From: Candidatus Gastranaerophilales bacterium
Lineage (GTDB): Bacteria > Cyanobacteriota > Vampirovibrionia > Gastranaerophilales > Gastranaerophilaceae
NCBI GenBank assembly: GCA_944326545.1
Contig: CALVEH010000006.1
Span: 1-64,000 of the forward strand
Length of the DNA stretch: 64,000 nt
Direction: 5' to 3'
Shown one piece after another: positions 1 to 64,000 of this stretch. Every line of letters starts with the position of its first letter. Position 1 is the stretch's first letter. Position numbers and translations under genes: made by a program. The notes beneath the pieces are model-generated. The model did not search any database. It was given only the letters and a program-made list of their open reading frames with translations, and had not been told where the DNA came from.

Positions 1-1386
1 TCATTAACCTTGAACTCAGGTTCAATGTCAATGATAAACAACCAAGCAGGTACAATGAATATCCCAACACTTAACCTTAATGGAGCAACAAACCTTGGAG
101 TAGATGTTGACCTTGCTAACAAACAAATGGATACAATAAAAGCAACAAACTATAACGTTGCACAAGATGCAAAACTCAACGTAAACAGTATAAATCTTCT
201 TAACGATGCAAAACAAGATAAAACTGATATTTTGTTTACAGATAACAAAGACTTAGCATCAGCAACAGCATATACTGGAGCAAGTCCGATAGCATACTCA
301 CCAATATATAAATATGAAGTAAGCTACAACCCTGATGACGGTTTCTTCACATTTAGCCGTGGGGGGGCATCATCAGGCAATCAATCAGATAACTTTAACC
401 CAGCAGTATTAGCTCCAAGCGTGGCAACCCAAGCAGGTGCATATACAACACAACTTCAAACATTTAACTACGCATTCCAACATTCTGATACATTTATGAA
501 TATCCCATATCTTGAACGTGTAGCAATGAAAAACACAGGAAGATATGCATTATCACCAACAGGAGATGCAACAGATGTTGGAACATTCTCACCACTTTTA
601 ACAAAAGAAGATACATCAGGCTTCTGGGTAAAACCATATGCAAGCTTTGAAAGTATTCCATTAAACAACGGTCCAAAAGTATCAAACATCAACTACGGTA
701 CATTAGTCGGTTATGATAGCTCACTCACACCAATAGCCAAAGGTTGGGAAAGAGTATTAACAGGATACATAGGATACAACGGAGCATCACAACGTTATAG
801 CGGAGTAGATGCATATCAAAACGGAGGAATATTAGGCGGAACAGCAACAATGTATAAAGGCAACTTCTTTAACGCAACAACATTATCAGTTGGAGCAACA
901 GCAGGAGATGCTAGTACAATGTACGGAAATGAAAACTATGCAATGTTGTTAGCAGGTGTAGGAAACAAAACAGGATACAACTTTGAATTTAAAGATGGAA
1001 GAATAATATTACAACCGAACTTCTTAATATCATATACATTTGTAAATACATTTGATTACACAAACGGAGCAGGTGTCCGCATCAAGTCAGACCCGTTAAA
1101 TGCAATCCAACTTGCCCCCGGATTAAAACTTATCGGAAACACAAAAACCGGATGGCAGCCGTATTTAAGCGTAGCAATGGTATGGAACCTGTTAGATGAC
1201 AGTAAGGTAACAGCAAATGATGTAAGATTACCAGAGATGAGTATCGACCCGTATGTACAATATGGAGCAGGTATCCAAAAGAGATTTAAAGACAGATTTA
1301 TAGCTTTTGGTCAAGCAATGATACACAATGGCGGTCGTAACGGTGTATCACTTACTGGCGGTATCAGATGGACAGTCGGCAAGTAA
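1..1386 (+). CDS. Autotransporter-like outer-membrane protein, C-terminal part (5' end outside window)
   Basis: The reading frame is open from base 1, so the N-terminus lies upstream; 461 residues are visible. The first 200 or so residues are Asn/Thr/Ala-rich, as in a passenger or linker. From about residue 210 to the end, alternating Gly/aromatic strands (WVKPYASFE, GTLVGYDSS, LTGYIGYNG, ending GGIRWTVGK) look like an autotransporter beta-barrel domain. By family, the barrel inserts in the outer membrane. Codon choice differs from the neighbours: ACA, AAC, TTC and TAC dominate, as in a highly expressed or acquired gene. A run of seven G at 361-367 sits inside the frame. The passenger function cannot be read here. 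Confidence 0.72.
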   Translation, partial: SLTLNSGSMSMINNQAGTMNIPTLNLNGATNLGVDVDLANKQMDTIKATNYNVAQDAKLNVNSINLLNDAKQDKTDILFTDNKDLASATAYTGASPIAYSPIYKYEVSYNPDDGFFTFSRGGASSGNQSDNFNPAVLAPSVATQAGAYTTQLQTFNYAFQHSDTFMNIPYLERVAMKNTGRYALSPTGDATDVGTFSPLLTKEDTSGFWVKPYASFESIPLNNGPKVSNINYGTLVGYDSSLTPIAKGWERVLTGYIGYNGASQRYSGVDAYQNGGILGGTATMYKGNFFNATTLSVGATAGDASTMYGNENYAMLLAGVGNKTGYNFEFKDGRIILQPNFLISYTFVNTFDYTNGAGVRIKSDPLNAIQLAPGLKLIGNTKTGWQPYLSVAMVWNLLDDSKVTANDVRLPEMSIDPYVQYGAGIQKRFKDRFIAFGQAMIHNGGRNGVSLTGGIRWTVGK

Positions 1387-1387
1387 T

Positions 1388-1700
1388 TTTATATGGTTTC
1401 TATATCTTGGCTAACTATGTCAATTAGACACATAAATTGTTAACAACAAGTCCATTGGTATTTGTTTAGGGCCACAGGCCTTCCCACTACTTAGTACTTT
1501 TTTATATGGTTTCAGTATCTCGGCTAACTATGACAATTGAACACCTCAATCTGTAAACGACAAGTCCAATTACAATTGTTCAGGGGCATAGCCCTAAGCA
1601 CTAGTTTATGCTCTTTTGGATGAGGTTTTAATATCCTTGACGGATTATTATGACTTTTTATTGTGTAATAGGCAATGTTTTGTATTTGATTTAATGATAA
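1388..1700. repeat. Tandem 113-bp intergenic repeat with conserved hairpin, two good copies and a decayed third
   Basis: The 323-bp gap before uvrB holds a direct repeat of period 113. Copy 1 starts near 1391 and copy 2 near 1504, both beginning ATATGGTTTC and continuing CTAACTATG. A weaker third copy starts near 1617 (GGTTTTAATATC, then TTATTATGAC). Each good copy has a small hairpin: AGGGCC-ACA-GGCCTT at 1468-1482 and GGGGC-ATA-GCCCT at 1583-1595. One stem pair is C-G in copy 1 and G-C in copy 2, a compensatory change. No convincing gene is present. It may be a structured RNA, a weak 3' processing element for the autotransporter mRNA, or a duplicated intergenic repeat. Confidence 0.6.
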
Positions 1701-1709
1701 TATATTTTT

Positions 1710-3701
1710 ATGCAAAACAAGTTTAAGATAGTTTCTAAATATAAACCAGCCGGAGATCAGCCAAAAGCCATTGATGCTTTGGTTGAAGGAGTTAATGCTG
1801 GATGTGATGCTCAGACTTTGTTGGGTATTACTGGTTCCGGTAAAACCTTTACTATTGCAAATGTTATTGAACGAGTTCAAAAGCCGACGCTTGTTATTGC
1901 TCATAACAAAACTTTGGCAGCGCAGTTATACAATGAGTTTAGAGAACTTTTTCCTAATAATGCAGTAGAGTATTTTATTAGTTATTATGATTATTATCAG
2001 CCTGAGGCTTATATACCAAGAACAGACACTTTTATTGAAAAATCTGCGACTATTAATGAAGAAATTGATAGGCTGAGACATAATACAACCAGAAGTCTAT
2101 ATACGCGTAATGATGTTATTGTAATTGCTTCCGTAAGCTGTATTTATGGTTTAGGCTCTCCAGAAAGTTACTATAAGGGCTCTGTGACTTTAAAAGTCGG
2201 TCAACAAATGGATAGGGATGAATTATTACATCACCTTGTGGCTGCACAATATACACGTAATGATATAGAACTGGATAGGGCAAACTTTAGAGCAAGAGGT
2301 GATTTTGTTGAAGTTATGCCTTCTTACGAAAAAATTATTACTCGTGTAAGCTTTTTTGGTGATGAAATTGAAAGAATTACCCGTATTGACAATGTTACAG
2401 GTGAAATTATTGAAGCGCCTAATGAGGTTGTGTTGTTCCCTGCTGTTCATTATTTGTCAGACGATGATGATAAAGAAGAAACTATTCGCTTAATTAGAGC
2501 AGAGTTAAAGCAACGATTGGGTGAATTATATGCTCAAAATAAGCTTGTTGAAGCACAAAGGCTTGAGCAACGTGTTAAATATGATATAGAAATGATAAAA
2601 GAAATGGGCTATTGCTCTGGTATTGAAAATTATTCTCGTATCATTGAACGTCGTGCGCCAGGGTCTGCACCAAAAACCTTGATTGATTATTTTAAAGACG
2701 ACTTTTTGCTTGTAATTGACGAATCACACGTAACAATTCCTCAACTAAAAGGTATGTACAGAGGTGACGCTGCGAGAAAAGATGTCTTGATTGATTATGG
2801 TTTTAGGCTTCCTTGTGCAAAAGATAATAGGCCTCTTACTGATGAAGAATTTTGGGCTAGAGTTCATCAAAAAATATTTATATCGGCTACTCCTGCAGCT
2901 TTTGAACGTAGTATTTCTGATCAGATGGTTGAACAAATTATTCGTCCGACTGGGTTGGTTGATCCAGAGATTATTGTTAAACCGACTGAACATCAGGTAG
3001 ATGATTTGATTGAAGAAATTCAAAAAATCACTGATAAAAACGAGAGAGTTTTGATAACAACCCTTACAAAACGTATGGCAGAAGATTTAACGGAATATAT
3101 GACTCAGCTTGGCATTAAGGTTAGATATTTGCATAGTGAGATTCAATCACTAGAGCGTGTCGAAATCTTGCGTGATTTGAGACTTGGAACTTTTGATGTT
3201 CTTGTGGGGGTTAATCTTTTAAGAGAAGGTCTTGATATTCCTGAAGTATCACTTGTCGCTATCATGGATGCTGATAAAGAAGGATTTTTACGTTCTGAGA
3301 CAAGTTTGATTCAAACCATAGGTCGTGCTGCAAGAAATGCTTGCGGTAAGGTTATTATGTATGCTGATAAAATGACAGACAGTATGGAAGCTGCAATAAC
3401 AGAGACACAACGTCGTCGTAAGATACAAATGGAATACAACAAGGAACACAATATTATTCCAAAAACTATTAAAAAGCCTGTTGAAAATAACCTTTTACAG
3501 CTTGTTTCCAGTTATAGAAACCTTGAAGATATTGTTGCAGAAGAAATGGTTGAGATGAATCTTGGAGTTTCTGACATACCAAAACTTATTCAAAAACTAG
3601 AAAAAGATATGCACAAAGCTGCAAAAGTCCTTGATTTTGAAAGGGCTGCTGAAATTCGTGATCAATTAAAAAAATTAAGGGAAATGGCTAAGGCCAAGTA
3701 G
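1710..3701 (+). CDS. uvrB: UvrABC excinuclease subunit B
   Basis: DNA helicase-like damage-recognition subunit of nucleotide excision repair; it takes damage from UvrA and presents it to UvrC. At 663 residues it is normal length. Walker A is GITGSGKT (residues 39-46). The damage-wedging beta-hairpin region follows ([12 protein letters not shown]), then the DESH box ([11 protein letters not shown]), the helicase motif QTIGRAARN, and a C-terminal UVR domain (about 625-660) that binds UvrC. The start is the ATG at 1710; no clear ribosome-binding site precedes it. The next gene converges 5 bp away. All core motifs are intact. Confidence 0.98.
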
Positions 3702-3706
3702 TTGTT

Positions 3707-4408
3707 TTAGTAGTAATTATTCCTGCTTTCTATATCAAAATGTAATTGTCCCCAGTAATCTGACAAAAATGCCAAATTTAGGGTTACAAAAAATATTGCT
3801 GCGTAATTGAATAAAGGGCCAAATTTAAAGAAGTTGTAAATCAAGTATAATGTTGGGGCAACAATGAAAATAGAGTATATTAATAATACTATTAGACAGA
3901 CTACAGTATAAACCAGTACGTCTGCAACACCATTAAGTATTTTGGGAACATTAAACCCTTCTGATAGTTGGTACTTTTCTGCAAAGTTAATATACGCTGT
4001 AATCATTGTTACAAATACAAAAAAGCGTATAATCCATATTGTAATCATTTGGGGAATGCTTTCAAAGCTAAACATACTGACCACTAAGTTCCCTAAAAAG
4101 TAGCCTATTAATAAAGAAGGAATTGCAATGACAAATGCTTTAGTTGCTACATTTACATATTGTACTAAGTTTGCGCCGGGAAGTGTCTGAATATCCTGTC
4201 TTATACGGTTTCCTATAATTATGCAGCAAAAACCACCGTATAGATAAAAGATTACTAGAAATACAACAAAATTTATAAAGTTAAAGGAATCAGATTTGAA
4301 CGACATCATGCTATATAACATATACATTATATAGCTAAATGCTCCAAGCTTAAGCAAGGAATAGTTGTCTTGGTATACTGATCTTATAGAATCAACTATT
4401 GATGCCAT
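3707..4408 (-). CDS. Six-helix membrane protein of unknown function, DUF4013-like
   Basis: A 233-residue protein with about six hydrophobic helices (roughly residues 20-40, 44-68, 90-115, 120-143, 163-190 and 195-215) and short, weakly charged loops. The arrangement, with Gly/Pro-containing paired helices, recalls DUF4013-type membrane proteins, but no catalytic motif is visible. The ATG at 4408 has AAAGGG eight bases upstream. The gene converges on uvrB, with only 5 bp between stops. Its upstream region carries a 17-bp motif also found before the gene at 20099. No function is assigned. Confidence 0.75.
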   Translation of the reverse strand: MASIVDSIRSVYQDNYSLLKLGAFSYIMYMLYSMMSFKSDSFNFINFVVFLVIFYLYGGFCCIIIGNRIRQDIQTLPGANLVQYVNVATKAFVIAIPSLLIGYFLGNLVVSMFSFESIPQMITIWIIRFFVFVTMITAYINFAEKYQLSEGFNVPKILNGVADVLVYTVVCLIVLLIYSIFIVAPTLYLIYNFFKFGPLFNYAAIFFVTLNLAFLSDYWGQLHFDIESRNNYY

Positions 4409-4428
4409 TAAATTTCCCTTTGGGTCTT

Positions 4429-4532
4429 ATTATAATATTTATCTACATAAGAAACAACTACTGTATTTATTTGATTTTAGTCGCAAAATTACTGATATTA
4501 CTGCCTTATTAACCACATGGTCTATAAAAATT
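4429..4532 (-). promoter_or_regulatory. Upstream region with motif shared with the 20099 gene, plus -10 candidates
   Basis: Read on the minus strand, TAGACCATGTGGTTAAT (4524 to 4508) is followed after 18 nt by ATTTTGCG, AC and TAAAAT (to about 4474), and further down by a perfect TATAAT at 4434-4429. The same 17-mer, then ATTTTGCG-TT-TATAAT, occurs in the same orientation before the gene at 20099. The core ACCA-TG-TGGT is a short dyad. This looks like a shared regulator site. Confidence 0.45.
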
Positions 4533-4595
4533 AACCTAGTGATTGTAGCAAATTGATCTAACTTAATCATAATATTATTATGAGGAGATGAGTTT

Positions 4596-4937
4596 ATGTT
4601 ACACAGACTTTCCGGGCAGGATTTAGTAAATCAAAATGTTATTCAACAAAACAGCAATGTTGAAAAGTTGAATATCAAGTCTAATAATCCTTACTCTAAT
4701 ATAGACAAAAATCTTCTAATCGACGAGACAAATATTTCAAACGAAGCATTTAGAATGTATCAAAGAGACTTAGATATTAGAAAGTTTGCTTCGCTTGCAA
4801 TGTCAGACCCAGAGGATTTAAGCCACAACACTCTTGTTGCTGAAAATGTCTTTGGGGTTGAAGATGAAAGCTTCGATAACAAGATTATTGAAGGTATTTT
4901 TAACAACCGTACTTTTTTGAAAGATTTGTTTGGTTAA
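4596..4937 (+). CDS. Unknown 113-residue protein
   Basis: I do not recognise this protein. It has no signal peptide or membrane segment. The first 45 residues are Asn/Gln-rich (MLHRLSGQDLVNQNVIQQNS) and likely disordered; the rest is acidic and probably helical (residues 50-113). A clear ribosome-binding site, GAGGAG, lies eight bases before the ATG. The TPR gene at 4953 follows after 15 bp and the YkgJ gene after that, so the three are probably one transcript. Codon use matches the neighbours, which supports a real gene. Confidence 0.7.
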   Translation: MLHRLSGQDLVNQNVIQQNSNVEKLNIKSNNPYSNIDKNLLIDETNISNEAFRMYQRDLDIRKFASLAMSDPEDLSHNTLVAENVFGVEDESFDNKIIEGIFNNRTFLKDLFG

Positions 4938-4952
4938 TTAGATTAGGTAAAA

Positions 4953-6203
4953 ATGGATAATGTAGATTTTGATAATACATCTGGGTTGTCAGGCGTTAGA
5001 ATTGACAATTCTCTTGATGTTGCCTCTGATAGAACTATTAGAGCCTATGAATTGTATGAATCTAAAAGATACAATGAGGCTATATCTCTTATAGAAAATG
5101 ATTCACAGATTTCGTCTACGTCTTACGGACAGGTATTGTTAGGTAATTGTTGCAAGGCCCTTAATAATAAAGATAAAGCGATGTCTCATTGGAAGAGAGC
5201 TATTGATATTTCTCCATTAGAACATTTTGCATATATAAATATAGCAAATGAGTATTATGCTGATGGCAATATTTCTGAAGCTATTTTAAATTGGACGATT
5301 GCATCAACTATTGTTCCTGAAAATCCGCGAGTTAACTTAAACCTCGCTTGTGCATATAACCAAAAGGGCTTTAGAATTAAATCGACTAAATATTTTGAAA
5401 AGTATCTCAGATATGAGACCAAAGCCACTTCACGTGAATATTTGCAGGTAAAACATGTACTATCAAATCTTACTGCGAAGGTTGATTTTTTTACAAAAAA
5501 AGTAAATGAGTATAAAGTTAAAAAAGATATTAAAACTATTGCCGCTTTGTATTTAAAAATGATTGCGACTTATGCAAATCTTCCAAACATATATGCTAAT
5601 ATAGCTGAAATTTGCTATTTTGATAAAAACTATGAAAAAGCACTAGAGTTTTTTCTTTCTGTATATCTGAATTATCCTCATACACCAAAAATTTTGTTAG
5701 ATGTAGCAAATTTATGTTATATCTTAAACAAGCCGTCTTATGCTTATTGCTATTATTCAAAAGCTTTAAAATGTCTTTTAGAAGCTACATCTTACTATGT
5801 AAAATCTCAAGAAAAGATTAGAATGCTTTCTTATGTGCTTAAAGATACTGAACTTATTGACAGCCATTTGCAGGCAGCTAGGGAAGCCGAGGCGAATAAT
5901 GATTATGAAAAAGCGGTTGACGAATATGAAAATTATCTTATATTGACTGAGTCTGATAACCCTGATATAAAACAAATTATTGATAAGTATAAAATTTTTA
6001 TTAATCCTGAACCATTTGTTGTAAATGTTTTGTATTCTCAAATTCCTGAATTAATGAATAGAAAAAGGCTAAAAGCATGCGTTGAAGTTTGTGATAGAAT
6101 TATGAAATTATCTTCTGCTAATACAAAAGAAGTTGTTTATGCGATGAAGTGTAAAGCTGATTGCAAGCGTATTCTTATAGCTAGGGAACAATTCGGTGTT
6201 TAA
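4953..6203 (+). CDS. Tetratricopeptide-repeat protein
   Basis: A 416-residue protein without signal peptide, made mostly of helical pairs of the TPR type. Examples are YGQVLLGNCCKALNNKDKAM (about 50-70), AYINIANEYYADGNISEAIL (about 92-112) and NIYANIAEICYFDKNYEKAL (about 210-230). TPRs mediate protein-protein contacts, so a scaffold role is likely; nothing points to an enzyme. The stop overlaps the GTG start of the next gene by 8 bp, which implies translational coupling to the cysteine-cluster protein. At least three other TPR-type proteins occur in this window. Confidence 0.85.
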   Translation: MDNVDFDNTSGLSGVRIDNSLDVASDRTIRAYELYESKRYNEAISLIENDSQISSTSYGQVLLGNCCKALNNKDKAMSHWKRAIDISPLEHFAYINIANEYYADGNISEAILNWTIASTIVPENPRVNLNLACAYNQKGFRIKSTKYFEKYLRYETKATSREYLQVKHVLSNLTAKVDFFTKKVNEYKVKKDIKTIAALYLKMIATYANLPNIYANIAEICYFDKNYEKALEFFLSVYLNYPHTPKILLDVANLCYILNKPSYAYCYYSKALKCLLEATSYYVKSQEKIRMLSYVLKDTELIDSHLQAAREAEANNDYEKAVDEYENYLILTESDNPDIKQIIDKYKIFINPEPFVVNVLYSQIPELMNRKRLKACVEVCDRIMKLSSANTKEVVYAMKCKADCKRILIAREQFGV

Positions 6204-6600
6204 TAAACTAAAAAAATTTTTCTATAAAAAAATACTTAGGCGCACATATTACCGTACCGGAAAGTGCATTGGTTGCGGTGAATGTTGCAGACAGATTTAC
6301 GTTCGTCACATAAGAAATGTTGTTCAAACTGAAGAAGAGTTCGAACATTTGAAACTGCTTCATCCTTTTTATACTTATCTTAAAGTTACAGGTAAGGATG
6401 ATATTGGACTAATTTTTGAATGTCAAAAATTAGATAAAAATACAAACCGTTGCACTATTCATAAAAAACGTCCCGGAATTTGCCGTCGTTATCCTGTTGA
6501 GGCTATTTTTATGATGGGCGGTGAGCTTGGGAAAAATTGCGGATACAAGTTTACTCCTATTGAATCATTTGAAGAAGTATTTAATAACTTAAAAAAGTGA
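6196..6600 (+). CDS. YkgJ-family cysteine-cluster protein
   Basis: A 134-residue protein. A basic N-terminus is followed by the cluster C24-x2-C27-x2-C30-C31 (KCIGCGECC), then a distal set within FECQKL, RCTIHKKRPGICRRYP. This is the CxxCxxCC ... C ... C-x2-H-x2-RP-x2-CRxYP signature of the YkgJ/UPF0153 family, thought to bind zinc or an Fe-S cluster. The cellular role of the family is unsettled. It starts with GTG inside the end of the TPR gene and its last 12 bp overlap folP tail to tail. A second family member lies at 41245. Confidence 0.88.
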   Translation: MFNKLKKFFYKKILRRTYYRTGKCIGCGECCRQIYVRHIRNVVQTEEEFEHLKLLHPFYTYLKVTGKDDIGLIFECQKLDKNTNRCTIHKKRPGICRRYPVEAIFMMGGELGKNCGYKFTPIESFEEVFNNLKK

Positions 6601-7770
6601 TTTACACAGTTTCTTGGCAATATTACTTGATTCTACGTTGTGAACTCTAATTATATTAACTTTTTGTTCAATTAGCCTTTCTGTTAGGATTGCCGTAGCT
6701 GTATCAAGTATATCTGTGTCTTCACTACAAATAGTTTCTTTAATGAATGTTTTACGTGAATGTCCTACAAGTATTGCACAACCTAATGTTTTTAGTTCGT
6801 GTATTCTTTTTATGATTTCAAAATTTTGAGATGTGGTTTTGCCAAAGCCAATGCCTGGATCTATTATTATTTTTCTTTTTTCTATACCAAACTTTGTGAG
6901 TATGTTGATTTTGTTATAAAAATAGTCGAATATATCTTCTACTACATCTTTGTAATCTGTTTTTGTTTGCATAATATCTGGTGTTGCGCTGGCATGTGTT
7001 ATTATAATAGGACAGTTTGCTTCTTTTACAACACTTGCCATTTCTTTATCCCATTCTATTGCGGACGTATCATTTACTATGTCAACTCCTGCGTTTAATG
7101 CTTTTTGCGCGGTCGATGCATTTCTTGTGTCTATACTTAAAATGATAGATTTGTCGATTTTCCTTATTTCTTCAATAACAGGTAGAACTCTATTTTGTTC
7201 TTCTTCTGGAGAAACAGCTTTGCTGTAGGGTCTTGTTGATTCTCCTCCAATATCAACAATGTCTGCTCCATTTTTAACAAGTTGTTGATAATGAACTATT
7301 GCTTTGTCTATTGTGTTATATTTTCCGCCGTCAGAGAATGAGTCAGGGGTAATATTTAGAACCCCCATAATATAAGGCTCTTCCCAGTTTAATATTATAT
7401 CGCGAATTGTTAGGGGTTGAGGCTCGGATTTTACAATTTCTTTTAATTGCTGCGATAAATTAGACAATTTTAAAGGTTGATACTTCAGTTTTTCTGCTAT
7501 TTTAATTATTTCGTCAATACTGCCGCTTAAAATGCAGTCAGAAGATTCTATCTTTCCTGTGATAACTTCTCTGTGAACTGCGCAATCTGTTCCACAAGTT
7601 AACGCTGTTTGCTTTATAATATTAGCTTGTGCGCAAGATACACCGTATATTTTTATTGTTTTAAATATGTGTTTTTCAATGGCTTTTTTTGTATACGTTT
7701 TATCAAGACCTATTGATTTTAAGTCTTTTTCTTCGCATTGCAAAAACTTTATTTTAAATTCATTCTCCAT
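6589..7770 (-). CDS. folP: Dihydropteroate synthase with N-terminal extension
   Basis: Condenses 6-hydroxymethyl-dihydropterin diphosphate with p-aminobenzoate in folate synthesis. The TIM-barrel DHPS core begins near residue 132 with YIMGVLNITPDSFSDGG, followed by DIVDIGGESTRP, LSIDTR, GVDIVNDTSA and a late GHSRKTFIK. The protein is 393 residues against about 270-290 for a minimal DHPS. The extra 125 residues (with YGVSCAQANIIKQTALTCGT) resemble the N-terminal domain of long clostridial DHPS forms; their function is unclear. It converges on the YkgJ gene. Confidence 0.95.
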   Translation of the reverse strand: MENEFKIKFLQCEEKDLKSIGLDKTYTKKAIEKHIFKTIKIYGVSCAQANIIKQTALTCGTDCAVHREVITGKIESSDCILSGSIDEIIKIAEKLKYQPLKLSNLSQQLKEIVKSEPQPLTIRDIILNWEEPYIMGVLNITPDSFSDGGKYNTIDKAIVHYQQLVKNGADIVDIGGESTRPYSKAVSPEEEQNRVLPVIEEIRKIDKSIILSIDTRNASTAQKALNAGVDIVNDTSAIEWDKEMASVVKEANCPIIITHASATPDIMQTKTDYKDVVEDIFDYFYNKINILTKFGIEKRKIIIDPGIGFGKTTSQNFEIIKRIHELKTLGCAILVGHSRKTFIKETICSEDTDILDTATAILTERLIEQKVNIIRVHNVESSNIAKKLCKSLF

Positions 7771-7809
7771 AACTATAAATTAGCACAAATTGTACTAAAA
7801 GATGAAGAA

Positions 7810-8634
7810 CTAAATTCCGCAGCTGTCTAATGCGCAGTCAATCAATGCAGCAGTAACTTGTTCAGTAGCTTTTTTATGAGCATCTTTCTTTTGAACAACA
7901 TCAGGGATACCGTCATGATTTTCATCTGTTGCAGCTTCTTTGAATGTTCCAAATGCTGTTGTACCGCCAACAAGTGTTTTGGTACCTTTTTTCATAAGGT
8001 TTGCCCCAATTGCTTCTTCTTGTTCTTTTTGGATGATTTTTTTAACTTCTGCATTAACATCTTTTACTGTTAATTTTATACCTTTTTTCTCTGCAGCAGC
8101 TTTTATTTGTTTTTTAAGTGCTGCAAGTTCTTTTGCATCTTTGTGTGCTATTTCTGATAATTCTTTTTTGATACCGTTTTTACCAAGATCTTGAAGCAAT
8201 ATAAGAGCTTTGTTTCCTGAATTTATTAATACAGCTTTTACGCCTTTTTGTTTTTTTGATACGTGCTGAGATAACTCTTGTTGAGCTTTAGCTATACTTG
8301 TTAAAACTTTTCTACCAACTTTTCCAAACAAAGGTGTTGCTTGATTTAAAAAGCTATACAATCTGCCAGAAACAGCTGATGCTGTCAAGCCACTTGCTAA
8401 ACCTAACGCACCAACAATTGCAAAAGATTTTAGTGCGCTTGGTGTATGATTGTTTTCTCTAATTGCATCTGCTAATTTTTCAAGTTTTTCTGCTTTAAAT
8501 TCGTCATCACTTTTGCCAGTATTGTTTTCTTCTGTCAAAATTTGAGTGATTCTTGATATTTCACTTTCTCTTTGACCGAATTTTGCTCGATGAGAACCAT
8601 ATGCAGATGTAACGTTTGGATTAATTTGTAACAT
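7810..8634 (-). CDS. Unknown lineage protein with Ca-binding-type loop; paralogue of the 8694 gene
   Basis: A 274-residue protein with no classical signal peptide. From the N-terminus it has a short flexible leader with KFGQ (about residue 18), an acidic/basic helical stretch, a Gly/Ala-rich hydrophobic helix (about 72-95) of glycine-zipper character, a Lys/Ala-rich coiled region (about 100-215), a second Gly/Thr segment, and DENHDGIPDV near the C-terminus, matching a D-x-N-x-DGI-x-D calcium loop. Domain order matches the next gene upstream, so the two are a tandem duplication. The function is not known. Confidence 0.78.
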   Translation of the reverse strand: MLQINPNVTSAYGSHRAKFGQRESEISRITQILTEENNTGKSDDEFKAEKLEKLADAIRENNHTPSALKSFAIVGALGLASGLTASAVSGRLYSFLNQATPLFGKVGRKVLTSIAKAQQELSQHVSKKQKGVKAVLINSGNKALILLQDLGKNGIKKELSEIAHKDAKELAALKKQIKAAAEKKGIKLTVKDVNAEVKKIIQKEQEEAIGANLMKKGTKTLVGGTTAFGTFKEAATDENHDGIPDVVQKKDAHKKATEQVTAALIDCALDSCGI

Positions 8635-8693
8635 ATTTGTGATGCCTACCGTAAACTGTTATTAATGTTTCGCTTTGTAATTATTAAATCTTG

Positions 8694-9473
8694 TTATGCA
8701 GCGGAGTGTTGACCGATATCTGCGATACCGTCTCCGTCTTTATCTTTGTTTGCTGCTACTGCTGCAGTAGTACCAGCAGAGATACCAGCTGTTGTAGATG
8801 ATACCTTTTTGATTAAGTTGTCTGTTGCAACTAAATCTCTTTGTTCAAGCAATTGTTTGTAGTGTTCTGCTTGTTTTGATTTACCAGCAAGTTTCTTTTG
8901 AACTTCTGTTGCAATTTGTTTAGCAGTCAATTTTTTACCGTCTTTTTCTGCTGCTTTTTTTATTGCATTTTCAGCTGATTTTTTAATACTATCAATTTTT
9001 TGAGTTAATGTATCTTTTATTGCGTCAGTACCCTTTTGTGCATAATCATCAAGAGCTTCTAATCCTTTTTTAGCATTTGTCATAATAAAGCCTTTGATGC
9101 TCTTTTTACCAACTGAAGGGTTTTCGTTTACAAATTTTGTTAACTTTTGCAAACCTTTATTAACAAAACGAGTCAATGGTTGCATAACATGTGTTCTTAC
9201 TGCTTCGTTATTGGATGCTTTAGTTATTGCTTTTTGTAAACCAGCTTTACCAGCAATACCGGCTGCTGTAGCAATTGCTGCTATTTTTGTGAATGTTTTA
9301 AGTGGACCGTCAGACATTTTATCAGCAACATTTTCTAGGCTGTGGAAACTGTCTTCGTCATAACCTCTTGCGTCAGCATTTTCTAACCAGTCTGCTGCTG
9401 CATTAAGAACATCTGTGTTTCCTTTAAAAGATGGTTTTATCGGTGAACAACCTACCTGATGAATAGATGTCAT
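8694..9473 (-). CDS. Unknown lineage protein with Ca-binding-type loop; paralogue of the 7810 gene
   Basis: A 259-residue protein if started at the ATG at 9473, which has GGAG eight bases before it; a GTG three codons upstream is less well placed. Layout: a short leader ending in PSFKG, an acidic helix, an Ala/Gly-rich hydrophobic helix (about 60-80), Lys-rich helices, a Gly/Thr/Ala-rich segment, and NKDKDGDGIADIG at the C-terminus, a good D-x-D-x-DGI-x-D calcium-loop match. There is no secretion signal. It lies 59 bp upstream of its paralogue on the same strand, so co-transcription is likely. Confidence 0.78.
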   Translation of the reverse strand: MTSIHQVGCSPIKPSFKGNTDVLNAAADWLENADARGYDEDSFHSLENVADKMSDGPLKTFTKIAAIATAAGIAGKAGLQKAITKASNNEAVRTHVMQPLTRFVNKGLQKLTKFVNENPSVGKKSIKGFIMTNAKKGLEALDDYAQKGTDAIKDTLTQKIDSIKKSAENAIKKAAEKDGKKLTAKQIATEVQKKLAGKSKQAEHYKQLLEQRDLVATDNLIKKVSSTTAGISAGTTAAVAANKDKDGDGIADIGQHSAA

Positions 9474-9542
9474 TTCTAACACTCCAATTGTTTAATCTTA
9501 CTTTCACTTATATTTAATAAAAGCCTATAATACAGAAAATTG

Positions 9543-9596
9543 CTAGTTGAAAATATTTTTATTAAAAAATTGTAACATTGAAATATTATCAACTAG
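9543..9596. repeat. 16-bp imperfect inverted repeat upstream of the 8694 gene
   Basis: CTAGTTGAAAATATTT (9543-9558) and AAATATTATCAACTAG (9581-9596) pair at 15 of 16 positions around a 22-nt AT loop. It lies 70-120 bp upstream of the start of the 8694 gene, next to a -10-like TATTAT on the minus strand (9532-9527), so the inner arm covers the expected -35 region. An operator is more likely than a terminator, because no T-run follows. The rest of the gap 9483-9790 holds only the rel terminator. Confidence 0.55.
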
Positions 9597-9625
9597 AACC
9601 TAAGTATTATACAATAAATTCTCAT

Positions 9626-9649
9626 AAAAAAAAAGCTGCCTTGCAGCTT
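9626..9649 (-). terminator. Rho-independent terminator of rel
   Basis: On the minus strand, AAGCTGC-AAG-GCAGCTT (9649 to 9633) is followed directly by a run of nine T (9634 to 9626, sharing the last stem bases). It lies 141 bp after the rel stop. Confidence 0.85.
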
Positions 9650-9790
9650 ATACTTCATAATCTTGGGAGGAGATTTGGGGATTTGTTACATGTATATTAA
9701 TTCATTCTTAAAAAAATGTTTACCTTTTTAATTGTAAATTTAATAAAAATTTACAATCACTTTAAAAGCATGTAGTTTTTATGATATATC

Positions 9791-12049
9791 CTATTTCTTC
9801 TTTTTGGGCATGGTTTGCTGATTGCTTTTACTTTTAGATGTCCCTTGAATCCGCTTAACAGAAATAACTTCTGGTATTGATTGCAGTTTTGTTATTACTG
9901 TTTTTAATCTGTTGATGTTATCAACTTCAATGCCCATTTCAATAATACCGATTTTTTTAGCAGGATTTGATTTTATATTTGCATAGGCAATATTGGTATT
10001 ACATTCTGTTAGCTCAATCATAACGTCTTTTAATATACCCATTTTGTCTTGGACATCTATTCTGATTGAGGCAATATAGGTTTTGTTTAAGCCCTTGTCT
10101 GCCCATTTTATGTCAATTAGTCTTTCTTCAGGAACATTATCCAGTGATGCACAATCTACCCTGTGAATAGAAACGCCCTTGCTTCTAGTTACTACTCCAA
10201 CAATAGGTTCACCTGGTACAGGTGTGCAACATTTAGCAAAGTAATACAACATTCCTTCTAAGCCAACAATGTCGTTTTTGGATTTCTTAGCTTTTGATTG
10301 CGAAATAACTGGTTGTTCATCGTCAGTTGGTTTTTTAATTCTATTGGTTATCTTATTAACAGTTGTTTCACCGTAACCAAGAGCTGCAAGCAAGTCATCA
10401 ACGCAAGAGTAGTTCATTGATTCTGCTATTTGTCTAAGTTCTTGTGTCTTAACGAGTTCGTCAAATTTTGCTTTGCCGATTTCAGCCTCAAGCATATTGT
10501 GACCAAGCGTAATATGTTCTTCTCGTTTATTTTTCTTGTACCATTGCTTGATTTTTGATTGTGCAAGTTTTGTTACAACAAAATTTAGCCAATCAAGTCT
10601 TGGTGCTGGAGTTTTTGATGTCATAATTTCAACAATATCTCCGTTGTGGAGTTTTGTTGAAAGAGGACTTATTCTACCGTTAACAAGAGCTCCGGTTATT
10701 CTAAAACCTACATCCGTGTGTATTCTGAATGCAAAATCAACTGGGGTTGCGTCTTTAGGTAAATCTATAACATCACCCATTGGCGTGAATGCAAATACTT
10801 GATCTGAGAACAGGTCTAGTTTTACGCTTTCTACATATTCACTGGCTGAGGAAACGTCTTTTTCCATTTCAGCAAGTTTTCTCATCCAAGAAAATTGGAT
10901 ATCTGTTTCGGCGTTTGCTTTTTGAGAGCCCTTCTCTTTATATTTCCAGTGAGCTGCAACACCATATTCTGCTACTTGGTGCATTTCGTGCGTTCTTATT
11001 TGCACTTCAATAGGCTTTGATTTTGGCCCCAAAACAGAAGTGTGCAAAGAACGATACATATTGCTTTTTGGCATTGCAATATAATCTTTGAACCTTCCTG
11101 GAATAGGCTTAAATTGAGAGTGAATTATACCTAAAACCTCGTAGCACTCGTTTACTGAGTCAACAATTACCCTTACTGCTGAAATATCGTATAATTCGTG
11201 GAATGCTACATTTTGTCGTTTCATTTTTGCATATATAGAATAATAATGCTTAGAACGACCTGATATTGTAGCTTTTATTTTATGTTGTTTTAGAATTTGT
11301 TCTATTTTTTCAACAAGAACTTGTATTGTTGCATCTCTTTCAGCTTTTTTCAGCGCAACAAGTTGTGCTATTTCAAAATACTTTTCCGGATTTAAGTATC
11401 TCAAAGACAAATCTTCCAGCTCTGCCTTGATTTTTCCGATACCAAGACGATTAGCCAGTGGGGCAAAAATGTCTAATGTTTCTCTTGCAATTTTTTGTTG
11501 CTTTGCTGCTGCCATATAGTTGAGCGTACGCATGTTGTGAAGTCTGTCAGCAAGCTTTAAGAATATAACTCTGACATCGTTAGCCATAGCAATAAACATT
11601 CTTCGGAAGTTTTCGGCTTGGCGTTCTTCCTTAGATTTGAACTGGTATTTGCCTAATTTGGTTACACCTTGAACCAAATTAAGAACATCTTCTCCAAAAT
11701 GTTCTTTAATAGTTTCTGGCTCTGTTCCTGTATCTTCTATAATATCGTGCAATAGTGCAGCAATAATAGTATGTTTGTCCATCATCAGGTCTGTAAGTAT
11801 TTTTGCTACTTCTACGGGATGAACAATATATGGCTCTTCGCTTATTCTGTATTGTCCTGCGTGCAGTTTTGCCGCAAAGATGTATGCATCTTCGATTTCT
11901 TGTATATCTTTTTCGGGTCTGTGTTGTTGCACAAGCATATCTTTCAAAGGCTGAAAGATGCTAAAATCGGGACCTTGTTCTTCTTGCTCTTCTATAAACA
12001 TTGTATCTTCTTGAGATACTTGATTTTTTTCTTCACTATTGTCTGCCAT
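9791..12049 (-). CDS. rel: Bifunctional (p)ppGpp synthetase/hydrolase Rel
   Basis: Makes and degrades the alarmone (p)ppGpp. Domains in order: HD hydrolase (HPVEVAKILTDL, LLHDIIEDTG; about residues 70-190), synthetase (GRFKDYIAMPK, about 325), TGS (QVFAFTPMGDVIDLPKDAT, about 440-500), and a C-terminal zinc-finger/ACT region (CCTPVPGEPIVG, then VQDKMGILKDVM). The RFKD motif is the form found in bifunctional Rel/SpoT rather than monofunctional RelA, and the HD residues are present, so both activities are expected. I start it at the ATG at 12049 (MADNSEEK); a GTG at 12079 would overlap the divergent gene. Confidence 0.95.
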   Translation of the reverse strand: MADNSEEKNQVSQEDTMFIEEQEEQGPDFSIFQPLKDMLVQQHRPEKDIQEIEDAYIFAAKLHAGQYRISEEPYIVHPVEVAKILTDLMMDKHTIIAALLHDIIEDTGTEPETIKEHFGEDVLNLVQGVTKLGKYQFKSKEERQAENFRRMFIAMANDVRVIFLKLADRLHNMRTLNYMAAAKQQKIARETLDIFAPLANRLGIGKIKAELEDLSLRYLNPEKYFEIAQLVALKKAERDATIQVLVEKIEQILKQHKIKATISGRSKHYYSIYAKMKRQNVAFHELYDISAVRVIVDSVNECYEVLGIIHSQFKPIPGRFKDYIAMPKSNMYRSLHTSVLGPKSKPIEVQIRTHEMHQVAEYGVAAHWKYKEKGSQKANAETDIQFSWMRKLAEMEKDVSSASEYVESVKLDLFSDQVFAFTPMGDVIDLPKDATPVDFAFRIHTDVGFRITGALVNGRISPLSTKLHNGDIVEIMTSKTPAPRLDWLNFVVTKLAQSKIKQWYKKNKREEHITLGHNMLEAEIGKAKFDELVKTQELRQIAESMNYSCVDDLLAALGYGETTVNKITNRIKKPTDDEQPVISQSKAKKSKNDIVGLEGMLYYFAKCCTPVPGEPIVGVVTRSKGVSIHRVDCASLDNVPEERLIDIKWADKGLNKTYIASIRIDVQDKMGILKDVMIELTECNTNIAYANIKSNPAKKIGIIEMGIEVDNINRLKTVITKLQSIPEVISVKRIQGTSKSKSNQQTMPKKKK

Positions 12050-12096
12050 AGTAAAATATTGTACACTTTTAGGTGGCACTATACAAGGGGTATGAA

Positions 12097-12396
12097 GTGG
12101 AAAATTTTTATTCTGAGGCAGGTGATGGGATTATTTTAAAAATTAAAGCCGTGCCTAATTCGTCTAAAAATGAGATTTGTGGGTTATTGGATAATGCGTT
12201 GAAGGTTAAAATCAAGGCGCCTGCTGTTGAGAATAAAGCAAATGAAGAATTGGTTAAGTTCTTTTCAAAACTTTTGAAAGTTCCTAAATCTTCAGTAATA
12301 CTCAAGTCTGGTGGAACATCTAAGTTAAAATCTCTTTATATAGAAGGGTGTACTATTGATAAATTAAATGATGTTTGTGGTAATATTAGCTTATAA
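12097..12396 (+). CDS. DUF167/YggU-family protein
   Basis: About 99 residues. The pattern LKIKAVPNSSKNEICGL, then ALKVKIKAPAVENKANEELVKFFSKLL and SGGTSKLK, is that of the DUF167 family of small alpha/beta proteins of unknown function. I chose the GTG at 12097 because AAGGGG (12085-12090) stands six bases before it; a longer in-frame start at 12073 would overlap the rel leader and has no such site. It is divergent from rel with 47 bp between starts and is followed by secG after 23 bp. Confidence 0.88.
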   Translation: MENFYSEAGDGIILKIKAVPNSSKNEICGLLDNALKVKIKAPAVENKANEELVKFFSKLLKVPKSSVILKSGGTSKLKSLYIEGCTIDKLNDVCGNISL

Positions 12397-12419
12397 TTAT
12401 TATTAATTAAGGAAGAAAT

Positions 12420-12647
12420 ATGATAACTACTGTATTTTGGATTGTACAAATTGTCTCATCATTACTTTTAATATTGCTTGTTATGATACATTCTCCAAAA
12501 GGAGATGGAATCGCAGGTATTGGCGGAGCTTCTCATGTTTTTGCTTCACAAAAGAATGCAGAATCTGGTTTAAATAAGCTTACAATGTGGGTAGCTATAG
12601 TGTTTTTTGTTTCAACATTTATAGCCGGCTTTAATTTATTTGGCTAA
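12420..12647 (+). CDS. secG: Protein translocase subunit SecG
   Basis: A small 75-residue subunit of the SecYEG export channel in the inner membrane. Two membrane helices (about 4-24 and 55-73) flank the conserved cytosolic loop, which here reads LLVMIHSPKGDGIAGIGGAS. AAGGAAG precedes the ATG at a good distance. It follows the DUF167 gene by 23 bp and both are probably one transcript. The stop codon merges with the A-run that is the T-run of the opposite-strand terminator. Confidence 0.93.
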   Translation: MITTVFWIVQIVSSLLLILLVMIHSPKGDGIAGIGGASHVFASQKNAESGLNKLTMWVAIVFFVSTFIAGFNLFG

Positions 12648-12720
12648 AAAAAACACCACCGTCCTATTATACTTGCATTAGGTGTGATGAGCAGTTTTTA
12701 TTGTAAGTTAATAAGACGGT
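12646..12720 (-). terminator. Long-stem terminator-like hairpin after the LysM/glucosaminidase gene
   Basis: The arms 12658-12677 and 12702-12720 pair over about 18 positions with one bulge and one C-A mismatch (ACCGTC...GACGGT at the base) around a 24-nt loop. On the minus strand the stem is followed by GGTG and eight T (12653 to 12646). It lies 38 bp after the stop of the 12759 gene. The stem and loop are longer than in a standard terminator. Confidence 0.6.
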
Positions 12721-12758
12721 AGCATTTGTGATTGCATTGTATAGTGTGTTTGCATTGT

Positions 12759-13658
12759 TTATGCTGTTGATGCTGTATTATTAATAATGTCTTTCATGTA
12801 TTTTCCAACATTCCTTGGCCAATATTGGTTTAGTTGGTCTTTGTCGCTTTTGTCGTCAATAGGACAGTATTTTGCTCCTACGGCTTTAATTGTTTTTCTG
12901 CCTTTATTAATATAGTTTCTTTTTAGCATAGATGCCATATCTTCAAGACAGTCTGATACATTTTGATAAGTCCTGAATCTATAGCTTCCTGCATATCGAA
13001 TACCGCCAACGTTATTTCGTTTACGGGCACTGTAGCTTGTTCCGTTTCGCGATTCGTTAATAGCTATAGCGGCGAGAAAGGCAGCATTGATTCCATACTT
13101 ATCTTGTAATTGCATAAATTTTTCACCCTGTCCTTTCAGAACTCCTCCAAGGTGTTTGTCAATTTCTGAGGCTTTGCCTTTATAGTCTGTTGTAATATCT
13201 AAATTGTGTATGTTGTTTGTTGTCAGTTTTACAGTTTGGGTTTCAACTTGCTGATTTTGTTGAGATGATTCAATTTTAATTTTTTCCTGATTATCAGAAG
13301 CCCTTTCTGCTTCTTGATTCATTCTGCTTTCTGTTCTTGATTTTAAAAACGGTGATGACGCCAGCCGTTTTTGTCCGTTAAATTGGACATTGTTTGGACA
13401 ATACATGTCTACAGGTGAATCAATCGTGTTAAATACAAAGCAAGGGCTTCTGTCAGGAGTTTTTGTCGGTGCTGGTTTTTCTTGATCTTTATAAAGTTTT
13501 AGATGCTGACCAACAAAAATAGAATTCATGTTTTTTAAACCATTAAGTTCAGCAATTTCTCTAACTTTTTTACTGATTTCAGCATTATTGTCTATTTTTA
13601 GCTCTTTTTTGACAATTTTCCATAAGCTGTCACCACGCTTAATTTTGTAGTCAGTCAT
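12759..13658 (-). CDS. LysM plus glucosaminidase (GH73-like) peptidoglycan hydrolase
   Basis: About 299 residues from the ATG at 13658, ten bases after AGAGGAG. An N-terminal LysM domain (YKIKRGDSLWKIVKKEL ... IFVGQHLKLY, about 4-55) should bind peptidoglycan. A Gln/Thr-rich linker follows (about 60-160). The C-terminal domain has AIAINESRNGTSYSARKRNN, with the Glu and Asn pattern of GH73 N-acetylglucosaminidases such as those fused to FlgJ. No N-terminal signal peptide is visible, so export would need another route. In a flagellated cell it may open the wall for the rod; that is inference. Confidence 0.82.
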   Translation of the reverse strand: MTDYKIKRGDSLWKIVKKELKIDNNAEISKKVREIAELNGLKNMNSIFVGQHLKLYKDQEKPAPTKTPDRSPCFVFNTIDSPVDMYCPNNVQFNGQKRLASSPFLKSRTESRMNQEAERASDNQEKIKIESSQQNQQVETQTVKLTTNNIHNLDITTDYKGKASEIDKHLGGVLKGQGEKFMQLQDKYGINAAFLAAIAINESRNGTSYSARKRNNVGGIRYAGSYRFRTYQNVSDCLEDMASMLKRNYINKGRKTIKAVGAKYCPIDDKSDKDQLNQYWPRNVGKYMKDIINNTASTA

Positions 13659-13781
13659 TAAGTACAATCTCCTCTTAAGATATCCAAGTCAAATTATTTT
13701 ACTTACTCATCACTTATATATAAAAACTAATTCTTTTTTTGAATTTCAGGAGATTGGTATTTTGTAATATTTGTTTACAAG

Positions 13782-14255
13782 TTAAGAAACAATTCTTTCT
13801 ATACTTCTTGCAAAACGAACTATAGGCTTTTCTTCGTACCAGTTTATTGAATCAACAAGTATTGTTTTGCATCCAAGAAATTTGCCAAACAATATGTCAG
13901 TTAACGGTCTATCTCCGACCATTACCATTTCTTTTTCGTTAATACCATTTTCTTTTAAAAATGCCTTAGACACGCTAGTTGCCGGTTTTTTTGCAGGAGC
14001 TAAAACAGGAAAATCTATTTGTTTTGCTGCTTTGGATACGTAATTTAAGTCGCTGTTGTTGGATATTATCAAAAGCTTGAAATCTTTTTTTAGATTTTCA
14101 AACATTGCCAAGGTTTTCTCAGAAAAGGTGCCTGATTTTGATTTCATTACAGTACTGTCTAAATCAAAGGCTATTACTTTAATTCCCTCGCTTTTTAGTT
14201 TGTCATAATCTATTTCGTATACTGTTTTTGCTTCATAATCAGCTTTTACTATCAT
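13782..14255 (-). CDS. YqeG-family HAD phosphatase
   Basis: A 157-residue haloacid-dehalogenase-type phosphatase of subfamily IIIA. Motif I is AFDLDSTVMKSKS (the two Asp at about 31 and 33), motif II is the IISNNSD segment, the Lys is in APAKKPAT, and motif IV is MVGDRPLTDILFG. YqeG-type enzymes include phosphatidylglycerophosphate phosphatases in cyanobacteria, plants and yeast (GEP4-like), so this could complete phosphatidylglycerol synthesis; the substrate is inferred. Its ATG overlaps the TGA of the trhP gene (ATGA), so the two are translationally coupled. Confidence 0.9.
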   Translation of the reverse strand: MIVKADYEAKTVYEIDYDKLKSEGIKVIAFDLDSTVMKSKSGTFSEKTLAMFENLKKDFKLLIISNNSDLNYVSKAAKQIDFPVLAPAKKPATSVSKAFLKENGINEKEMVMVGDRPLTDILFGKFLGCKTILVDSINWYEEKPIVRFARSIERIVS

Positions 14256-15505
14256 CTTACGTTTTTAATTCCTATTGTTCTAGCTAGTGCATACTTGTGA
14301 TTTAACGGGTTGTTGCTGAGTTTTACCCATATTTCATCATTGGTGTTTCCAACTTCCTTTTCTTCATCTATAGTAGCATTGTATATTTTTTCTACAGTTG
14401 TTTCAAAACATTCTGTAGGTGTAATAATTTCTACTCTATCGTTTAAAAGGATTTTGTTTTTTATTTTAACTTTGAATAAAGTTTCTCCGTGTTTTTCTGT
14501 TTTGTCCCAAAATTCAAACAGAAAATCTGAACCAGCAAGCCCTTTTGATACATCGTAACTGTAGCCTTCGTGGTCTTGTTCGTCGAGGTAAAATCCTGTT
14601 GTATAGCCTCTGTTTCCAATTTTTAAAAGTTGGTTAAACATTTCTTCTTTGTCTACTGTTTCACCGTTATAGTAAGCATCAATTGCTCTTCTGTAAGCTT
14701 TTGCAACGGCAGAAACGTAGTAGAGGCTTTTGGTTCTTCCTTCTATTTTGAATGAATCAGCGCCGGCTTCAATCAGTTGAGGTATGTAATTTATAAGCGC
14801 TAAATCCTTAGTGCTTAAAATATGTGTACCCCTTGCTGTCTCTTCAATTTCGTAGTACTCGCCTGGACGAGTTTCTTCCAATAATTTGTATTTCCATCTG
14901 CAAGGTTGAGAGCATCCGCCGTGGTTTGCTTTTCTTTCTCCGTGAGTCATATAGTCACTAAGCAGACATCTTCCAGAAAGTGAAACACACTGTGCACCGT
15001 GGACAAATACTTCGAGTTCTATGTCCGGTACATTTTTTCTTATTTGTGCAAGTTGTTTTATAGAAAGTTCTCTTGCTAAAATTACTCTTGTTGCACCAAA
15101 ATCTCTCCAAAACTTAACTGCATCCGAGTTGAGAGTGTTTGTTTGCGTACTTATGTGTATATCTATATCGGGTAATTTGTTTTTTATAACGCTTAATATT
15201 CCGAAATCGCTGACTATTAATGCGTCAGGATTTGCATCCTTAATTATATCTATGTTTTGATGAAGATTTTCAATGTCTTCATCATAGGCGTAGATGTTTA
15301 GTGTCATATAAACTTTTTTATTATATGAGTGAGCTAAATCAATGGTTTTTTTTAGGTTGTCTGCTGTGATAATTTCACCTTTTCGCATGGAACGTAGGCT
15401 AAAATCAACCATCCCCATGTATACAGCATCTGCACCGTAGTTTATTGCGTAATCTAATTTTTCGATGTTGCCAGCCGGCAATAATAATTCAACTTTCTTG
15501 TCCAT
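14252..15505 (-). CDS. trhP: U32-family protein, tRNA hydroxylation protein TrhP-like
   Basis: A 417-residue U32-peptidase-family protein. It has the diagnostic LLLPAGNIEKLDYAINYGADAVY start (quoted parts LLLPAGN and YGADAVYMG), VFVHGAQCVSLSGRC and GGCSQPCRWKY with clustered Cys, then EETARGTHILSTKDL and SFKIEGR. Current work places this family in prephenate-dependent 5-hydroxyuridine formation on tRNA (TrhP/YegQ), and the related RlhA modifies 23S rRNA. The Cys set fits an Fe-S site. It is coupled to yqeG by a 4-bp overlap. Which U32 subgroup it belongs to needs alignment. Confidence 0.85.
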   Translation of the reverse strand: MDKKVELLLPAGNIEKLDYAINYGADAVYMGMVDFSLRSMRKGEIITADNLKKTIDLAHSYNKKVYMTLNIYAYDEDIENLHQNIDIIKDANPDALIVSDFGILSVIKNKLPDIDIHISTQTNTLNSDAVKFWRDFGATRVILARELSIKQLAQIRKNVPDIELEVFVHGAQCVSLSGRCLLSDYMTHGERKANHGGCSQPCRWKYKLLEETRPGEYYEIEETARGTHILSTKDLALINYIPQLIEAGADSFKIEGRTKSLYYVSAVAKAYRRAIDAYYNGETVDKEEMFNQLLKIGNRGYTTGFYLDEQDHEGYSYDVSKGLAGSDFLFEFWDKTEKHGETLFKVKIKNKILLNDRVEIITPTECFETTVEKIYNATIDEEKEVGNTNDEIWVKLSNNPLNHKYALARTIGIKNVR

Positions 15506-15543
15506 ATTTTTATTCTATTATAAACATTGTTTTTGCTCTACCC

Positions 15544-15572
15544 TTGAAATCGATTTATAAGCGTGTTAATAT
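15544..15572 (+). promoter_or_regulatory. Sigma-70-type promoter of rpsU
   Basis: TTGAAA (15544-15549), 17-bp spacer, TAATAT (15567-15572). Transcription would start near 15579, about 37 nt before the rpsU ATG. Confidence 0.6.
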
Positions 15573-15615
15573 GACAACACTTAGAATTAAATTTATGCGA
15601 AGGTGGTGAAAATAG

Positions 15616-15789
15616 ATGCCAGAAGTTAAAGTCGGTGAAAACGAAAGTATTGAAAGCGCTTTAAAAAGATTTAAGAAAAAAATTCAAAAAGCTGGAATTT
15701 TGTCTGAAATCAAAAGACGTGAAACTTACGAAAAACCAAGCATAAAAAGAAAACGTAAATCTGAAGCTGCTCGCAAACGTAGAGTGTAA
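15616..15789 (+). CDS. rpsU: 30S ribosomal protein S21
   Basis: A 57-codon gene, short enough to be missed by length cut-offs. The protein begins [19 protein letters not shown] and ends with a very basic tail ([14 protein letters not shown]), the standard S21 layout. Pieces typical of the family are the N-terminal strand, [10 protein letters not shown], and the Lys/Arg-rich C-terminal helix. S21 sits near the 3' end of 16S rRNA on the 30S platform and helps initiation. AGGTGGTG precedes the ATG at 15616. It is monocistronic: its own promoter lies upstream and a strong terminator starts 21 bp after the stop. Confidence 0.96.
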
Positions 15790-15809
15790 GCTATGAAGAT
15801 ATAAGTTTA

Positions 15810-15836
15810 AAGCCCTCTAAAAAAGAGGGCTTTTTT
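15810..15836 (+). terminator. Rho-independent terminator of rpsU
   Basis: A perfect 9-bp stem, AAGCCCTCT (15810-15818) with AGAGGGCTT (15824-15832), has a 5-nt A loop and runs into six T. Confidence 0.95.
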
Positions 15837-15859
15837 AATACTTTTTATTTTGAGAATGA

Positions 15860-16705
15860 TTATTTGTGCTTTTTAATAATATTATCCATGCTACGGAAGA
15901 TTTTTTCTGTCATTTCTTGGATGTAAGCACTTGAAACAACTCCGTTCATAACAATATCTGCACATTGCATTGCCGGTCTTATATATGTTTGAGCAGTTGT
16001 GTTGACATTTTCAAACTGCATATCAGCAGCTTTTCCGACTTTACCTCTTGATTCTGCTCTTCTGTACCATCTTTCTTTTATTGTTTCAAATGGCGTAAAG
16101 ACATAAACTTTTATATCCATTATGTCTCTAATGCCTTCGTTTAATACGTATAAGCCTTCGTTAACTATTATTTTAGAAGGTTTTTTGAGCACACCGTGGG
16201 CAAAGCTTTCGCAAGTGGTGAAGTTATAGTCCGGACTTCTTACAGCATCGCCATTTTTTAAGCTGATAAGGTGCTGTTTCATCAAATCAAGATTGATTGC
16301 TTTAGGGGTATCAAAACTGTAACCCTTTGCAAAAAATGCTTCGTAACTGCCTGCTTCTTTTAGTTCTTTAGACCAGTCATGATAATAGTCATCGCAGCAC
16401 ACAATTGTGTATAAATCTGTTCTCTCTTCTGCAATACAAGAGCGTATAGCATTTTGAACAAAAGTTGTCTTGCCCGAAGCAGATTCTCCAGCTATACCAA
16501 TGAGAAATCTTGTTTCAGGGTCATTTAATGCACGTCTTGCCGTATTAAAAATTACAGACTCTTTAACGTTGAGGAAAAGAGGGTGTTTTTGTTTTTTATC
16601 TTCTTCGAGAATTTTTTTCAAACATTCTACAATCTCAACTACAATAGCAAGTGTAGATGTTTGATTTTGTTCCATATTTTCTTTTGGTTTTTCAGTTAAT
16701 TGCAT
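15860..16705 (-). CDS. Uridine kinase-like P-loop kinase
   Basis: A 281-residue member of the uridine kinase/phosphoribulokinase/pantothenate kinase group. Walker A is GIAGESASGKTT (about 70-81). The acidic CCDDYYHDW follows, where uridine kinases bind substrate, then FDTPKAINLD, a lid-like segment (RWYRRAESRGK) and a C-terminal helical end. The first 55 residues are an additional Lys/Glu-rich helix. An internal ATG (MEQNQTST) ten codons in is an alternative start; neither has a clear ribosome-binding site. The substrate is probably a nucleoside or sugar but is not proven by the sequence. It converges on rpsU. Confidence 0.8.
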   Translation of the reverse strand: MQLTEKPKENMEQNQTSTLAIVVEIVECLKKILEEDKKQKHPLFLNVKESVIFNTARRALNDPETRFLIGIAGESASGKTTFVQNAIRSCIAEERTDLYTIVCCDDYYHDWSKELKEAGSYEAFFAKGYSFDTPKAINLDLMKQHLISLKNGDAVRSPDYNFTTCESFAHGVLKKPSKIIVNEGLYVLNEGIRDIMDIKVYVFTPFETIKERWYRRAESRGKVGKAADMQFENVNTTAQTYIRPAMQCADIVMNGVVSSAYIQEMTEKIFRSMDNIIKKHK

Positions 16706-16952
16706 GCCATAATTCCATTCAATAATAATTATCTTAGAATAAAACCAAGTTAAATTCTCTTATCTTTCTTTAAAATGTAAAAAAAATTAATGTTGCTAGT
16801 TAAGTACTCAAATATTAAGTAATTGTTATATTAACATTATGAGATATTCTGTTATATCTGGCAACCTTTTTTTGTTTTTTATATTTGCTAAAAAAAGTAA
16901 ATAAAATATTTTTTTTTATTTTTTATTGCTTATTTTATGTGAAAATTTACAT

Positions 16953-17981
16953 ATGACTAAGCAAATATTATCAGGAATGAATTTGGAAGAATTAACTGCT
17001 TTTACTGATTCAATTGCTGAATCAAAGTATAGAGCAAAGCAGTTACATAATTGGATTTATTTAAAATCCGTATCTTCTATTGATGAAATGACAGACATTT
17101 CTAAAAAAACAAGAGAAAAAATTGAAGAGATTGCACAAATCACTGATGTGAAAATCAAGCATAAACAGGTTAGTAAAGACGGTACTATTAAATATTTGCT
17201 TGAATACGCTGATGGAAATTGCGTAGAAACTGTTCTTATGCGCTTTGATAATAGAGCAAACCTTACTGCTTGTGTAAGTTCTCAGGTGGGATGTGCTTGT
17301 AATTGCAAGTTTTGCGCTACAGCCAAGCTTGGTTTTATACGAAATTTAACACCGAGAGAAATAATTGAACAAGTTTTAACAATACAAAGAGATACAGGTC
17401 TAAAGGTTACTAACATTGTGTTTATGGGACAAGGTGAACCTTTATTGAATTTGGATAATGTATTAAAAGCTATTGATATATTTAATAACGACTTTGTTAT
17501 AGGTATTAGACGCTTAACAGTTTCAACTTGCGGTATTATTCCTCAGATTAATAAACTTGCTCAGATGGATTTTCAACCTACTTTGGCGTTATCTTTGCAT
17601 GCTCCAACACATGAACTGAGAGAATCTCTTATGCCTATCGAAAAAAAATATCCTTTAGATGAGCTTATGAGTACTCTTAAAAACTATGTTGGTGAAACGG
17701 GCAGAAGAGTTACGATTGAATATACTTTGATAAAAGGTTTTAATGATACTGTTGAATGCGCTAAAAAATTAGCTGTTCTTTTAATTGGACTTAAAGCAAA
17801 TATAAATCTTATTATTTATAACCCAAATGACAAAGATGATTTTGAAAAGCCAAGCAAGGAATCAATTCAAAAGTTTAAATATATTTTGGAACAATCAGGT
17901 AAAAAGGTCACTATAAGACTAGAACGAGGTTCTGATATTGATGCTGCCTGTGGGCAATTAAGCAATAAAATGAGAGGATAA
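16953..17981 (+). CDS. rlmN: Dual-specificity RNA methyltransferase RlmN
   Basis: Radical-SAM enzyme that makes 2-methyladenosine at 23S rRNA A2503 and tRNA A37. The radical-SAM cluster is C-x3-C-x2-C within VGCACNCKFCATAKLGF, and the second catalytic Cys lies near the C-terminus (DAACGQL). IVFMGQGEPLLN binds SAM, and LSLHAP precedes the ATP-grasp-like end. I use the ATG at 16953 (MTKQILSGM), which matches normal family length at 342 residues; an upstream in-frame TTG at 16926 adds nine residues and is less likely. The 247-bp leader upstream is very AT-rich with two small hairpins and no evident gene. The next gene follows by 4 bp. Confidence 0.96.
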   Translation: MTKQILSGMNLEELTAFTDSIAESKYRAKQLHNWIYLKSVSSIDEMTDISKKTREKIEEIAQITDVKIKHKQVSKDGTIKYLLEYADGNCVETVLMRFDNRANLTACVSSQVGCACNCKFCATAKLGFIRNLTPREIIEQVLTIQRDTGLKVTNIVFMGQGEPLLNLDNVLKAIDIFNNDFVIGIRRLTVSTCGIIPQINKLAQMDFQPTLALSLHAPTHELRESLMPIEKKYPLDELMSTLKNYVGETGRRVTIEYTLIKGFNDTVECAKKLAVLLIGLKANINLIIYNPNDKDDFEKPSKESIQKFKYILEQSGKKVTIRLERGSDIDAACGQLSNKMRG

Positions 17982-17985
17982 TATT

Positions 17986-19143
17986 ATGAAATTATTGCCG
18001 TTATCTATTCAATTTACTAACCCCAAAAATAACAAAACTAAAGTGAATAATACTACTGTACCTGTTAGATTGAATTATTTAAAAAAAGATACGGTCTCAT
18101 TTAGCAGAAATTTTTTGCAAGATGCTTATGAAAATCTTAGTGAAACTGTAAATTCTAAAATTGTTCCTTACTATCATGATAATAAACAGATATTTCAGTC
18201 ACTTATTGATATAAATAACAAAACTACAGCAGTTATAGAGACTTTTACAAAGGCAGAGTTAGAGTTGATGAATAAAAGATATTCTTATTCTGATCCTGCT
18301 CAAAATAAATCTTTAAAACCATTCCAACCTTTTGTTGAAAGATATTCAGCTCATGAGGATTCTATAAAAGATTACAATAAAGTTAAAAAAATCTTGTCTG
18401 GTGATTTTTATGATTCGCCAAGAGTAAGAGAAGCTCTTGAACAAGCTGATAAAGTAATGAAAAAATCTAATCCAGAGTTAGAAAAACTTACGCCGCTTTA
18501 TCGAAAGTATGTAGAATCTATGATTAATATTGATTTGCATAATGACCAAGAAACTCTGCTTTTAGGTAATAAACCATTGTTAGATAAATTTAATAAGTTA
18601 AAGAGCGATTCTTTAAAATCAGTTGCTTATGCGTATTCAATGCAAATGCCTGAAATAATAAAGTTGATGAAATCAACCAAAGATGTTGAAAAAGAAGTTA
18701 ATAAACCGACTCAGTCTGTTATGAAAACCCTTAAGACTATAGAACATCTTCAACATTCTGCTGATTCTATAGTGAAAGGCATTAATAATTTTGAATCTAA
18801 TAAACAACGTATAACCGCTTTTGCTGATGAATTCAATAAAAACAGTAATAATTTACCTTCTGAAAGAGATATAAAGATAGCTTACGCAGGTTTAGCAGAA
18901 AATTGTGATAAAAATACTCAGCATTATATAGCTAAGCTTAATGATTTTTACAAAAAAGTGTATTTGGATGAAGGTGTTAAAGTTGATTTTAGTTCCATTG
19001 ATGAAACTTTGAGCCAAGAAAAAGAAACTGTTGAAAAACTATATGATTTAAAAAAATCTATTGATCAGGATTACATAAATAAAAACAATGAAAAAGTTTT
19101 GCGTGAAATTGGTTATGATTCTACAGATGTAGTCGAAGACTAG
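17986..19143 (+). CDS. Unknown helical protein with N-terminal SFSR motif
   Basis: A 385-residue protein that I cannot assign. The first 40 residues are unstructured and Lys/Asn-rich and end in KKDTVSFSRN. The rest is almost wholly helical and charged, with long coiled-coil-like stretches (about 100-200 and 240-375) such as KKILSGDFYDSPRVREALEQ. There is no signal peptide or membrane span. AGAGGA precedes the ATG and the gene lies 4 bp after rlmN, so it is probably co-transcribed. The aromatic VSFSR after a basic leader recalls PSFKG in the 8694 gene. The last 4 bp overlap the convergent TPR gene. Confidence 0.75.
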   Translation: MKLLPLSIQFTNPKNNKTKVNNTTVPVRLNYLKKDTVSFSRNFLQDAYENLSETVNSKIVPYYHDNKQIFQSLIDINNKTTAVIETFTKAELELMNKRYSYSDPAQNKSLKPFQPFVERYSAHEDSIKDYNKVKKILSGDFYDSPRVREALEQADKVMKKSNPELEKLTPLYRKYVESMINIDLHNDQETLLLGNKPLLDKFNKLKSDSLKSVAYAYSMQMPEIIKLMKSTKDVEKEVNKPTQSVMKTLKTIEHLQHSADSIVKGINNFESNKQRITAFADEFNKNSNNLPSERDIKIAYAGLAENCDKNTQHYIAKLNDFYKKVYLDEGVKVDFSSIDETLSQEKETVEKLYDLKKSIDQDYINKNNEKVLREIGYDSTDVVED

Positions 19144-19925
19144 TCGTTAACTACTGCAAAACACTTGCTGTTGCTTTCAGCTGCTTTTTCTCTTGTTAAT
19201 TTATCGATTCTTTTTCTTATCTTTTCACCGTGGTGAGAGTGTGGTTTTTTGTCTAAAAACAGCTTGTAGTAATGTAATGCTCTTTTGTGGTGAGACATTT
19301 TGTCAAAACATATTGCTAAACCCAAGTAAGCTTTATTAAAAGAAGGGTTTATTTTTAATAATTGTGAAAATACAGTACCAGCTGATTTAAATTCTCCAAT
19401 ATTCATATAAAGTGCAGAAAGATGATTATATGCACTTAAGTATGACGGATTGTTCTCTATTATTGTATGGTAAATCAATATAGCCATATCAAACTCTTCA
19501 ATGCATTCGTGTGCAACTCCAAGTTGTATTTGAGCATTTATATTTGTTCTATCAAGAGATATTGTATGGTGGAAACATCTTATTGCTTCGCAAAATCTGC
19601 CTGTAAGCATATAGCACAAGCCCAGCTCGTAGTGTATTTCTGAAGAGAAATATGACATTTCTCTAGCTTTTTCAAGATATTTAATTGCTTTTTCGTAGTC
19701 TTGTTCTGCTTTATATGAAATACCTAAGCCTTTGTAAACTCTGTAATTGTTTCTATCCATCATTAGCGATTGCAAATAGTGCTTTATTGATTCTCTGAAT
19801 TGATTAGAAAGTCTCAAAGCATCAGCTTTTACAAATGCGTTGTATGCTTCTGTTCTTTTTAAATTTGTAGGTTTAATTACAAAGGAATCAAGCCCGTGTG
19901 CTACGCTTTTATACTTTATCCCCAA
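19140..19925 (-). CDS. Tetratricopeptide-repeat protein
   Basis: A 261-residue protein with five to six TPR units, for example YRVYKGLGISYKAEQDYEKA (about 57-77), SEIHYELGLCYMLTGRFCEA (about 91-110) and INAQIQLGVAHECIEEFDMA (about 125-144), and a basic C-terminal helix (GEKIRKRIDKLTREKAAE). It begins with TTG; no signal peptide is present. It is probably a cytosolic adaptor. It converges with the 17986 gene and diverges from the Maf-like gene at 20099. Confidence 0.82.
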   Translation of the reverse strand: MGIKYKSVAHGLDSFVIKPTNLKRTEAYNAFVKADALRLSNQFRESIKHYLQSLMMDRNNYRVYKGLGISYKAEQDYEKAIKYLEKAREMSYFSSEIHYELGLCYMLTGRFCEAIRCFHHTISLDRTNINAQIQLGVAHECIEEFDMAILIYHTIIENNPSYLSAYNHLSALYMNIGEFKSAGTVFSQLLKINPSFNKAYLGLAICFDKMSHHKRALHYYKLFLDKKPHSHHGEKIRKRIDKLTREKAAESNSKCFAVVND

Positions 19926-20001
19926 TATCTTTTCCCCGTAAATATCTGGCTATTATTATTTTAGAGATTTTCTAAGTAAATGTTATTAACCCTGCGATTT
20001 A

Positions 20002-20069
20002 AATTTTTAGACCATGTGGTTAATTTAAAACTTTCCAAAAAACAATTTTTCTCATTTTGCGTTTATAAT
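20002..20069 (+). promoter_or_regulatory. Shared upstream motif and -10 box of the Maf-like gene
   Basis: TAGACCATGTGGTTAAT (20008-20024), then after 29 nt ATTTTGCG (20054-20061), TT and a perfect TATAAT (20064-20069). The start codon is 30 bp downstream. The same motif and the ATTTTGCG box stand before the 3707-4408 gene with an 18-nt gap, one helical turn shorter. Confidence 0.5.
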
Positions 20070-20098
20070 GCTTATTTGTAGGAGTAGAGAGGTTTTAG

Positions 20099-22048
20099 AT
20101 GACGGATATACTGCAAAAAAATTGTTCTTTTATATCAAAAAGCAATGATAGTTTAGCAAAGAAATTGAATAATATTGTTTCATTCAATAAAGATATCACT
20201 TTAGATACTAATTTGGTGGGTGAATACAATCTATTTGTTGATGGTATCCCTCTACATTCTATAACCGGTGCACAAGAAGAGGCTAAAAGTATTGCTGCTT
20301 CAATTGCTCACAATGATTATGGTACCATACACGTTATATATGGCTTGGGGTTGGGTTATCTTGCTGATGAGTTTATACAAGCATTAAAGGGCAAGGTTGT
20401 TGTTTATGAGCCGGACTTAGAGGTTTTAGCATTTGTTTTATCCGCAGTTGACTTTTCGGATAATTTAAAAACCGAACGTTTGTTCATTGTATCTGATTTG
20501 AAGGAATTACAAGATATTTTGTACAAGATTTATCGTTATAAATCTAACGCTACATTCTCATATTTGGATTACTATAAAACACATAGTACAAATTTTGATA
20601 CATTTGTTGAGTGGTTAAAAAAAGAACTTGTATTAATAGAGCATAATTTTAGCTTTCAAGTGAAAAATATGTATTCATTCTTTAACTCTACATTGAAAAG
20701 ACTGGATAAAAAGTTTCAGTTGAAAAAATTAACTGATTATAAGGACGCGTTAAAGGATGTTCCTGCCATTATTGTTTCTGCAGGTCCATCTTTAAGTAAG
20801 AATATTGAAGCTTTAAAAAATGTAAAAGATAAGGCAGTACTTTTTTGTGTGGGAACTGCCTTAGGTGCGTTATATAAAAACGGAATAACTCCTGATTTTG
20901 TAAATGTAATAGAAAGAGTAAATACGTCTCATCATTACAATCTTCCTTTTTCCAAAGATATTTCTTTTATATGTGAGCAATTTACAGAACCTTCTTATTT
21001 GGATATTCCTTTTAAGGAAAGATTTTTAACAAACTCATTAGAAAATGATGATGCGAGATGGTTTTTAGAAAAAGCAGAGGAGGAATTTGTTCCTTTTGAA
21101 ACCAAAGGTACAGTTGCATACCATGCCTTGTATAGTGCTTATTATCTTGGGTGTAATCCTATAATATTAATTGGTCAAGATTTGGCTTATAGTAATGGCT
21201 CTTGTTATTCTAAAGGGTCCAAGTTTGAAGATTTGGAATGTATATTTGATGCCGAAGAAAACAAATATAAGATAGTAGCTAAAGATTTTGATAAATTTAA
21301 AGACGCATATTGTGCTTCAGTTAATTGGGATGAAGATAAAAAAGTTGAGAAGGTTAAGCAAAGATTAGAAACATTTAATCAAAACCTTGTTACTGTTGCT
21401 GGGCAAGATAACAATCTTTTGCCGACTGATTCAGTTTATTCTCTGTTTATCAATTATATACAAGATTTTGCTGTTAGACACAAGGATGAAAGAAAGCTAT
21501 TTAATGCATCTCTTGGTGGTGCTCTTATAAAAGGTTTTGATGTTTTGTCGTTAAATGAGATTTTTCAAACCATTGATATAAATGCGGATAAGTCTGCATT
21601 AATGTCTGATTTTTATTCTAAAAAAACAAATGCTGGGTATGACTTATTGAAAGTTAAGAAAAATCTAAAAAAAGACTTTGAGGTTTTGAAGAAGGTACTC
21701 GCAATTTCAGAGCCTGCATTAGAAAAAGTAAAAAAACTTAAAGAGATTCTCGAATCTAATCCGGGTTTAGATTCTGATAAATCTAAAATGATTGATAGTC
21801 TTTCTGTTTCATTTTCTAAAATAGTTAATGATTATATGCTTAAAAACCGTATAATAAAAATGCATACGGCTAATGATTACAGTGAGATTGTTTATCTTAA
21901 GAGAGAATATCCTAAAATTTTAGACAGTGAAGTTTTAAATCTTTTTGTTGATGCATATTTGAAGTATTTTTATTATTGTACAACCAGAATAAATAGAACT
22001 ATTAAGTCACTAAATATTACATTAGAAGAATTGGAAAATATAAAATGA
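20099..22048 (+). CDS. Maf/DUF115-type motility-associated glycosyltransferase
   Basis: A 649-residue protein. The central DUF115 (MptE-like) domain, about residues 215-400, has PAIIVSAGPSLSKNIEALK, LFCVGTALGALYKNGITPDF and NPIILIGQDLAYSNG. The N-terminal region has the nucleotide-binding-like IHVIYGLGLGYLADEF, and the C-terminal third is helical. Maf proteins attach nonulosonic acid-type sugars to flagellin in several flagellated bacteria. Flagellar genes elsewhere in the window support this role, but flagellin and sugar-synthesis genes are not visible here. GAGAGG precedes the ATG. The stop overlaps dtd by 4 bp. Confidence 0.85.
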   Translation: MTDILQKNCSFISKSNDSLAKKLNNIVSFNKDITLDTNLVGEYNLFVDGIPLHSITGAQEEAKSIAASIAHNDYGTIHVIYGLGLGYLADEFIQALKGKVVVYEPDLEVLAFVLSAVDFSDNLKTERLFIVSDLKELQDILYKIYRYKSNATFSYLDYYKTHSTNFDTFVEWLKKELVLIEHNFSFQVKNMYSFFNSTLKRLDKKFQLKKLTDYKDALKDVPAIIVSAGPSLSKNIEALKNVKDKAVLFCVGTALGALYKNGITPDFVNVIERVNTSHHYNLPFSKDISFICEQFTEPSYLDIPFKERFLTNSLENDDARWFLEKAEEEFVPFETKGTVAYHALYSAYYLGCNPIILIGQDLAYSNGSCYSKGSKFEDLECIFDAEENKYKIVAKDFDKFKDAYCASVNWDEDKKVEKVKQRLETFNQNLVTVAGQDNNLLPTDSVYSLFINYIQDFAVRHKDERKLFNASLGGALIKGFDVLSLNEIFQTIDINADKSALMSDFYSKKTNAGYDLLKVKKNLKKDFEVLKKVLAISEPALEKVKKLKEILESNPGLDSDKSKMIDSLSVSFSKIVNDYMLKNRIIKMHTANDYSEIVYLKREYPKILDSEVLNLFVDAYLKYFYYCTTRINRTIKSLNITLEELENIK

Positions 22049-22482
22049 AAGCTGTTATACAAAGAGTAAAAAATGCTTCTGTAACTATAGAGGGGAATCT
22101 TTATTCATCTATAGATGCAGGCATGCTTATATTGTTTTGTGTAGAAAAAGCTGATACTCAAGATATGCTTGAGTGGATGGCCAATAAAGTTGTCTCTTTA
22201 CGTTGTTTTGAAGATGATAACTGCAAGATGAATAAGTCTATAAAAGATGTAAACGGAGAGATTCTTGTCGTTTCTCAGTTTACTTTAGCTGCAGATTGTA
22301 AGAAAGGTACCAGACCAAGCTTTGACAATGCAGAGTCTCCTGATAAGGCAAACTCAATGTATGAGCGTTTTGTAGAACTGTTGTCACAACAAGGTATTAC
22401 AGTTAAAACTGGTAAATTTGCAGCAATGATGGATGTTTCTTTGGTTAACGATGGCCCTGTTACCTTTGTGCTTACGAAATAA
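22045..22482 (+). CDS. dtd: D-aminoacyl-tRNA deacylase
   Basis: Hydrolyses D-aminoacyl-tRNAs (and glycyl-tRNA-Ala) to protect translation. At 145 residues it is the normal size. Signature stretches are MKAVIQRVKNASVTIEG, the SQFTLAADCKKGTRPSF active-site block (Ser-Gln-x-Thr) and GKFAAMMDVSLVNDGPVTF near the end, which carries the Gly-cisPro-type element in variant form. It overlaps the upstream Maf-like gene as ATGA, so translation is coupled. Confidence 0.96.
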   Translation: MKAVIQRVKNASVTIEGNLYSSIDAGMLILFCVEKADTQDMLEWMANKVVSLRCFEDDNCKMNKSIKDVNGEILVVSQFTLAADCKKGTRPSFDNAESPDKANSMYERFVELLSQQGITVKTGKFAAMMDVSLVNDGPVTFVLTK

Positions 22483-22506
22483 TACGGTATAGATTTGTAA
22501 AAATGC

Positions 22507-22535
22507 TTGCTTATATTTATGTTTGCATATAGAAT
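22507..22535 (+). promoter_or_regulatory. Candidate promoter of the zinc-ribbon/rimM/trmD operon
   Basis: TTGCTT (22507-22512), 17-bp spacer, TAGAAT (22530-22535). The leader would be about 85 nt, with a T8 tract and a purine-rich region close to the ATG. The gene pair upstream ends at 22482. Confidence 0.45.
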
Positions 22536-22627
22536 AATATAAGATATTAGAATTTTAATTAATAAGATGTCGAGGAGCTAATTTTTTTTAATAGCCTTTC
22601 GCCTTTTACTTTAAAGGGTAGTCAAAA

Positions 22628-23722
22628 ATGTATGTAAATAAGTGTACTAAATGCGGAGCGGAATTCGAAACTAAAAACCCAAAAAGGGTGATTTGTCCTA
22701 ATTGTTTGTATCCTGATAAGAAATCTGATTCAGATAGTTCTGGATCTTCTTACGATGATAATTCACAACATCAGCAAGGTTTTTCAAATAGCGGTTCTTC
22801 ATATGAACGTCCTGCTTCATACAGCGCTGGCGGTTATTCTACAGATAATTCTTATCAGCGCTCTTATCAACAAGACAGACCAAGATATGATGGCGCACAA
22901 AGAGGCTATAATCAAGGCGGATATCAAAGACAGCAACAAGGTGGCTATAACCGCTCACAAGGTGGTTATCAACGTCCTCAGCAAGGTGGTTATAACAGAA
23001 GACCCTATGACAGAGATGGCGGACAAAGAGGCTATAATCAAGGCGGATATCAAAGACCGCAACAAGGTGGCTATAACCGTTCACAAGGCGGTTTCCAACG
23101 TCCTCAGCGTCCACAAGGCGGAAGACCTATGGGTGGTAGAAAACCGATGGGAAGACCACAAAATAGGCCGCCAAAACAATTACTTGTTAACAAGGATCAA
23201 TTAATACAAATTGAAGAATTGTACAAGAAGATGTTGCCTCTTCCAAACCCAGATGCGCACGAGGTTATCGGAGAACAAATCGGTTTGGAAGCAAGAAAAG
23301 TTTTCTTTGGTATAAATCTTGTCAGACAAAAGTTGATGTTGCCTAAATTGGCATTCCCTAAGAGAAAATTAGCTGTTTCTCCTGATCAACTTGCTGCTAT
23401 AAAAATGTTGTATGAGCCATTGTTGCCTTTGCCTCCAATCGGTTGTCACAAGATTATTGCAAGTCAATTAAAAATTGATGAATGGCGTGTACACGTTGGT
23501 ATTGGCTTAATCAGAAAACAACTCGGTCTTGATAGATGGAATCCTGAGCGTGAGGATGCTCCTGAAGAGTTTAAACAACAATCTAAAGAGGCTGTTGAGA
23601 CTAAAGATACAGTTGCAAATGACGTAGAAACTGTTGTTGAAGAAAAGCCTAAAAAACGCGGAAGAAAAAAGGCGACTGAAGTTTCTGAGGAAAAAGCAGA
23701 CGCAGTAAAAGAAGATGAGTAA
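22628..23722 (+). CDS. Zinc-ribbon protein with Gly/Tyr/Gln/Arg-rich tandem repeat and duplicated C-terminal domain
   Basis: A 364-residue protein in three parts. Residues 5-27 are a zinc ribbon (CTKCGAEF...VICPNCLYP). Residues 45-185 are low-complexity and rich in Gly, Tyr, Gln and Arg (GGYQRPQQGGYNR), like prion-like or RGG RNA-binding regions. Residues 190-310 hold two copies of a roughly 60-residue helical unit (MLPLPNPDAHEVIGEQIGLE and LLPLPPIGCHKIIASQLKID), each ending in a GINLVRQKL/GIGLIRKQL helix. The tail is Lys/Glu-rich. It overlaps rimM by 8 bp, so a role in ribosome or RNA work is plausible but unproven. Confidence 0.8.
   Translation: MYVNKCTKCGAEFETKNPKRVICPNCLYPDKKSDSDSSGSSYDDNSQHQQGFSNSGSSYERPASYSAGGYSTDNSYQRSYQQDRPRYDGAQRGYNQGGYQRQQQGGYNRSQGGYQRPQQGGYNRRPYDRDGGQRGYNQGGYQRPQQGGYNRSQGGFQRPQRPQGGRPMGGRKPMGRPQNRPPKQLLVNKDQLIQIEELYKKMLPLPNPDAHEVIGEQIGLEARKVFFGINLVRQKLMLPKLAFPKRKLAVSPDQLAAIKMLYEPLLPLPPIGCHKIIASQLKIDEWRVHVGIGLIRKQLGLDRWNPEREDAPEEFKQQSKEAVETKDTVANDVETVVEEKPKKRGRKKATEVSEEKADAVKEDE
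22898..23107 (+). repeat. 126-bp direct repeat inside the low-complexity coding region
   Basis: The segment beginning CAAAGAGGCTATAATCAAGG at 22898 recurs at 23024 with few changes over about 85 bp, an exact period of 126 bp (42 codons). Slippage or recombination here would change the length of the Gly/Tyr/Gln region in frame. Confidence 0.85.
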
Positions 23723-24251
23723 GCTAGTTTCTATCGGTAAAATCTTAAATTTTCATGGAATTAAGGGTGAAGTCAAAATGGGCTTTACTGCCGGTAAGGA
23801 ATCTTTGATTAGTGCTCTTAAGCATGTTTACATTTTTCAGGACAATGTAAAACATACTTATGATGTTCAGTCTGTTCGTTTTCATAAAAATTTTGCAATT
23901 ATTAAATTTGCTAATATTAATTCTATAGACGATGTTATGAGTATAAAAGGGCTTCTTGTTCACGTTACGGAAGAAGAGATAAAATCTTCTCTTGAAAATG
24001 ATGAGTTCTTGATATCAGATTTGTCTGGGATGGATGTTTTCGACACAACTGGAGAAAAAGTTGGCATAGTAAGTGGTGTTGGCGAGAATAGGGCTTCTAA
24101 TTTATTAGAAATACAAAAAGTGAATGGTTTAAAATTTTTAGTACCTTTTGTAAAAGAGTGGGTTCCGCTTGTTGATGTTGAAAATAATAAAATAGTAGTA
24201 AATATGATGGATGGTATTGAGTCTTTATTTGTAAATCAGGGTAATAATTGA
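23715..24251 (+). CDS. rimM: Ribosome maturation factor RimM
   Basis: Binds S19 and helps mature the 30S head. At 178 residues it is normal length. The N-terminal barrel has ISIGKILNFHGIKGEVK-type sequence (here VSIGKILNFHGIKGEVK), and the PRC-barrel C-terminal half has LSGMDVFDTTGEKVGIVSGV followed by LVPFVKEWVPLVDVENNKI. It starts inside the end of the zinc-ribbon gene and its TGA overlaps the trmD ATG, the common rimM-trmD order. Confidence 0.95.
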   Translation: MSKLVSIGKILNFHGIKGEVKMGFTAGKESLISALKHVYIFQDNVKHTYDVQSVRFHKNFAIIKFANINSIDDVMSIKGLLVHVTEEEIKSSLENDEFLISDLSGMDVFDTTGEKVGIVSGVGENRASNLLEIQKVNGLKFLVPFVKEWVPLVDVENNKIVVNMMDGIESLFVNQGNN

Positions 24252-24994
24252 TGCGATTTGATGTATTGACACTTTTTCCTGAGATGATTGAACAAGCTTG
24301 TTCTCATAGCATTGTTGCCAGAGGTATAGAATCTGGGCTTATTTCTGTTAATGCAATAAATCCTCGTGATTACACAAAAAATAAGCATAAAAAAGTAGAT
24401 GATACACCTTATGGTGGTGGTGCGGGTATGGTTTTAATGTGCCAACCTTATTTTGACTGTTTTGATGCTATTGAAAAAACGCAGGAGACTGAAGTTATTA
24501 TACTGTCTCCTCAAGGCGAAACTTTTAATCAAAATATGTCTGTTGAGTTGTCAAAGAAATCCCATATTGTCTTTATTTGCGGGCATTATGAGGGATTTGA
24601 CGAAAGAATCAAACAGTATACTGCAGCTAGAGAGGTTTCTATCGGGGATTTTGTTTTAACGGGCGGTGAATTGCCTGCAATGTGTATGATAGACTCTATT
24701 TCAAGAAATATTGATGGTTTTTTAGGAAAAATTGATTCTGCGCATTTTGATTCTTTTTCCGATGGTTTACTTGAATATCCTCAATATACAAAACCTAGAG
24801 ATTATAACGGTCTAAAGGTTCCTGAAGTCTTGCTTAATGGAAATCATCAGGATATTGAGCGTTGGAGAAGAAAACAACAGATGATAGTTACTTTAAAAAA
24901 ACGCAAAGATTTGTTTGATATATTCAGAAAAAACTGTAATAATAAAGATGATATAAAACTTTTGAATGAGGTAATTTCTGAGTTTAAATTGTAA
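24251..24994 (+). CDS. trmD: tRNA (guanine-N1)-methyltransferase
   Basis: Methylates G37 of tRNAs with SAM bound in a trefoil knot. The start is the ATG at 24251, whose A is the last base of the rimM TGA. Motifs: MRFDVLTLFPEMI, DDTPYGGGAGMVL, FICGHYEGFDERIKQY, EVSIGDFVLTGGELPAM and the C-terminal NGNHQDIERWRRKQ. At 247 residues it is the usual length. The operon ends here; the response-regulator gene follows 27 bp later without a visible terminator. Confidence 0.97.
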   Translation: MRFDVLTLFPEMIEQACSHSIVARGIESGLISVNAINPRDYTKNKHKKVDDTPYGGGAGMVLMCQPYFDCFDAIEKTQETEVIILSPQGETFNQNMSVELSKKSHIVFICGHYEGFDERIKQYTAAREVSIGDFVLTGGELPAMCMIDSISRNIDGFLGKIDSAHFDSFSDGLLEYPQYTKPRDYNGLKVPEVLLNGNHQDIERWRRKQQMIVTLKKRKDLFDIFRKNCNNKDDIKLLNEVISEFKL

Positions 24995-25021
24995 TATATT
25001 TAGGATAGTTAGATAGGTTTT

Positions 25022-25915
25022 GTGCATATGGATATCAATGTTGAGCAATTAAAGAAACTTTTTGATATGGCTGGTATGGATTTGGATGTGACAACAGCTA
25101 CACCTGATGATATAACTAAAGCTTTGATTGCTATTGAACGTAAATTGTTATCTTTTTCATCTAATGATTCTTTATCTACATTGCCTGCTGAATTTAATAT
25201 ATTAATAATTGATGATATGGAGCTTTCTATATATCAATTTAACCAGTTGTTGAAAAAGGTTGGTATTGTTCCAACAGTTGCAAGAACGAAAGCTGAAGCT
25301 CTTGCTGAGTTGAAAAAGAAAAAATATGACTATATTGTAATTGATTTATTCTTGCCTGATGCTGATGATGGTATTGAGTTAATCGATGAGTGTATTAAAT
25401 TAAGAGATGCCAAAAGAACAAACAAGATTATTGTTATGTCCGGTACAGATGACAAAGATTTGATTGAACGTTGTTACAAACGAGGAATAGATGAGTTTGT
25501 ACCTAAAAGTAGTAACTGGCACGATCAGATATTGAAATTTATTACTTCATCTTTGACATCTAAGCAACATGAAGATTTCTTTAAGTATTCAATTAATAGT
25601 GATATTTGTTGCTATACAATTAATAAGTTTAATGGTCAAAAACACATTGATATGCTCGTTAAAGATGTTACTACCAGCCTTTACACAGGACAAGTTAACA
25701 TTATCTTTAACATGGAAAATGTTAAAATATTTGATGATGAATATACAAACATTTTCACCACTCTTTATAAAATGTGTAATGAAAAGGGTGGTAAGTTTAT
25801 GTTGGTTAAAATATCAGAGTCAGTTAGAGATGCTTTGGCTGATGCATTTTTAGATAACCTGATTCCTACTTTTTCAAGTGTTGATGCTGCAGTAAGTAGA
25901 ATTGTACAAGGTTAA
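25022..25915 (+). CDS. Receiver domain fused to a STAS-like domain
   Basis: A 297-residue protein. A short N-terminal helical part is followed by a receiver (REC) domain (about 57-180) with acidic pair DD (64-65), phospho-acceptor D108 (VIDLFLPDADDG), the Ser of IVMSGTDD and the Lys of FVPKSS. Residues about 195-297 have the beta-alpha order and GQVNIIFNMENVKIFDDE / GGKFMLVKISESVRDAL pattern of STAS domains of anti-sigma-factor antagonists. It may therefore control a partner-switching or motility circuit by phosphorylation. No kinase is adjacent. The GTG at 25022 and ATG at 25028 are both possible starts. It overlaps rpiB tail to tail by 4 bp. Confidence 0.75.
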   Translation: MHMDINVEQLKKLFDMAGMDLDVTTATPDDITKALIAIERKLLSFSSNDSLSTLPAEFNILIIDDMELSIYQFNQLLKKVGIVPTVARTKAEALAELKKKKYDYIVIDLFLPDADDGIELIDECIKLRDAKRTNKIIVMSGTDDKDLIERCYKRGIDEFVPKSSNWHDQILKFITSSLTSKQHEDFFKYSINSDICCYTINKFNGQKHIDMLVKDVTTSLYTGQVNIIFNMENVKIFDDEYTNIFTTLYKMCNEKGGKFMLVKISESVRDALADAFLDNLIPTFSSVDAAVSRIVQG

Positions 25916-26343
25916 TCTTCGAGCATATCTACTCTTCGTTGATGTCTTTCTCCAAGAAATTCAGTTGTTAACCAAATTTCTGTTATATCTTTGGCTAGTT
26001 CTTCGCCGACAATTCTTTCACCCATACATAGTATGTTTGAGTTGTTGTGTAGTCTTGACATTTTTGCAGAGCAAGTATCTGAGACGACTGCTGCTCTTAT
26101 GCCCTTTATTTTATTAGCAGCCATTGACATTCCTATACCTGTTCCACATATAAGAATGCCTCTTTCATATTCTTTTTGGGCTATTTTATTTGCAACACTC
26201 TTTGCAATTATTGGGTAATCACAAGATTCTGTGTTGTAAGTGCCTGCATCGTATACTTCTATTCCTTTTGATTTGATATAGTCTATAATCTTGTTTTTAA
26301 GGTTATATCCAGCGTGATCACTACCTATGATTATTTTTTCCAT
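25912..26343 (-). CDS. rpiB: Ribose-5-phosphate isomerase B
   Basis: Interconverts ribose 5-phosphate and ribulose 5-phosphate. A 143-residue RpiB/LacAB-family protein: IIIGSDHAGYNLK at the start, ILICGTGIGMSMAANK with the catalytic Cys, GIRAAVVSD, and the SRLHNNSNILCMGERIVG block. GGAG stands eight bases before the ATG. Length and all motifs are normal. Confidence 0.97.
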   Translation of the reverse strand: MEKIIIGSDHAGYNLKNKIIDYIKSKGIEVYDAGTYNTESCDYPIIAKSVANKIAQKEYERGILICGTGIGMSMAANKIKGIRAAVVSDTCSAKMSRLHNNSNILCMGERIVGEELAKDITEIWLTTEFLGERHQRRVDMLED

Positions 26344-26413
26344 AATTTAAGCTCCGTTCTTTTTGAATAATAACATATTATGTAAATATATGTTAATAAT
26401 TGCTTTAAAACGT

Positions 26414-26441
26414 TAAAGTCATGTTAAATCAAAACCGATTA
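26414..26441 (+). promoter_or_regulatory. Sigma-28-like promoter candidate
   Basis: TAAAGTCA (26414-26421), 12-bp spacer, ACCGATTA (26434-26441). The flagellar sigma-28 consensus is TAAAGTTT-N11-GCCGATAA; both boxes match well but the spacer is one base long. Start would be near 26448, 26 nt before the ATG at 26474. Confidence 0.4.
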
Positions 26442-26473
26442 CTAATATGTGAAGATTATAAGGGATGAAATAC

Positions 26474-26680
26474 ATGCTTAACAAGATTATTGATGGTGTA
26501 AATGATTTGGAAGAATTAATGTGTGAATACTCTGAAATGAACTCTTTTTTGTTTTCACACAACAAGATATTTATGATTGCAAGCAATTCTGTTTATAAAA
26601 CACCAGAATACAACTATCAACCATATACTTTCAAATATGGCGATTACAGTATGGATGATTATATAAAAAGTTATGTCTAA
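26474..26680 (+). CDS. Small unknown protein
   Basis: A 68-codon gene. The ATG at 26474 is eight bases after AAGGGATG; an ATG at 26465 lies too close to that site. The protein is acidic, with helices in the first half (NDLEELMCEYSEM) and a Tyr-rich C-terminus (NYQPYTFKYGDYSMDDY). It has no membrane span or signal peptide. The sigma-28-like site upstream suggests a link to motility. It does not resemble FlgM. The gene converges on the 26692 kinase with an 11-bp gap. Confidence 0.6.
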   Translation: MLNKIIDGVNDLEELMCEYSEMNSFLFSHNKIFMIASNSVYKTPEYNYQPYTFKYGDYSMDDYIKSYV

Positions 26681-26691
26681 CCAACCATTCC

Positions 26692-27222
26692 TTATTTTTT
26701 AGCTAAGAAACTCTTTATTTCTTTTGCAAGTTGATTTGCTTCAGCTTGCAAATTTTCATATGTAGAGTCGTTACTAATTACAAAATCCCAGTCTTTGATG
26801 TTATCCAAATCTGTTTCTGTAACATCTGTTTCACCGACAAGAGTTCCTCTTGCCGCTCTTGTTTCTCTTGTTGCGTTTACTCTTATTGTAATAGCGTTAG
26901 CTTCTTTAAAAAATTCAAGCTCTCTTTTTACTCTTACGTCTGGAACTATTATGTTACCCGGCATTTTTATAACTTTTTTAATCCAGTAGTCTTTGTCTTC
27001 TGATCTTCTTTTATTGCCGAGATTTATTAAATCTTGTCTGTAATTTGCTTTGTTTTTTTCAATTTCATCAAATGTTAGTCCTTTTTGTTCGCCATATTCT
27101 ATTTTTATAGCGTCTCCTAGACCTATTCTTTTAAAATCTGTTAAGTTTTGTAACAGGATTTTTGCGACTGTATCCTTGCCGCTGTACTGTTTTCCGGAAA
27201 GTATAATAATTTGCTCAGCCAT
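26692..27222 (-). CDS. P-loop kinase resembling animal-type phosphomevalonate kinase
   Basis: A 176-residue P-loop kinase. Walker A is LSGKQYSGKDTVA. Beyond that, the order GLTFDEIEKNKANYRQDLIN, LGNKRRSEDKDYW, IIVPDVRVKRELEFF, AITIRVNATRETRAARG and NIKDWDFVISND follows animal phosphomevalonate kinase (PF04275) segment by segment as I remember that family. Bacterial phosphomevalonate kinases are normally of the unrelated GHMP type, and relatives of this fold also include deoxynucleotide monophosphate kinases. So the fold is secure and the substrate is not. No mevalonate-pathway genes are nearby. Confidence 0.7.
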   Translation of the reverse strand: MAEQIIILSGKQYSGKDTVAKILLQNLTDFKRIGLGDAIKIEYGEQKGLTFDEIEKNKANYRQDLINLGNKRRSEDKDYWIKKVIKMPGNIIVPDVRVKRELEFFKEANAITIRVNATRETRAARGTLVGETDVTETDLDNIKDWDFVISNDSTYENLQAEANQLAKEIKSFLAKK

Positions 27223-27320
27223 ATTTTAGCAATCTCCATTGTCTTTTTGTTTTTATGTTTTATATTATTATACACCAATAATTTTAGACGTTAGTGTGTG
27301 ATAGAATTGGGGTCTTTAAA

Positions 27321-27509
27321 ATGAAGGTTAACAACATCGATGTAAATTTCAGATTGCGCAGCTTATTGCCGCGAAACAACGCTGAAAGTTTTGTTAGAGC
27401 AAAACAAAAATACGCTGATGCTGAATATATCGTACAGATGAAAGATTCAATCAACAGTTCTTCTGCGTCCAGATCTAATCAAGTGTTGAGAGATTTGGGA
27501 TTGTTTTAA
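27321..27509 (+). CDS. Small unknown basic protein
   Basis: A 62-codon gene starting at the ATG at 27321 (MKVNNIDVNFRLRSLLPRNN); a GTG nine codons upstream is possible but less likely. GGGG lies about nine bases before the ATG. The protein is basic in its first half and Ser-rich at the end (SSSASRSNQ). No known domain is seen. It runs 35 bp into the end of recG on the other strand. Codon choice is normal for the window, but the evidence for expression is modest. Confidence 0.45.
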   Translation: MKVNNIDVNFRLRSLLPRNNAESFVRAKQKYADAEYIVQMKDSINSSSASRSNQVLRDLGLF

Positions 27510-29874
27510 ACTTTTCATCCAATTCTTTTGTGAGTTTTTCTTCTATTGTTGTGTTTTCGTGTTCTTTTACGTAGTCAAAAGCTTCTTGACGTGCTTTTTC
27601 AAGTATTTTTGTGTCTTTTATTATGTCAGCCAGGGCAAAGTTTATCATGCCGCTTTGGCGAGTTCCTAAAAATTCTCCTGGGCCTCTAAGTTCTAAGTCT
27701 TTTTCTGAAATAATAAAACCGTTATTAGTTTGTTCCATTATTTTTAATCTGTCCATTGTTGTTTGGCTTGAATTTGCAGGAACTAATAAACAATATGATT
27801 GTAAATCTGAACGTCCTACACGTCCTCTAAGTTGGTGCAGCTGTGAAAGTCCAAATCTTTCTGCGTTTTCTATCATCATTACAGTTGAGTTTGGTACATC
27901 AACTCCTACTTCTACGACGGTTGTACTTACAAGTATGTCAAATTCTTTGTTTTTAAATTTCTCCATTACTTCATCTTTTTCAGAATTTGATAGTTTGCCG
28001 TGAAGTAGTCCTATTTTTAGGTCAGGAAACACCTCTGTACTTAATCTTTCAGCTTCAATTGTTGCTGCTTTTGCTGATAGAGTTTCACTTTCATCTATCA
28101 GCGGGTAAACAACATAGCATTGATGACCGTTATCTATTTCACTTCGCATCATCTTATATGCTTGGTTTCTTTGTGATGGCTTAATTATGTATGTTTTTAT
28201 AGGCTTTCTGTTTTTTGGCATTTCATCTATAACCGAAAAGTCTAAATCGCCTTGTGTTGTTAGTGCAAGTGTTCTTGGAATAGGTGTTGCTGTCATTGTT
28301 AATACTTGAGGGTTTTTACCTTTTACCATAAGTTGAGAACGCTGTTTTACACCAAACCTATGTTGTTCATCAATTACAATTGCTCCCAGTTGGTTAAATT
28401 CTACATTATTTTGAATAAGAGCGTGTGTTCCTATTGCAATATTAATTTGACCGTTTTTAAGGTCAGTCTCGAGCTTTTTACGGACTTTTGCACCATTGGT
28501 GCCTGTAAATAGACCTACGCTTATTCCAAATGGCGTCAGCCATCGCACAAAGTTGTTAAAATGTTGTTGTGCTAAAATTTCTGTTGGCGCCATTAATGCT
28601 CCTTGATAGCCGTTTTCTAATGCAGACAACAACATAATACAAGCTACTACTGTCTTACCGCTTCCTACATCACCTTGAAGCAGTCTTTGCATTGGTTTAT
28701 CAGAGCTTATATCTTTTAAAATTTCGTCTATTGCTTTATTTTGTGCATTTGTTAGTTCAAATGGCAAACTTTTTTTGAATTTTTCGACCAATCCGTCTTT
28801 TTTTATATTTAGCTTTAATGCTTTTATATTTTTATTATTGGTTTCTCTCATTAGAGCAAGTTTTAGCTGTAAAAGGAAAAATTCTTCAAATACAATGGTA
28901 TATCTTGCGTGTTCAAGTAATTCTTCTGTTTCCGGAAAATGTATTTGTCTTAAAGCTTTTTTTCTATCAAGAAGATTATTTCTGTAGATAATGTCTTGTG
29001 GAATTACATTATCTATTATTGGTTCATATTGTTCCAGTGCATTATAGATAGCACGTCTTAATGTTTTTATGCTTAAACCTTCTACTAGTTGGTATACTGG
29101 TACTATTCTAGCTATATTTAGGTTGCTTTTACCGTCAAATTCTCCCGATAATACTTGATATTCATGTTTATCTATTGTGTATGTTCCTGAATATTTATCA
29201 ATTTTTGCTTTGCCTGAGACGATTATGTTAGAGCCTTTTATAAATTGAGATTTATAGCGTTCTAGCATATATCTGTTAGCTTTTGCGTAGAAAAAGCTTA
29301 ACTTTATTACTCCTGTTTCATCGGCAACTGATACTGAGATTATGCCAAGGTTATTTTTTGAGTTGTATGCACTTACAGACCTTATTGTGCCAATGACTGT
29401 TACATTTGAACCTTCTTTTATTTCTTTTATTAGTGTTCTTGATGAGTAGTCAATGTGGCGTTTTGGAAAGTAAAACAATAAATCTTTAGCTGTGAATATC
29501 CCTAGTTTGTTGAGTAAATTACCAACTTTGGGGCCAACTCCTTTTATGTATATTACATTTGTTTCTGATGGATTTTTTAGTGTTTCGGATAAGTTTTCTT
29601 TTTTTATTTCTCCATCTTTAGTAATTTCTTCTCTAAGAGTATGAACAAGACGTTGTACAGCTTTTCGTCTTGTTGGCATTGATGACATATTGTAGGTTTC
29701 AAATTCTTTGATTAATAGAAGCCATTTTGGGTTTTTCTTAGATTTTTTATAAAGATTGTGCAGTTGTTTTAATATAAAACCAGAAAAGTTGCTCTGCTTA
29801 CCTCTTATGTCTATGTACAGATTCTTTTGTTCAACTTCTATCGCTTGTCTTATTTGATGAATATTTTCTATCAT
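27475..29874 (-). CDS. recG: ATP-dependent DNA helicase RecG
   Basis: Regresses stalled forks and branch-migrates Holliday junctions. Domains: an N-terminal extension (1-110, Lys-rich helices), the OB-fold wedge (about 120-290, GVGPKVGNLLNKLGI at its start), then helicase motifs LLQGDVGSGKT, APTEILAQQH, VIDEQHRFGV, MTATPIPRTLAL, and VGVDVPNSTVM with QLRGRVGRS and a C-terminal GTRQSG. At 799 residues it is longer than the roughly 690 of proteobacterial RecG; similar N-terminal extensions occur in cyanobacteria. It is the last gene of a long minus-strand string and overlaps the cyclase gene by one base (TAATG). Confidence 0.97.
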   Translation of the reverse strand: MIENIHQIRQAIEVEQKNLYIDIRGKQSNFSGFILKQLHNLYKKSKKNPKWLLLIKEFETYNMSSMPTRRKAVQRLVHTLREEITKDGEIKKENLSETLKNPSETNVIYIKGVGPKVGNLLNKLGIFTAKDLLFYFPKRHIDYSSRTLIKEIKEGSNVTVIGTIRSVSAYNSKNNLGIISVSVADETGVIKLSFFYAKANRYMLERYKSQFIKGSNIIVSGKAKIDKYSGTYTIDKHEYQVLSGEFDGKSNLNIARIVPVYQLVEGLSIKTLRRAIYNALEQYEPIIDNVIPQDIIYRNNLLDRKKALRQIHFPETEELLEHARYTIVFEEFFLLQLKLALMRETNNKNIKALKLNIKKDGLVEKFKKSLPFELTNAQNKAIDEILKDISSDKPMQRLLQGDVGSGKTVVACIMLLSALENGYQGALMAPTEILAQQHFNNFVRWLTPFGISVGLFTGTNGAKVRKKLETDLKNGQINIAIGTHALIQNNVEFNQLGAIVIDEQHRFGVKQRSQLMVKGKNPQVLTMTATPIPRTLALTTQGDLDFSVIDEMPKNRKPIKTYIIKPSQRNQAYKMMRSEIDNGHQCYVVYPLIDESETLSAKAATIEAERLSTEVFPDLKIGLLHGKLSNSEKDEVMEKFKNKEFDILVSTTVVEVGVDVPNSTVMMIENAERFGLSQLHQLRGRVGRSDLQSYCLLVPANSSQTTMDRLKIMEQTNNGFIISEKDLELRGPGEFLGTRQSGMINFALADIIKDTKILEKARQEAFDYVKEHENTTIEEKLTKELDEKFKTIPNLSTLD

Positions 29875-30950
29875 TATTCTGTAATTCTTAAAACTTCATA
29901 AATGTTTATTTTTTTGCTTTTTCCTTTAATGGAAACTTCTCTGATTTTTATGACGTCAACTATTTGAGATATTTTGTTATAAGTATTTTCGCTTATGAGA
30001 ATGTGTGTTTTATATATTTTGTTGTAGTCTTCTATTCTGCTTGCAATGTTGACGGCATCGCCAATGACTGTGTATTCAAATCTGTTTTCTGTACCAACGT
30101 TACCGATAAAAGCTTCTCCTGTGTTTATTCCTATACCTATGTCTATTTTGGGTTTGCCCTCATCTATCCATCTTTGTTTTATTTGTTTTACTTTATTTCT
30201 TAGCTCATAAGCGCATTTTACTGCGTTTTTTGTGTGAAATTTGTCAGGAGTTGGGTCGCCAAATACTACAAGTACAGCATCGCCTATAAATTTGTTAATT
30301 ACACCTTTATACTTGTTTATTATTGGCTCAAGCTCGCTAAAGTATTCATTTAAAAGTTGTGATACTTCTTCCGCTTTTCTTGTTTCTGAAAGTGATGTAA
30401 AGCCCCTTATATCAGCAAACATTATTGTTATTTCTGCTCTTTTGCCGCCTAGTTCTGTAGCAGCTTCGTTTTTTAAGATTTTGTTTTTTATATCTTTTGA
30501 AATATATTTGCTGAGTATGTTTTCTATCTTTTTATCTACATTTTCTTTGAAAATGTGCTTGTATGCGTTAGCAAATGCTATTGTTGCTAGTATAGATATT
30601 ATTATTCCTGTGACATTCAAAAATACTATATGATTAAGTGCTATCTTATATGAAATTAGATAAGCAATTATAAAGAATATTGTGTATATTATTGATGCTA
30701 TTGGGGTAAATGTTACAAAAACAATAAATAACAAAACTGAAAATGTTAAAGAAACTAACAATCTTAGATTTTTTGTTATTTTTTTATTCTTTGTAATTGC
30801 TGTATAGTTATGTTGTTTTTCTATCTTTGATTTATTCAAAAAATAAGTATCTATTTTTTTATCAAAGTATTCATAACAAAAATTATTAACAGTGTAAATT
30901 ACGCTTAAAAACGAAATTATAAAAATTAGCAATAAGTTCTTTTTATTCAT
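29874..30950 (-). CDS. Membrane-bound class III adenylate cyclase
   Basis: A 358-residue protein with an N-terminal helix and a cluster of about three more (residues 60-135), then a class III cyclase domain (about 165-350). Metal-binding Asp residues are in IMFADIRGF and KFIGDAVLV. The purine-recognition Lys (NKFIGD) and Thr (EYTVIGDAVN), plus the Asn and Arg of AVNIASRIE, point to ATP rather than GTP as substrate. It should make cAMP at the inner face of the membrane. It is coupled to recG (TAATG) and lies 13 bp after the CDF gene. Confidence 0.9.
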   Translation of the reverse strand: MNKKNLLLIFIISFLSVIYTVNNFCYEYFDKKIDTYFLNKSKIEKQHNYTAITKNKKITKNLRLLVSLTFSVLLFIVFVTFTPIASIIYTIFFIIAYLISYKIALNHIVFLNVTGIIISILATIAFANAYKHIFKENVDKKIENILSKYISKDIKNKILKNEAATELGGKRAEITIMFADIRGFTSLSETRKAEEVSQLLNEYFSELEPIINKYKGVINKFIGDAVLVVFGDPTPDKFHTKNAVKCAYELRNKVKQIKQRWIDEGKPKIDIGIGINTGEAFIGNVGTENRFEYTVIGDAVNIASRIEDYNKIYKTHILISENTYNKISQIVDVIKIREVSIKGKSKKINIYEVLRITE

Positions 30951-30963
30951 ATGTTAATTGTAC

Positions 30964-31875
30964 TTATAGCTCATTTTTTTTGCAAGAAGCGCAACATTCT
31001 TTCATTGGTTCAATATGTATTATTATTTTACTGTTTCCAAGGTTGGATTCTATTTCGTTTTCTATTTTGTCACAAATTTCATGTGCTGAATTTACAGTTA
31101 TGTTTCCATCTACCAGCAATGTCATGTTTATTTCTTTGTCTTTGCCAGATCTTCTTGTTTTGATATCTTTTATGCAGGAAATACCGTGTTTTATATAATT
31201 TTTTATTATTTTATTTATTGTGTCGATATCTTTTTGAGGTAGTGAACCATCGAGAATATCATTCATTGTTTGTTTGCAAATTTTGTATCCTGCGTTCATT
31301 ATTACCATAGCTACTATTGTTGCTATTATTGCATCTATAATGTGTAAGCCTGTGTATTTAATAATTATTAGACCTACAAATACTGTTAATGAAGAGAATA
31401 TGTCTGTTCTTAAATGTTCTGCATCTGAATATATTGCAATTGAGTCGGTTACTTTTGCAACTTTGAACAGGTAACTGCTGACTATTATGTTTACTAAAAC
31501 AGAAATACCCATAACTACTATCCCGGCAAAGGAATTTTCAACAGGTTGGACTTCTCCGCTTAGCTTTTTAACAACTTCAACTATAATGTATATGGATGCT
31601 AATATTATAAGACTGCCTTCTATAAAGCCTGCAACATCTTCGTATTTGCCGTGTCCAAATTGATGGTCTTTATCGGCAGGCTGGTCTGCTTTATTTACCG
31701 CAAAAAATGCTATGACTGAGGCTAAAAGGTCACTTGCAGAGTGTATTGCTTCTGATATGATACTCACACTACCTGTAACAAAACCTGTTATAAGTTTCAT
31801 TATTATGAGTGATAAGTTTGATGCTACAGAAATTAGTGCCGCTATTTTTTTATTAAACAATAAATTGACTTTCAT
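30964..31875 (-). CDS. Cation diffusion facilitator (CDF) family metal exporter
   Basis: A 303-residue inner-membrane transporter for divalent metals such as zinc, iron or manganese. Six membrane helices occupy about residues 10-200; helix 2 carries EAIHSASDLL (the metal-site His and Asp), and helix 5 carries a matching AEHLRTD site. The FGHGKYED loop is typical. The C-terminal cytosolic domain (about 210-295) is ferredoxin-like. The last residues, KECCASCKKNEL, add a Cys cluster that might sense metal. The start overlaps the FliT-like gene as ATGA. Confidence 0.92.
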   Translation of the reverse strand: MKVNLLFNKKIAALISVASNLSLIIMKLITGFVTGSVSIISEAIHSASDLLASVIAFFAVNKADQPADKDHQFGHGKYEDVAGFIEGSLIILASIYIIVEVVKKLSGEVQPVENSFAGIVVMGISVLVNIIVSSYLFKVAKVTDSIAIYSDAEHLRTDIFSSLTVFVGLIIIKYTGLHIIDAIIATIVAMVIMNAGYKICKQTMNDILDGSLPQKDIDTINKIIKNYIKHGISCIKDIKTRRSGKDKEINMTLLVDGNITVNSAHEICDKIENEIESNLGNSKIIIHIEPMKECCASCKKNEL

Positions 31876-32240
31876 TCTCTAAAATCCAATATACTGCCTT
31901 GTTTTTTTTCTGATAAAGAATATGTGTTCATTAATTTTGAGTTTTTATTAACTTTACGCAGTTCTTGCTTGATATCTTCTCTTATTGCACTTAGCAGTTC
32001 AATGTTTTCCTTTTCTTGATTATGGATCAACTGGCACAATGGCGCTAGTCTGCTTGCGTCTTCATTGTTTTTTTGTATTCTTTCTGCAAAAACTTGAGCC
32101 TCTTGGAAAATCATTTCTTTTTTACTTATAAATGCCGCTAGCTCGTTGTATAATTTTCTTTCTATTAGTTCTTTTATTTGTAAAGATATTTCATAATATT
32201 TTTTATAAACTATTTCTAAGTTATCTAAATCAAGGCTCAT
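31872..32240 (-). CDS. FliT-like flagellar export chaperone candidate
   Basis: A 122-residue helical protein with a long Lys/Glu-rich coiled-coil (about 10-100). It has no motif I can name, but its place directly after fliS with a 4-bp overlap is that of fliT, which binds FliD. FliT-type proteins are short, helical and poorly conserved, so the call rests on context. FliD itself is encoded at 49675. It is translationally coupled on both sides (fliS and the CDF gene). Confidence 0.6.
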   Translation of the reverse strand: MSLDLDNLEIVYKKYYEISLQIKELIERKLYNELAAFISKKEMIFQEAQVFAERIQKNNEDASRLAPLCQLIHNQEKENIELLSAIREDIKQELRKVNKNSKLMNTYSLSEKKQGSILDFRE

Positions 32241-32728
32241 ACTATATATTCCCCAATTGATGCGTCTTCATCGTCTTCATCATCGTCCTCTTCGTATTCA
32301 GATGATTGTGTTTGATTGCTTTTTTCTATTTCATAATCGGCAAGAGTGTTACCTGATGTTTTGAACTTTCTTATTGCTTCTTTCCAAGTATCTCTCAATG
32401 CTGTCATATGCTTTATTACAATATCAAGAGCTTGTTCATCTTTTTTTACGTTTGCGATAAAAAGTTGGTTGCTCATAAATTCATATAAATTGAACAAATT
32501 CTGCGCAAACTCACCACCAGCTTCTCTATCAAGTGATGATTCAAACTCTGTGATAATATTTTGTACTTTAACGATATTGTTGTGTTGCTTTTCAATGTTT
32601 TTTTCAGCAAATCCTTCTTTTGCAAGGTGTAAAAATCTAACAGCACCATCGTAGAGCATTAATAAAATCTCTTCTTTAGGCGCTGTCTCCATTTGAGTTT
32701 GCTTATATTGCTTTAAATAAGGATTCAT
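32237..32728 (-). CDS. fliS: Flagellar secretion chaperone FliS
   Basis: Cytosolic chaperone that binds the flagellin C-terminus and prevents early polymerisation. The helical-bundle core shows MNPYLKQYKQTQMETAPKEE, ILLMLYDGAVRFLHLAKEGF and NLYEFMSNQLFIANVKKDEQ. The core is about 125 residues. The last 35 residues are a strongly acidic tail (SEYEEDDDEDDEDAS) not typical of FliS. It overlaps the FliT-like gene by 4 bp and follows the 715-residue protein by 70 bp. Confidence 0.95.
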   Translation of the reverse strand: MNPYLKQYKQTQMETAPKEEILLMLYDGAVRFLHLAKEGFAEKNIEKQHNNIVKVQNIITEFESSLDREAGGEFAQNLFNLYEFMSNQLFIANVKKDEQALDIVIKHMTALRDTWKEAIRKFKTSGNTLADYEIEKSNQTQSSEYEEDDDEDDEDASIGEYIV

Positions 32729-32798
32729 TTGGCAACTTCCAATACTAACTATTCACAACTTAGCACATTAAAGCTTTTTAGTCTATCAATCAACAAGA

Positions 32799-34946
32799 CT
32801 ACATTTGCTTGAGTTCTGCCAAGTTTGGATCTAATAATCTTCTTCCAACATTATCAAATTGTATTGAGCAAAGTGTTCTTTTTCCATAGTTGAAAAGTTC
32901 TTCTACAACACCTTTACCATATTTTTCATGGTAGACAATGTTTCCTTCTGTTATATTAAATCCATCTTTTGATTTTGCTGTGTACTCTGGTTGGTAAATT
33001 GGTACACTTGGTATTGAATCGTTTTCTGTCAGGTTGTCTAATATGCTTTCCTGAATCGATTCTTGTGAAGGTAAATCTAGTGCAATCGAATCACTGTTTC
33101 CAAGTATGCCAGCTTCTGAATCCTCAATATCTTCGAGTGGCTCAAGCTCATCCAATGTTTCATCGTCATCATTTATTAAGTCTGGAATTGATGAACTTGG
33201 TTGTTCCTGCGCTGTAATGATTCCTGTTTCTTCTTGCTCCTCTGGCTCATAGCTTTCTTCTTCATTGTCATCTAAAGAGTCGTCGCTATCACTGAGTTGT
33301 TCAAGTATATCAAGATCATTATCTGATATTAGCTCCTGTTCTTCATCGATTACCGGCAATTGTTCTTCAGTATCTTCAAATTTTTCAGGGGTATTGATAT
33401 CTTCTTCTGAGTAGTCAGTTAATGCGTCAAGCTCTACGTCGGGTAGTTCTTCTGTGTTGCTTTCTGCTGTAAACATTTTGTCTACATCTTGAGCAATTTC
33501 TTGTTCTACTGATTCATCAAATATTGTTTTTATTTCACTTTCTTCTTGGTCAATATTGGTTTCTATATCGTCTTCTAATGGATTAATATCTTCTCCATAT
33601 TCTTCTAATTCAGAAAATTCATCGTCGTTTGATATTAGTTCTGCCAGTTCAGGTTGTTCATTGTCTTCATCAGTAACTGATATTTCTTGTATGATATTTT
33701 CTTCTTCAATAGAAGTTTGTTCTTCTGTGCTTACAAGTTGTTCTGGTAATTTTTGAACAATTAACGGTGTATAGTATGTTGTTTCACCAGATACTATGTA
33801 CTCTAGCGGTGCAAGTTTCATCAAGAATGAATTGTAGCTTGCAGCTGCTTTTTGTTGTTTGTCCGGTTTAAACAAAATAAGGTTTTTTGCGAATGATTTT
33901 GCTTTTGCTGCATTAATTGATTCATAGTCAGATGCAACAATAGGTCTTATGTATTCGTTTTTATATAATTCATTTAATATTTTTTCATCGGTAATATTGT
34001 CGTCGATTTCAGTAATTACATAAAACGGTTCGTCTATATTTTGCAAAGCAAACATTGTTGTCTCTTTTTGCCAATTAAGGTCAGTTTGAGACAGGTCTAA
34101 CAATGTTATAGTATTGTTTTTTAGAGAATCGTATAGCGCGTTTATTTCTTCAAGCGTTGATGCAAAAATACCTAGTTGTTGGTATTTTAACAGTTTATTT
34201 CTTAAAAGAATAACACCTGTTGACTTATCTGATTCATATACTTCATTAACTACCTCTAAAAGTGTGTTGAATGGTATGTATCCATCTTCAAGAGTATTTA
34301 TGTATTCTTGAATTTCTAGCAATATATCTTGAACTATTGCTTTTTGTTCAACGGTAAGACCAGTGAGGTCGTTTTCGTATATGTAGTTTAAAATGTCATT
34401 GTTAACAGGTAATTTTAGCTCTTTACCCAGTGTGATAACATTGGCGTTTTCATATTCTTCTATATCATTATACTGAATGATTAGAGTTTTCTTTTCTTCA
34501 GTACCATTGTAATCTGTGATTTTTTTTAATATTAAATCTATCTCATCTTGTCTATCAGCTTGTATGTAAAGAAACTTACTCAAGATATCTGCGTTTATCT
34601 TAAGTTCAAGTTTTGAAGAGTTTGTTAAATATCCGGCCTTGATAGATTTAGGATTAGAACAAAATATTTCATTTAATATGTACGGTTTTGTTTTTGACAC
34701 AATTGCATCTAATGCAGGTACATAACCGCTGTAGGTGCTTTGCTTATTTGCATCATCAAGATCAAGAGTGAATTTTAATATAGCACAATTAGTATCTTCC
34801 TTTGTTGTTGACTCTATTGAAACAACTTGTGAAAGTATTTTTTGGTTTCCATCGTCAATTGTTAAAAAGTCGGATATGACAAGTGGAAAATCAAGGGGTT
34901 CATAATAAAGTTTTGCTAGACTATTTTTTATTTCAACTAATTTCAT
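32799..34946 (-). CDS. Unknown 715-residue acidic protein with C-terminal UvrD/PcrA-type Tudor-like domain
   Basis: Residues 1-415 form a mixed alpha/beta region without a visible Walker motif or active site. Residues about 415-645 are extremely acidic and probably disordered. Residues about 655-712 (EGNIVYHEKYGKGVVEELFN ... FDNVGRRLLDPNLAELKQM) match the small beta-barrel at the end of UvrD/PcrA helicases, which contacts RNA polymerase. No helicase is attached. Position, 70 bp upstream of fliS, suggests a link to flagellar assembly or its transcription; that is inference. Codon use is normal. Confidence 0.75.
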   Translation of the reverse strand: MKLVEIKNSLAKLYYEPLDFPLVISDFLTIDDGNQKILSQVVSIESTTKEDTNCAILKFTLDLDDANKQSTYSGYVPALDAIVSKTKPYILNEIFCSNPKSIKAGYLTNSSKLELKINADILSKFLYIQADRQDEIDLILKKITDYNGTEEKKTLIIQYNDIEEYENANVITLGKELKLPVNNDILNYIYENDLTGLTVEQKAIVQDILLEIQEYINTLEDGYIPFNTLLEVVNEVYESDKSTGVILLRNKLLKYQQLGIFASTLEEINALYDSLKNNTITLLDLSQTDLNWQKETTMFALQNIDEPFYVITEIDDNITDEKILNELYKNEYIRPIVASDYESINAAKAKSFAKNLILFKPDKQQKAAASYNSFLMKLAPLEYIVSGETTYYTPLIVQKLPEQLVSTEEQTSIEEENIIQEISVTDEDNEQPELAELISNDDEFSELEEYGEDINPLEDDIETNIDQEESEIKTIFDESVEQEIAQDVDKMFTAESNTEELPDVELDALTDYSEEDINTPEKFEDTEEQLPVIDEEQELISDNDLDILEQLSDSDDSLDDNEEESYEPEEQEETGIITAQEQPSSSIPDLINDDDETLDELEPLEDIEDSEAGILGNSDSIALDLPSQESIQESILDNLTENDSIPSVPIYQPEYTAKSKDGFNITEGNIVYHEKYGKGVVEELFNYGKRTLCSIQFDNVGRRLLDPNLAELKQM

Positions 34947-34959
34947 TTAATTACCATTG

Positions 34960-35214
34960 TTATTGACAAACTTCTTCTTGCAGTGCTATTGATGCAATTT
35001 GATTAGACATTATAGCTACTTTTTTAATTGGACCTGTTGCATCTTTTTCGATTAACTTACCAACTGCTGATTGAGTTCTAATCAGGGGTAATATTTCATC
35101 AAAAACTGCTTTTGGATCTTCAAAGTATAAAACCATTGGCGCAGATGCACCTTTCAAAAATACTAAAAGTGCAAGTCTTGTTTTGTATTGTTGTGGGGGA
35201 AACTGTTGTGCCAT
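34960..35214 (-). CDS. Small unknown protein
   Basis: An 84-residue protein with a perfect AAGGAG nine bases before its ATG. It has an alternating strand/helix pattern (TRLALLVFLKGASAPMVLYF, then AVFDEILPLIRTQSAVGKLI), with a disordered MAQQFPPQQ leader. It is compact and soluble, and I do not recognise the family. It is separated from the 715-residue gene by only 13 bp, so the two products probably act together. A small beta-rich regulatory fold is possible but not shown. Confidence 0.72.
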   Translation of the reverse strand: MAQQFPPQQYKTRLALLVFLKGASAPMVLYFEDPKAVFDEILPLIRTQSAVGKLIEKDATGPIKKVAIMSNQIASIALQEEVCQ

Positions 35215-35279
35215 TGTTACTTCTCCTTAATCCTCTTTTTATATATATAATTTATGTCAAATATCGTAAAATAGCAATA

Positions 35280-35864
35280 TTAAAATTCAATTCCTTTACG
35301 TGCCTTTATCCCCTTATCCCAATAATGTTTTACAGGGATAATTTCTGATACGAGGTCAGCCACCTCAATTATTTCTTGTTTGGCATTTCTGCCTGTTAGA
35401 ACAATTTCCATATTTTGGGGTTTGTTTTTTAGCGTCTCAACCATATCTGCAAGTTGTATACAACCTAAATCTATTGCTATATTTGCTTCATCAAGTATGA
35501 TGAGCTGATATTTATCCTCTTTTATTGCATTTTGTGCTGTTTTCCAACCTTCTTGTATTAGAAGTTTATCTTCTTCTTTTATGTTGTTTGAATAAACTAT
35601 TCTGTCCAGGCCAGCTTGTACAATTTTGACATTATCTTTCATTTGCGGGCACAATTGAGAAAAAGAAATAAGTTCTCCGTAGTCATTTCCACCTTTTGTG
35701 AACATAACAATCAAAACTTTCCAGCCTCTGCCTAGAGCTCTCATTGCAAGACCAAGTGATGCTGTAGTTTTACCTTTTCCATTACCTGTATAAACTTGTA
35801 TATAACCGTGTTGTAAGAACTCAGGATTATATAATTTATTGGCATCGAAATTTGATGAATTCAT
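35280..35864 (-). CDS. cobO: Cob(I)alamin/corrinoid adenosyltransferase, CobO/BtuR type
   Basis: Transfers the 5'-deoxyadenosyl group from ATP to cob(I)alamin or a corrinoid. The P-loop is VYTGNGKGKTTASLGLAMRA, followed by the Trp/Lys-containing GWKVLIVMFTKGG, LIILDEANIA and VLTGRNAKQEIIEVADLVSE. At 194 residues it is normal. The start overlaps the XRE stop by one base (TAATG). No other cobalamin gene is nearby, so salvage rather than synthesis is likely. Confidence 0.96.
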   Translation of the reverse strand: MNSSNFDANKLYNPEFLQHGYIQVYTGNGKGKTTASLGLAMRALGRGWKVLIVMFTKGGNDYGELISFSQLCPQMKDNVKIVQAGLDRIVYSNNIKEEDKLLIQEGWKTAQNAIKEDKYQLIILDEANIAIDLGCIQLADMVETLKNKPQNMEIVLTGRNAKQEIIEVADLVSEIIPVKHYWDKGIKARKGIEF

Positions 35865-36214
35865 TATTTTATAAGTCCGCTTTCCTTAAGAAAACCTATT
35901 ATCGCACAAGCACAGCTCTTTTGATACTTGATAGGAGCTTTTTGTAACAAGTATAGCGCTTCTGCTAATTTTTCATCTTTATCATACCATCTTCTTGAGT
36001 TTGTTTGGTTATCTTCCCTAAAAAACCATTCAATCGGTTTAGAATAAAATTCGGCAAACTTAATTAATTCAAGTACATCAACTTTGCGTGTACCTTTTTC
36101 AATAACAGATATACCTGATATTGGAAGATTCATCAGTTCTGCTATTTCTTCTTGTTTTAAACCCGACTCTATTCTAGCAAGTTTTAATTTTTTGCTTAAT
36201 TCTTTTCTGTTCAT
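35864..36214 (-). CDS. XRE-family helix-turn-helix regulator
   Basis: A 116-residue protein with an N-terminal HTH (KLKLARIESGLKQEEIAELM then LPISGISVIEKGTRKVDVLE; about 8-60) of the XRE/Cro type. Its C-terminal half (EWFFREDNQTNSRRWYDKDE and on) is a small helical effector part without a known domain. It is the first gene of a nine-gene string ending with recG. The promoter just upstream overlaps a perfect TTACAT-N2-ATGTAA dyad, which fits autoregulation. Confidence 0.88.
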   Translation of the reverse strand: MNRKELSKKLKLARIESGLKQEEIAELMNLPISGISVIEKGTRKVDVLELIKFAEFYSKPIEWFFREDNQTNSRRWYDKDEKLAEALYLLQKAPIKYQKSCACAIIGFLKESGLIK

Positions 36215-36245
36215 TTTATTAGTATTTGTAGTCTATTTCGATTCA

Positions 36246-36274
36246 TTATAATGGTAAATTACATCTATGTAAAG
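36246..36274 (-). promoter_or_regulatory. Strong promoter of the XRE-recG string with overlapping dyad operator
   Basis: On the minus strand: TTTACA (36274 to 36269), 17-bp spacer, TATAAT (36251 to 36246). The sequence TTACAT-AG-ATGTAA (36273 to 36260) is a perfect dyad covering the -35 box. A second small dyad, GTAA-A-TTAC, adjoins it. The start codon is about 32 bp below the -10 box. Confidence 0.7.
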
Positions 36275-36319
36275 GTGTATATTCTTTTGTATGATATTAT
36301 TGTATAATTATTTGCTGTG

Positions 36320-36874
36320 ATGAATTTTGAAAATAAAGCTGAATTAAGAGTAACTTGCAAAAAAATACGTTCTGGCTTAGATATTTCTGTATTATCTGAA
36401 AATATCTGTAAAAACATAAAAAAATGGAATGTTTATTCAACATCAAAGAATATTCTGATTTTTTATCCAATAGGCTCTGAAATATCTTTACTAGAGCTTT
36501 TATCTGACATTTCTCATAATTTTTATTTTCCTTGCGTTGTTGAAAATGATTTGTATATCGCAAAATACGACAAAAGTCTTGGCTTTTCTAATGGAAAATT
36601 TGGAATTAAAGAACCTGTCACTCCACGACTTAGTAACGCTGATTTCATTGATTTGGCTTTAATTCCTGCATTGGCTGCAGATCAAAAAGGTTATAGACTT
36701 GGATATGGCAAGGGGTTTTACGATAGATTTTTAACTAAATATCCAAATATTACAAAGGCAGTTCCTGTAAGTAAATGTCTTGTTTTTGATGAAATTCCCT
36801 CAGAAGAGCACGATGTCAAAGTCAATTATGTAATCACAGAATCAGATATTATAGATTTTAGATGTCAGATTTAA
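36320..36874 (+). CDS. 5-formyltetrahydrofolate cyclo-ligase
   Basis: Converts 5-formyl-THF to 5,10-methenyl-THF with ATP. A 184-residue protein with the ILIFYPIGSEIS block, FGIKEP, the substrate-binding DLALIPALAADQKGYRLGYG (the GxGxGFYDR element here reads LGYGKGFYDRFL), and a late VNYVITE. The ATG at 36320 is preferred over the GTG three bases earlier. A TATAAT lies at 36303-36308, so the leader would be only a few bases. The end overlaps the convergent 36858 gene by 17 bp. Confidence 0.93.
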   Translation: MNFENKAELRVTCKKIRSGLDISVLSENICKNIKKWNVYSTSKNILIFYPIGSEISLLELLSDISHNFYFPCVVENDLYIAKYDKSLGFSNGKFGIKEPVTPRLSNADFIDLALIPALAADQKGYRLGYGKGFYDRFLTKYPNITKAVPVSKCLVFDEIPSEEHDVKVNYVITESDIIDFRCQI

Positions 36875-37298
36875 GATGATTTACTCTTCCAACATCAATT
36901 ACATCGCATACAAGATATTTAATGCCGTATAATAATAGTCCGATTGTGAATACTTTTGATAATTTTTTGCTCAATAATGCACCTGTTGCAAGTGCTGCAG
37001 GTACTACGTCCATCGCCATTTGACTAAATGCTCCGGAAATATAGCCTGTTATTCCGTTAATTTTGTCAGGTAGACTCCAGTCTGCATTACTTCTAAAATA
37101 CCAGTCTTTAAGTTTGCTGGTTGTTATATTTCTGTCATCCATTTTTCTTGAACGTGTAAACAAATCAGTAAGTCTTTCAGATGACCTGATTTTAATATTT
37201 TCTGCAGCGTGCTTTTTGCCGACATCGTGTGCATTGTATAAAACCATGCCTGCTGTTAGAGTTCCTGCTACTTTTGCTGCTATGTTCCACTTATTCAT
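36858..37298 (-). CDS. Unknown membrane-associated protein
   Basis: A 146-residue protein with a hydrophobic N-terminal helix (about 6-22, AAKVAGTLTAGMVLY), a basic central part (SERLTDLFTRSRKMDDRN), and two hydrophobic helices in the C-terminal half (about 88-108 and 114-130). No motif is recognised. It lies 10 bp downstream of the 37309 gene on the same strand, and the two are likely one operon. It converges with the folate enzyme gene. Confidence 0.65.
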   Translation of the reverse strand: MNKWNIAAKVAGTLTAGMVLYNAHDVGKKHAAENIKIRSSERLTDLFTRSRKMDDRNITTSKLKDWYFRSNADWSLPDKINGITGYISGAFSQMAMDVVPAALATGALLSKKLSKVFTIGLLLYGIKYLVCDVIDVGRVNHLKSDI

Positions 37299-37308
37299 AT
37301 TCGTTCAC

Positions 37309-38046
37309 TTACTTCTTATCTGTTTTCTTTTTGGGAGGATTGTTGTCATCGACTTTTACTGTTTGTCCTGCTGTTTTAAGAGCTGCTTTAGCTGCATCAA
37401 GTGCATCTAATCCGTAACCTGAATCAGACTGTTGTATTTGTGATAACAGTTGTTGGGTCAATGCATCACCTTGTGCCCATCCATTTTCAAGGATTCCTGT
37501 ACCAATCATTTTTACGTTTGAGTATTTACTTTGTAATAATAAGTTTAATAATGCGGTTAAAGCTGGATCATTTTTTCTTGATTCATCTTCTCTAAAACGT
37601 TTCATAAGTTCTTTTGCACCCATAAGTTTTATTTCTGGGTTGTCATTTCTTATGTAATTTTCTAATGTTCTTATATAGTCATCTGTTAATAATACAATAT
37701 CTTTTTTAGGTTTTTCTTCGGTTTTTGTATTATTGTTCAATGCTGACGCCCCAACAGGTACAGTTGGTGGCATATTATATGTTGGTTGATTCATTGTGTA
37801 ATATGCTTTGTCATATGCTTGTGTTGGTGCTGGAGCTTGGGTTGTTGCATTGTTGTTGTAAATATTTGCACCATTAGGGTTAACTGATGCCCCTATGATG
37901 TTGATTGTAACCCCATTTGCATTTGTAGGTATTGAACCAGGAGTTCCTGTGCCAATGTTAAAAGTAGCACCAGATGTGCTGCCTGTTGAAGCAGGCATAT
38001 TTTGCACCTGAGTATATGGTTTGTATCCTAATGGATAATTTTGCAT
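37309..38046 (-). CDS. Unknown protein with disordered N-terminus and HEAT-like helical domain
   Basis: A 245-residue protein. Residues 1-115 are Asn/Thr/Pro/Gly-rich and presumably disordered (PTNANGVTINIIGASVNPNG). Residues about 118-225 are helical (DDYIRTLENYIRNDNPEIKL, ELMKRFREDESRKND, LTALLNLLLQSKYSNVKMIG), the pattern of one or two HEAT-type units. The C-terminus is Lys-rich (NNPPKKKTDKK). No signal peptide is seen. It is probably a binding protein and pairs with the 36858 gene. Confidence 0.7.
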   Translation of the reverse strand: MQNYPLGYKPYTQVQNMPASTGSTSGATFNIGTGTPGSIPTNANGVTINIIGASVNPNGANIYNNNATTQAPAPTQAYDKAYYTMNQPTYNMPPTVPVGASALNNNTKTEEKPKKDIVLLTDDYIRTLENYIRNDNPEIKLMGAKELMKRFREDESRKNDPALTALLNLLLQSKYSNVKMIGTGILENGWAQGDALTQQLLSQIQQSDSGYGLDALDAAKAALKTAGQTVKVDDNNPPKKKTDKK

Positions 38047-38153
38047 ACTTTCACCTTACACTTCTTTTCCAAATATATAAACGTCTTTGATTTAATAAAA
38101 ATGCTATTTTTTTAAATTATGTAACAAAATTGTAATAAATATCTTATTATTCC

Positions 38154-38180
38154 TAAAGTTATAAAAAAAAATACCGATGC
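38154..38180 (+). promoter_or_regulatory. Sigma-28-like flagellar promoter before the 979-residue repeat protein
   Basis: TAAAGTTA (38154-38161), 11-bp spacer, ACCGATGC (38173-38180). Against the sigma-28 consensus TAAAGTTT-N11-GCCGATAA the upstream box matches 7 of 8, the spacer is exact and CCGAT is intact. Start near 38188, about 28 nt before the ATG. Confidence 0.55.
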
Positions 38181-38215
38181 AGGAATTATACAGGGAAAAT
38201 ATAAGGAGTAATATT

Positions 38216-41155
38216 ATGGTTGATGGCGTAAATTTTAATCCATTTACAGGGAAGGTACTTACAACAGAAGAAATTCAAAAATTAGATGAAAATAAAGATG
38301 GCATAGTTTCAAACGATGAGCTTACTGCAGGAATGTCTTGGCTATCTGAAACACAAGACTCAGAAGGTGATGTTGAAATTCCTGAAGAGGGTGAACAACC
38401 TCCAAAAGAGCCTGCTCCTGAGTTGGATACTCGTGGAGAAGGTATTTATAATGCAGCTATTGAACACGGTGCAACTGATACTGCTAATACAACTCAAGAG
38501 CTTGCTGCTAATTTGACAAAAATTGAAAGCCAATATATAGAAAAAGTTTTAACTGAAAAGGGTATCACTGATTCTACTGAAATTTCTCAAATTGTGTCTT
38601 ATCTAAAAAATCAAAAAGTTGAATTTTTGAATAACTACATAAATGAAAATCCGGAAGGTCCTTATGAAATGGAAGCTGTAGCAGCAGCTTATATTCAGAA
38701 GATGGATGAAGCATTTGCTTCTCGTCAAGAATCTGTTGGCGAACTTAACGGAAAAATTGAAGATATGAAAGCTAATGCAGGCAATTTTGATGATTTGTAT
38801 GCGCAAGTAGGTAATAACGGTTCTTATATGGATCCGGATGAATTTGCTGCTCTTAAAGATAAAGCAACTTCATACATTTTAGGTCAAATGCTAAATGGTG
38901 AAATGGATACCGAGTTTCTTTCTTCTATAAATCCAAATTATACTCAAGATAGCAACTACATAACAGCAATGAATGCTATTAAGTCAATGCAAAGTGCATC
39001 TGACCCAGAAAAAATGCAGGAATATTTAGATAAGGCAGAAGCTGCTATTTCTAAATTCCTTGGATATCAAAATACTGATGGTACTTCCAAATTAGCTAAT
39101 GCTATAAATGCAACTCATCAAAAAGGTGTTGACGCTGAAAATGCTGAAAAACAAGAAGCTTATAAACAAGAATTAACTCAATTTATTGCAGAAGCAGAAG
39201 ATCAGTATATTGAAAAAGCTATGTCTGCTGACAGTTCTTCTTCTCAATTGGTTGTATATTTGAAAGAAGCATCTGCTGAATTCTTAACAAACTATTTAAA
39301 AGAAAATCCAGAAGGTCCATATGATTTAGATGCTGTTTCTGCAGCTTATACTCAAGCTATGGATCAAGCTCTTGCAACAAGATCTGACGAAATTGACAAT
39401 ATGAATGATTCTATTAATGATATGAAAAATTCATCTAGTGATTTTGAAAGTTTGTATGCAACAGCAATGGAAAAAGGCAGCTATATTGATGCAGGCGAAT
39501 TCCAAGAACTAAAAGATGAAGCAATCGATTATATTCTTGGACAAATGATGAATGGTGAGATTGATGAAGACTTTATGTCTGCGTTAAAGAAAGGTTATCA
39601 AGTTGACTCAAATTATGTAACTGCATTAAAAGCAATAAATTCTTTGGAAGGTGAAACAGATCCTGACAAAATTAAAGAACTGATTACTCAAGCTGAAGAA
39701 GCAATATCTCGACTAATTGGTGGTCAAAATAATGATGGAACTTCCAGATTAGTAGATGCAATAAATGCAAAAAATCAAAGCATTATAGACGCTCAAAAAG
39801 CAGAGGAACTTGCTAAAAATAAAGAAGAAGTTTCTCAATATATTGATGATTTAGTTGAAAACTATTCTAATAGTCCAGATGTAAGCCAAGACGATATTCA
39901 AAAATACTCAGAACACTTGACTAGTATTATGAATGCATTCTTTGAACAATATAACCCAGAAAATGGTGAAGATGTTGAGGCAGAATTTAAAATTTACCTT
40001 AATAATATTGAAAAAGAATACAACAAAGTAATGCAAGAATTTTCTGCTGGTGAACCAATAGACGACATTTATAACAGACTTGTTGATGGTGTTGAATCTG
40101 CTGGATCATACGTTTCTGATGATGAAAAAGCTCAAATTGTTGATGCAGCTACAGATTTGTTTGTAAATACTATCTTGACAGATGGTGATACTTCTAAACT
40201 TAAAGCTATTTATCCAAATTATGCATCTAACCCTGATTATATTGAGGCTAAACAATTATTAGATAATCTCTATAATTCTGCTACTCCAACTGAAGATTAT
40301 GAAAAAATTAAAGAATTGTTAGGTCAAATGATCGAAAATTACGGTGTTGATAAAATTTCTTCTGCTGTAAAAACTGAAGAATCTAAGAATATTAATCTTC
40401 AACCAGGCGGCTCATTGACTAATGGTTTGTGGGGCTATGGCTCTAATGATACGTACGGTGGTGACAACTTGGTTTACGTTAACTTCCAAATTGACGATAA
40501 AGGCAATGTCGTTTGGACAAACCAAAACGATAAAGGTGATGTTGAAAAAGTCCTTAATCAACTAGAAGATAGAATTAAAGCTCAACTAAAAGAACAATTA
40601 GGTGATTTGTATGTTGAAGCTGATATTGAAAAATACTTTGATGACGCAGTATTACAGCAATTGATTAATTTCGGCAACCTAAGTAATACAGTAACGGTTG
40701 AATCTTTGGTTGATGGCATCATTAAAGAATTTAACAAAATAGCTACAGAAGGCATAAAAGGCACAAATTCTAATAACGGTGGTATCGACAGAACTCAAGT
40801 CTTAAAGGATTCTGGTGCTGTTGATGATTATACGCAAGGTGAAGTAAAAGGTCACCAATATTGGAAATCTAGTAAAGCTAAAGATAGTGCCAAAAATGTT
40901 GCAAGAAATATGCTTGAAATGCTTAGAGCTTCTTTAATAGAACAAGCTAAAACTGTACTTGGTGATAAATTTATTGAATCAGATATATCAATAATGATTG
41001 ATCAAAGTATCAATGAAACAGTTGATTCTTATGGTTATTGGGATACTAAAGGTGGTGCTAGAGATAAATACGCCTTCAATGCTAAAGATATGTATGACAA
41101 CTTCTTTGATAACTTTGAAGAAAAACTTAATAAATATAAACAAGACAATCAATAA
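38216..41155 (+). CDS. EF-hand protein with three long internal repeats
   Basis: 979 residues from the ATG at 38216, which has AAGGAG nine bases before it. A canonical EF-hand loop is at residues 24-35 (DENKDGIVSNDE, with ligands at 1, 3, 5, 9 and 12). Then come three helical repeats: the first two about 225 residues apart (YIEKVLTEKG and YIEKAMSADS, both with NPEGPY, GSY and YILGQM), and a more divergent third (YIDDLVENYS, GSYVSDDEK). The C-terminal 280 residues are a separate alpha/beta part (from NIQPGG-like NLQPGGSLTNGLWGYG). There is no signal peptide. The sigma-28-like promoter suggests a late flagellar or motility role. The family is unknown to me. Confidence 0.82.
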   Translation: MVDGVNFNPFTGKVLTTEEIQKLDENKDGIVSNDELTAGMSWLSETQDSEGDVEIPEEGEQPPKEPAPELDTRGEGIYNAAIEHGATDTANTTQELAANLTKIESQYIEKVLTEKGITDSTEISQIVSYLKNQKVEFLNNYINENPEGPYEMEAVAAAYIQKMDEAFASRQESVGELNGKIEDMKANAGNFDDLYAQVGNNGSYMDPDEFAALKDKATSYILGQMLNGEMDTEFLSSINPNYTQDSNYITAMNAIKSMQSASDPEKMQEYLDKAEAAISKFLGYQNTDGTSKLANAINATHQKGVDAENAEKQEAYKQELTQFIAEAEDQYIEKAMSADSSSSQLVVYLKEASAEFLTNYLKENPEGPYDLDAVSAAYTQAMDQALATRSDEIDNMNDSINDMKNSSSDFESLYATAMEKGSYIDAGEFQELKDEAIDYILGQMMNGEIDEDFMSALKKGYQVDSNYVTALKAINSLEGETDPDKIKELITQAEEAISRLIGGQNNDGTSRLVDAINAKNQSIIDAQKAEELAKNKEEVSQYIDDLVENYSNSPDVSQDDIQKYSEHLTSIMNAFFEQYNPENGEDVEAEFKIYLNNIEKEYNKVMQEFSAGEPIDDIYNRLVDGVESAGSYVSDDEKAQIVDAATDLFVNTILTDGDTSKLKAIYPNYASNPDYIEAKQLLDNLYNSATPTEDYEKIKELLGQMIENYGVDKISSAVKTEESKNINLQPGGSLTNGLWGYGSNDTYGGDNLVYVNFQIDDKGNVVWTNQNDKGDVEKVLNQLEDRIKAQLKEQLGDLYVEADIEKYFDDAVLQQLINFGNLSNTVTVESLVDGIIKEFNKIATEGIKGTNSNNGGIDRTQVLKDSGAVDDYTQGEVKGHQYWKSSKAKDSAKNVARNMLEMLRASLIEQAKTVLGDKFIESDISIMIDQSINETVDSYGYWDTKGGARDKYAFNAKDMYDNFFDNFEEKLNKYKQDNQ

Positions 41156-41178
41156 TATCTTATACATTTTCTATCACA

Positions 41179-41207
41179 AAGCAGGAAAAAGAATTCCTGC
41201 TTTTTTT
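41179..41207 (+). terminator. Rho-independent terminator of the repeat-protein gene
   Basis: A 9-bp perfect stem, AAGCAGGAA (41179-41187) with TTCCTGCTT (41194-41202), has a 6-nt loop and runs into a T-run to 41207. Confidence 0.95.
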
Positions 41208-41244
41208 ATTTGTAAAAAGTTTCTCATTTATCTATAATTAGTTT

Positions 41245-41841
41245 ATGGATATAGAAATTTCAAACGAACCTGTTTCTTATTTGAGTGAGTTTCCTCAGCA
41301 TTTATGTAAAATGTGTGGTAAGTGCTGTAAGGCAATTACCACACCATATACTCATGAAGAGCTTGTTAAACTAGCTCAGGAAGGACAAGAAGAAGCTAAG
41401 GTCTTTGTTGAAATATTTGAAAGATATAATTCTGTTGATGAAGCTCGTGCTGTAGTGCCTGATCATGTTGAAAATATTTTAAATCAACTGAAGAAAAACA
41501 ACCCTGATTTTGATGAATCTAAGGTTACTTTTTATCATTGTCCTCATTTGACTGATGATAATAAGTGCTCTATTCACTCAACCAGACCTGATTGTTGTCG
41601 TAGAGCGCCTCGTAATGGTTGGTCACTGTTTCCTCCTGGGTGTGGATTTAAAGGTTGGCAGTTCCAACAACGTGAAAAGGTAAAAGCTTCTGTAAGAAAG
41701 CTGAAAGAGTACTTAGCTGAACTTGAGCTATTAGATGATGATTTTGTGCTTCAAGAACGCAATAAAACCGTTAAAGAAATGAAAGAGTTTATAAAAGAAA
41801 AAATTAAACCTTGGGAAAAATATGGTGCGTCTTTCTGGTAA
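41245..41841 (+). CDS. YkgJ-family cysteine-cluster protein
   Basis: A 198-residue protein. The N-terminal cluster is C21-x2-C24-x2-C27-C28 (LCKMCGKCCKA). The second cluster is CPHLTDDNKCSIHSTRPDCC followed by RRAPRNG and PGCGF. It is the same metal-binding family as the 6196 gene but larger, with a helical Lys/Glu-rich tail (about 150-198). In some genomes this family is annotated as an Fe-S-binding flagellin N-methylase-type protein, but no enzymatic residues are visible here. It is monocistronic between a terminator and a convergent gene. Confidence 0.87.
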   Translation: MDIEISNEPVSYLSEFPQHLCKMCGKCCKAITTPYTHEELVKLAQEGQEEAKVFVEIFERYNSVDEARAVVPDHVENILNQLKKNNPDFDESKVTFYHCPHLTDDNKCSIHSTRPDCCRRAPRNGWSLFPPGCGFKGWQFQQREKVKASVRKLKEYLAELELLDDDFVLQERNKTVKEMKEFIKEKIKPWEKYGASFW

Positions 41842-41847
41842 GCGTTT

Positions 41848-43701
41848 TTATTTTCCTATGCTTTTTATATAGTCAGATATCTTGGTTATAATTGGTTTCT
41901 TTGTTTCTTGTAAAAGTTCATTATACTTTTGTTTTAACAGTTTTTCTATATTTTCTGATTCAACTGTTTTTATTTTGTTTTTCAACAAGCTTAATGCCTG
42001 TTTTGCTTTGTTATGTCTTTTTAATAAATCGACATATTCATATATTATCAAATTATTAAACGGTTCAAGCCTCAATGCGTATGAATAGTAGTTTGCTGCA
42101 TTTTGAAAATCATTAGCTTTGTCTGCTGAAAGTGCTGCATTGTATAGATATTCTACATTCATTTCATCAAGCATTGATGCTTCTTTGTAGTATAAAAAGG
42201 CATTTTCATATTCTTGAGCGTTAAAATAAAGTTTTGCCAAAAATGCGTAATATTTATGGTTGGCAGGTTGTAAAGATACAGCAATTTTTGCATTTTCTAT
42301 TGATAGATTTTTTAATCCCTGAGATTCAAATATTAGCGATTTATATCTGTATGCTTCTGCACAGCTGTTGTCTAATTTTATTATATTTTCTATTATTTTT
42401 GCTGCATCAGCGTATTTTTCTTGTCTGATATTTAGTTTGGCTAAAAGCAAATGAGCATAAATAAAATGTTTATTTAAATACAAAACTTTAGTTGCTATAT
42501 CTTTTGCTGTTTGATATTGACCTAACTCGCAATAGCAGTCAGCAAGTTCGCTAAGATATTCAAGAGATTCCGGTTTTATAAAAAGCGCTTTTTGCAAACA
42601 CTCTACAGCTTCTTTGTACATAGGAAATTCTTTGTATATTTTTGCCATTGCATAATACAAAAAGTCATTATCAGAAATCTTTTCTGATAAGCGTTGTAAT
42701 GCGTTTTTAGCATCGAGTATATTTCCTTTTTGTGCGTTAATTAATGATTTTAGAATAATAGCGTCAACATAATTTGGGTCTATTAATAAGATATGATCAA
42801 TAGTTTCTTGAGCTTTTTGTAAATCCTTTTTCTCGTAGTATAGGTAAGCTAAAGAGTAGTTATAAATTATATTGTTAGATTCAATCGATACGGCTTTTTT
42901 AAAAGAGTCTTCTGCTTCCATTAGCCAACCGTTCAAAGAGTATGCTGTACCTAAATTATAGTGATAAAACGCGTTATTAGGTTCAATTTTTATTGCAAAC
43001 TGAAAATAATTAATTGCATCAGCTACTTTGTTTTGATCTAATTTGAGTAATCCTAGATAGTTGTATGTTCTGTCACATTGTATTTCTTCAAGAATGCTGT
43101 TAAATAGCTTTTCTGCATCGCTGTCTTGATGTTTTTTGTAGTAAATAACACCGAGATAGAACTTGGCATCTGTGTTTTGTGGATATAATTTTATAATCTC
43201 TTGAAAGACGCCTATTGCTTTAAAAATTTGGTTCGTTTTTAGTCTTGCATATCCTTCTAGAAGAAGCAGTTTTTCATTTTTTCTTTCTTCGTAGTTAAAC
43301 TTGCTTTCATCTAGCTCTGACAATACAGTATTAAACTGTTTGCACTCTGTTAGCATTTCAAGATAAGTAATAAAATTTTCTAAATTAGGGGAAAGTTTAT
43401 AAAGCTTTTCTGCAAACGTCAGTGCTTTTGTGTATTTTTTATTGTATTTATTTATATTTACTACTATTTTAAGAGTTTCAATGTGCTCTGGGTCTATATC
43501 AAGTATTTTTTCTGCATATTCTAATGCTCTTTCAAAATTTTTCATAAGAAAATACAGATGTGAAATCTGAGCAAGTATTTCTATGTTATCACTTTCAATA
43601 CAGAGAGCCTTATACAAAGCTTCTATAGCTTGTTTGTAGTGCTTTTCTTCTTGAAGTTGGAAAGCTTGCTTTAAAAATTTTGATGTTAACCCTTCACTCA
43701 T
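41848..43701 (-). CDS. Large tetratricopeptide-repeat protein
   Basis: A 617-residue protein made of about fifteen TPR units from end to end. Clear ones are NIEILAQISHLYFLMKNFER (about 37-57), AFYHYNLGTAYSLNGWLMEA (about 245-265), LEYLSELADCYCELGQYQTA (about 378-398) and HKYYAFLAKLYFNAQEYENA (about 480-500). No signal peptide or enzymatic domain is seen. It lies at the end of the envelope cluster but has its own promoter (43737-43765), so it may be independent. It is a probable scaffold. Confidence 0.9.
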   Translation of the reverse strand: MSEGLTSKFLKQAFQLQEEKHYKQAIEALYKALCIESDNIEILAQISHLYFLMKNFERALEYAEKILDIDPEHIETLKIVVNINKYNKKYTKALTFAEKLYKLSPNLENFITYLEMLTECKQFNTVLSELDESKFNYEERKNEKLLLLEGYARLKTNQIFKAIGVFQEIIKLYPQNTDAKFYLGVIYYKKHQDSDAEKLFNSILEEIQCDRTYNYLGLLKLDQNKVADAINYFQFAIKIEPNNAFYHYNLGTAYSLNGWLMEAEDSFKKAVSIESNNIIYNYSLAYLYYEKKDLQKAQETIDHILLIDPNYVDAIILKSLINAQKGNILDAKNALQRLSEKISDNDFLYYAMAKIYKEFPMYKEAVECLQKALFIKPESLEYLSELADCYCELGQYQTAKDIATKVLYLNKHFIYAHLLLAKLNIRQEKYADAAKIIENIIKLDNSCAEAYRYKSLIFESQGLKNLSIENAKIAVSLQPANHKYYAFLAKLYFNAQEYENAFLYYKEASMLDEMNVEYLYNAALSADKANDFQNAANYYSYALRLEPFNNLIIYEYVDLLKRHNKAKQALSLLKNKIKTVESENIEKLLKQKYNELLQETKKPIITKISDYIKSIGK

Positions 43702-43736
43702 ATTCGCTATTCTTTAAAATATACTACCAAGTATTT

Positions 43737-43765
43737 ATTATATTGTTAAATTGGACATTGGTAAA
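43737..43765 (-). promoter_or_regulatory. Promoter of the large TPR gene
   Basis: On the minus strand: TTTACC (43765 to 43760), exactly 17 bp, TATAAT (43742 to 43737). The gene starts about 36 bp downstream. Confidence 0.6.
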
Positions 43766-43787
43766 GTATGGAAACAATTTCAGAAAA

Positions 43788-44177
43788 TTAAGATTCTGCA
43801 ACTGATATATTTGTTACGCCTGCATTTCTTGCTTTGTCCATCAGTTTTACTACTGCCCCGTGTGATGCATCAGGCTGTGCTAAAATCAATACACCTTCTG
43901 GAAACTCTTTGCTTCTTTGTTTTATAGCATCTTCCAGCTGTGAGTCTGTTATTTCTTGGTTATCAATATAATATTTATCATCGTTGCTTACTGTAACAGA
44001 TATAAGTTTATTTTCTTGTTTAACATCTTGTACTTCAACATTGTTAGGCACAGAAAGGTTTAACCCTTGTTGGTCTAATAAAGGTGCAATAACCATCATT
44101 ATTATTAGCAAAACAAGAAATATGTCTGTTAATGGTGTAATGTTTATCTCGTTAAATGTTTTTCTGCTTTTAGACAT
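43788..44177 (-). CDS. exbD: ExbD/TolR-family energy-transduction protein (first of two)
   Basis: A 129-residue protein with one N-terminal membrane helix (INITPLTDIFLVLLIIMMVI, about 11-31) that carries the essential Asp of the proton channel (PLTDIFLVLL), then a periplasmic domain ending in GVTNISVAES. With ExbB it converts the proton gradient to work on TonB. It lies 9 bp downstream of a second exbD gene. Length and motif are standard. Confidence 0.94.
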   Translation of the reverse strand: MSKSRKTFNEINITPLTDIFLVLLIIMMVIAPLLDQQGLNLSVPNNVEVQDVKQENKLISVTVSNDDKYYIDNQEITDSQLEDAIKQRSKEFPEGVLILAQPDASHGAVVKLMDKARNAGVTNISVAES

Positions 44178-44186
44178 TTTTTTATC

Positions 44187-44702
44187 CTATTCTTCTGATG
44201 GAATTTCTCCTACAGACTGTTGATATTCATCTTGAGTTGTTTCTTGGCTAAGCTCATTTGATTTGTTTTTTTCTAAGCTTTTTTGTTCTTTTTTTGATAG
44301 TGGTTCGCCAGCCACAACAAGCTTATCAAACTCTGCCTCTTGTGCTGCTTTCATTATTTTCATTATTTCTCTGCTTTTTACAGATTCATCAGCTTTTACA
44401 ACGACTTCTTTTTTTTCAAGTTTCGGTTTTAATGCAAGAAGTTGATTATATATTTCATCTTCTTGTATCTGGTTACCATTTACATAAAATTTACCTTCTT
44501 TAGTAACAGATATTGTCGCATTTTTCTGTTCAACTGAAAGTCCGCTGTTTATTTCAGGCATTTTTATACTGCTGTCATTTGACTGAAATGTTGGTGCTAT
44601 AACCATCATTATTATCAGCAATACGAGAAAAATATCGGTTAACGGTGTGATATTGATTTCTGTAAAAAGAGCTTCTTTTCCTTTAGATGTTTTGAATGCC
44701 AT
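44187..44702 (-). CDS. exbD: ExbD/TolR-family protein (second copy) with charged C-terminal tail
   Basis: A 171-residue ExbD. The membrane segment is nearly identical to that of the neighbouring copy (EINITPLTDIFLVLLIIMMV) and keeps the channel Asp. The periplasmic part runs to about residue 130. A 40-residue Lys/Glu/Gln-rich tail (SKKEQKSLEKNKSNELSQET) is absent from the other copy and unusual for the family. Two different ExbD chains may form the heteromeric channel with one ExbB. It is separated from exbB by 21 bp. Confidence 0.93.
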   Translation of the reverse strand: MAFKTSKGKEALFTEINITPLTDIFLVLLIIMMVIAPTFQSNDSSIKMPEINSGLSVEQKNATISVTKEGKFYVNGNQIQEDEIYNQLLALKPKLEKKEVVVKADESVKSREIMKIMKAAQEAEFDKLVVAGEPLSKKEQKSLEKNKSNELSQETTQDEYQQSVGEIPSEE

Positions 44703-44723
44703 TTTTAAATACTTTCGTTAAAA

Positions 44724-45371
44724 TTACAATGCTATGTTAGTTGCTTGGTTAAGATTTACTTCTTCATTGCTATCTACAAAGCTTAAGAACAACAACTTAA
44801 TAAGCTGAAAATCGTCTTCAAATCTTTTAACCATTGATTGGAAATAGTTGTAAAGTACTACAGCTACAATAGCAACGCCTAAACCTAATGCTGTAGCTAT
44901 CAATGCAGATGCGATACCGGATGCAACTGCGGCAGATTGGTTGCCTTGTACTGCTAAGTCTTGGAATGTATAAAGAATTCTAACAACTGTACCGAACAAA
45001 CCTAGAAACGGACATACACCACCGATTGTACCAAGTATTGTTAGGTGTGATTCAAGCTTTCTTGTTGCTAAGCTTGATGCAATATCAAAAGAACGCGAAA
45101 ATCCATTTTTTTGCTCGGAGAAGATTCTTACAGCTTCTTCAGAAACTTCGCCAATGATGCCTCCTAGTTGTACACTCAGACTTTGTGCTGAATCGAGGTT
45201 ATTTCTGGCAAGTTCTTTTTGAAGCTTTGGTATGAACAATACTACGTCACGTTTGTTTTTGCTGTAGTAGTAAAATCTGTTTATTGCAACCATAATTGTC
45301 AAAATAGAACAAAGAAGTATAGGTGCGATAATCCAAAGATCTTCTATAGCTGCTTTAAGTAATAATTCCAT
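44724..45371 (-). CDS. exbB: ExbB/TolQ/MotA-family proton-channel protein
   Basis: A 215-residue inner-membrane protein with three helices (about 14-34, 110-135 and 150-180) and a cytosolic loop between the first two. The signature GTIGGVCPFLGLFGTVVRIL and the following ASGIASALIATALGLGVAIV line the proton path. It pairs with the two ExbD proteins and the TonB-like protein upstream. MotA can be excluded by the TolQ/ExbB-type motif and size. It follows tonB by 37 bp. Confidence 0.94.
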   Translation of the reverse strand: MELLLKAAIEDLWIIAPILLCSILTIMVAINRFYYYSKNKRDVVLFIPKLQKELARNNLDSAQSLSVQLGGIIGEVSEEAVRIFSEQKNGFSRSFDIASSLATRKLESHLTILGTIGGVCPFLGLFGTVVRILYTFQDLAVQGNQSAAVASGIASALIATALGLGVAIVAVVLYNYFQSMVKRFEDDFQLIKLLFLSFVDSNEEVNLNQATNIAL

Positions 45372-45408
45372 TTGTAATCCTCTTTCTATTTAAAATTTAT
45401 CTTATCTT

Positions 45409-46614
45409 CTAATATGTTGTTGCGCCAAATACGTTATAGTCAAATGTAAACTGTATGTCTACACTATCACCTTTGTATTCTGGCGGTAGTGGCTTAAATG
45501 GTGCTGTTAGTTCTACTGCATGCATTGCCGCTCTGTCTGCTGCCGGCAATCCTGATGATTTGTATACTCTGTGAGATATAAGTCTGCCGTCTCTTGCTAT
45601 TTTAAACAGCAATACAACTCTCTTACTTTCGTTACCTTTTGGAGGTTCCCAGTTCATTTTTATTCTTCTTTGAAGCTCGCGCATGTATGGACCGAAGTCT
45701 GGTTCTTTTACCGCATCTATGCCTGGTGCGCCTTTTGGGTTGCCAGGGCCGGGGTTCCCAACATTGCCACTTCTTCCTGCGCTACCTGGTGAGAATCTTC
45801 CTCCTCCTGAGCTACCTGACGAACTTGGTGAAAAACTTGGAGAAGGTGAGTACCTGCTTCCACTGCCAGATGAACCACTTGGGCTGCCTGAGCCTGTTTT
45901 GGTTCCTGCTACTGGACCGCCTGATGGGCCTGCCACTTTAGGTGCCGCTACTTTTGGTGCAGGAACATTAAAGCTTCCACTTGGTTTTTTGGTTTTAGGT
46001 GCACTTGGTCTGACTGCAGGTTTTGGTGCTGGTGCTTGCACTTTTGGCACACCTTGCGGTTGAGGTGGTTGCTCTGTTTTTTTAGGAGCCCACGGTGTTG
46101 GAACTGAAAAAGCTTGTTTTGGCTTTTGTTCAGTTTTTGGTTGTTGTTTAGGCTTTTGCACAGTTTGTCTTGGTGCAGTGACCGTTTTTCTGGGCGTATT
46201 TACCTTTGGAGCAGGTGATGATTGTTGTGTTTTTGTTGCTTGTGATGCAGCTTGCGGCAAAGACACAGGTCTTTTAGGGTCGTGTATACCTCCTGCTCTT
46301 GAGTTTTTATCTGCTCTAAACTTTGTATTCTTGTTTATTGGTGGAGCTTCTCTATTTACCAATACAAATTCAATATCCTTTGGTTTGGGTTGCGGTTTAT
46401 CAAATAATGAAATTTTTATACCCATCAATGTGAGCACAATAATGCTAACCCAAATTAAACCGACAACAATCGGGTGTAAGATCGCTGAAAATACAAAGCA
46501 CTTTGGAAGTGATATGTCGTTATCATCTTCTTTTTTGTATATACCGTAGGTATATTTAGATTCTAAAAGTTCTTCGTCTTCTTCGTAAGTTTCAATATTT
46601 CCTAGTAGTGTCAT
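45409..46614 (-). CDS. tonB: TonB-family energy transducer
   Basis: A 401-residue protein. A cytosolic N-terminus of about 42 residues is followed by a membrane helix (about 44-68, AILHPIVVGLIWVSIIVLTL), a long Pro/Lys/Ser/Gly-rich periplasm-spanning region (about 75-300), and a TonB C-terminal domain (NWEPPKGNESKRVVLLFKIA ... VYKSSGLPAADRAAMHAVEL). It should link the ExbB/ExbD motor to outer-membrane receptors. No TonB-dependent receptor is in the window. The Gly/Ser-rich part (SGSGSRYSPSPSFSPSSSGS) is repetitive at the DNA level. Confidence 0.93.
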   Translation of the reverse strand: MTLLGNIETYEEDEELLESKYTYGIYKKEDDNDISLPKCFVFSAILHPIVVGLIWVSIIVLTLMGIKISLFDKPQPKPKDIEFVLVNREAPPINKNTKFRADKNSRAGGIHDPKRPVSLPQAASQATKTQQSSPAPKVNTPRKTVTAPRQTVQKPKQQPKTEQKPKQAFSVPTPWAPKKTEQPPQPQGVPKVQAPAPKPAVRPSAPKTKKPSGSFNVPAPKVAAPKVAGPSGGPVAGTKTGSGSPSGSSGSGSRYSPSPSFSPSSSGSSGGGRFSPGSAGRSGNVGNPGPGNPKGAPGIDAVKEPDFGPYMRELQRRIKMNWEPPKGNESKRVVLLFKIARDGRLISHRVYKSSGLPAADRAAMHAVELTAPFKPLPPEYKGDSVDIQFTFDYNVFGATTY

Positions 46615-46697
46615 TTTGTCCCCAAATCTCTTTTGTCATATAGTTTAGCAAAAGCTATACCATAAAACAAATCACCCGATTTACTTAATTATTAGAA

Positions 46698-47402
46698 CTA
46701 TTTTTTTTGTGGTGTAAATGTCATTTGTTGGTCTAAAACAATATTTATAACTGTTCCTGCTGGTATTGTTGCAGCATCACCTTTATCCCAAAGTGATTTA
46801 GCAACCCCGAGTCCTGCCCCAACTGCAGTACCGTAAGCGGCACCTTTTCCTACTTTACCGCCTGATAATGGACCCATTATTACACCAGCTACAGCTCCTG
46901 CTGCAGAACCAACTGCGATATCTTTAGCATAATCTTTTGCTGAGTCAAGCTTTGTACCACCTTTAATTAGGCCTGTCCCATCGTCAGTTTGTATTTTCCC
47001 TGAAATAGGAATCATTTGTCCGTATGGAGTAATTATATTGGTGAATTTAACCATTAATTGTCCGTTTACGCCTGCTCTACCTGCTTTTTTTACTTGTATT
47101 ACGGTTCCGTTAACAGAACTTCCAATTGGAGCGATAAGTGTATTGTTGTAGTAAAAGTCTTGCGACAGTGCAATACAAACACTTTGACCCAGCTCTAACG
47201 ATTCTGATGACAGTTCCATTGTCGCTGTTGCAGGAAAGACTGTACCAGATTTTACATATATTACTTTGCCTTGTAATGGAGTAAACTGTTCCGCATAAGC
47301 TTTTGAGCTATTGATTTCTAATGAAGTGAAACCCGCACCGGCTGTTATTAGTGATGCTAAAAGCATAGCGGATATAATCTTTTTACTTTTTATATTCATC
47401 AT
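46698..47402 (-). CDS. Exported glycine-zipper protein
   Basis: About 234 residues. The ATG at 47402 stands five bases after GGAGG, and ATG 47399 is also possible; an upstream ATG at 47414 overlaps the site. A signal peptide is clear: basic NIKSKK, a hydrophobic core, and AYA-EQ cleavage near residue 38. The mature part is beta-rich (about 40-150). A glycine-zipper stretch (AVGSAAGAVAGVIMGPLSGG, about 165-205) suggests membrane insertion or oligomerisation. It sits between bamA and tonB on the same strand. The function is unknown; an outer-membrane stability role is a guess. Confidence 0.8.
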   Translation of the reverse strand: MMNIKSKKIISAMLLASLITAGAGFTSLEINSSKAYAEQFTPLQGKVIYVKSGTVFPATATMELSSESLELGQSVCIALSQDFYYNNTLIAPIGSSVNGTVIQVKKAGRAGVNGQLMVKFTNIITPYGQMIPISGKIQTDDGTGLIKGGTKLDSAKDYAKDIAVGSAAGAVAGVIMGPLSGGKVGKGAAYGTAVGAGLGVAKSLWDKGDAATIPAGTVINIVLDQQMTFTPQKK

Positions 47403-47482
47403 GTGTTCCTCCATTTTTACTCTTCGATTTTATAACGATTATACAGTCGGTTTGTTCATTTTATATTAGTCATGTGACCGTA

Positions 47483-49414
47483 TTAATAAAATTCACCTAT
47501 GCCGAATGTAAAGGCGCCTTTAGATGTACCATTAGGTACGCCTGTCAACGGATAACCCCAATCTATTGCAAGTGGACCTACCCCTGGAACAAATACTCTA
47601 ACGCCAACACCGGCTGTTATTGCGTGTATCGGTCTATTGTAAATTTCGTTTGTTACTGTTGAACCATAAATTTGACCAGCATCAACAAATGCTGCGATTC
47701 TTATGTTATCGAGAAATTTAGCATCAGTGATTCTGTCAATAAATGGAATCGGGGTTTGAAACTCTGCAGAACCCATCATGAATCCTGAACCAGTACCAAT
47801 ACCACTCATTCTAAAACCTCTTACCGTATACGGACCACCTAAACGGTATGCCATAACTTCAGGCATATCACCGTGGATTTTTCCACCGGCTCTAAATGCT
47901 AAAGACACTGAAGATTTCTTTGCTACCGGATAATATTTTTTAATACCACCGCTTAGTTTACCAAAAGTATTTTCAAAACCATCTAAAGCAATTTCTTCGT
48001 CAAATCTTACATTTGCAAATACACCGCTTCTTGGAAGTGTTGAATTATCTCTTGTGTCATATATTAAGCTAGGTGATAAAGAAAGGAAAAGTCCGCCTTG
48101 CAGTTGTTTTGCTCTTTCAGAAATAGGAATATTGTGCGCTGCATATAGTTTTGCAATTTGGTTTGCATCACCTTCTTTTACGTGTACATTTTCAAGCCCT
48201 ATTCCGAATGAACCAACTAAGTGTGGAAAATTAACAAAGGCTCTTGATATAGTTGACTCGATACCGAATCTTTGTTCAACAGCTAACGGAATTTGGTAGC
48301 TGGCAAAGTCTCTACCAAATGCTTTTACCATTAATGAGTTGTCTGTACCTCTCAATTTTGGTTCAAACCAGCTTATTTCTGCTTGCAAATTAGCTCTGTT
48401 TAACATTGAGCTGTCTGCCATAACAACACCAGTACCAGCCAATAAGCTCAAAGAAACTCTTTGTCCTGTTCCTCTAAAGTTGTTATCAGTAAATCCGCCT
48501 GTACCAAAAAGACCTGTTGCCGTATCAAGACCACCACCAAGAGATATTGTTCCGGTTCTTTGTTCTTCAAGGTGAATAGTCACATTATAGACTTCTGGAT
48601 TTTCTTCATCTCTTTCGATAGTTCTTTTAACGTCTTTAAAAGCTTGAGTTCCATACAGTCTCATCAAATCTTGTTTGATAAGATTTTCATTATATATAGT
48701 ACCTGGTTGAGTAAGTATATTTCTTTTTACTACAAAATCCTTGGTTTTTTTGTTCCCTTCTATTACAATTGAACCGATTTTGCCTTCGTCAATATCTATA
48801 TTAACCATGCCATCCGGATCATCAGTAACAGCTGTTACTCTAGCTAAAATATAACCTTGACTTGCGTAATATTCCTGTATTTCTTGTATGGCATCGTTAA
48901 TTTTGTTTATATTTTGTGGTTTGTTTACCATCGGGTTTAAAATTTGTAATAAATCACCCGTTGCTATCGAATCATTACCCGTAATTGTAAAGTCTGTTAT
49001 CGGAATGTTTTCTTGAACAATTATTTGTAATTTTATGTTTTTATCGTCTACTTTTACAGGTATTGCTCGCATTTTCTCTGTAAAGTAGCCCATGTCATAT
49101 ATCGCTTTTAAGTTTTGTTGTACTGCTTCTACACTGTATGGATCGCCTGGCTTTATTTTTACGCATTCCAAGATCTCTGATGAATCAATGAGACTATTAC
49201 CAACAATTTCTACTGATTGAAATTTTATATCAGAAGTAGATGCTGTTTTTTCAGCTTGTAAATTTTGTTGCTTATCAGGCTGTATATTGTCCCAAATAGA
49301 ATCATTGTCTGGCTTGTTTGGGGTTTCTTTTTGAATATTTTCTTCTTTGTTCTTCTCCCAAAACTTCCACTTGGGGCTCAATGCAAAAGACGGCGATGCT
49401 TGTACAACTAGCAT
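47483..49414 (-). CDS. bamA: Outer-membrane assembly factor BamA/Omp85 (true start probably upstream, non-AUG)
   Basis: Inserts beta-barrel proteins into the outer membrane. After a short Lys/Gln-rich linker, three POTRA domains follow (about 60-140, 140-215 and 215-290; for example FQSVEIVGNSLIDSSEIL, TDFTITGNDSIATGDLLQIL), as in cyanobacterial Omp85. Then comes a barrel with RLGGPYTVRGFRMSGIG, the conserved VRGF motif, and a C-terminal FGIGEFY. The ATG at 49414 would leave a signal peptide lacking its basic start. The frame stays open to 49498 and encodes a normal signal sequence (INKKASIFLLSFGMLVVQAS, SFA-LS), with no ATG, GTG or TTG; ATT at 49462 is the best candidate. Confidence 0.93.
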   Translation of the reverse strand: MLVVQASPSFALSPKWKFWEKNKEENIQKETPNKPDNDSIWDNIQPDKQQNLQAEKTASTSDIKFQSVEIVGNSLIDSSEILECVKIKPGDPYSVEAVQQNLKAIYDMGYFTEKMRAIPVKVDDKNIKLQIIVQENIPITDFTITGNDSIATGDLLQILNPMVNKPQNINKINDAIQEIQEYYASQGYILARVTAVTDDPDGMVNIDIDEGKIGSIVIEGNKKTKDFVVKRNILTQPGTIYNENLIKQDLMRLYGTQAFKDVKRTIERDEENPEVYNVTIHLEEQRTGTISLGGGLDTATGLFGTGGFTDNNFRGTGQRVSLSLLAGTGVVMADSSMLNRANLQAEISWFEPKLRGTDNSLMVKAFGRDFASYQIPLAVEQRFGIESTISRAFVNFPHLVGSFGIGLENVHVKEGDANQIAKLYAAHNIPISERAKQLQGGLFLSLSPSLIYDTRDNSTLPRSGVFANVRFDEEIALDGFENTFGKLSGGIKKYYPVAKKSSVSLAFRAGGKIHGDMPEVMAYRLGGPYTVRGFRMSGIGTGSGFMMGSAEFQTPIPFIDRITDAKFLDNIRIAAFVDAGQIYGSTVTNEIYNRPIHAITAGVGVRVFVPGVGPLAIDWGYPLTGVPNGTSKGAFTFGIGEFY

Positions 49415-49497
49415 GCCAAACGATAATAAGAATATACTTGCTTTTTTATTAATAATAGAAATTACTGTGTACCTGACTAATATATACTTCCTATAAG

Positions 49498-49525
49498 ATT
49501 ATACCTTTAAAATAAAAAAGTTCAA
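49498..49525 (-). promoter_or_regulatory. Promoter of bamA and the envelope cluster
   Basis: On the minus strand: TTGAAC (49525 to 49520), 16-bp spacer, TATAAT (49503 to 49498). Transcription would start near 49491, leaving only about 29 nt before the ATT at 49462. Confidence 0.65.
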
Positions 49526-49674
49526 AATGTAAAGTATATATTTACTATTTCTTGTTTTTGCTTGCGGTATGCAGGTTTTAATGATTTTTAGTTGCGTGTT
49601 AAATGTAATTTAATCTATATGTAGGATATATTATTTTTTCTCGATAGTTTAATATATGCTTGAGGTGATTTATT

Positions 49675-51126
49675 ATGTCAATAGCAATATCAGGTGTTGG
49701 ATCAGGTTTACCTATTAATGAGTGGGTTGAAGCATTAGTAGAGGTTCGACAGCAAAAAATAGATGTTTTAGTAGCGCAACAAGAAGAACTTAACAAAAAG
49801 TCTTCTACTTTAAATACTTTAAAGACAACTTATACATCTTTGAATACTTCTACTTTGAAATTTACAGATTGTCTTTACGGTGCTTCTACTGATATATTTA
49901 CCAAAGTTAGTGCAACTACTACAGATGAAGACGGTAAATTTTTAACAGCTACTGCTACTCAGCTAGCTACTCCAGCTGTATTAAAAATTAGTGTTCAGCA
50001 ACTTGCTACTCCTACATCAAGAAGAACATACGGACCTGATAGTGCTGACGGTCATCAACTAGATTTTTCAGATTCATCAAAAAAATTATCTGAACTTGGT
50101 TATGATAAAGAAGGATCATTTACTATAAATGGTACTACTTTTAAAGTGAATGGTGATACTACTATTGATGGTTTGGTTTATCAGATTAACAACTCTACAA
50201 GTGCTAATGTTCAAGCTCATATAGAAGACGGTCAAATTGTTTTGGAAGGCTCTGAATATGGTGCCAAAGATATCGTTATAGAAGATGGTGAAGGATCTGA
50301 TTTTGCAAGTTGGATTGGTTGGACTGATGATACGAACCTTACAATTGGACAAAATGCAAAATTTACTATTAATGGTAAACAAAAAGAGGCAACTACAAAT
50401 AATTTAACTAATGTAGAGACTGGTATTACAGGTTTATCAATCGAGTTAAAAGAAGTAACTGGTGATGAAGTTATAAATGTTAACATAAAGAGAGAATCTG
50501 ATGTCGATTCTGTTTATTCAGCATTAGAAGAATTTGTAAATGCTTTTAACAAAGCAATAAATGATACTGATGCCCAAACTAATACAGAAGGTTTGTTGCA
50601 TGGTGAAAACCAACTTGTATCTATTAGAACAAGATTGAGAAATATGGTTACAACTACTGTTAACCCTAATGGAGTATATAAGTCTCTTGCTGATATAGGT
50701 ATTACATCTGGTGCTCCAGGTATGGATGTTGATGCTGATACTACATCTTTGGTTATAGACAAAGAAAAATTTACTGAAGCTTTTAAGTCAAACCCTGCTG
50801 CAGTTAAAGAGTTGCTAATAGGTGTTCCTGCTGATGAGGATTCTGGCACTACAGAACAGTTGGGTCTTATGCAAATGCTTCAAGAAGGTCTTAATAGTGC
50901 TCTTTCAACTGAGAATGGATATTTTACAGCCAGAGGTGCTTCTCTTTCTAGTCAAATAACTAATTTAAATAATAAAATTTCTGATAAAGAGGAAGATCTT
51001 GAAACTTATAGAGAAAGAATTACTAAGCAGTTTAACTATATGGATCAACAAATTGCACAGTTAAATAACCAGTTTTCACAAATGCAATCACAGTTGTCAT
51101 CTATTGGTGTAAATACTGGCTCATAG
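49675..51126 (+). CDS. fliD: Flagellar hook-associated protein 2, filament cap FliD
   Basis: A 483-residue cap protein that folds flagellin at the filament tip. The N-terminus, AISGVGSGLPINEWVEALVE, is the FliD_N pattern, followed by a long coiled segment. The middle is Thr/Asp-rich and beta-rich. The C-terminal coiled-coil (about 410-483, LSSQITNLNNKISDKEEDLE ... QFNYMDQQIAQLNNQFSQMQ) is the FliD_C region. GAGGTG precedes the ATG. It is separated from fliS and the FliT-like gene by 17 kb. The recR gene converges. Confidence 0.96.
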   Translation: MSIAISGVGSGLPINEWVEALVEVRQQKIDVLVAQQEELNKKSSTLNTLKTTYTSLNTSTLKFTDCLYGASTDIFTKVSATTTDEDGKFLTATATQLATPAVLKISVQQLATPTSRRTYGPDSADGHQLDFSDSSKKLSELGYDKEGSFTINGTTFKVNGDTTIDGLVYQINNSTSANVQAHIEDGQIVLEGSEYGAKDIVIEDGEGSDFASWIGWTDDTNLTIGQNAKFTINGKQKEATTNNLTNVETGITGLSIELKEVTGDEVINVNIKRESDVDSVYSALEEFVNAFNKAINDTDAQTNTEGLLHGENQLVSIRTRLRNMVTTTVNPNGVYKSLADIGITSGAPGMDVDADTTSLVIDKEKFTEAFKSNPAAVKELLIGVPADEDSGTTEQLGLMQMLQEGLNSALSTENGYFTARGASLSSQITNLNNKISDKEEDLETYRERITKQFNYMDQQIAQLNNQFSQMQSQLSSIGVNTGS

Positions 51127-51132
51127 TATTGC

Positions 51133-51729
51133 TTATATCTCTCTACGGCATTCAATAGCTTTGGCCAAAGTTATTTCGTCTGCGTATTCTATATCAGATC
51201 CAATTGGAATACCAAATGCTATTCGACTTATCTTTATGTTGAATGGTTTTAACAGTTTGGTTAAGTATAAGCTTGTTGCTTCACCTTCTACAGAAGGATT
51301 GAGTGCTATAATTACTTCTTTAACATCATCTTTTGCTATTCTTTGAAGTAATTCTTTTATTCTTATGTCTTCTGCTCCAATTCCATCAATTGGGGATATT
51401 AAACCCTGCAGTACATGGTATTTTCCTTTGTACTCATTTGTATTTTCAATTGCAATTAAGTCTTTTGTTTCTGCACATACACATATTGTTGTGTTGTCTC
51501 GATTTGGGTTGGAACAAATCTCACAAGGATTAGAAGCAGACATGTTAAAACACACATCACAATAGTGAATAGTTTCTTTTGCCGTAATCATTGCTGCTGC
51601 AAATTTTTCAACTTCAGAAATAGGCATTTTAAGTAGGTGAAATGCTATTCTTTGAGCTGATTTTGGCCCGATACCCGGCATTTTTTGAAAATATTCTATC
51701 AAATTTGCTAATGGCTTTGTGTATTGCAT
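51133..51729 (-). CDS. recR: Recombination mediator protein RecR
   Basis: A 198-residue RecFOR-pathway protein that helps load RecA. It has the helix-hairpin-helix ([20 protein letters not shown]), the four-Cys zinc finger ([16 protein letters not shown]), and the Toprim domain ([17 protein letters not shown], then [20 protein letters not shown]). Its ATG shares one base with the stop of ybaB, the classical ybaB-recR coupling. Confidence 0.97.
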
Positions 51730-52061
51730 TAGAATAAACCAGGTATATTGATTCCACCAGTTAATGACTTCATTTTTGATTGCATTTCTTTATTTGCTTG
51801 TTCAGTTGCGTTTTTCATTGCAGAGCTGATGAGGTCTTCAAGCATTTCAACCGTGTCACTATCAACTGTATCTGGTGCATCTGGATTGAGAGCTGCTTTG
51901 CTCAATTTTATAGACTTGAATTTTCCTTGACCGTCACAAGTTACTGTTACTGCACCATTACCAGCTTCTGATGTGAACTCTGTGTTTGCAAGTTCAGTTT
52001 GTGCATCTTGTAACTTTTTTTGCATTTGTTGTGCTTGTTTCATCATTTGAGCAATATTCAT
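51729..52061 (-). CDS. YbaB/EbfC-family nucleoid-associated protein
   Basis: A 110-residue DNA-binding protein. It starts [20 protein letters not shown], the conserved N-terminal helix, and has the family pattern [20 protein letters not shown] then [19 protein letters not shown]. It dimerises as a tweezer on DNA and lies directly upstream of recR with a one-base overlap, as in many bacteria. GGGAGAGGG precedes the ATG. Confidence 0.95.
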
Positions 52062-52266
52062 GCTTAACCCTCTCCCTATATTTATTTGTCTAGTTATTTG
52101 TTTAGATTTAGCTTTGTTAAATTCAATTTGCTAGCAGTTATGTTTGGCAAGTTTTAACATTGGCGTTCATCTCTATTATAATTTAAGAATATATTTATGC
52201 AATTTGTAATTTTAAATTTAAATATAAACATTGTATATATTTTGTAATCTGTGGTATTATTTATAT

Positions 52267-52947
52267 ATGGATGAAATTACAAGAAGAAAATTACGTGCTG
52301 TAGGAGCTATTGCTGTACTGGTTGGTGTAGTTTGTGCTATTTTCTTTGCTTTTTACCAAATTAGGGAAAAGAAAAATACGACTATGCGTCTTAGAGCTTT
52401 TTATTCTGACATGGTTCAGACTCTGCAGCTGTCGATGAATTTGAATTTTACACCGGATATATGGGAGTTTAAGGGCGGATATAGGAACGTTGATGTAATC
52501 AACAACTACATTGTTAATTACTTAAAAGTAGAAAAAAATTGTGTAGCAACGCCTGATGGATGTTTTCCTGAGACAAATTATAAAAACTTTACTAATAAAC
52601 CTACTGATGTAAATTTATCTAAAATACCTTCAGTTGTTTTAAAAAACGGTATTTCTGTCGCTTTTGAAACTATTAGTAAATGTAAAAAACAAGATTCTGT
52701 TTGTGCAGTTGTTTATGTTGATATGAATTCTGTTGCTGAGCCAAATACTTTTGGTAAAGATTTATTTGTATTCATGTTGTTGAATTCAAAGCAACGACCT
52801 TTTCTTCCATATAACATAAATGTTGCTAAGGAAAAGTTGAGCAGTGATCCTAAAATGGGTTGTAATAAAGAAGCGGAAATGCCGATGTATTGTTCTGCAT
52901 ATTTGTATGACAATGATTGGATTATGGATAAAACATATCCTTGGTAG
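52267..52947 (+). CDS. Single-pass membrane protein of unknown function, pilin-like layout
   Basis: About 226 residues from the ATG at 52267. A short basic N-terminus (MDEITRRKLRAVG) leads into one membrane helix (about 12-33, AIAVLVGVVCAIFFAFYQIR), then a soluble part with four or more Cys (KNCVATPDGCF, SKCKKQDSVC, MGCNKEAEMPMYC) that could form disulfides. The layout recalls minor pilins or pseudopilins, but no prepilin cleavage motif (G followed by F and E at +5) is seen, so I do not call it one. It is probably anchored with the Cys-rich part outside. Confidence 0.68.
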   Translation: MDEITRRKLRAVGAIAVLVGVVCAIFFAFYQIREKKNTTMRLRAFYSDMVQTLQLSMNLNFTPDIWEFKGGYRNVDVINNYIVNYLKVEKNCVATPDGCFPETNYKNFTNKPTDVNLSKIPSVVLKNGISVAFETISKCKKQDSVCAVVYVDMNSVAEPNTFGKDLFVFMLLNSKQRPFLPYNINVAKEKLSSDPKMGCNKEAEMPMYCSAYLYDNDWIMDKTYPW

Positions 52948-53005
52948 TTGTTTTTCGGTTGTTATCGAATAAAATAAAATCAGAGTTAATTTGTAAGGAG
53001 AAGTT

Positions 53006-53617
53006 ATGTCAGACTTTGATTATTCTAAAGTTTTGAGTTATGTTCCAATGGTTATTGAGTCTTCTGCAAGAGGTGAAAAATCATTTGATATTTTTTCTAG
53101 GTTGTTACGTGAAAGAATTATATTTTTAGGTGAAGAAATTGATGATGAATTAGCTAATGTTATTGTTGCGCAACTTTTGCTACTAGATTCAGAAAATCCA
53201 GAAAAAGACATTATGCTATATATTAACAGCCCAGGTGGTGTAATTACTGCCGGTATGGCAATATATGATACTATGCAGCATATTAGAGCTGATGTTAGTA
53301 CTATCTGTATTGGTGAAGCTGCTAGCATGGGATCTTTCTTGTTGTCTTCAGGTGCTAAGGGTAAAAGATTATCATTGCCAAGTTCAAGAATAATGATTCA
53401 CCAACCATTAGGCGGTGCTCAAGGACAAGCTACTGACATTGAAATAGAAGCTAAGGAAATTTTAAGAATGAAGAGCATGTTAAATGGCATATTGGCATCC
53501 AATTGTTCTCAGCCTATTGAAAAGATTCAAAAAGATACAGAACGTGACTACTATATGTCTGCTCAAGAAGCTGTAGAGTATGGTTTAATTGATAGAGTTA
53601 TAACTCGTCCTGTATAA
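53006..53617 (+). CDS. clpP: ATP-dependent Clp protease proteolytic subunit
   Basis: A serine peptidase forming the tetradecameric chamber that works with ClpC or ClpX. The catalytic triad is present: S107 in [16 protein letters not shown]132 in [10 protein letters not shown] and D181 in TERDYYMSA. At 203 residues the length is normal. AAGGAG lies eight bases before the ATG. The gene is single, with its own terminator at 53669. The partner clpC is at 60405. Confidence 0.97.
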
Positions 53618-53668
53618 TTCTTAATATTTCTTAATAATTTATAAAAATATTGTATTTATTTGTTACAC

Positions 53669-53708
53669 AAAAATGACATACTTAGGATATATATAGTATG
53701 TCGTTTTT
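53669..53708 (+). terminator. Terminator of clpP
   Basis: The arms 53669-53682 and 53695-53708 pair over 14 positions (GACATACT with AGTATGTC at the core, plus one T-G pair and five A-T) around a 12-nt loop and end in T5. Confidence 0.85.
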
Positions 53709-53876
53709 GTATCTTTAAGTTTTGGAAAACTTCTGGAAATCCAATTATTACGCAGTTTTTTAGCTTTTTCTTTTGGTTTGAATTATTTTTATTTGTTTAG
53801 GCAATTTTGATTTTTAAATTGTTTTTATATAAGTGTAAGGTTAAAAAAAGTTTGGTTATGGTAGGAGATTAAAACA

Positions 53877-54422
53877 GTGTACGCAATTTTTACAATGCGA
53901 AAACTACAATTGACTCAGCGAATCAACAACCTTCAATGCAGATTGATGGAGTTGTCACAAAAGCTTCAAGATCTTTCTGTTTATGCAGGTAACGTCGCTG
54001 ACGGGGTAATTACCCCGGGTGAGTTTATGAGCTCTCCGGCAAGCATTTTCGGCGCTAATATGAATTTCTTTAACAATAGCGTTCCGCAAGCTCTATTTGA
54101 GGCTTCAAGATCAACTCAGATCTACAACTCAAATATGATGAACATGAATGCTGCTTCAGGTGGTCAATACGGTATGATAGTTGATCCATCTAGACCTCAA
54201 TCAATCTACGCCAACCAATTCTTTGTATTTAACGCATTCTTTAAACAAGCTCTTGATGCTGCAGGTAAAGCTGAAGCTCAACAAGTAAAACGTTTAGAGA
54301 CAGATATCACAAACCAAAAATTAATGATTGAAACGCAATTGAAGGCTGCAGAAACTGAACTTCAAAAAGTTGAAGAACAAGAAAGTAAGAATATAGAAAA
54401 GACTGCTCCTAAATATGCATAA
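53877..54422 (+). CDS. Unknown protein with coiled-coil ends
   Basis: A 181-residue protein starting with GTG at 53877; AGGAG stands nine bases upstream, which favours this start over an ATG six codons later. The N-terminal helix (LTQRINNLQCRLMELSQKLQ, about 12-37) and the C-terminal Gln/Glu-rich coiled-coil (about 125-175) flank an Asn/Met-rich middle (about 55-115) with FMSSPASIFGANMNFF. No signal peptide is present. Codons use C and A at third positions more than most neighbours, suggesting high expression. It has its own leader and a terminator 47 bp later. No family is recognised. Confidence 0.75.
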   Translation: MYAIFTMRKLQLTQRINNLQCRLMELSQKLQDLSVYAGNVADGVITPGEFMSSPASIFGANMNFFNNSVPQALFEASRSTQIYNSNMMNMNAASGGQYGMIVDPSRPQSIYANQFFVFNAFFKQALDAAGKAEAQQVKRLETDITNQKLMIETQLKAAETELQKVEEQESKNIEKTAPKYA

Positions 54423-54468
54423 TTAATTAAGATAAGTTAATTCCTCGTGTGTGTGTAGTGAAATAAAA

Positions 54469-54499
54469 AAAAGCTTCTGATTTTATTCAGAAGCTTTTT
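54469..54499. terminator. Bidirectional terminator after the 53877 gene
   Basis: A perfect 12-bp stem, AAAAGCTTCTGA (54469-54480) with TCAGAAGCTTTT (54487-54498), has a 6-nt loop and T- and A-runs on both sides. Confidence 0.93.
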
Positions 54500-54500
54500 A

Positions 54501-54600
54501 ATTGTTCGAGAAAAATTTGCGATAAGGAACGAGAACAAATTTTTTGAGTGACACATTGAAAAGGTGAGTCATTGAGCTTAGAAGGCTCGAAGCGAAAAAG
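54501..54600 (+). other. Possible structured RNA or intergenic repeat element
   Basis: This GC-richer island lies in a gap of 282 bp. AAAAATTTG (54511-54519) pairs with CAAATTTTT (54536-54544). AGTGAC and GTCATT form a second stem around 54547-54573, and GAGC/GCTC a third around 54574-54588. No reading frame is supported. It follows a terminator and precedes the promoter of the next gene, so it may be a small RNA or a dispersed repeat; the orientation is uncertain. Confidence 0.3.
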
Positions 54601-54622
54601 ACGATACCAGATTAGAATTTAA

Positions 54623-54651
54623 TTGATTAATTATTTAAAAAGTTATAGAAT
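54623..54651 (+). promoter_or_regulatory. Candidate promoter of the zinc-ribbon gene at 54705
   Basis: TTGATT (54623-54628), 17-bp spacer, TAGAAT (54646-54651). The TAGAAT box and 17-bp spacing are the same as in the candidate before the other zinc-ribbon gene (22507-22535). Confidence 0.4.
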
Positions 54652-54704
54652 GGTTTAATTACTAATGGTATTTGTTTACCAGTTTATTACAAGGAGAATG
54701 TTAA

Positions 54705-54968
54705 ATGTATCAAGACGAAAAACTCATCTGCGAGGATTGTGGCGTAGAATTTATTTTTACAGCAGGTGAGCAAGAATTTTACGCAGAAAAAGGATTGGTA
54801 AATAAACCAAAACGTTGCAATGAATGTAGAAAAAAAAGACGTCAAAATAATAGAAAAAAGATGTATGACGTTGTTTGTTCAAAGTGTGGCGTAAAAACTC
54901 AAGTACCTTTTAAGCCTGTTTTAGGTAAGGAAGTCTATTGTAAAGAATGTTATAAATCTATGCACTAA
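54705..54968 (+). CDS. Double zinc-ribbon protein (CxxC-x17-CxxC type)
   Basis: An 87-residue protein with two metal sites. The first is ICEDCGVEF with RCNECRKKR (about 9-45); the second, VCSKCGVKT ... YCKECYKSM, has exactly 17 residues between the CxxC pairs, the named CxxC-x17-CxxC family. A basic linker (KKRRQNNRKK) joins them. Such proteins probably bind nucleic acid, but no role is established. AAGGAG precedes the ATG at the right distance. A bidirectional terminator begins at its stop codon. Confidence 0.88.
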   Translation: MYQDEKLICEDCGVEFIFTAGEQEFYAEKGLVNKPKRCNECRKKRRQNNRKKMYDVVCSKCGVKTQVPFKPVLGKEVYCKECYKSMH

Positions 54969-54991
54969 AAAGCACCCATTGGGTGCTTTTT
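54967..54991. terminator. Bidirectional terminator between convergent genes
   Basis: AAAAAGCACCC (54967-54977), loop ATT, GGGTGCTTTTT (54981-54991). It serves the zinc-ribbon gene on plus and the small-peptide genes on minus, and so supports transcription from the minus strand here. Confidence 0.9.
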
Positions 54992-55007
54992 AGCCTCTTT
55001 ATTTCTT

Positions 55008-55154
55008 TTACTTGTCATAAACCGATAGTACCGGTTGATTGTTTATGTCTGTTTCTGCTAATGCATTTATTGATGTGTAAAAATTTACCATACATAATAG
55101 TAATATTGCTATTAATGCATATTTGGCAATGTTTATTTCAGATATTTCTATCAT
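55008..55154 (-). CDS. 48-residue exported or membrane peptide
   Basis: A very short gene. The protein begins MIEISEINIAKYALIAILLL, continues through a hydrophobic core to NALA, and ends ETDINNQPVLSVYDK. This looks like a signal peptide with cleavage after ALA, leaving a 15-residue peptide, or alternatively a tiny membrane protein. GGGGTGG stands just before the start; a GTG two codons upstream (55160) is an alternative. It lies 47 bp downstream of the 53-codon gene and 17 bp before the bidirectional terminator, so the two form a minimal operon. No known family. Confidence 0.5.
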   Translation of the reverse strand: MIEISEINIAKYALIAILLLCMVNFYTSINALAETDINNQPVLSVYDK

Positions 55155-55201
55155 ATCCACCCCGATTGAATAGTAGTCGTTTCTCCTGTGTTGAACTTTG
55201 C

Positions 55202-55363
55202 CTATGCCATTGCGCAGAATGATCCACCCACATTATTAGCTAGTGAACCTGCTGTTTCAACTCCGCCAAATGCTAAAGAACCTGCTGTTTCAACTGGTTT
55301 ATGTTCCAGTCTTTCTGGCTGCTTGTTTGTTGTGAAAAGATTTCCGATTGCTGATACGTTCAT
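55202..55363 (-). CDS. 53-residue peptide with repeated VETAGSLA
   Basis: A very short gene with an excellent ribosome-binding site: AAGGAG seven bases before the ATG at 55363. The peptide starts MNVSAIGNLFTTNKQPERLE, then contains VETAGSLAFGG and VETAGSLANN as a direct repeat of 11 residues, and ends NVGGSFCAMA. It is neutral, has no signal peptide, and has a single Cys four residues from the end. Leader-plus-repeat with a terminal GG and Cys could be a precursor peptide, but no maturation enzyme is adjacent. The repeat is also visible in the DNA. No family is recognised. Confidence 0.55.
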   Translation of the reverse strand: MNVSAIGNLFTTNKQPERLEHKPVETAGSLAFGGVETAGSLANNVGGSFCAMA

Positions 55364-55492
55364 AATTTACTCCTTCTTCTTACATATTCTTCATAGATAT
55401 TTTTTACATACCTTGTATATATATAAAAACAATTTGTTTTTTCTAAATTCAATTATAATTTTTTTCATTACATTTCTTAACATTTGAAACTT

Positions 55493-55519
55493 TCAATGGC
55501 TCTTAAGAGTCTAAATTGA
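55493..55519. promoter_or_regulatory. Dyad upstream of grpE
   Basis: The core CTCTTAAGAG (55500-55509) is a perfect 10-bp palindrome, flanked by TCAAT (55493-55497) and ATTGA (55515-55519). It lies about 30 bp before the grpE -35 box. It is not CIRCE (TTAGCACTC-N9-GAGTGCTAA). A heat-shock operator is possible. Confidence 0.35.
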
Positions 55520-55547
55520 TGAAAAGTTAAAAAATAATTAAATTTCC

Positions 55548-55575
55548 TTGAGTAAATTATTTGATATTTTATAAT
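55548..55575 (+). promoter_or_regulatory. Promoter of grpE-dnaJ
   Basis: TTGAGT (55548-55553), 16-bp spacer, TATAAT (55570-55575). The leader to the ATG at 55609 would be about 27 nt and contains AAAGGA. Confidence 0.65.
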
Positions 55576-55608
55576 TATTATATTGGATATTTATAAAGGA
55601 CAATTATT

Positions 55609-56196
55609 ATGGGGAATGAAAATAAAGATAAAGCTGCTGAAGAAATAAAAAACGATAATAACCCTTTTGCGGCTGTAAATGATGTTAATGAAAAAAGTGA
55701 TTCTGTTTCTTCTGAACAAATTCCTGAAGATGGTGAAATTGCAGATGAAATCACTTCGCTTAAATCTGAATTGGAAAAAGTGAACAATCAATATATCAGA
55801 CTTGCTGCGGATTTTGATAATTATCGTAAAAGACAACTACAGGAAAGAGAAGCGTTGTTGAAATATGGTGCTGAAGAAACTTTGAAAAAGATGATTGAAG
55901 CACTTGATAATATAGACAGAGCGAAAAAGTCAGTAGAAAATGTTGATGACGTTAACACAGTAAAAGACAGTTATAATATTGTTTTTAAACAAATTTTTGA
56001 CGTTCTTGAAAAAATAGGACTTGAAGTCATAGATACAAAAGATAAGGAATTTGATCCTAATTGGCACGAAGCAGTGATGCAAACTCCAACTAGTGAATAT
56101 CCTGAAAATACTATTATTGCTGAATTACAAAAAGGATATAAACTAGGGGATAAAGTATTAAGACCATCGCTTGTTAATGTTGCAGTTAGTGAATAG
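55609..56196 (+). CDS. grpE: Nucleotide exchange factor GrpE
   Basis: Releases ADP from DnaK. A 195-residue protein with a disordered acidic start (1-45), a long coiled-coil (about 48-100, [31 protein letters not shown]) and the C-terminal beta domain ([30 protein letters not shown]). The stop TAG overlaps the region of the dnaJ start. DnaK itself is not in the window. Confidence 0.96.
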
Positions 56197-56204
56197 TGGG
56201 GAAT

Positions 56205-57329
56205 ATGGCAAATTATTACGAAATTTTAGGTGTTAGCAAAGAAGCTACACAAGCCGAGATAAAATCTGCGTTTAGAAAAAAAGCTAGAGAGTTGCATCCT
56301 GATGTTAACAAAGCACCAGATGCAGAAGAAAAGTTTAAAGAACTCGGTAAGGCATATGAGACACTTTCAAATGAAGAAAAACGTTCTCTATATGACCGAT
56401 ATGGTGAAGAAGGGCTTGCTAATGCAGGTTTCGACAGCTCAGGCCCGTTTGATTTTGGATTTGGCGATATAAACGATATTTTCGAGTCGTTTTTTGGCGG
56501 AATGGGAGGATTTTCAGGTTCGCAGGTTGATCCAAATGCTCCTCAGCGTGGTCATGATTTAAGATTAGATATCGAATTGGAATTTGAAGAAGCTGTATTT
56601 GGTATTGAAAAGGAAATTAAAATCGACCACCTTGAAATGTGTAAAGACTGCTATGGTACCGGAGCTCAGCCGGGAACTAAACCGACTATATGCCCAGATT
56701 GTAATGGTAAGGGTCGTGTTGCACATGTTACAAGAACTATTTTAGGTAGCATTCAGCAAGTTACAACTTGTTCGAGATGTGGCGGTTCTGGTCAAATTAT
56801 CGGTTCACCTTGCAAAACTTGTAATGGTGAAGGACGTATTGAAAAAGAAAAGACACTTAAGGTTAAAATTCCTGCAGGTGTTGATAACAATGCTAAAATC
56901 CGTGTTGCCAAAGAAGGTGATGCTGGTAAAAATGGCGGTTCTAGCGGCGATTTGTACATAGTAATGCATGTAAAACCGCATGCTGAATTCAAACGAGAAG
57001 GGTTTAATATTTATTCAGAGGTATATATTAGCCTTCCTCAGGCTGTTTTAGGAGACTCTATACAGGTGAATACTGTTCATGGCGTGAAGGACTTGGCCGT
57101 GCCTGCTGGAATAGAATATGGTAAAATACTTACTATAAAAAATGCAGGTGTTCCTTATTTAGGGCATCCTGAAAAAAGAGGTGATCACCTTGTAATGGTT
57201 AAATATAAGGCACCGAAATCTATAAATGATGAAGAAAGACGTTTGTATAAGAAACTGTTTGAATTATCAGAAAATAAAAAACCTTCTGAAAAACTTATTG
57301 ATAAGTTTAAAAATGTTATTCACAACTAA
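56205..57329 (+). CDS. dnaJ: Chaperone DnaJ
   Basis: Hsp40 co-chaperone that stimulates DnaK ATPase. The ATG at 56205 gives [10 protein letters not shown]; an in-frame GTG at 56196 overlaps grpE and is less likely. The J domain has H31-P32-D33, followed by a Gly/Phe-rich linker (about 72-108). Four CxxCxGxG zinc repeats follow ([32 protein letters not shown]), then two C-terminal beta domains. At 374 residues it is normal. It follows grpE by 8 bp; no hrcA is nearby. Confidence 0.97.
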
Positions 57330-57344
57330 ATATATAGGGAGTGT

Positions 57345-58790
57345 ATGATGAGATTTAATTTTAAAAATATTGCTGTTTTGATGCTTGTATATTTGTTGTC
57401 TGCAATGTCATCTTACGCAACCAAGCTCCCTACATATGTGCTCGATAAAATAAAAAAGGAATTGCCTAATTCAAGTATTAGGTTTGATGGGTTGGTAACT
57501 TTGCCTGATGGCACTATTTATTTGCCTGTTTTGCCGTCAAATCCTAAGAAAAATCCAACAGGAAAGATTACTACAACTTATCCTTTTAATAAAAAATTAT
57601 CTCAGCTTCCAGAGGTTGTTGTATTTGATTCAAATTTTGCATTGTTGAAAGTTATTAAAAATGCAAAAGGGCAAATTACAGTAACTGATACAAAGAATAT
57701 TCCATTTGTTGTTAAAACTGGTTTATTTCCACAAGATATGTTGGTTCCTCCAGGTTTAATTATTCCTGAGGATTTAAAAATAATGATGGGTGACCTTGTA
57801 ATTAACACAAAGGATTCAAGAGTTAATGACATATTGAAGAATAGTTCAAGACTCAATAAGAATGAAAATGTAGCTCAAAATATAAAGCCTGTTAGTTCTC
57901 TTATTAATAAAACTTTGCTTGTAACAGTTTTAGATTCTAAGGTTGTAAGTGTAATTCCTACAGATTCTACTGCTCCAAAATATACATTTAGAATGGAAAA
58001 CTTGCCAAAGTTTGTTCAACCTTTTGGTAATGATAGATATCTTTTAGTTGCTGCAGCTGGAAAAACCTATGTTGAGGTAGCTGACGTTGAACAAGAGGTT
58101 ATTGCTAAAAAAATCGATCTTTCATATCAACCTTCAGAAGTTGTTCTGAATAATGATAAATCAAAAGCTTATGTAGCTGTTTTTGATGATCAATCTATTT
58201 TTGTTATTGATTTAAAAAATATGACTTTACTGGAAAAGATCAAAGTTAAAGGCTATCCAAAGAATATATCAATTAATGAAGAAAACTCAGCAATTGTATA
58301 TTCAGATAGAAATACCGGTGATATTTATACTTTAGCATTGAACGAGACTTACTTAAACAGATATGTTTATAATGCTTCCAATATTTCTAAACTTGCTTTA
58401 AGAGGCAACAATGTGTATGTATTGTCACGTAGTGAGAATGAACTACAAGTAATTGATTGTGAGTTACAAGATATTATTTATAACCAACCTTTGGCTAGTA
58501 AGCCTGTAGATATGCTTCTTATGAATAATAAGTTGTATATCTTGTGTGCTTCTAATGAGCTTGATATCTTTAATTTGGAAGATTTTTCATTGGTTAATAA
58601 ATATACTATTCCGGGTGGCGGTTTTTCCAAAAAAATTGTCATGATACCAAATTCAAATAATTTGTTAATAACAAACGTCTCAGAAAGAAAATATCATGTT
58701 TATGATTTAGCAAAAAATGCTGTTATTCAGACAGTATCTTTGCCTATAAATATTAGTGATTTACAACTTTTAAACAGAAAAATTAAATAA
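57345..58790 (+). CDS. Exported beta-propeller-like protein
   Basis: A 481-residue protein. It has a signal peptide (RFNFKNIAVLMLVYLLSAMS, cleavage near SYA-TK, residue 26). Residues 27-180 are an N-terminal part with no known motif. From about 190 to the end, repeating four-strand blades such as DDQSIFVIDLKNMTLLEKIK and NELDIFNLEDFSLVNKYTIP suggest a seven-bladed YVTN/YncE-like propeller. It probably acts in the periplasm as a binding protein. The ATG at 57345 or the next codon is the start. It lies 15 bp after dnaJ and 1 bp before the methyltransferase gene. Confidence 0.8.
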   Translation: MMRFNFKNIAVLMLVYLLSAMSSYATKLPTYVLDKIKKELPNSSIRFDGLVTLPDGTIYLPVLPSNPKKNPTGKITTTYPFNKKLSQLPEVVVFDSNFALLKVIKNAKGQITVTDTKNIPFVVKTGLFPQDMLVPPGLIIPEDLKIMMGDLVINTKDSRVNDILKNSSRLNKNENVAQNIKPVSSLINKTLLVTVLDSKVVSVIPTDSTAPKYTFRMENLPKFVQPFGNDRYLLVAAAGKTYVEVADVEQEVIAKKIDLSYQPSEVVLNNDKSKAYVAVFDDQSIFVIDLKNMTLLEKIKVKGYPKNISINEENSAIVYSDRNTGDIYTLALNETYLNRYVYNASNISKLALRGNNVYVLSRSENELQVIDCELQDIIYNQPLASKPVDMLLMNNKLYILCASNELDIFNLEDFSLVNKYTIPGGGFSKKIVMIPNSNNLLITNVSERKYHVYDLAKNAVIQTVSLPINISDLQLLNRKIK

Positions 58791-58791
58791 T

Positions 58792-59349
58792 ATGAACACA
58801 GAAATGTTAAAACTTATCGAAAAACTAGAAGAAACTCAGCACGAGTTTTGGAATATATCGCATCAAACCGCTGAGTTTATAAGTATGTTGATTAAAATTT
58901 CAAATGTTAAGAATGTGCTTGAAATAGGTACTTCAAATGGCTATTCTGCATTGTGGATTGCTGATGCATTGAGAGAAGCTGGTAACAATGGTAAATTAAC
59001 TACAATTGAATTCTATGAAAAAAGACAGTGTATTGCACGTGATAACATTGAAAAATGCGGTTTATCGGATTATGTTTGTTTTAGACAAGGTCGTGCTTTA
59101 GAAATTTTGGCTGATTTAGATTTTGTGCCTGATTTGGTGTTTATTGATGCCAATAAGTCCGAATATATTCAGTATTTTAATTTATTAAAAGACAAGTTGC
59201 ATAAAGGGGCTATTGTATTAGCAGACAATGTTGTATCTCACGCACCTAAAGTGGCTGATTTTCTTGAAGAAATTAAAAATGATGAAAGATACCAATCTCA
59301 GGTTTTAGACTTGCCTGCAGGGCTGCTAATGGCTTTAAAATTAGTTTAA
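58792..59349 (+). CDS. SAM-dependent O-methyltransferase, class I
   Basis: A 185-residue protein of the O-methyltransferase (methyltransf_3/COMT-like) family. SAM motif I is VLEIGTSNGYSALWIADALR, motif II has KLTTIEFYEKRQ, and the metal-binding region is DLVFIDANKSEYIQYF with VLADNVVSHAP. It is slightly shorter than catechol O-methyltransferase-like enzymes (about 220). The substrate is unknown. It follows the propeller gene at once and ends 9 bp inside the convergent membrane phosphatase gene. Confidence 0.9.
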   Translation: MNTEMLKLIEKLEETQHEFWNISHQTAEFISMLIKISNVKNVLEIGTSNGYSALWIADALREAGNNGKLTTIEFYEKRQCIARDNIEKCGLSDYVCFRQGRALEILADLDFVPDLVFIDANKSEYIQYFNLLKDKLHKGAIVLADNVVSHAPKVADFLEEIKNDERYQSQVLDLPAGLLMALKLV

Positions 59350-60315
59350 TTGTAATGTTGCATATATTGGAAAATGATCGCTGCCTATTTTATTTCCTCT
59401 ATTGTAATTTTGTATCTGTATGTTTTTTGATACAATTATGTGATCCAATGTTATTCTTAAAATTTCAGGAAATTTTGTTGTCCATGTGCCTTTAATTTCT
59501 GATTGTTGTGATTGTGCGTCTATGCCACCTTCTTTTTTTATTGTGTTTTTATATATATGAGAAAATATAGTTGTATTAAAATCACCAGCTACTATAATTT
59601 TCTCTTTATTATTGATTTTGCTTGCAATATTTTTCAACATAGTGTTTCTTGCTAATAAGTATTCTTTATTAGTTGGTGGTAGTGTATGTACGCAATACAA
59701 AGTAAATATTTGATTTCTAATTGATATATCTGCTTTAATGACTGGTACTGCGTAATCGCTCCAGTATTCTATTTTTTGATTTTTTAATGGTAATTTTGAG
59801 TATAGTGCTATTCCGAAGTTATCTTCACTAGGGCATTCTAGGCTGTACTCATAATACTTATTTATTGTTTTTATGTTTTCAATCCATTTATCATTGACTT
59901 CTAAAACTATAGCTATGTCAGGTTTTTGTCTTTTTAATTCTTCCAAAAATAAATTATAATTATTATTTTCTGTTAAAACATTGTAAACACCTATTTTTAC
60001 TCCTTTATTATTATTTGAGTATACAGGCTTATGTAGGTATGGATTTAATTCATACACATTACATATTAATAGTATTGATAAAAGTATTGACCCAATTTTT
60101 TTTATTCTTTTATATTTTACAAATAAAATAAATGTTACAAAGAAAATAAAAATTATTGCTATATACTGTATTCGAAAATGTGATATCAAATCAATAAAGA
60201 TGTTTTCTGTTGGGAAAAACGATGCTATATTTACAATACTAAATATTACTAACCAGAATATTATTCTGTTTGCAATTATTTTTTCTATGTTTTCATTTCT
60301 TAATTGTATTTTCAT
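59341..60315 (-). CDS. Membrane-anchored endonuclease/exonuclease/phosphatase-fold protein
   Basis: A 324-residue protein. Three N-terminal membrane helices (about 15-32, 45-65 and 75-92) precede an EEP-fold domain (about 105-324). This domain has VYNVLTENNN, the metal-binding Glu of IAIVLEVNDKW, the VHTLPPTN segment, VAGDFNTT with the Asp-x-Asn pair, and the final GSDHFPIYATL His. The catalytic residues are intact, so activity outside the membrane on a lipid, nucleic acid or sugar-phosphate is likely; the substrate is not known. Its ATG lies 38 bp after the clpC terminator. Confidence 0.85.
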   Translation of the reverse strand: MKIQLRNENIEKIIANRIIFWLVIFSIVNIASFFPTENIFIDLISHFRIQYIAIIFIFFVTFILFVKYKRIKKIGSILLSILLICNVYELNPYLHKPVYSNNNKGVKIGVYNVLTENNNYNLFLEELKRQKPDIAIVLEVNDKWIENIKTINKYYEYSLECPSEDNFGIALYSKLPLKNQKIEYWSDYAVPVIKADISIRNQIFTLYCVHTLPPTNKEYLLARNTMLKNIASKINNKEKIIVAGDFNTTIFSHIYKNTIKKEGGIDAQSQQSEIKGTWTTKFPEILRITLDHIIVSKNIQIQNYNRGNKIGSDHFPIYATLQLN

Positions 60316-60352
60316 AAAATATTTGTTGAGCGTATCTATTTATTATTTTAAT

Positions 60353-60382
60353 AAAAAAGACAGTTATTAAACTGTCTTTTTT
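60353..60382 (-). terminator. Terminator of clpC
   Basis: A perfect 13-bp stem, AAAAAAGACAGTT (60353-60365) with AACTGTCTTTTTT (60370-60382), has a 4-nt loop. It lies 22 bp after the clpC stop; the stem ends in T-runs on both strands. Confidence 0.93.
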
Positions 60383-60404
60383 ATTTTGTAAATTTATTTA
60401 CTTT

Positions 60405-62867
60405 TTACTTTGCTGCCTCAGCTTTTTCTCCAACTTTTTCGAAAACAATTTTCTTGTCTTCGAGTTTTGCAGAAATCACATCGCCAGCTTTGTATTTACC
60501 ATTAAGTATTTCTTCAGCAAGAGTATCTTCAATTTTCTTTTGAATAACTCTTCTAAGTGGTCTTGCGCCGTATGCTTCTGAATAACCTTCATCAGCAAGG
60601 TAGTCTTTGACCTCATCAGAAACTTCAATAGAAAAGTCGTGTGATTGGATACGTTTAACCAAATCTTTAAACATAAGATCAACGATTTCTCTGATTTCTG
60701 GTTTGCTAAGATGAGAGAATACGATTATGTCATCGATTCTGTTAAGGAATTCTGGTCTGAATGCTTTTTTCATTTCTTCCATAACAGTATCTTTGAGGTG
60801 TTCGTATTTATCTTTAGACTCATCATTTGAAATTGAGAAACCTAGCTTAGATGTTGTTGTTATCATGCTGGCACCAACGTTACTTGTCATAATGATAATA
60901 GTGTTTTTGAAGTTTATGTGTCTTCCTTTTGCATCTGTCAAACGACCATCATCCAGTATTTGCAACATGATATTGAATACATCTGGGTGTGCTTTTTCAA
61001 TTTCATCAAACAATACAACAGAGTATGGCTTTTTACGAATAGTCTCTGTCAAGTGACCACCGTCATCATATCCAACATAGCCAGGAGGCGAACCGATAAG
61101 TTTTGCTGTAGAATGTTTTTCCATAAATTCTGACATATCTACTCTTATCATATTGTCTTCAGAGCCAAATACAGCTTCTGCTAACGCTTTTGCAAGCTCA
61201 GTTTTACCAACACCTGTTGGACCAGCAAAAATAAAGCTTCCGATTGGTCTGTTAGGAGCTTTTAAGCCAACACGAGCTCTTCTGATTGCTTTTGATAAAG
61301 AAACTACGGCTTGATCTTGACCTATTACTCTGTTGTGTAATGTTTCTTCAAGTTTAAGCAATCTTTCTGACTCTTTTTCTGTAATCTTTGTAGTTGGAAT
61401 ACCTGTCATTGTACTTACAACTTCAGCAACATTCTCTGGAGTTACGACAGGTTTGTTTGCATCGTGTTCGTCTTTCCATTGTTGAGACATTTCTCTTATC
61501 TTTTCTTTTAAGTCAGCTTCTTTGTCTCTAAGATTTGATGCGTGTTCGAACTCTTGATTTCTTATTGCATCTTCTTTTTGTTTAATAATATTTTTGAGTT
61601 CTTTTTCGAGCTCTTTACCTTCCGGTGGCAATGAGCTTACATTAAGACGAACTTTTGAGCTTGCTTCGTCTATGATATCTATTGCTTTATCAGGTAAAAA
61701 TCTGTCTGTTATGTATTTATCAGACAAAGAAACAGCTGCAATAATTGCTTCATCAGATATTTTCAATCTGTGGTGTTCTTCGTATTTAGATTTTAAACCT
61801 CTAATGATTTCAATAGATTCATCGATTGAAGGTTGATCTATTATTACAGGTTGGAATCTTCTTTCCAAAGCTGCGTCTTTTTCAACATATTTTCTGTATT
61901 CATCAAGTGTAGTGGCACCAATAACTTGAATTTCACCTCTTGATAATGCTGGTTTTAATATGTTAGCAGCATCGATTGCCCCTTCAGCAGCTCCTGCGCC
62001 TATCAATGTATGCATTTCATCGATTACAAGAATAACATTACCGGCTTGTCTGATTTCATCCATAATCTTTTTAAGACGTTCTTCAAACTCACCTCTGTAT
62101 TTTGTACCTGCAACCAACAAGCCCATATCGAGTTGGATAATCTTTTTGCCTTCAAGAATATCAGGAACATCCGAATTAACTATTCTTATAGCCAATCCTT
62201 CCGCTACTGCTGTTTTACCAACACCCGGTTCACCTATTAAAACAGGGTTGTTTTTTGTTCTTCTTGCAAGAATTTGTATAAGACGTTCAATTTCTTTTTC
62301 TCTGCCAACAACAGGATCCAGTCTTTGTTCTTGAGCTGCTAACGTCAAGTCTGTTCCAAATTCATCAAGCGAAGGTGTTTTTGTCTTTCCGCCTGACGCT
62401 GTACCTGCTGTAGCTGTTTGAGCTGCCGGTTTAGATTCTCCGAGCATTTTTATAATATTGCTTCTTAGTTTATTTAAATCAACGCCTAGATTTTCAAGTA
62501 CTCTTGCAGCAACACCTTCACCTTCTCTAATAAGTCCAAGTAAAAGGTGTTCTGTACCGATATAGTTGTGACCCAATTGTCTTGCTTCGTCCCAAGAAAG
62601 TTCAAGAACTCTTTTGGCTCTTGGGGTAAATGGGATTTCTACCGCTACAAATCCTGAGCCTCTGCCTATTATCTTTTCAACTTCTGCTCTTGCGTCTTTG
62701 AGAGTAATCCCCATTGATTTTAGCGTTTTGGAAGCAACACCTGTGCCTTCACCGATTAGACCAAGCAAAACTTGCTCTGTACCGACAAAGTTGTGACCTA
62801 ATCTTCTCGCTTCTTCTTGTGCGAGCATGATTACCTTTATCGCTTTCTCTGTAAAACGTTCAAACAT
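60405..62867 (-). CDS. clpC: ATP-dependent Clp protease ATPase subunit ClpC
   Basis: Hsp100 unfoldase that feeds substrates to ClpP. The start at 62867 ([20 protein letters not shown]) follows AGGAG by six bases and gives 820 residues. Domains: two N-terminal Clp_N repeats (about 3-145), AAA-1 ([15 protein letters not shown], about 210), a UVR-like middle coiled-coil ([20 protein letters not shown], about 430-460), AAA-2 ([20 protein letters not shown], about 555) and the D2-small domain. A TATAAT at 62892-62887 and the small dyad TTGGT-N8-ACCAA are just upstream. The gene is single. Confidence 0.97.
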
Positions 62868-62975
62868 TATTAACTCCTGTCCGTATATTATAAAGTTTAT
62901 TTGGTTATAATGTACCAACTTAAACTTATTTTTAACTATTGTACCTCATAAGGTACTTATCTTTCAACTTAAATT

Positions 62976-63665
62976 TTAGATTTTATTTGAGTAATTTATT
63001 TCAGAAAGCAGCTTTTTGGCTGGATAGTATCCGTATCCCTTTTCAATGCTTGTTTCTAAAGCTTTTTTAGCGTTGTTTATGTCTTTTTTGCTTAAGTAGC
63101 ATTTTGCCAGTAAAAAATGTATTTCAGGGTCAACATAACAAACATCTTTTGCTTTTTTAAGAAACAATTCGGCTAATTCAAAATATTTATTGTTTACAAA
63201 TACTCTTCCTATAAATTTGTAGCTTTCTTGGTTGTTTTGAGCAAGAATATGCGCACCATTAACTATATTTTCGCAATATGAGATAAGATTTGCTTTAAGT
63301 AATGCATCAAGATCTACTTCTAAAAATGCTCTTATTTGAAAAAAAGTTGGTGTATGTATTACATACAAATTAATGAATTCAAGTAATGATTTTCCCCATA
63401 GAGTTGCCGGAGTTTCTTCTTGAATGTTATTCCAGACTTTCTTTGTTATGTCTATATTTCCCATTAATAATTGACATCTGCCGTACTCAAATTGCATATT
63501 CAAATCCGAATATATAGCCGATGCAGCTTGATAGTTTTTTTCTTCAATATATATTCTTGCAAGAATTTCTTTTTCTTTTGGGTTGTTTGAATATAATAAC
63601 AAATGTTTTAGCGAGTTATAGTCTTTATCTTTATAAAATTTTGTTAAAAGCTCTAGGTTATTCAT
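62976..63665 (-). CDS. TPR-like helical repeat protein
   Basis: A 229-residue soluble protein of short helical pairs such as KEKEILARIYIEEKNYQAAS (about 33-52) and DPEIHFLLAKCYLSKKDINN (about 180-200), consistent with TPR or Sel1-like repeats. It starts three bases after the csrA stop, so it shares that transcript and may be linked to motility control. There is no enzymatic signature. A weak hairpin lies at 62941-62956 after the stop. Confidence 0.72.
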   Translation of the reverse strand: MNNLELLTKFYKDKDYNSLKHLLLYSNNPKEKEILARIYIEEKNYQAASAIYSDLNMQFEYGRCQLLMGNIDITKKVWNNIQEETPATLWGKSLLEFINLYVIHTPTFFQIRAFLEVDLDALLKANLISYCENIVNGAHILAQNNQESYKFIGRVFVNNKYFELAELFLKKAKDVCYVDPEIHFLLAKCYLSKKDINNAKKALETSIEKGYGYYPAKKLLSEINYSNKI

Positions 63666-63667
63666 CT

Positions 63668-63952
63668 TTAGTGAGTAAGTTTATTAGTAATTTTTGAAAA
63701 ACTATCATTTTTAAAGCTTTGATTTTTTTTATTGAGCAACTCTTGTAACATATCCACAGAATTTTGGGTTACATCTTTGCTTGTTATATTGCTATTTTTT
63801 ATTTCTTTATACAACTCTTCACGATAGACTGTGACATTTTTAGGAGCATTCACGCCTATTCTTACTGTATTTTGATTTGTATCTAAAACTATTATTTCTA
63901 TATCATCATTTAATATTATTTTTTCGCCAACTTTTCTTGCTAATACTAGCAT
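63668..63952 (-). CDS. csrA: Carbon storage/translation regulator CsrA
   Basis: RNA-binding dimer that represses translation at GGA sites, in flagellated bacteria often of flagellin mRNA. The start MLVLARKVGEKIILNDDIEI and the following VRIGVNAPKNVTVYREELYK are canonical, including the RNA-contact residues near L4 and R43-R44-equivalent positions. At 94 residues it is longer than usual (60-75), with a Lys/Asn/Ser-rich tail of about 35. GGAG precedes the ATG. It is the first gene of a pair with the 62976 protein. Confidence 0.95.
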   Translation of the reverse strand: MLVLARKVGEKIILNDDIEIIVLDTNQNTVRIGVNAPKNVTVYREELYKEIKNSNITSKDVTQNSVDMLQELLNKKNQSFKNDSFSKITNKLTH

Positions 63953-64000
63953 TTAATTCTCCAATCCCTTTATTAGGTTATTCTTTTTCTTTAAATAATG

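Follow-up and report, generated by a model that had tools for sequence, protein, structure and literature searches.

A conserved two-gene operon of the Gastranaerophilales encodes a repeat peptide and a small membrane peptide behind an HLR1-like promoter

The closest described counterparts of the locus studied here are the RpaB/HLR1 regulon of photosynthetic cyanobacteria, small membrane peptides of the MgrB type (MgrB is a feedback peptide that acts on PhoQ) and short repeat or disordered bacterial proteins with linear motifs, and we know of no system that combines a disordered repeat peptide, a membrane peptide and a promoter of the HLR1 type. The RpaB/HLR1 regulon of photosynthetic cyanobacteria comprises scp/hli, psa and atpT genes (PMC6331805, PMC9241938), and HLR1, the element that RpaB binds and that these cyanobacteria use in light-stress control, is placed either between -45 and -60 or further upstream than the core promoter in genes that RpaB activates (PMC9241938, PMC6331805). 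The retention of RpaA, RpaB and NblS in non-photosynthetic gut Melainabacteria has been known since 2013 (PMC3787301), and homologs of rpaA, rpaB and nblS are kept in all three orders of the group (PMC4040986), with no known role there (PMC3787301, PMC4040986).

We undertook comparative analyses of two small unannotated genes, A and B, in a 64,000-nucleotide stretch of a Candidatus Gastranaerophilales genome, referred to here as the window, and found that they form an operon that is specific to the order Gastranaerophilales, a lineage of non-photosynthetic cyanobacteria. The combination of its parts is, to our knowledge, new, and the regulator and site that we propose for it are of a known kind. 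The locus has the following features:

54965..54993, no strand: palindromic hairpin of 13 bp between B and a convergent zinc-ribbon gene, probable shared terminator
55008..55154, minus strand: gene B, 48-residue predicted single-pass membrane peptide MIEISEINIAKYALIAILLLCMVNFYTSINALAETDINNQPVLSVYDK, ATG start, median dN/dS 0.29
55202..55363, minus strand: gene A, 53-residue peptide MNVSAIGNLFTTNKQPERLEHKPVETAGSLAFGGVETAGSLANNVGGSFCAMA, predicted disordered, ATG start, median dN/dS 0.20
55205..55228, minus strand: C-terminal tail of A, GGSFCAMA, conserved in the family
55229..55261, minus strand: repeat 2 of A, VETAGSLANNV, from the translation and comparison with relatives
55262..55294, minus strand: repeat 1 of A, VETAGSLAFGG, from the translation and comparison with relatives
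55370..55375, minus strand: ribosome-binding site AAGGAG of A, 6 nt 5' of the ATG
55420..55430, minus strand: promoter core GTTTTTATATA, conserved in nearly all genera
55467..55484, minus strand: HLR1-like box AATGTTAAGAAATGTAAT (reverse complement ATTACATTTCTTAACATT), a pair of direct repeats spaced by one helical turn and candidate binding site of RpaB

Both frames are present in the ORF translations as the original prediction had claimed, and the start of B lies 47 nt past the stop codon of A. An upstream GTG in the ORF listing would extend B to 50 residues, the ATG being the start that is kept in relatives. A was matched in 19 of the 22 other genomes of the genus at 70–89% identity with no stop codon, and B lies directly downstream of it in the same 19 genomes; the three congeners with no clear match to A or B (G004, G005 and G009) have completeness values of 80–86%. 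Conservation of A and of B in 19 of 22 congeners each rules out chance ORFs. Both genes are shown to be coding, conserved and under purifying selection, with a median dN/dS among 20 genomes of 0.20 for A and 0.29 for B (the latter partly saturated) and mismatch frequencies at codon positions 1, 2 and 3 of 0.15, 0.10 and 0.34 in A and 0.37, 0.23 and 0.54 in B. The frames are thus neither unconserved nor evolving at a dN/dS near 1, the two outcomes that the original prediction had set against itself.

The translation of A contains the 11-residue tandem repeat that had been described, in which VETAGSLA occurs twice, as well as its GGSFCAMA end, and the predicted AAGGAG ribosome-binding site is kept in congeners. 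Within the genus, A carries two ETAG repeats in the subgroup to which the window belongs and mostly three elsewhere, and the tail is always GGSF[CS]A[ML]A; its Cys swaps with Ser and Asn, both inside and among genera. AlphaFold produced no fold for A (mean pLDDT 53), and the peptide is predicted to be leaderless and intrinsically disordered. In its low complexity, variable repeat number and conserved motif, A is like short repeat or disordered bacterial proteins with linear motifs, but neither its ETAG motif nor its tail matches a described family, and it is paired with a membrane peptide.

For B, AlphaFold predicted one helix at residues 6–34, with pLDDT of ~95 across residues 11–30. The N-terminus is probably inside and the short tail outside, as the basic residues are mostly N-terminal to the helix. 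Members of the family are 46–52 residues long; most genera have SAF[ND][AG] at the C-terminal end, and the window's genus has mostly a [GV]Y-type tail. It had been proposed that B is exported and could release the peptide ETDINNQPVLSVYDK, but the ALA/E cleavage site required for this varies in congeners, where ALA is replaced by TLS, TFN, NLN, TMN, TLE and others, and the predicted helix runs on through the candidate signal-peptidase site. A released peptide signal is disfavoured for the same lack of a conserved signal-peptidase motif, and B is more plausibly a peptide anchored in the membrane.

The operon extends well beyond the window's genus. A DNA pattern of two A repeats was found in 51 of 383 genomes of the order, representing 13 of 52 genera, with no match for the backward control. 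The proteins that it identified are mostly 53–150 residues long and have tails such as GGSFNAVA, SGSFSAMA, GGLNLVA, GGFCAVG and SGFVC, and in several other genera a B-like peptide follows directly. The motif of A across the order is E-[TESA]-[AST]-G-[STA]-[LIVM]-A, in one to eight copies per protein, and the family form of the tail is Gly/Ser-rich and then mostly [FL][SNC]x[VMI][AG]. A profile of B built solely from 25 known pair members, when run on the 383 genomes, identified 40 further loci, nearly all in genomes outside its building set. An A-like ORF lies just upstream at all 40, with an E-x-[AST]-G repeat at 38 (37 by regular expression, plus genome G086 on full reading), a perfect AGGAG before A at 36 and a promoter matrix score above 15 at 35. 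The 40 loci cover families f1, f2, f3 and f6, and f7 was already among the known pairs; weak profile matches in genera g40, g50 and g7 had no promoter match there and were treated as noise. The claim of a real two-gene unit is therefore well founded, given conserved frames that are adjacent in 19 of 22 congeners and the presence of A upstream of B at each of the 40 further loci.

The length of A ranges from 45 to 756 residues. The longest form, in G086 of genus g3 (L321, 10124–12394, minus strand), is Ser/Thr/Asn-rich with eight EEAGATIA repeats and a GGSSIA tail, and it is preceded by the same kind of promoter and followed by a B gene. A was found without a recognised B in g4, g12, g34, g41 and g46, which indicates that A need not always have B, and neither gene was found by these pattern and profile searches in ~31 of the 52 sampled genera, so that the order as a whole can do without their function. 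In some g37 genomes (L097, L106 and L107), an A-type gene is followed 73–90 nt on by a membrane protein of 71–74 residues in place of B, which we take to resemble DUF378, and one g37 genome (G100) has both this cassette and an A-B cassette. The second A gene of g37, with its different small membrane protein, fits with A working with small membrane partners. The order-wide family, the length range of A and the HLR1-like promoter were absent from the original prediction, as they required comparative data.

No relatives were found in 35 genomes from other orders of the class. In a scan of 84,980 species with one genome per species, the in-frame family occurred, among the matches listed, only in metagenome-assembled genomes of the Gastranaerophilales group. 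Pattern matches listed outside the Gastranaerophilales, as well as five in viral contigs, were unrelated once read in frame. The view that no known family is involved also held in the libraries, as searches of Pfam, NCBIfam, PHROGs, PADLOC and the PDB with A and B brought up nothing convincing and both proteins are outside every described family in the libraries searched. An A profile did match an antifreeze adhesin repeat in the PDB (4p99, E 0.004), a likeness in composition only, and matches of B to PHROGs were weak and scattered, each with at most three of 25 B members, leaving no shared phage small-protein match. PADLOC, a library of defence systems and not of all toxins, had no match for the pair, Rfam had none around the promoter, and a search of the literature on the repeat strings or small proteins of the order found nothing relevant.

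The site of the pair is also shared among genera. B is convergent with the zinc-ribbon gene (Pfam zf_Tbcl), and grpE-dnaJ diverge from the other side of the pair, starting at 55609; this order of zinc ribbon, pair and grpE-dnaJ is common to g1, g49 and g35, and parts of it recur in g34 (grpE-dnaJ) and g48 (the zinc ribbon). The shared arrangement makes the locus look orthologous and not mobile, and the A-B unit is mostly single-copy. In f2 the pair comes after groEL, and in g20, g41 and g46 of f7 (L026, L091 and L115–L118) A is convergent with an HtrA-like serine protease gene, as judged by eye. Among 20 loci inspected over ~10–20 kb, the only recurrent neighbours of the pair were locus-specific housekeeping genes. 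The hairpin beyond B had been put forward as a bidirectional terminator; it is palindromic and terminator-like on its plus-strand side, and on the minus-strand side, where the T-run is part of the stem, a terminator is plausible.

Comparison of the upstream regions shows a predicted promoter architecture that is conserved across families, with a TGTTAA-N4-TGTAAC box at a fixed distance from GTTTTTATATA. Across genera the blocks read TGTTAA-N4-TGTAAC-AAAA, then [CT]TGAA[AT]T, then GTTTTTATATA-NN-TGTAAG, and most representatives share a single fixed register; in 20 congeners the region is conserved in blocks with the HLR1-like box nearly invariant. The promoter matrix has 52 bits, and no site in 128 kb of shuffled DNA scored higher than 8 with it. 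The box keeps a fixed spacing to GTTTTTATATA in most genera and, with TATATA taken as the -10 element, would lie at about -69 to -54, on the side from which RpaB activates. It agrees with HLR1 at 13–16 of 16 positions across 27 representatives: 14 in the window (an imperfect match), 15 in g48, g32b and g37b and all 16 in g53 and g41, whereas it is weak or absent in g49 and f2. The g32b box is identical at 15 of 16 positions to the HLR1 of Synechocystis scpB (PMC6331805). With the window's box taken alone, 6.5% of shuffles score as high as its 14 of 16; its significance comes from its conservation. Of the 310 neighbouring genes that were tested, five have the box and core together upstream, and each of these is an A gene. 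A palindromic reading of the promoter (TGTTAC-N5-GTAACA) was perfect solely at two promoters of MGLAAS genes and was set aside for the direct-repeat HLR1 reading.

Perfect matches to TGTAA-N37-GTTTTTATATA number four in the genome and precede A, two MGLAAS genes and the gene of a 441-residue coiled-coil protein; both MGLAAS genes are truncated by contig ends (L360 and L361, on C7 and C16). A weaker match (13717–13769) lies before a LysM-glucosaminidase gene (12759–13658, minus strand), whose product has no evident signal peptide. The genes that share the composite promoter hint at an envelope or export regulon. The MG[LM]AASQAR protein family has several copies in the genome, including L387 (C6:116390), and the copy tested had no Pfam or NCBIfam match. 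Elsewhere, a 181-residue protein of unassigned family (53877–54422, plus strand) is preceded by a GTTTTTATATA core with GCAATTTT in place of an HLR1 box, and a calpain-like protein (L364, G000:C1:285518), which presumably resembles calpain-type cysteine proteases by its motif NNCWFLS, is encoded near a weak promoter-core match.

The finding of the pair is real, and its molecular function is what we infer here. There are three strong OmpR-type regulators in the genome, one of which (L354; closest PDB names MtrA, RegX3 and RpaA) we take to be RpaB-like, in part from the literature on the group (PMC3787301). We favour, tentatively, the reading that the pair is an RpaB-controlled envelope module of a disordered multivalent peptide and a membrane peptide. 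Transcription would start from the composite promoter, probably ~60 nt downstream of the HLR1-type box, and OmpR-type RpaB, with its kinase NblS, would be the most likely activator since the upstream box is an HLR1-type direct repeat in a conserved composite promoter. B would act as a small modulator or anchor within the inner membrane, with A as its cytoplasmic multivalent partner that binds a common receptor through its repeats, so that the two may adjust an envelope or sensor function while RpaB is active. Potentially, there is also feedback on NblS, by analogy with MgrB and PhoQ. The fuller proposal, that ancestral RpaB/NblS signalling in gut cyanobacteria drives a new envelope module whose membrane peptide feeds back on the kinase, is a possibility about which we are doubtful.

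The envelope module would be like the RpaB/HLR1 regulon in its direct-repeat box, which agrees with HLR1 at 14–16 of 16 positions and, if TATATA is the -10 element, would be placed as in RpaB-activated genes, in the presence of an RpaB-like regulator in the same genome and in B, as the targets of that regulon include small single-helix membrane proteins. It differs in that the present host is non-photosynthetic, the box at A is reversed relative to the consensus as printed, A and B share no sequence with Hli/Scp proteins and the RpaB site at A is a candidate. The likeness to MgrB-type peptides lies in the 46–52 residues of B, its single helix with probable N-in/C-out orientation and its predicted control by a regulator of the OmpR family that has a membrane kinase; the differences are that no sequence relation was seen for B, its partner A is disordered and feedback is proposed by analogy.

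Two other readings are unlikely. One is that A is a leaderless export substrate of a type III (flagellar-like) system with B as a membrane helper, the promoter marking a regulon of substrates and helpers. It is consistent with the two full FlhA/SctV-type export gates and a partial match in the genome, with the other perfect promoter matches, which lie before MGLAAS genes whose products are leaderless and before the gene of a coiled-coil protein whose N-terminus is likewise rich in Ser, Gly and Asn, and with the weaker match before the LysM-glucosaminidase gene. However, the pair is found in the same genera as the flagellar-type gate no more often than chance would explain (14/16/7/15, Fisher p 0.39), the second gate is near-universal in the order and hence uninformative, and the export-gate loci examined had no such promoter. 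The gates themselves are at L391 (G000:C1:1286–3400) and L392 (G000:C4, ORFs 5811–12777), with L390 also listed and the third match a partial FHIPEP; one scores above the FlhA cut-off, and the other, below the FlhA and SctV cut-offs, is beside FliF/SctJ-, FliH/SctL- and FliI/SctN-like genes. At least one FHIPEP match was found in each of the 383 genomes of the order.

The other reading, to which we give similarly little weight, is that A and B are independent small genes on a shared transcript, A being a structural or surface repeat protein and B an unrelated envelope peptide. This would account for A without B in several genera, in forms that are longer and more repetitive, but A was upstream at all 40 loci found through B alone and some A paralogs are followed by another small membrane gene instead of B.

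Much less probable is a ribosomally made modified or double-glycine-type secreted peptide, as had been suggested, with the short tail after GG as its core and B for immunity or leader handling. Many A members do have GG ahead of a short conserved hydrophobic tail, the size and repeat modules of A are precursor-like, and the gene order of precursor and small membrane protein recalls bacteriocin-immunity pairs. Set against this, Cys, Ser and Asn interchange freely in the tail, and the Cys/Ser alternation argues against Cys-based modification; many members have no GG (SSSSFCAIA, TSISCVA, SGWVA), A reaches 756 residues in g3, there is no NCBIfam match and no gene of a modifying enzyme or peptidase recurs beside the pair in 20 loci over ~10–20 kb. 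The toxin-like pair that had also been suggested, in which B would be the membrane-active toxin of a small-toxin unit or of a type I or II toxin-antitoxin unit, is the least probable reading of all. Two small genes do form one unit, and B, with its one predicted helix, is like known membrane toxins in size. Against it, the unit occurs mostly as a single copy at a syntenic, orthologous position (in three genera) and is present in almost all good genomes of the genus, both genes are under purifying selection, the regulated promoter is conserved, the ribosome-binding site is strong and PADLOC has no match.

For the Gastranaerophilales, these results indicate that two peptides below annotation length cut-offs are members of protein families found across many genera of a common gut lineage. 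The conserved HLR1-type promoter before this order-specific pair provides a defined candidate target of RpaB in that lineage. If the proposed control by RpaB is true, 'light-stress' signalling would have this module as a direct output in the dark gut.
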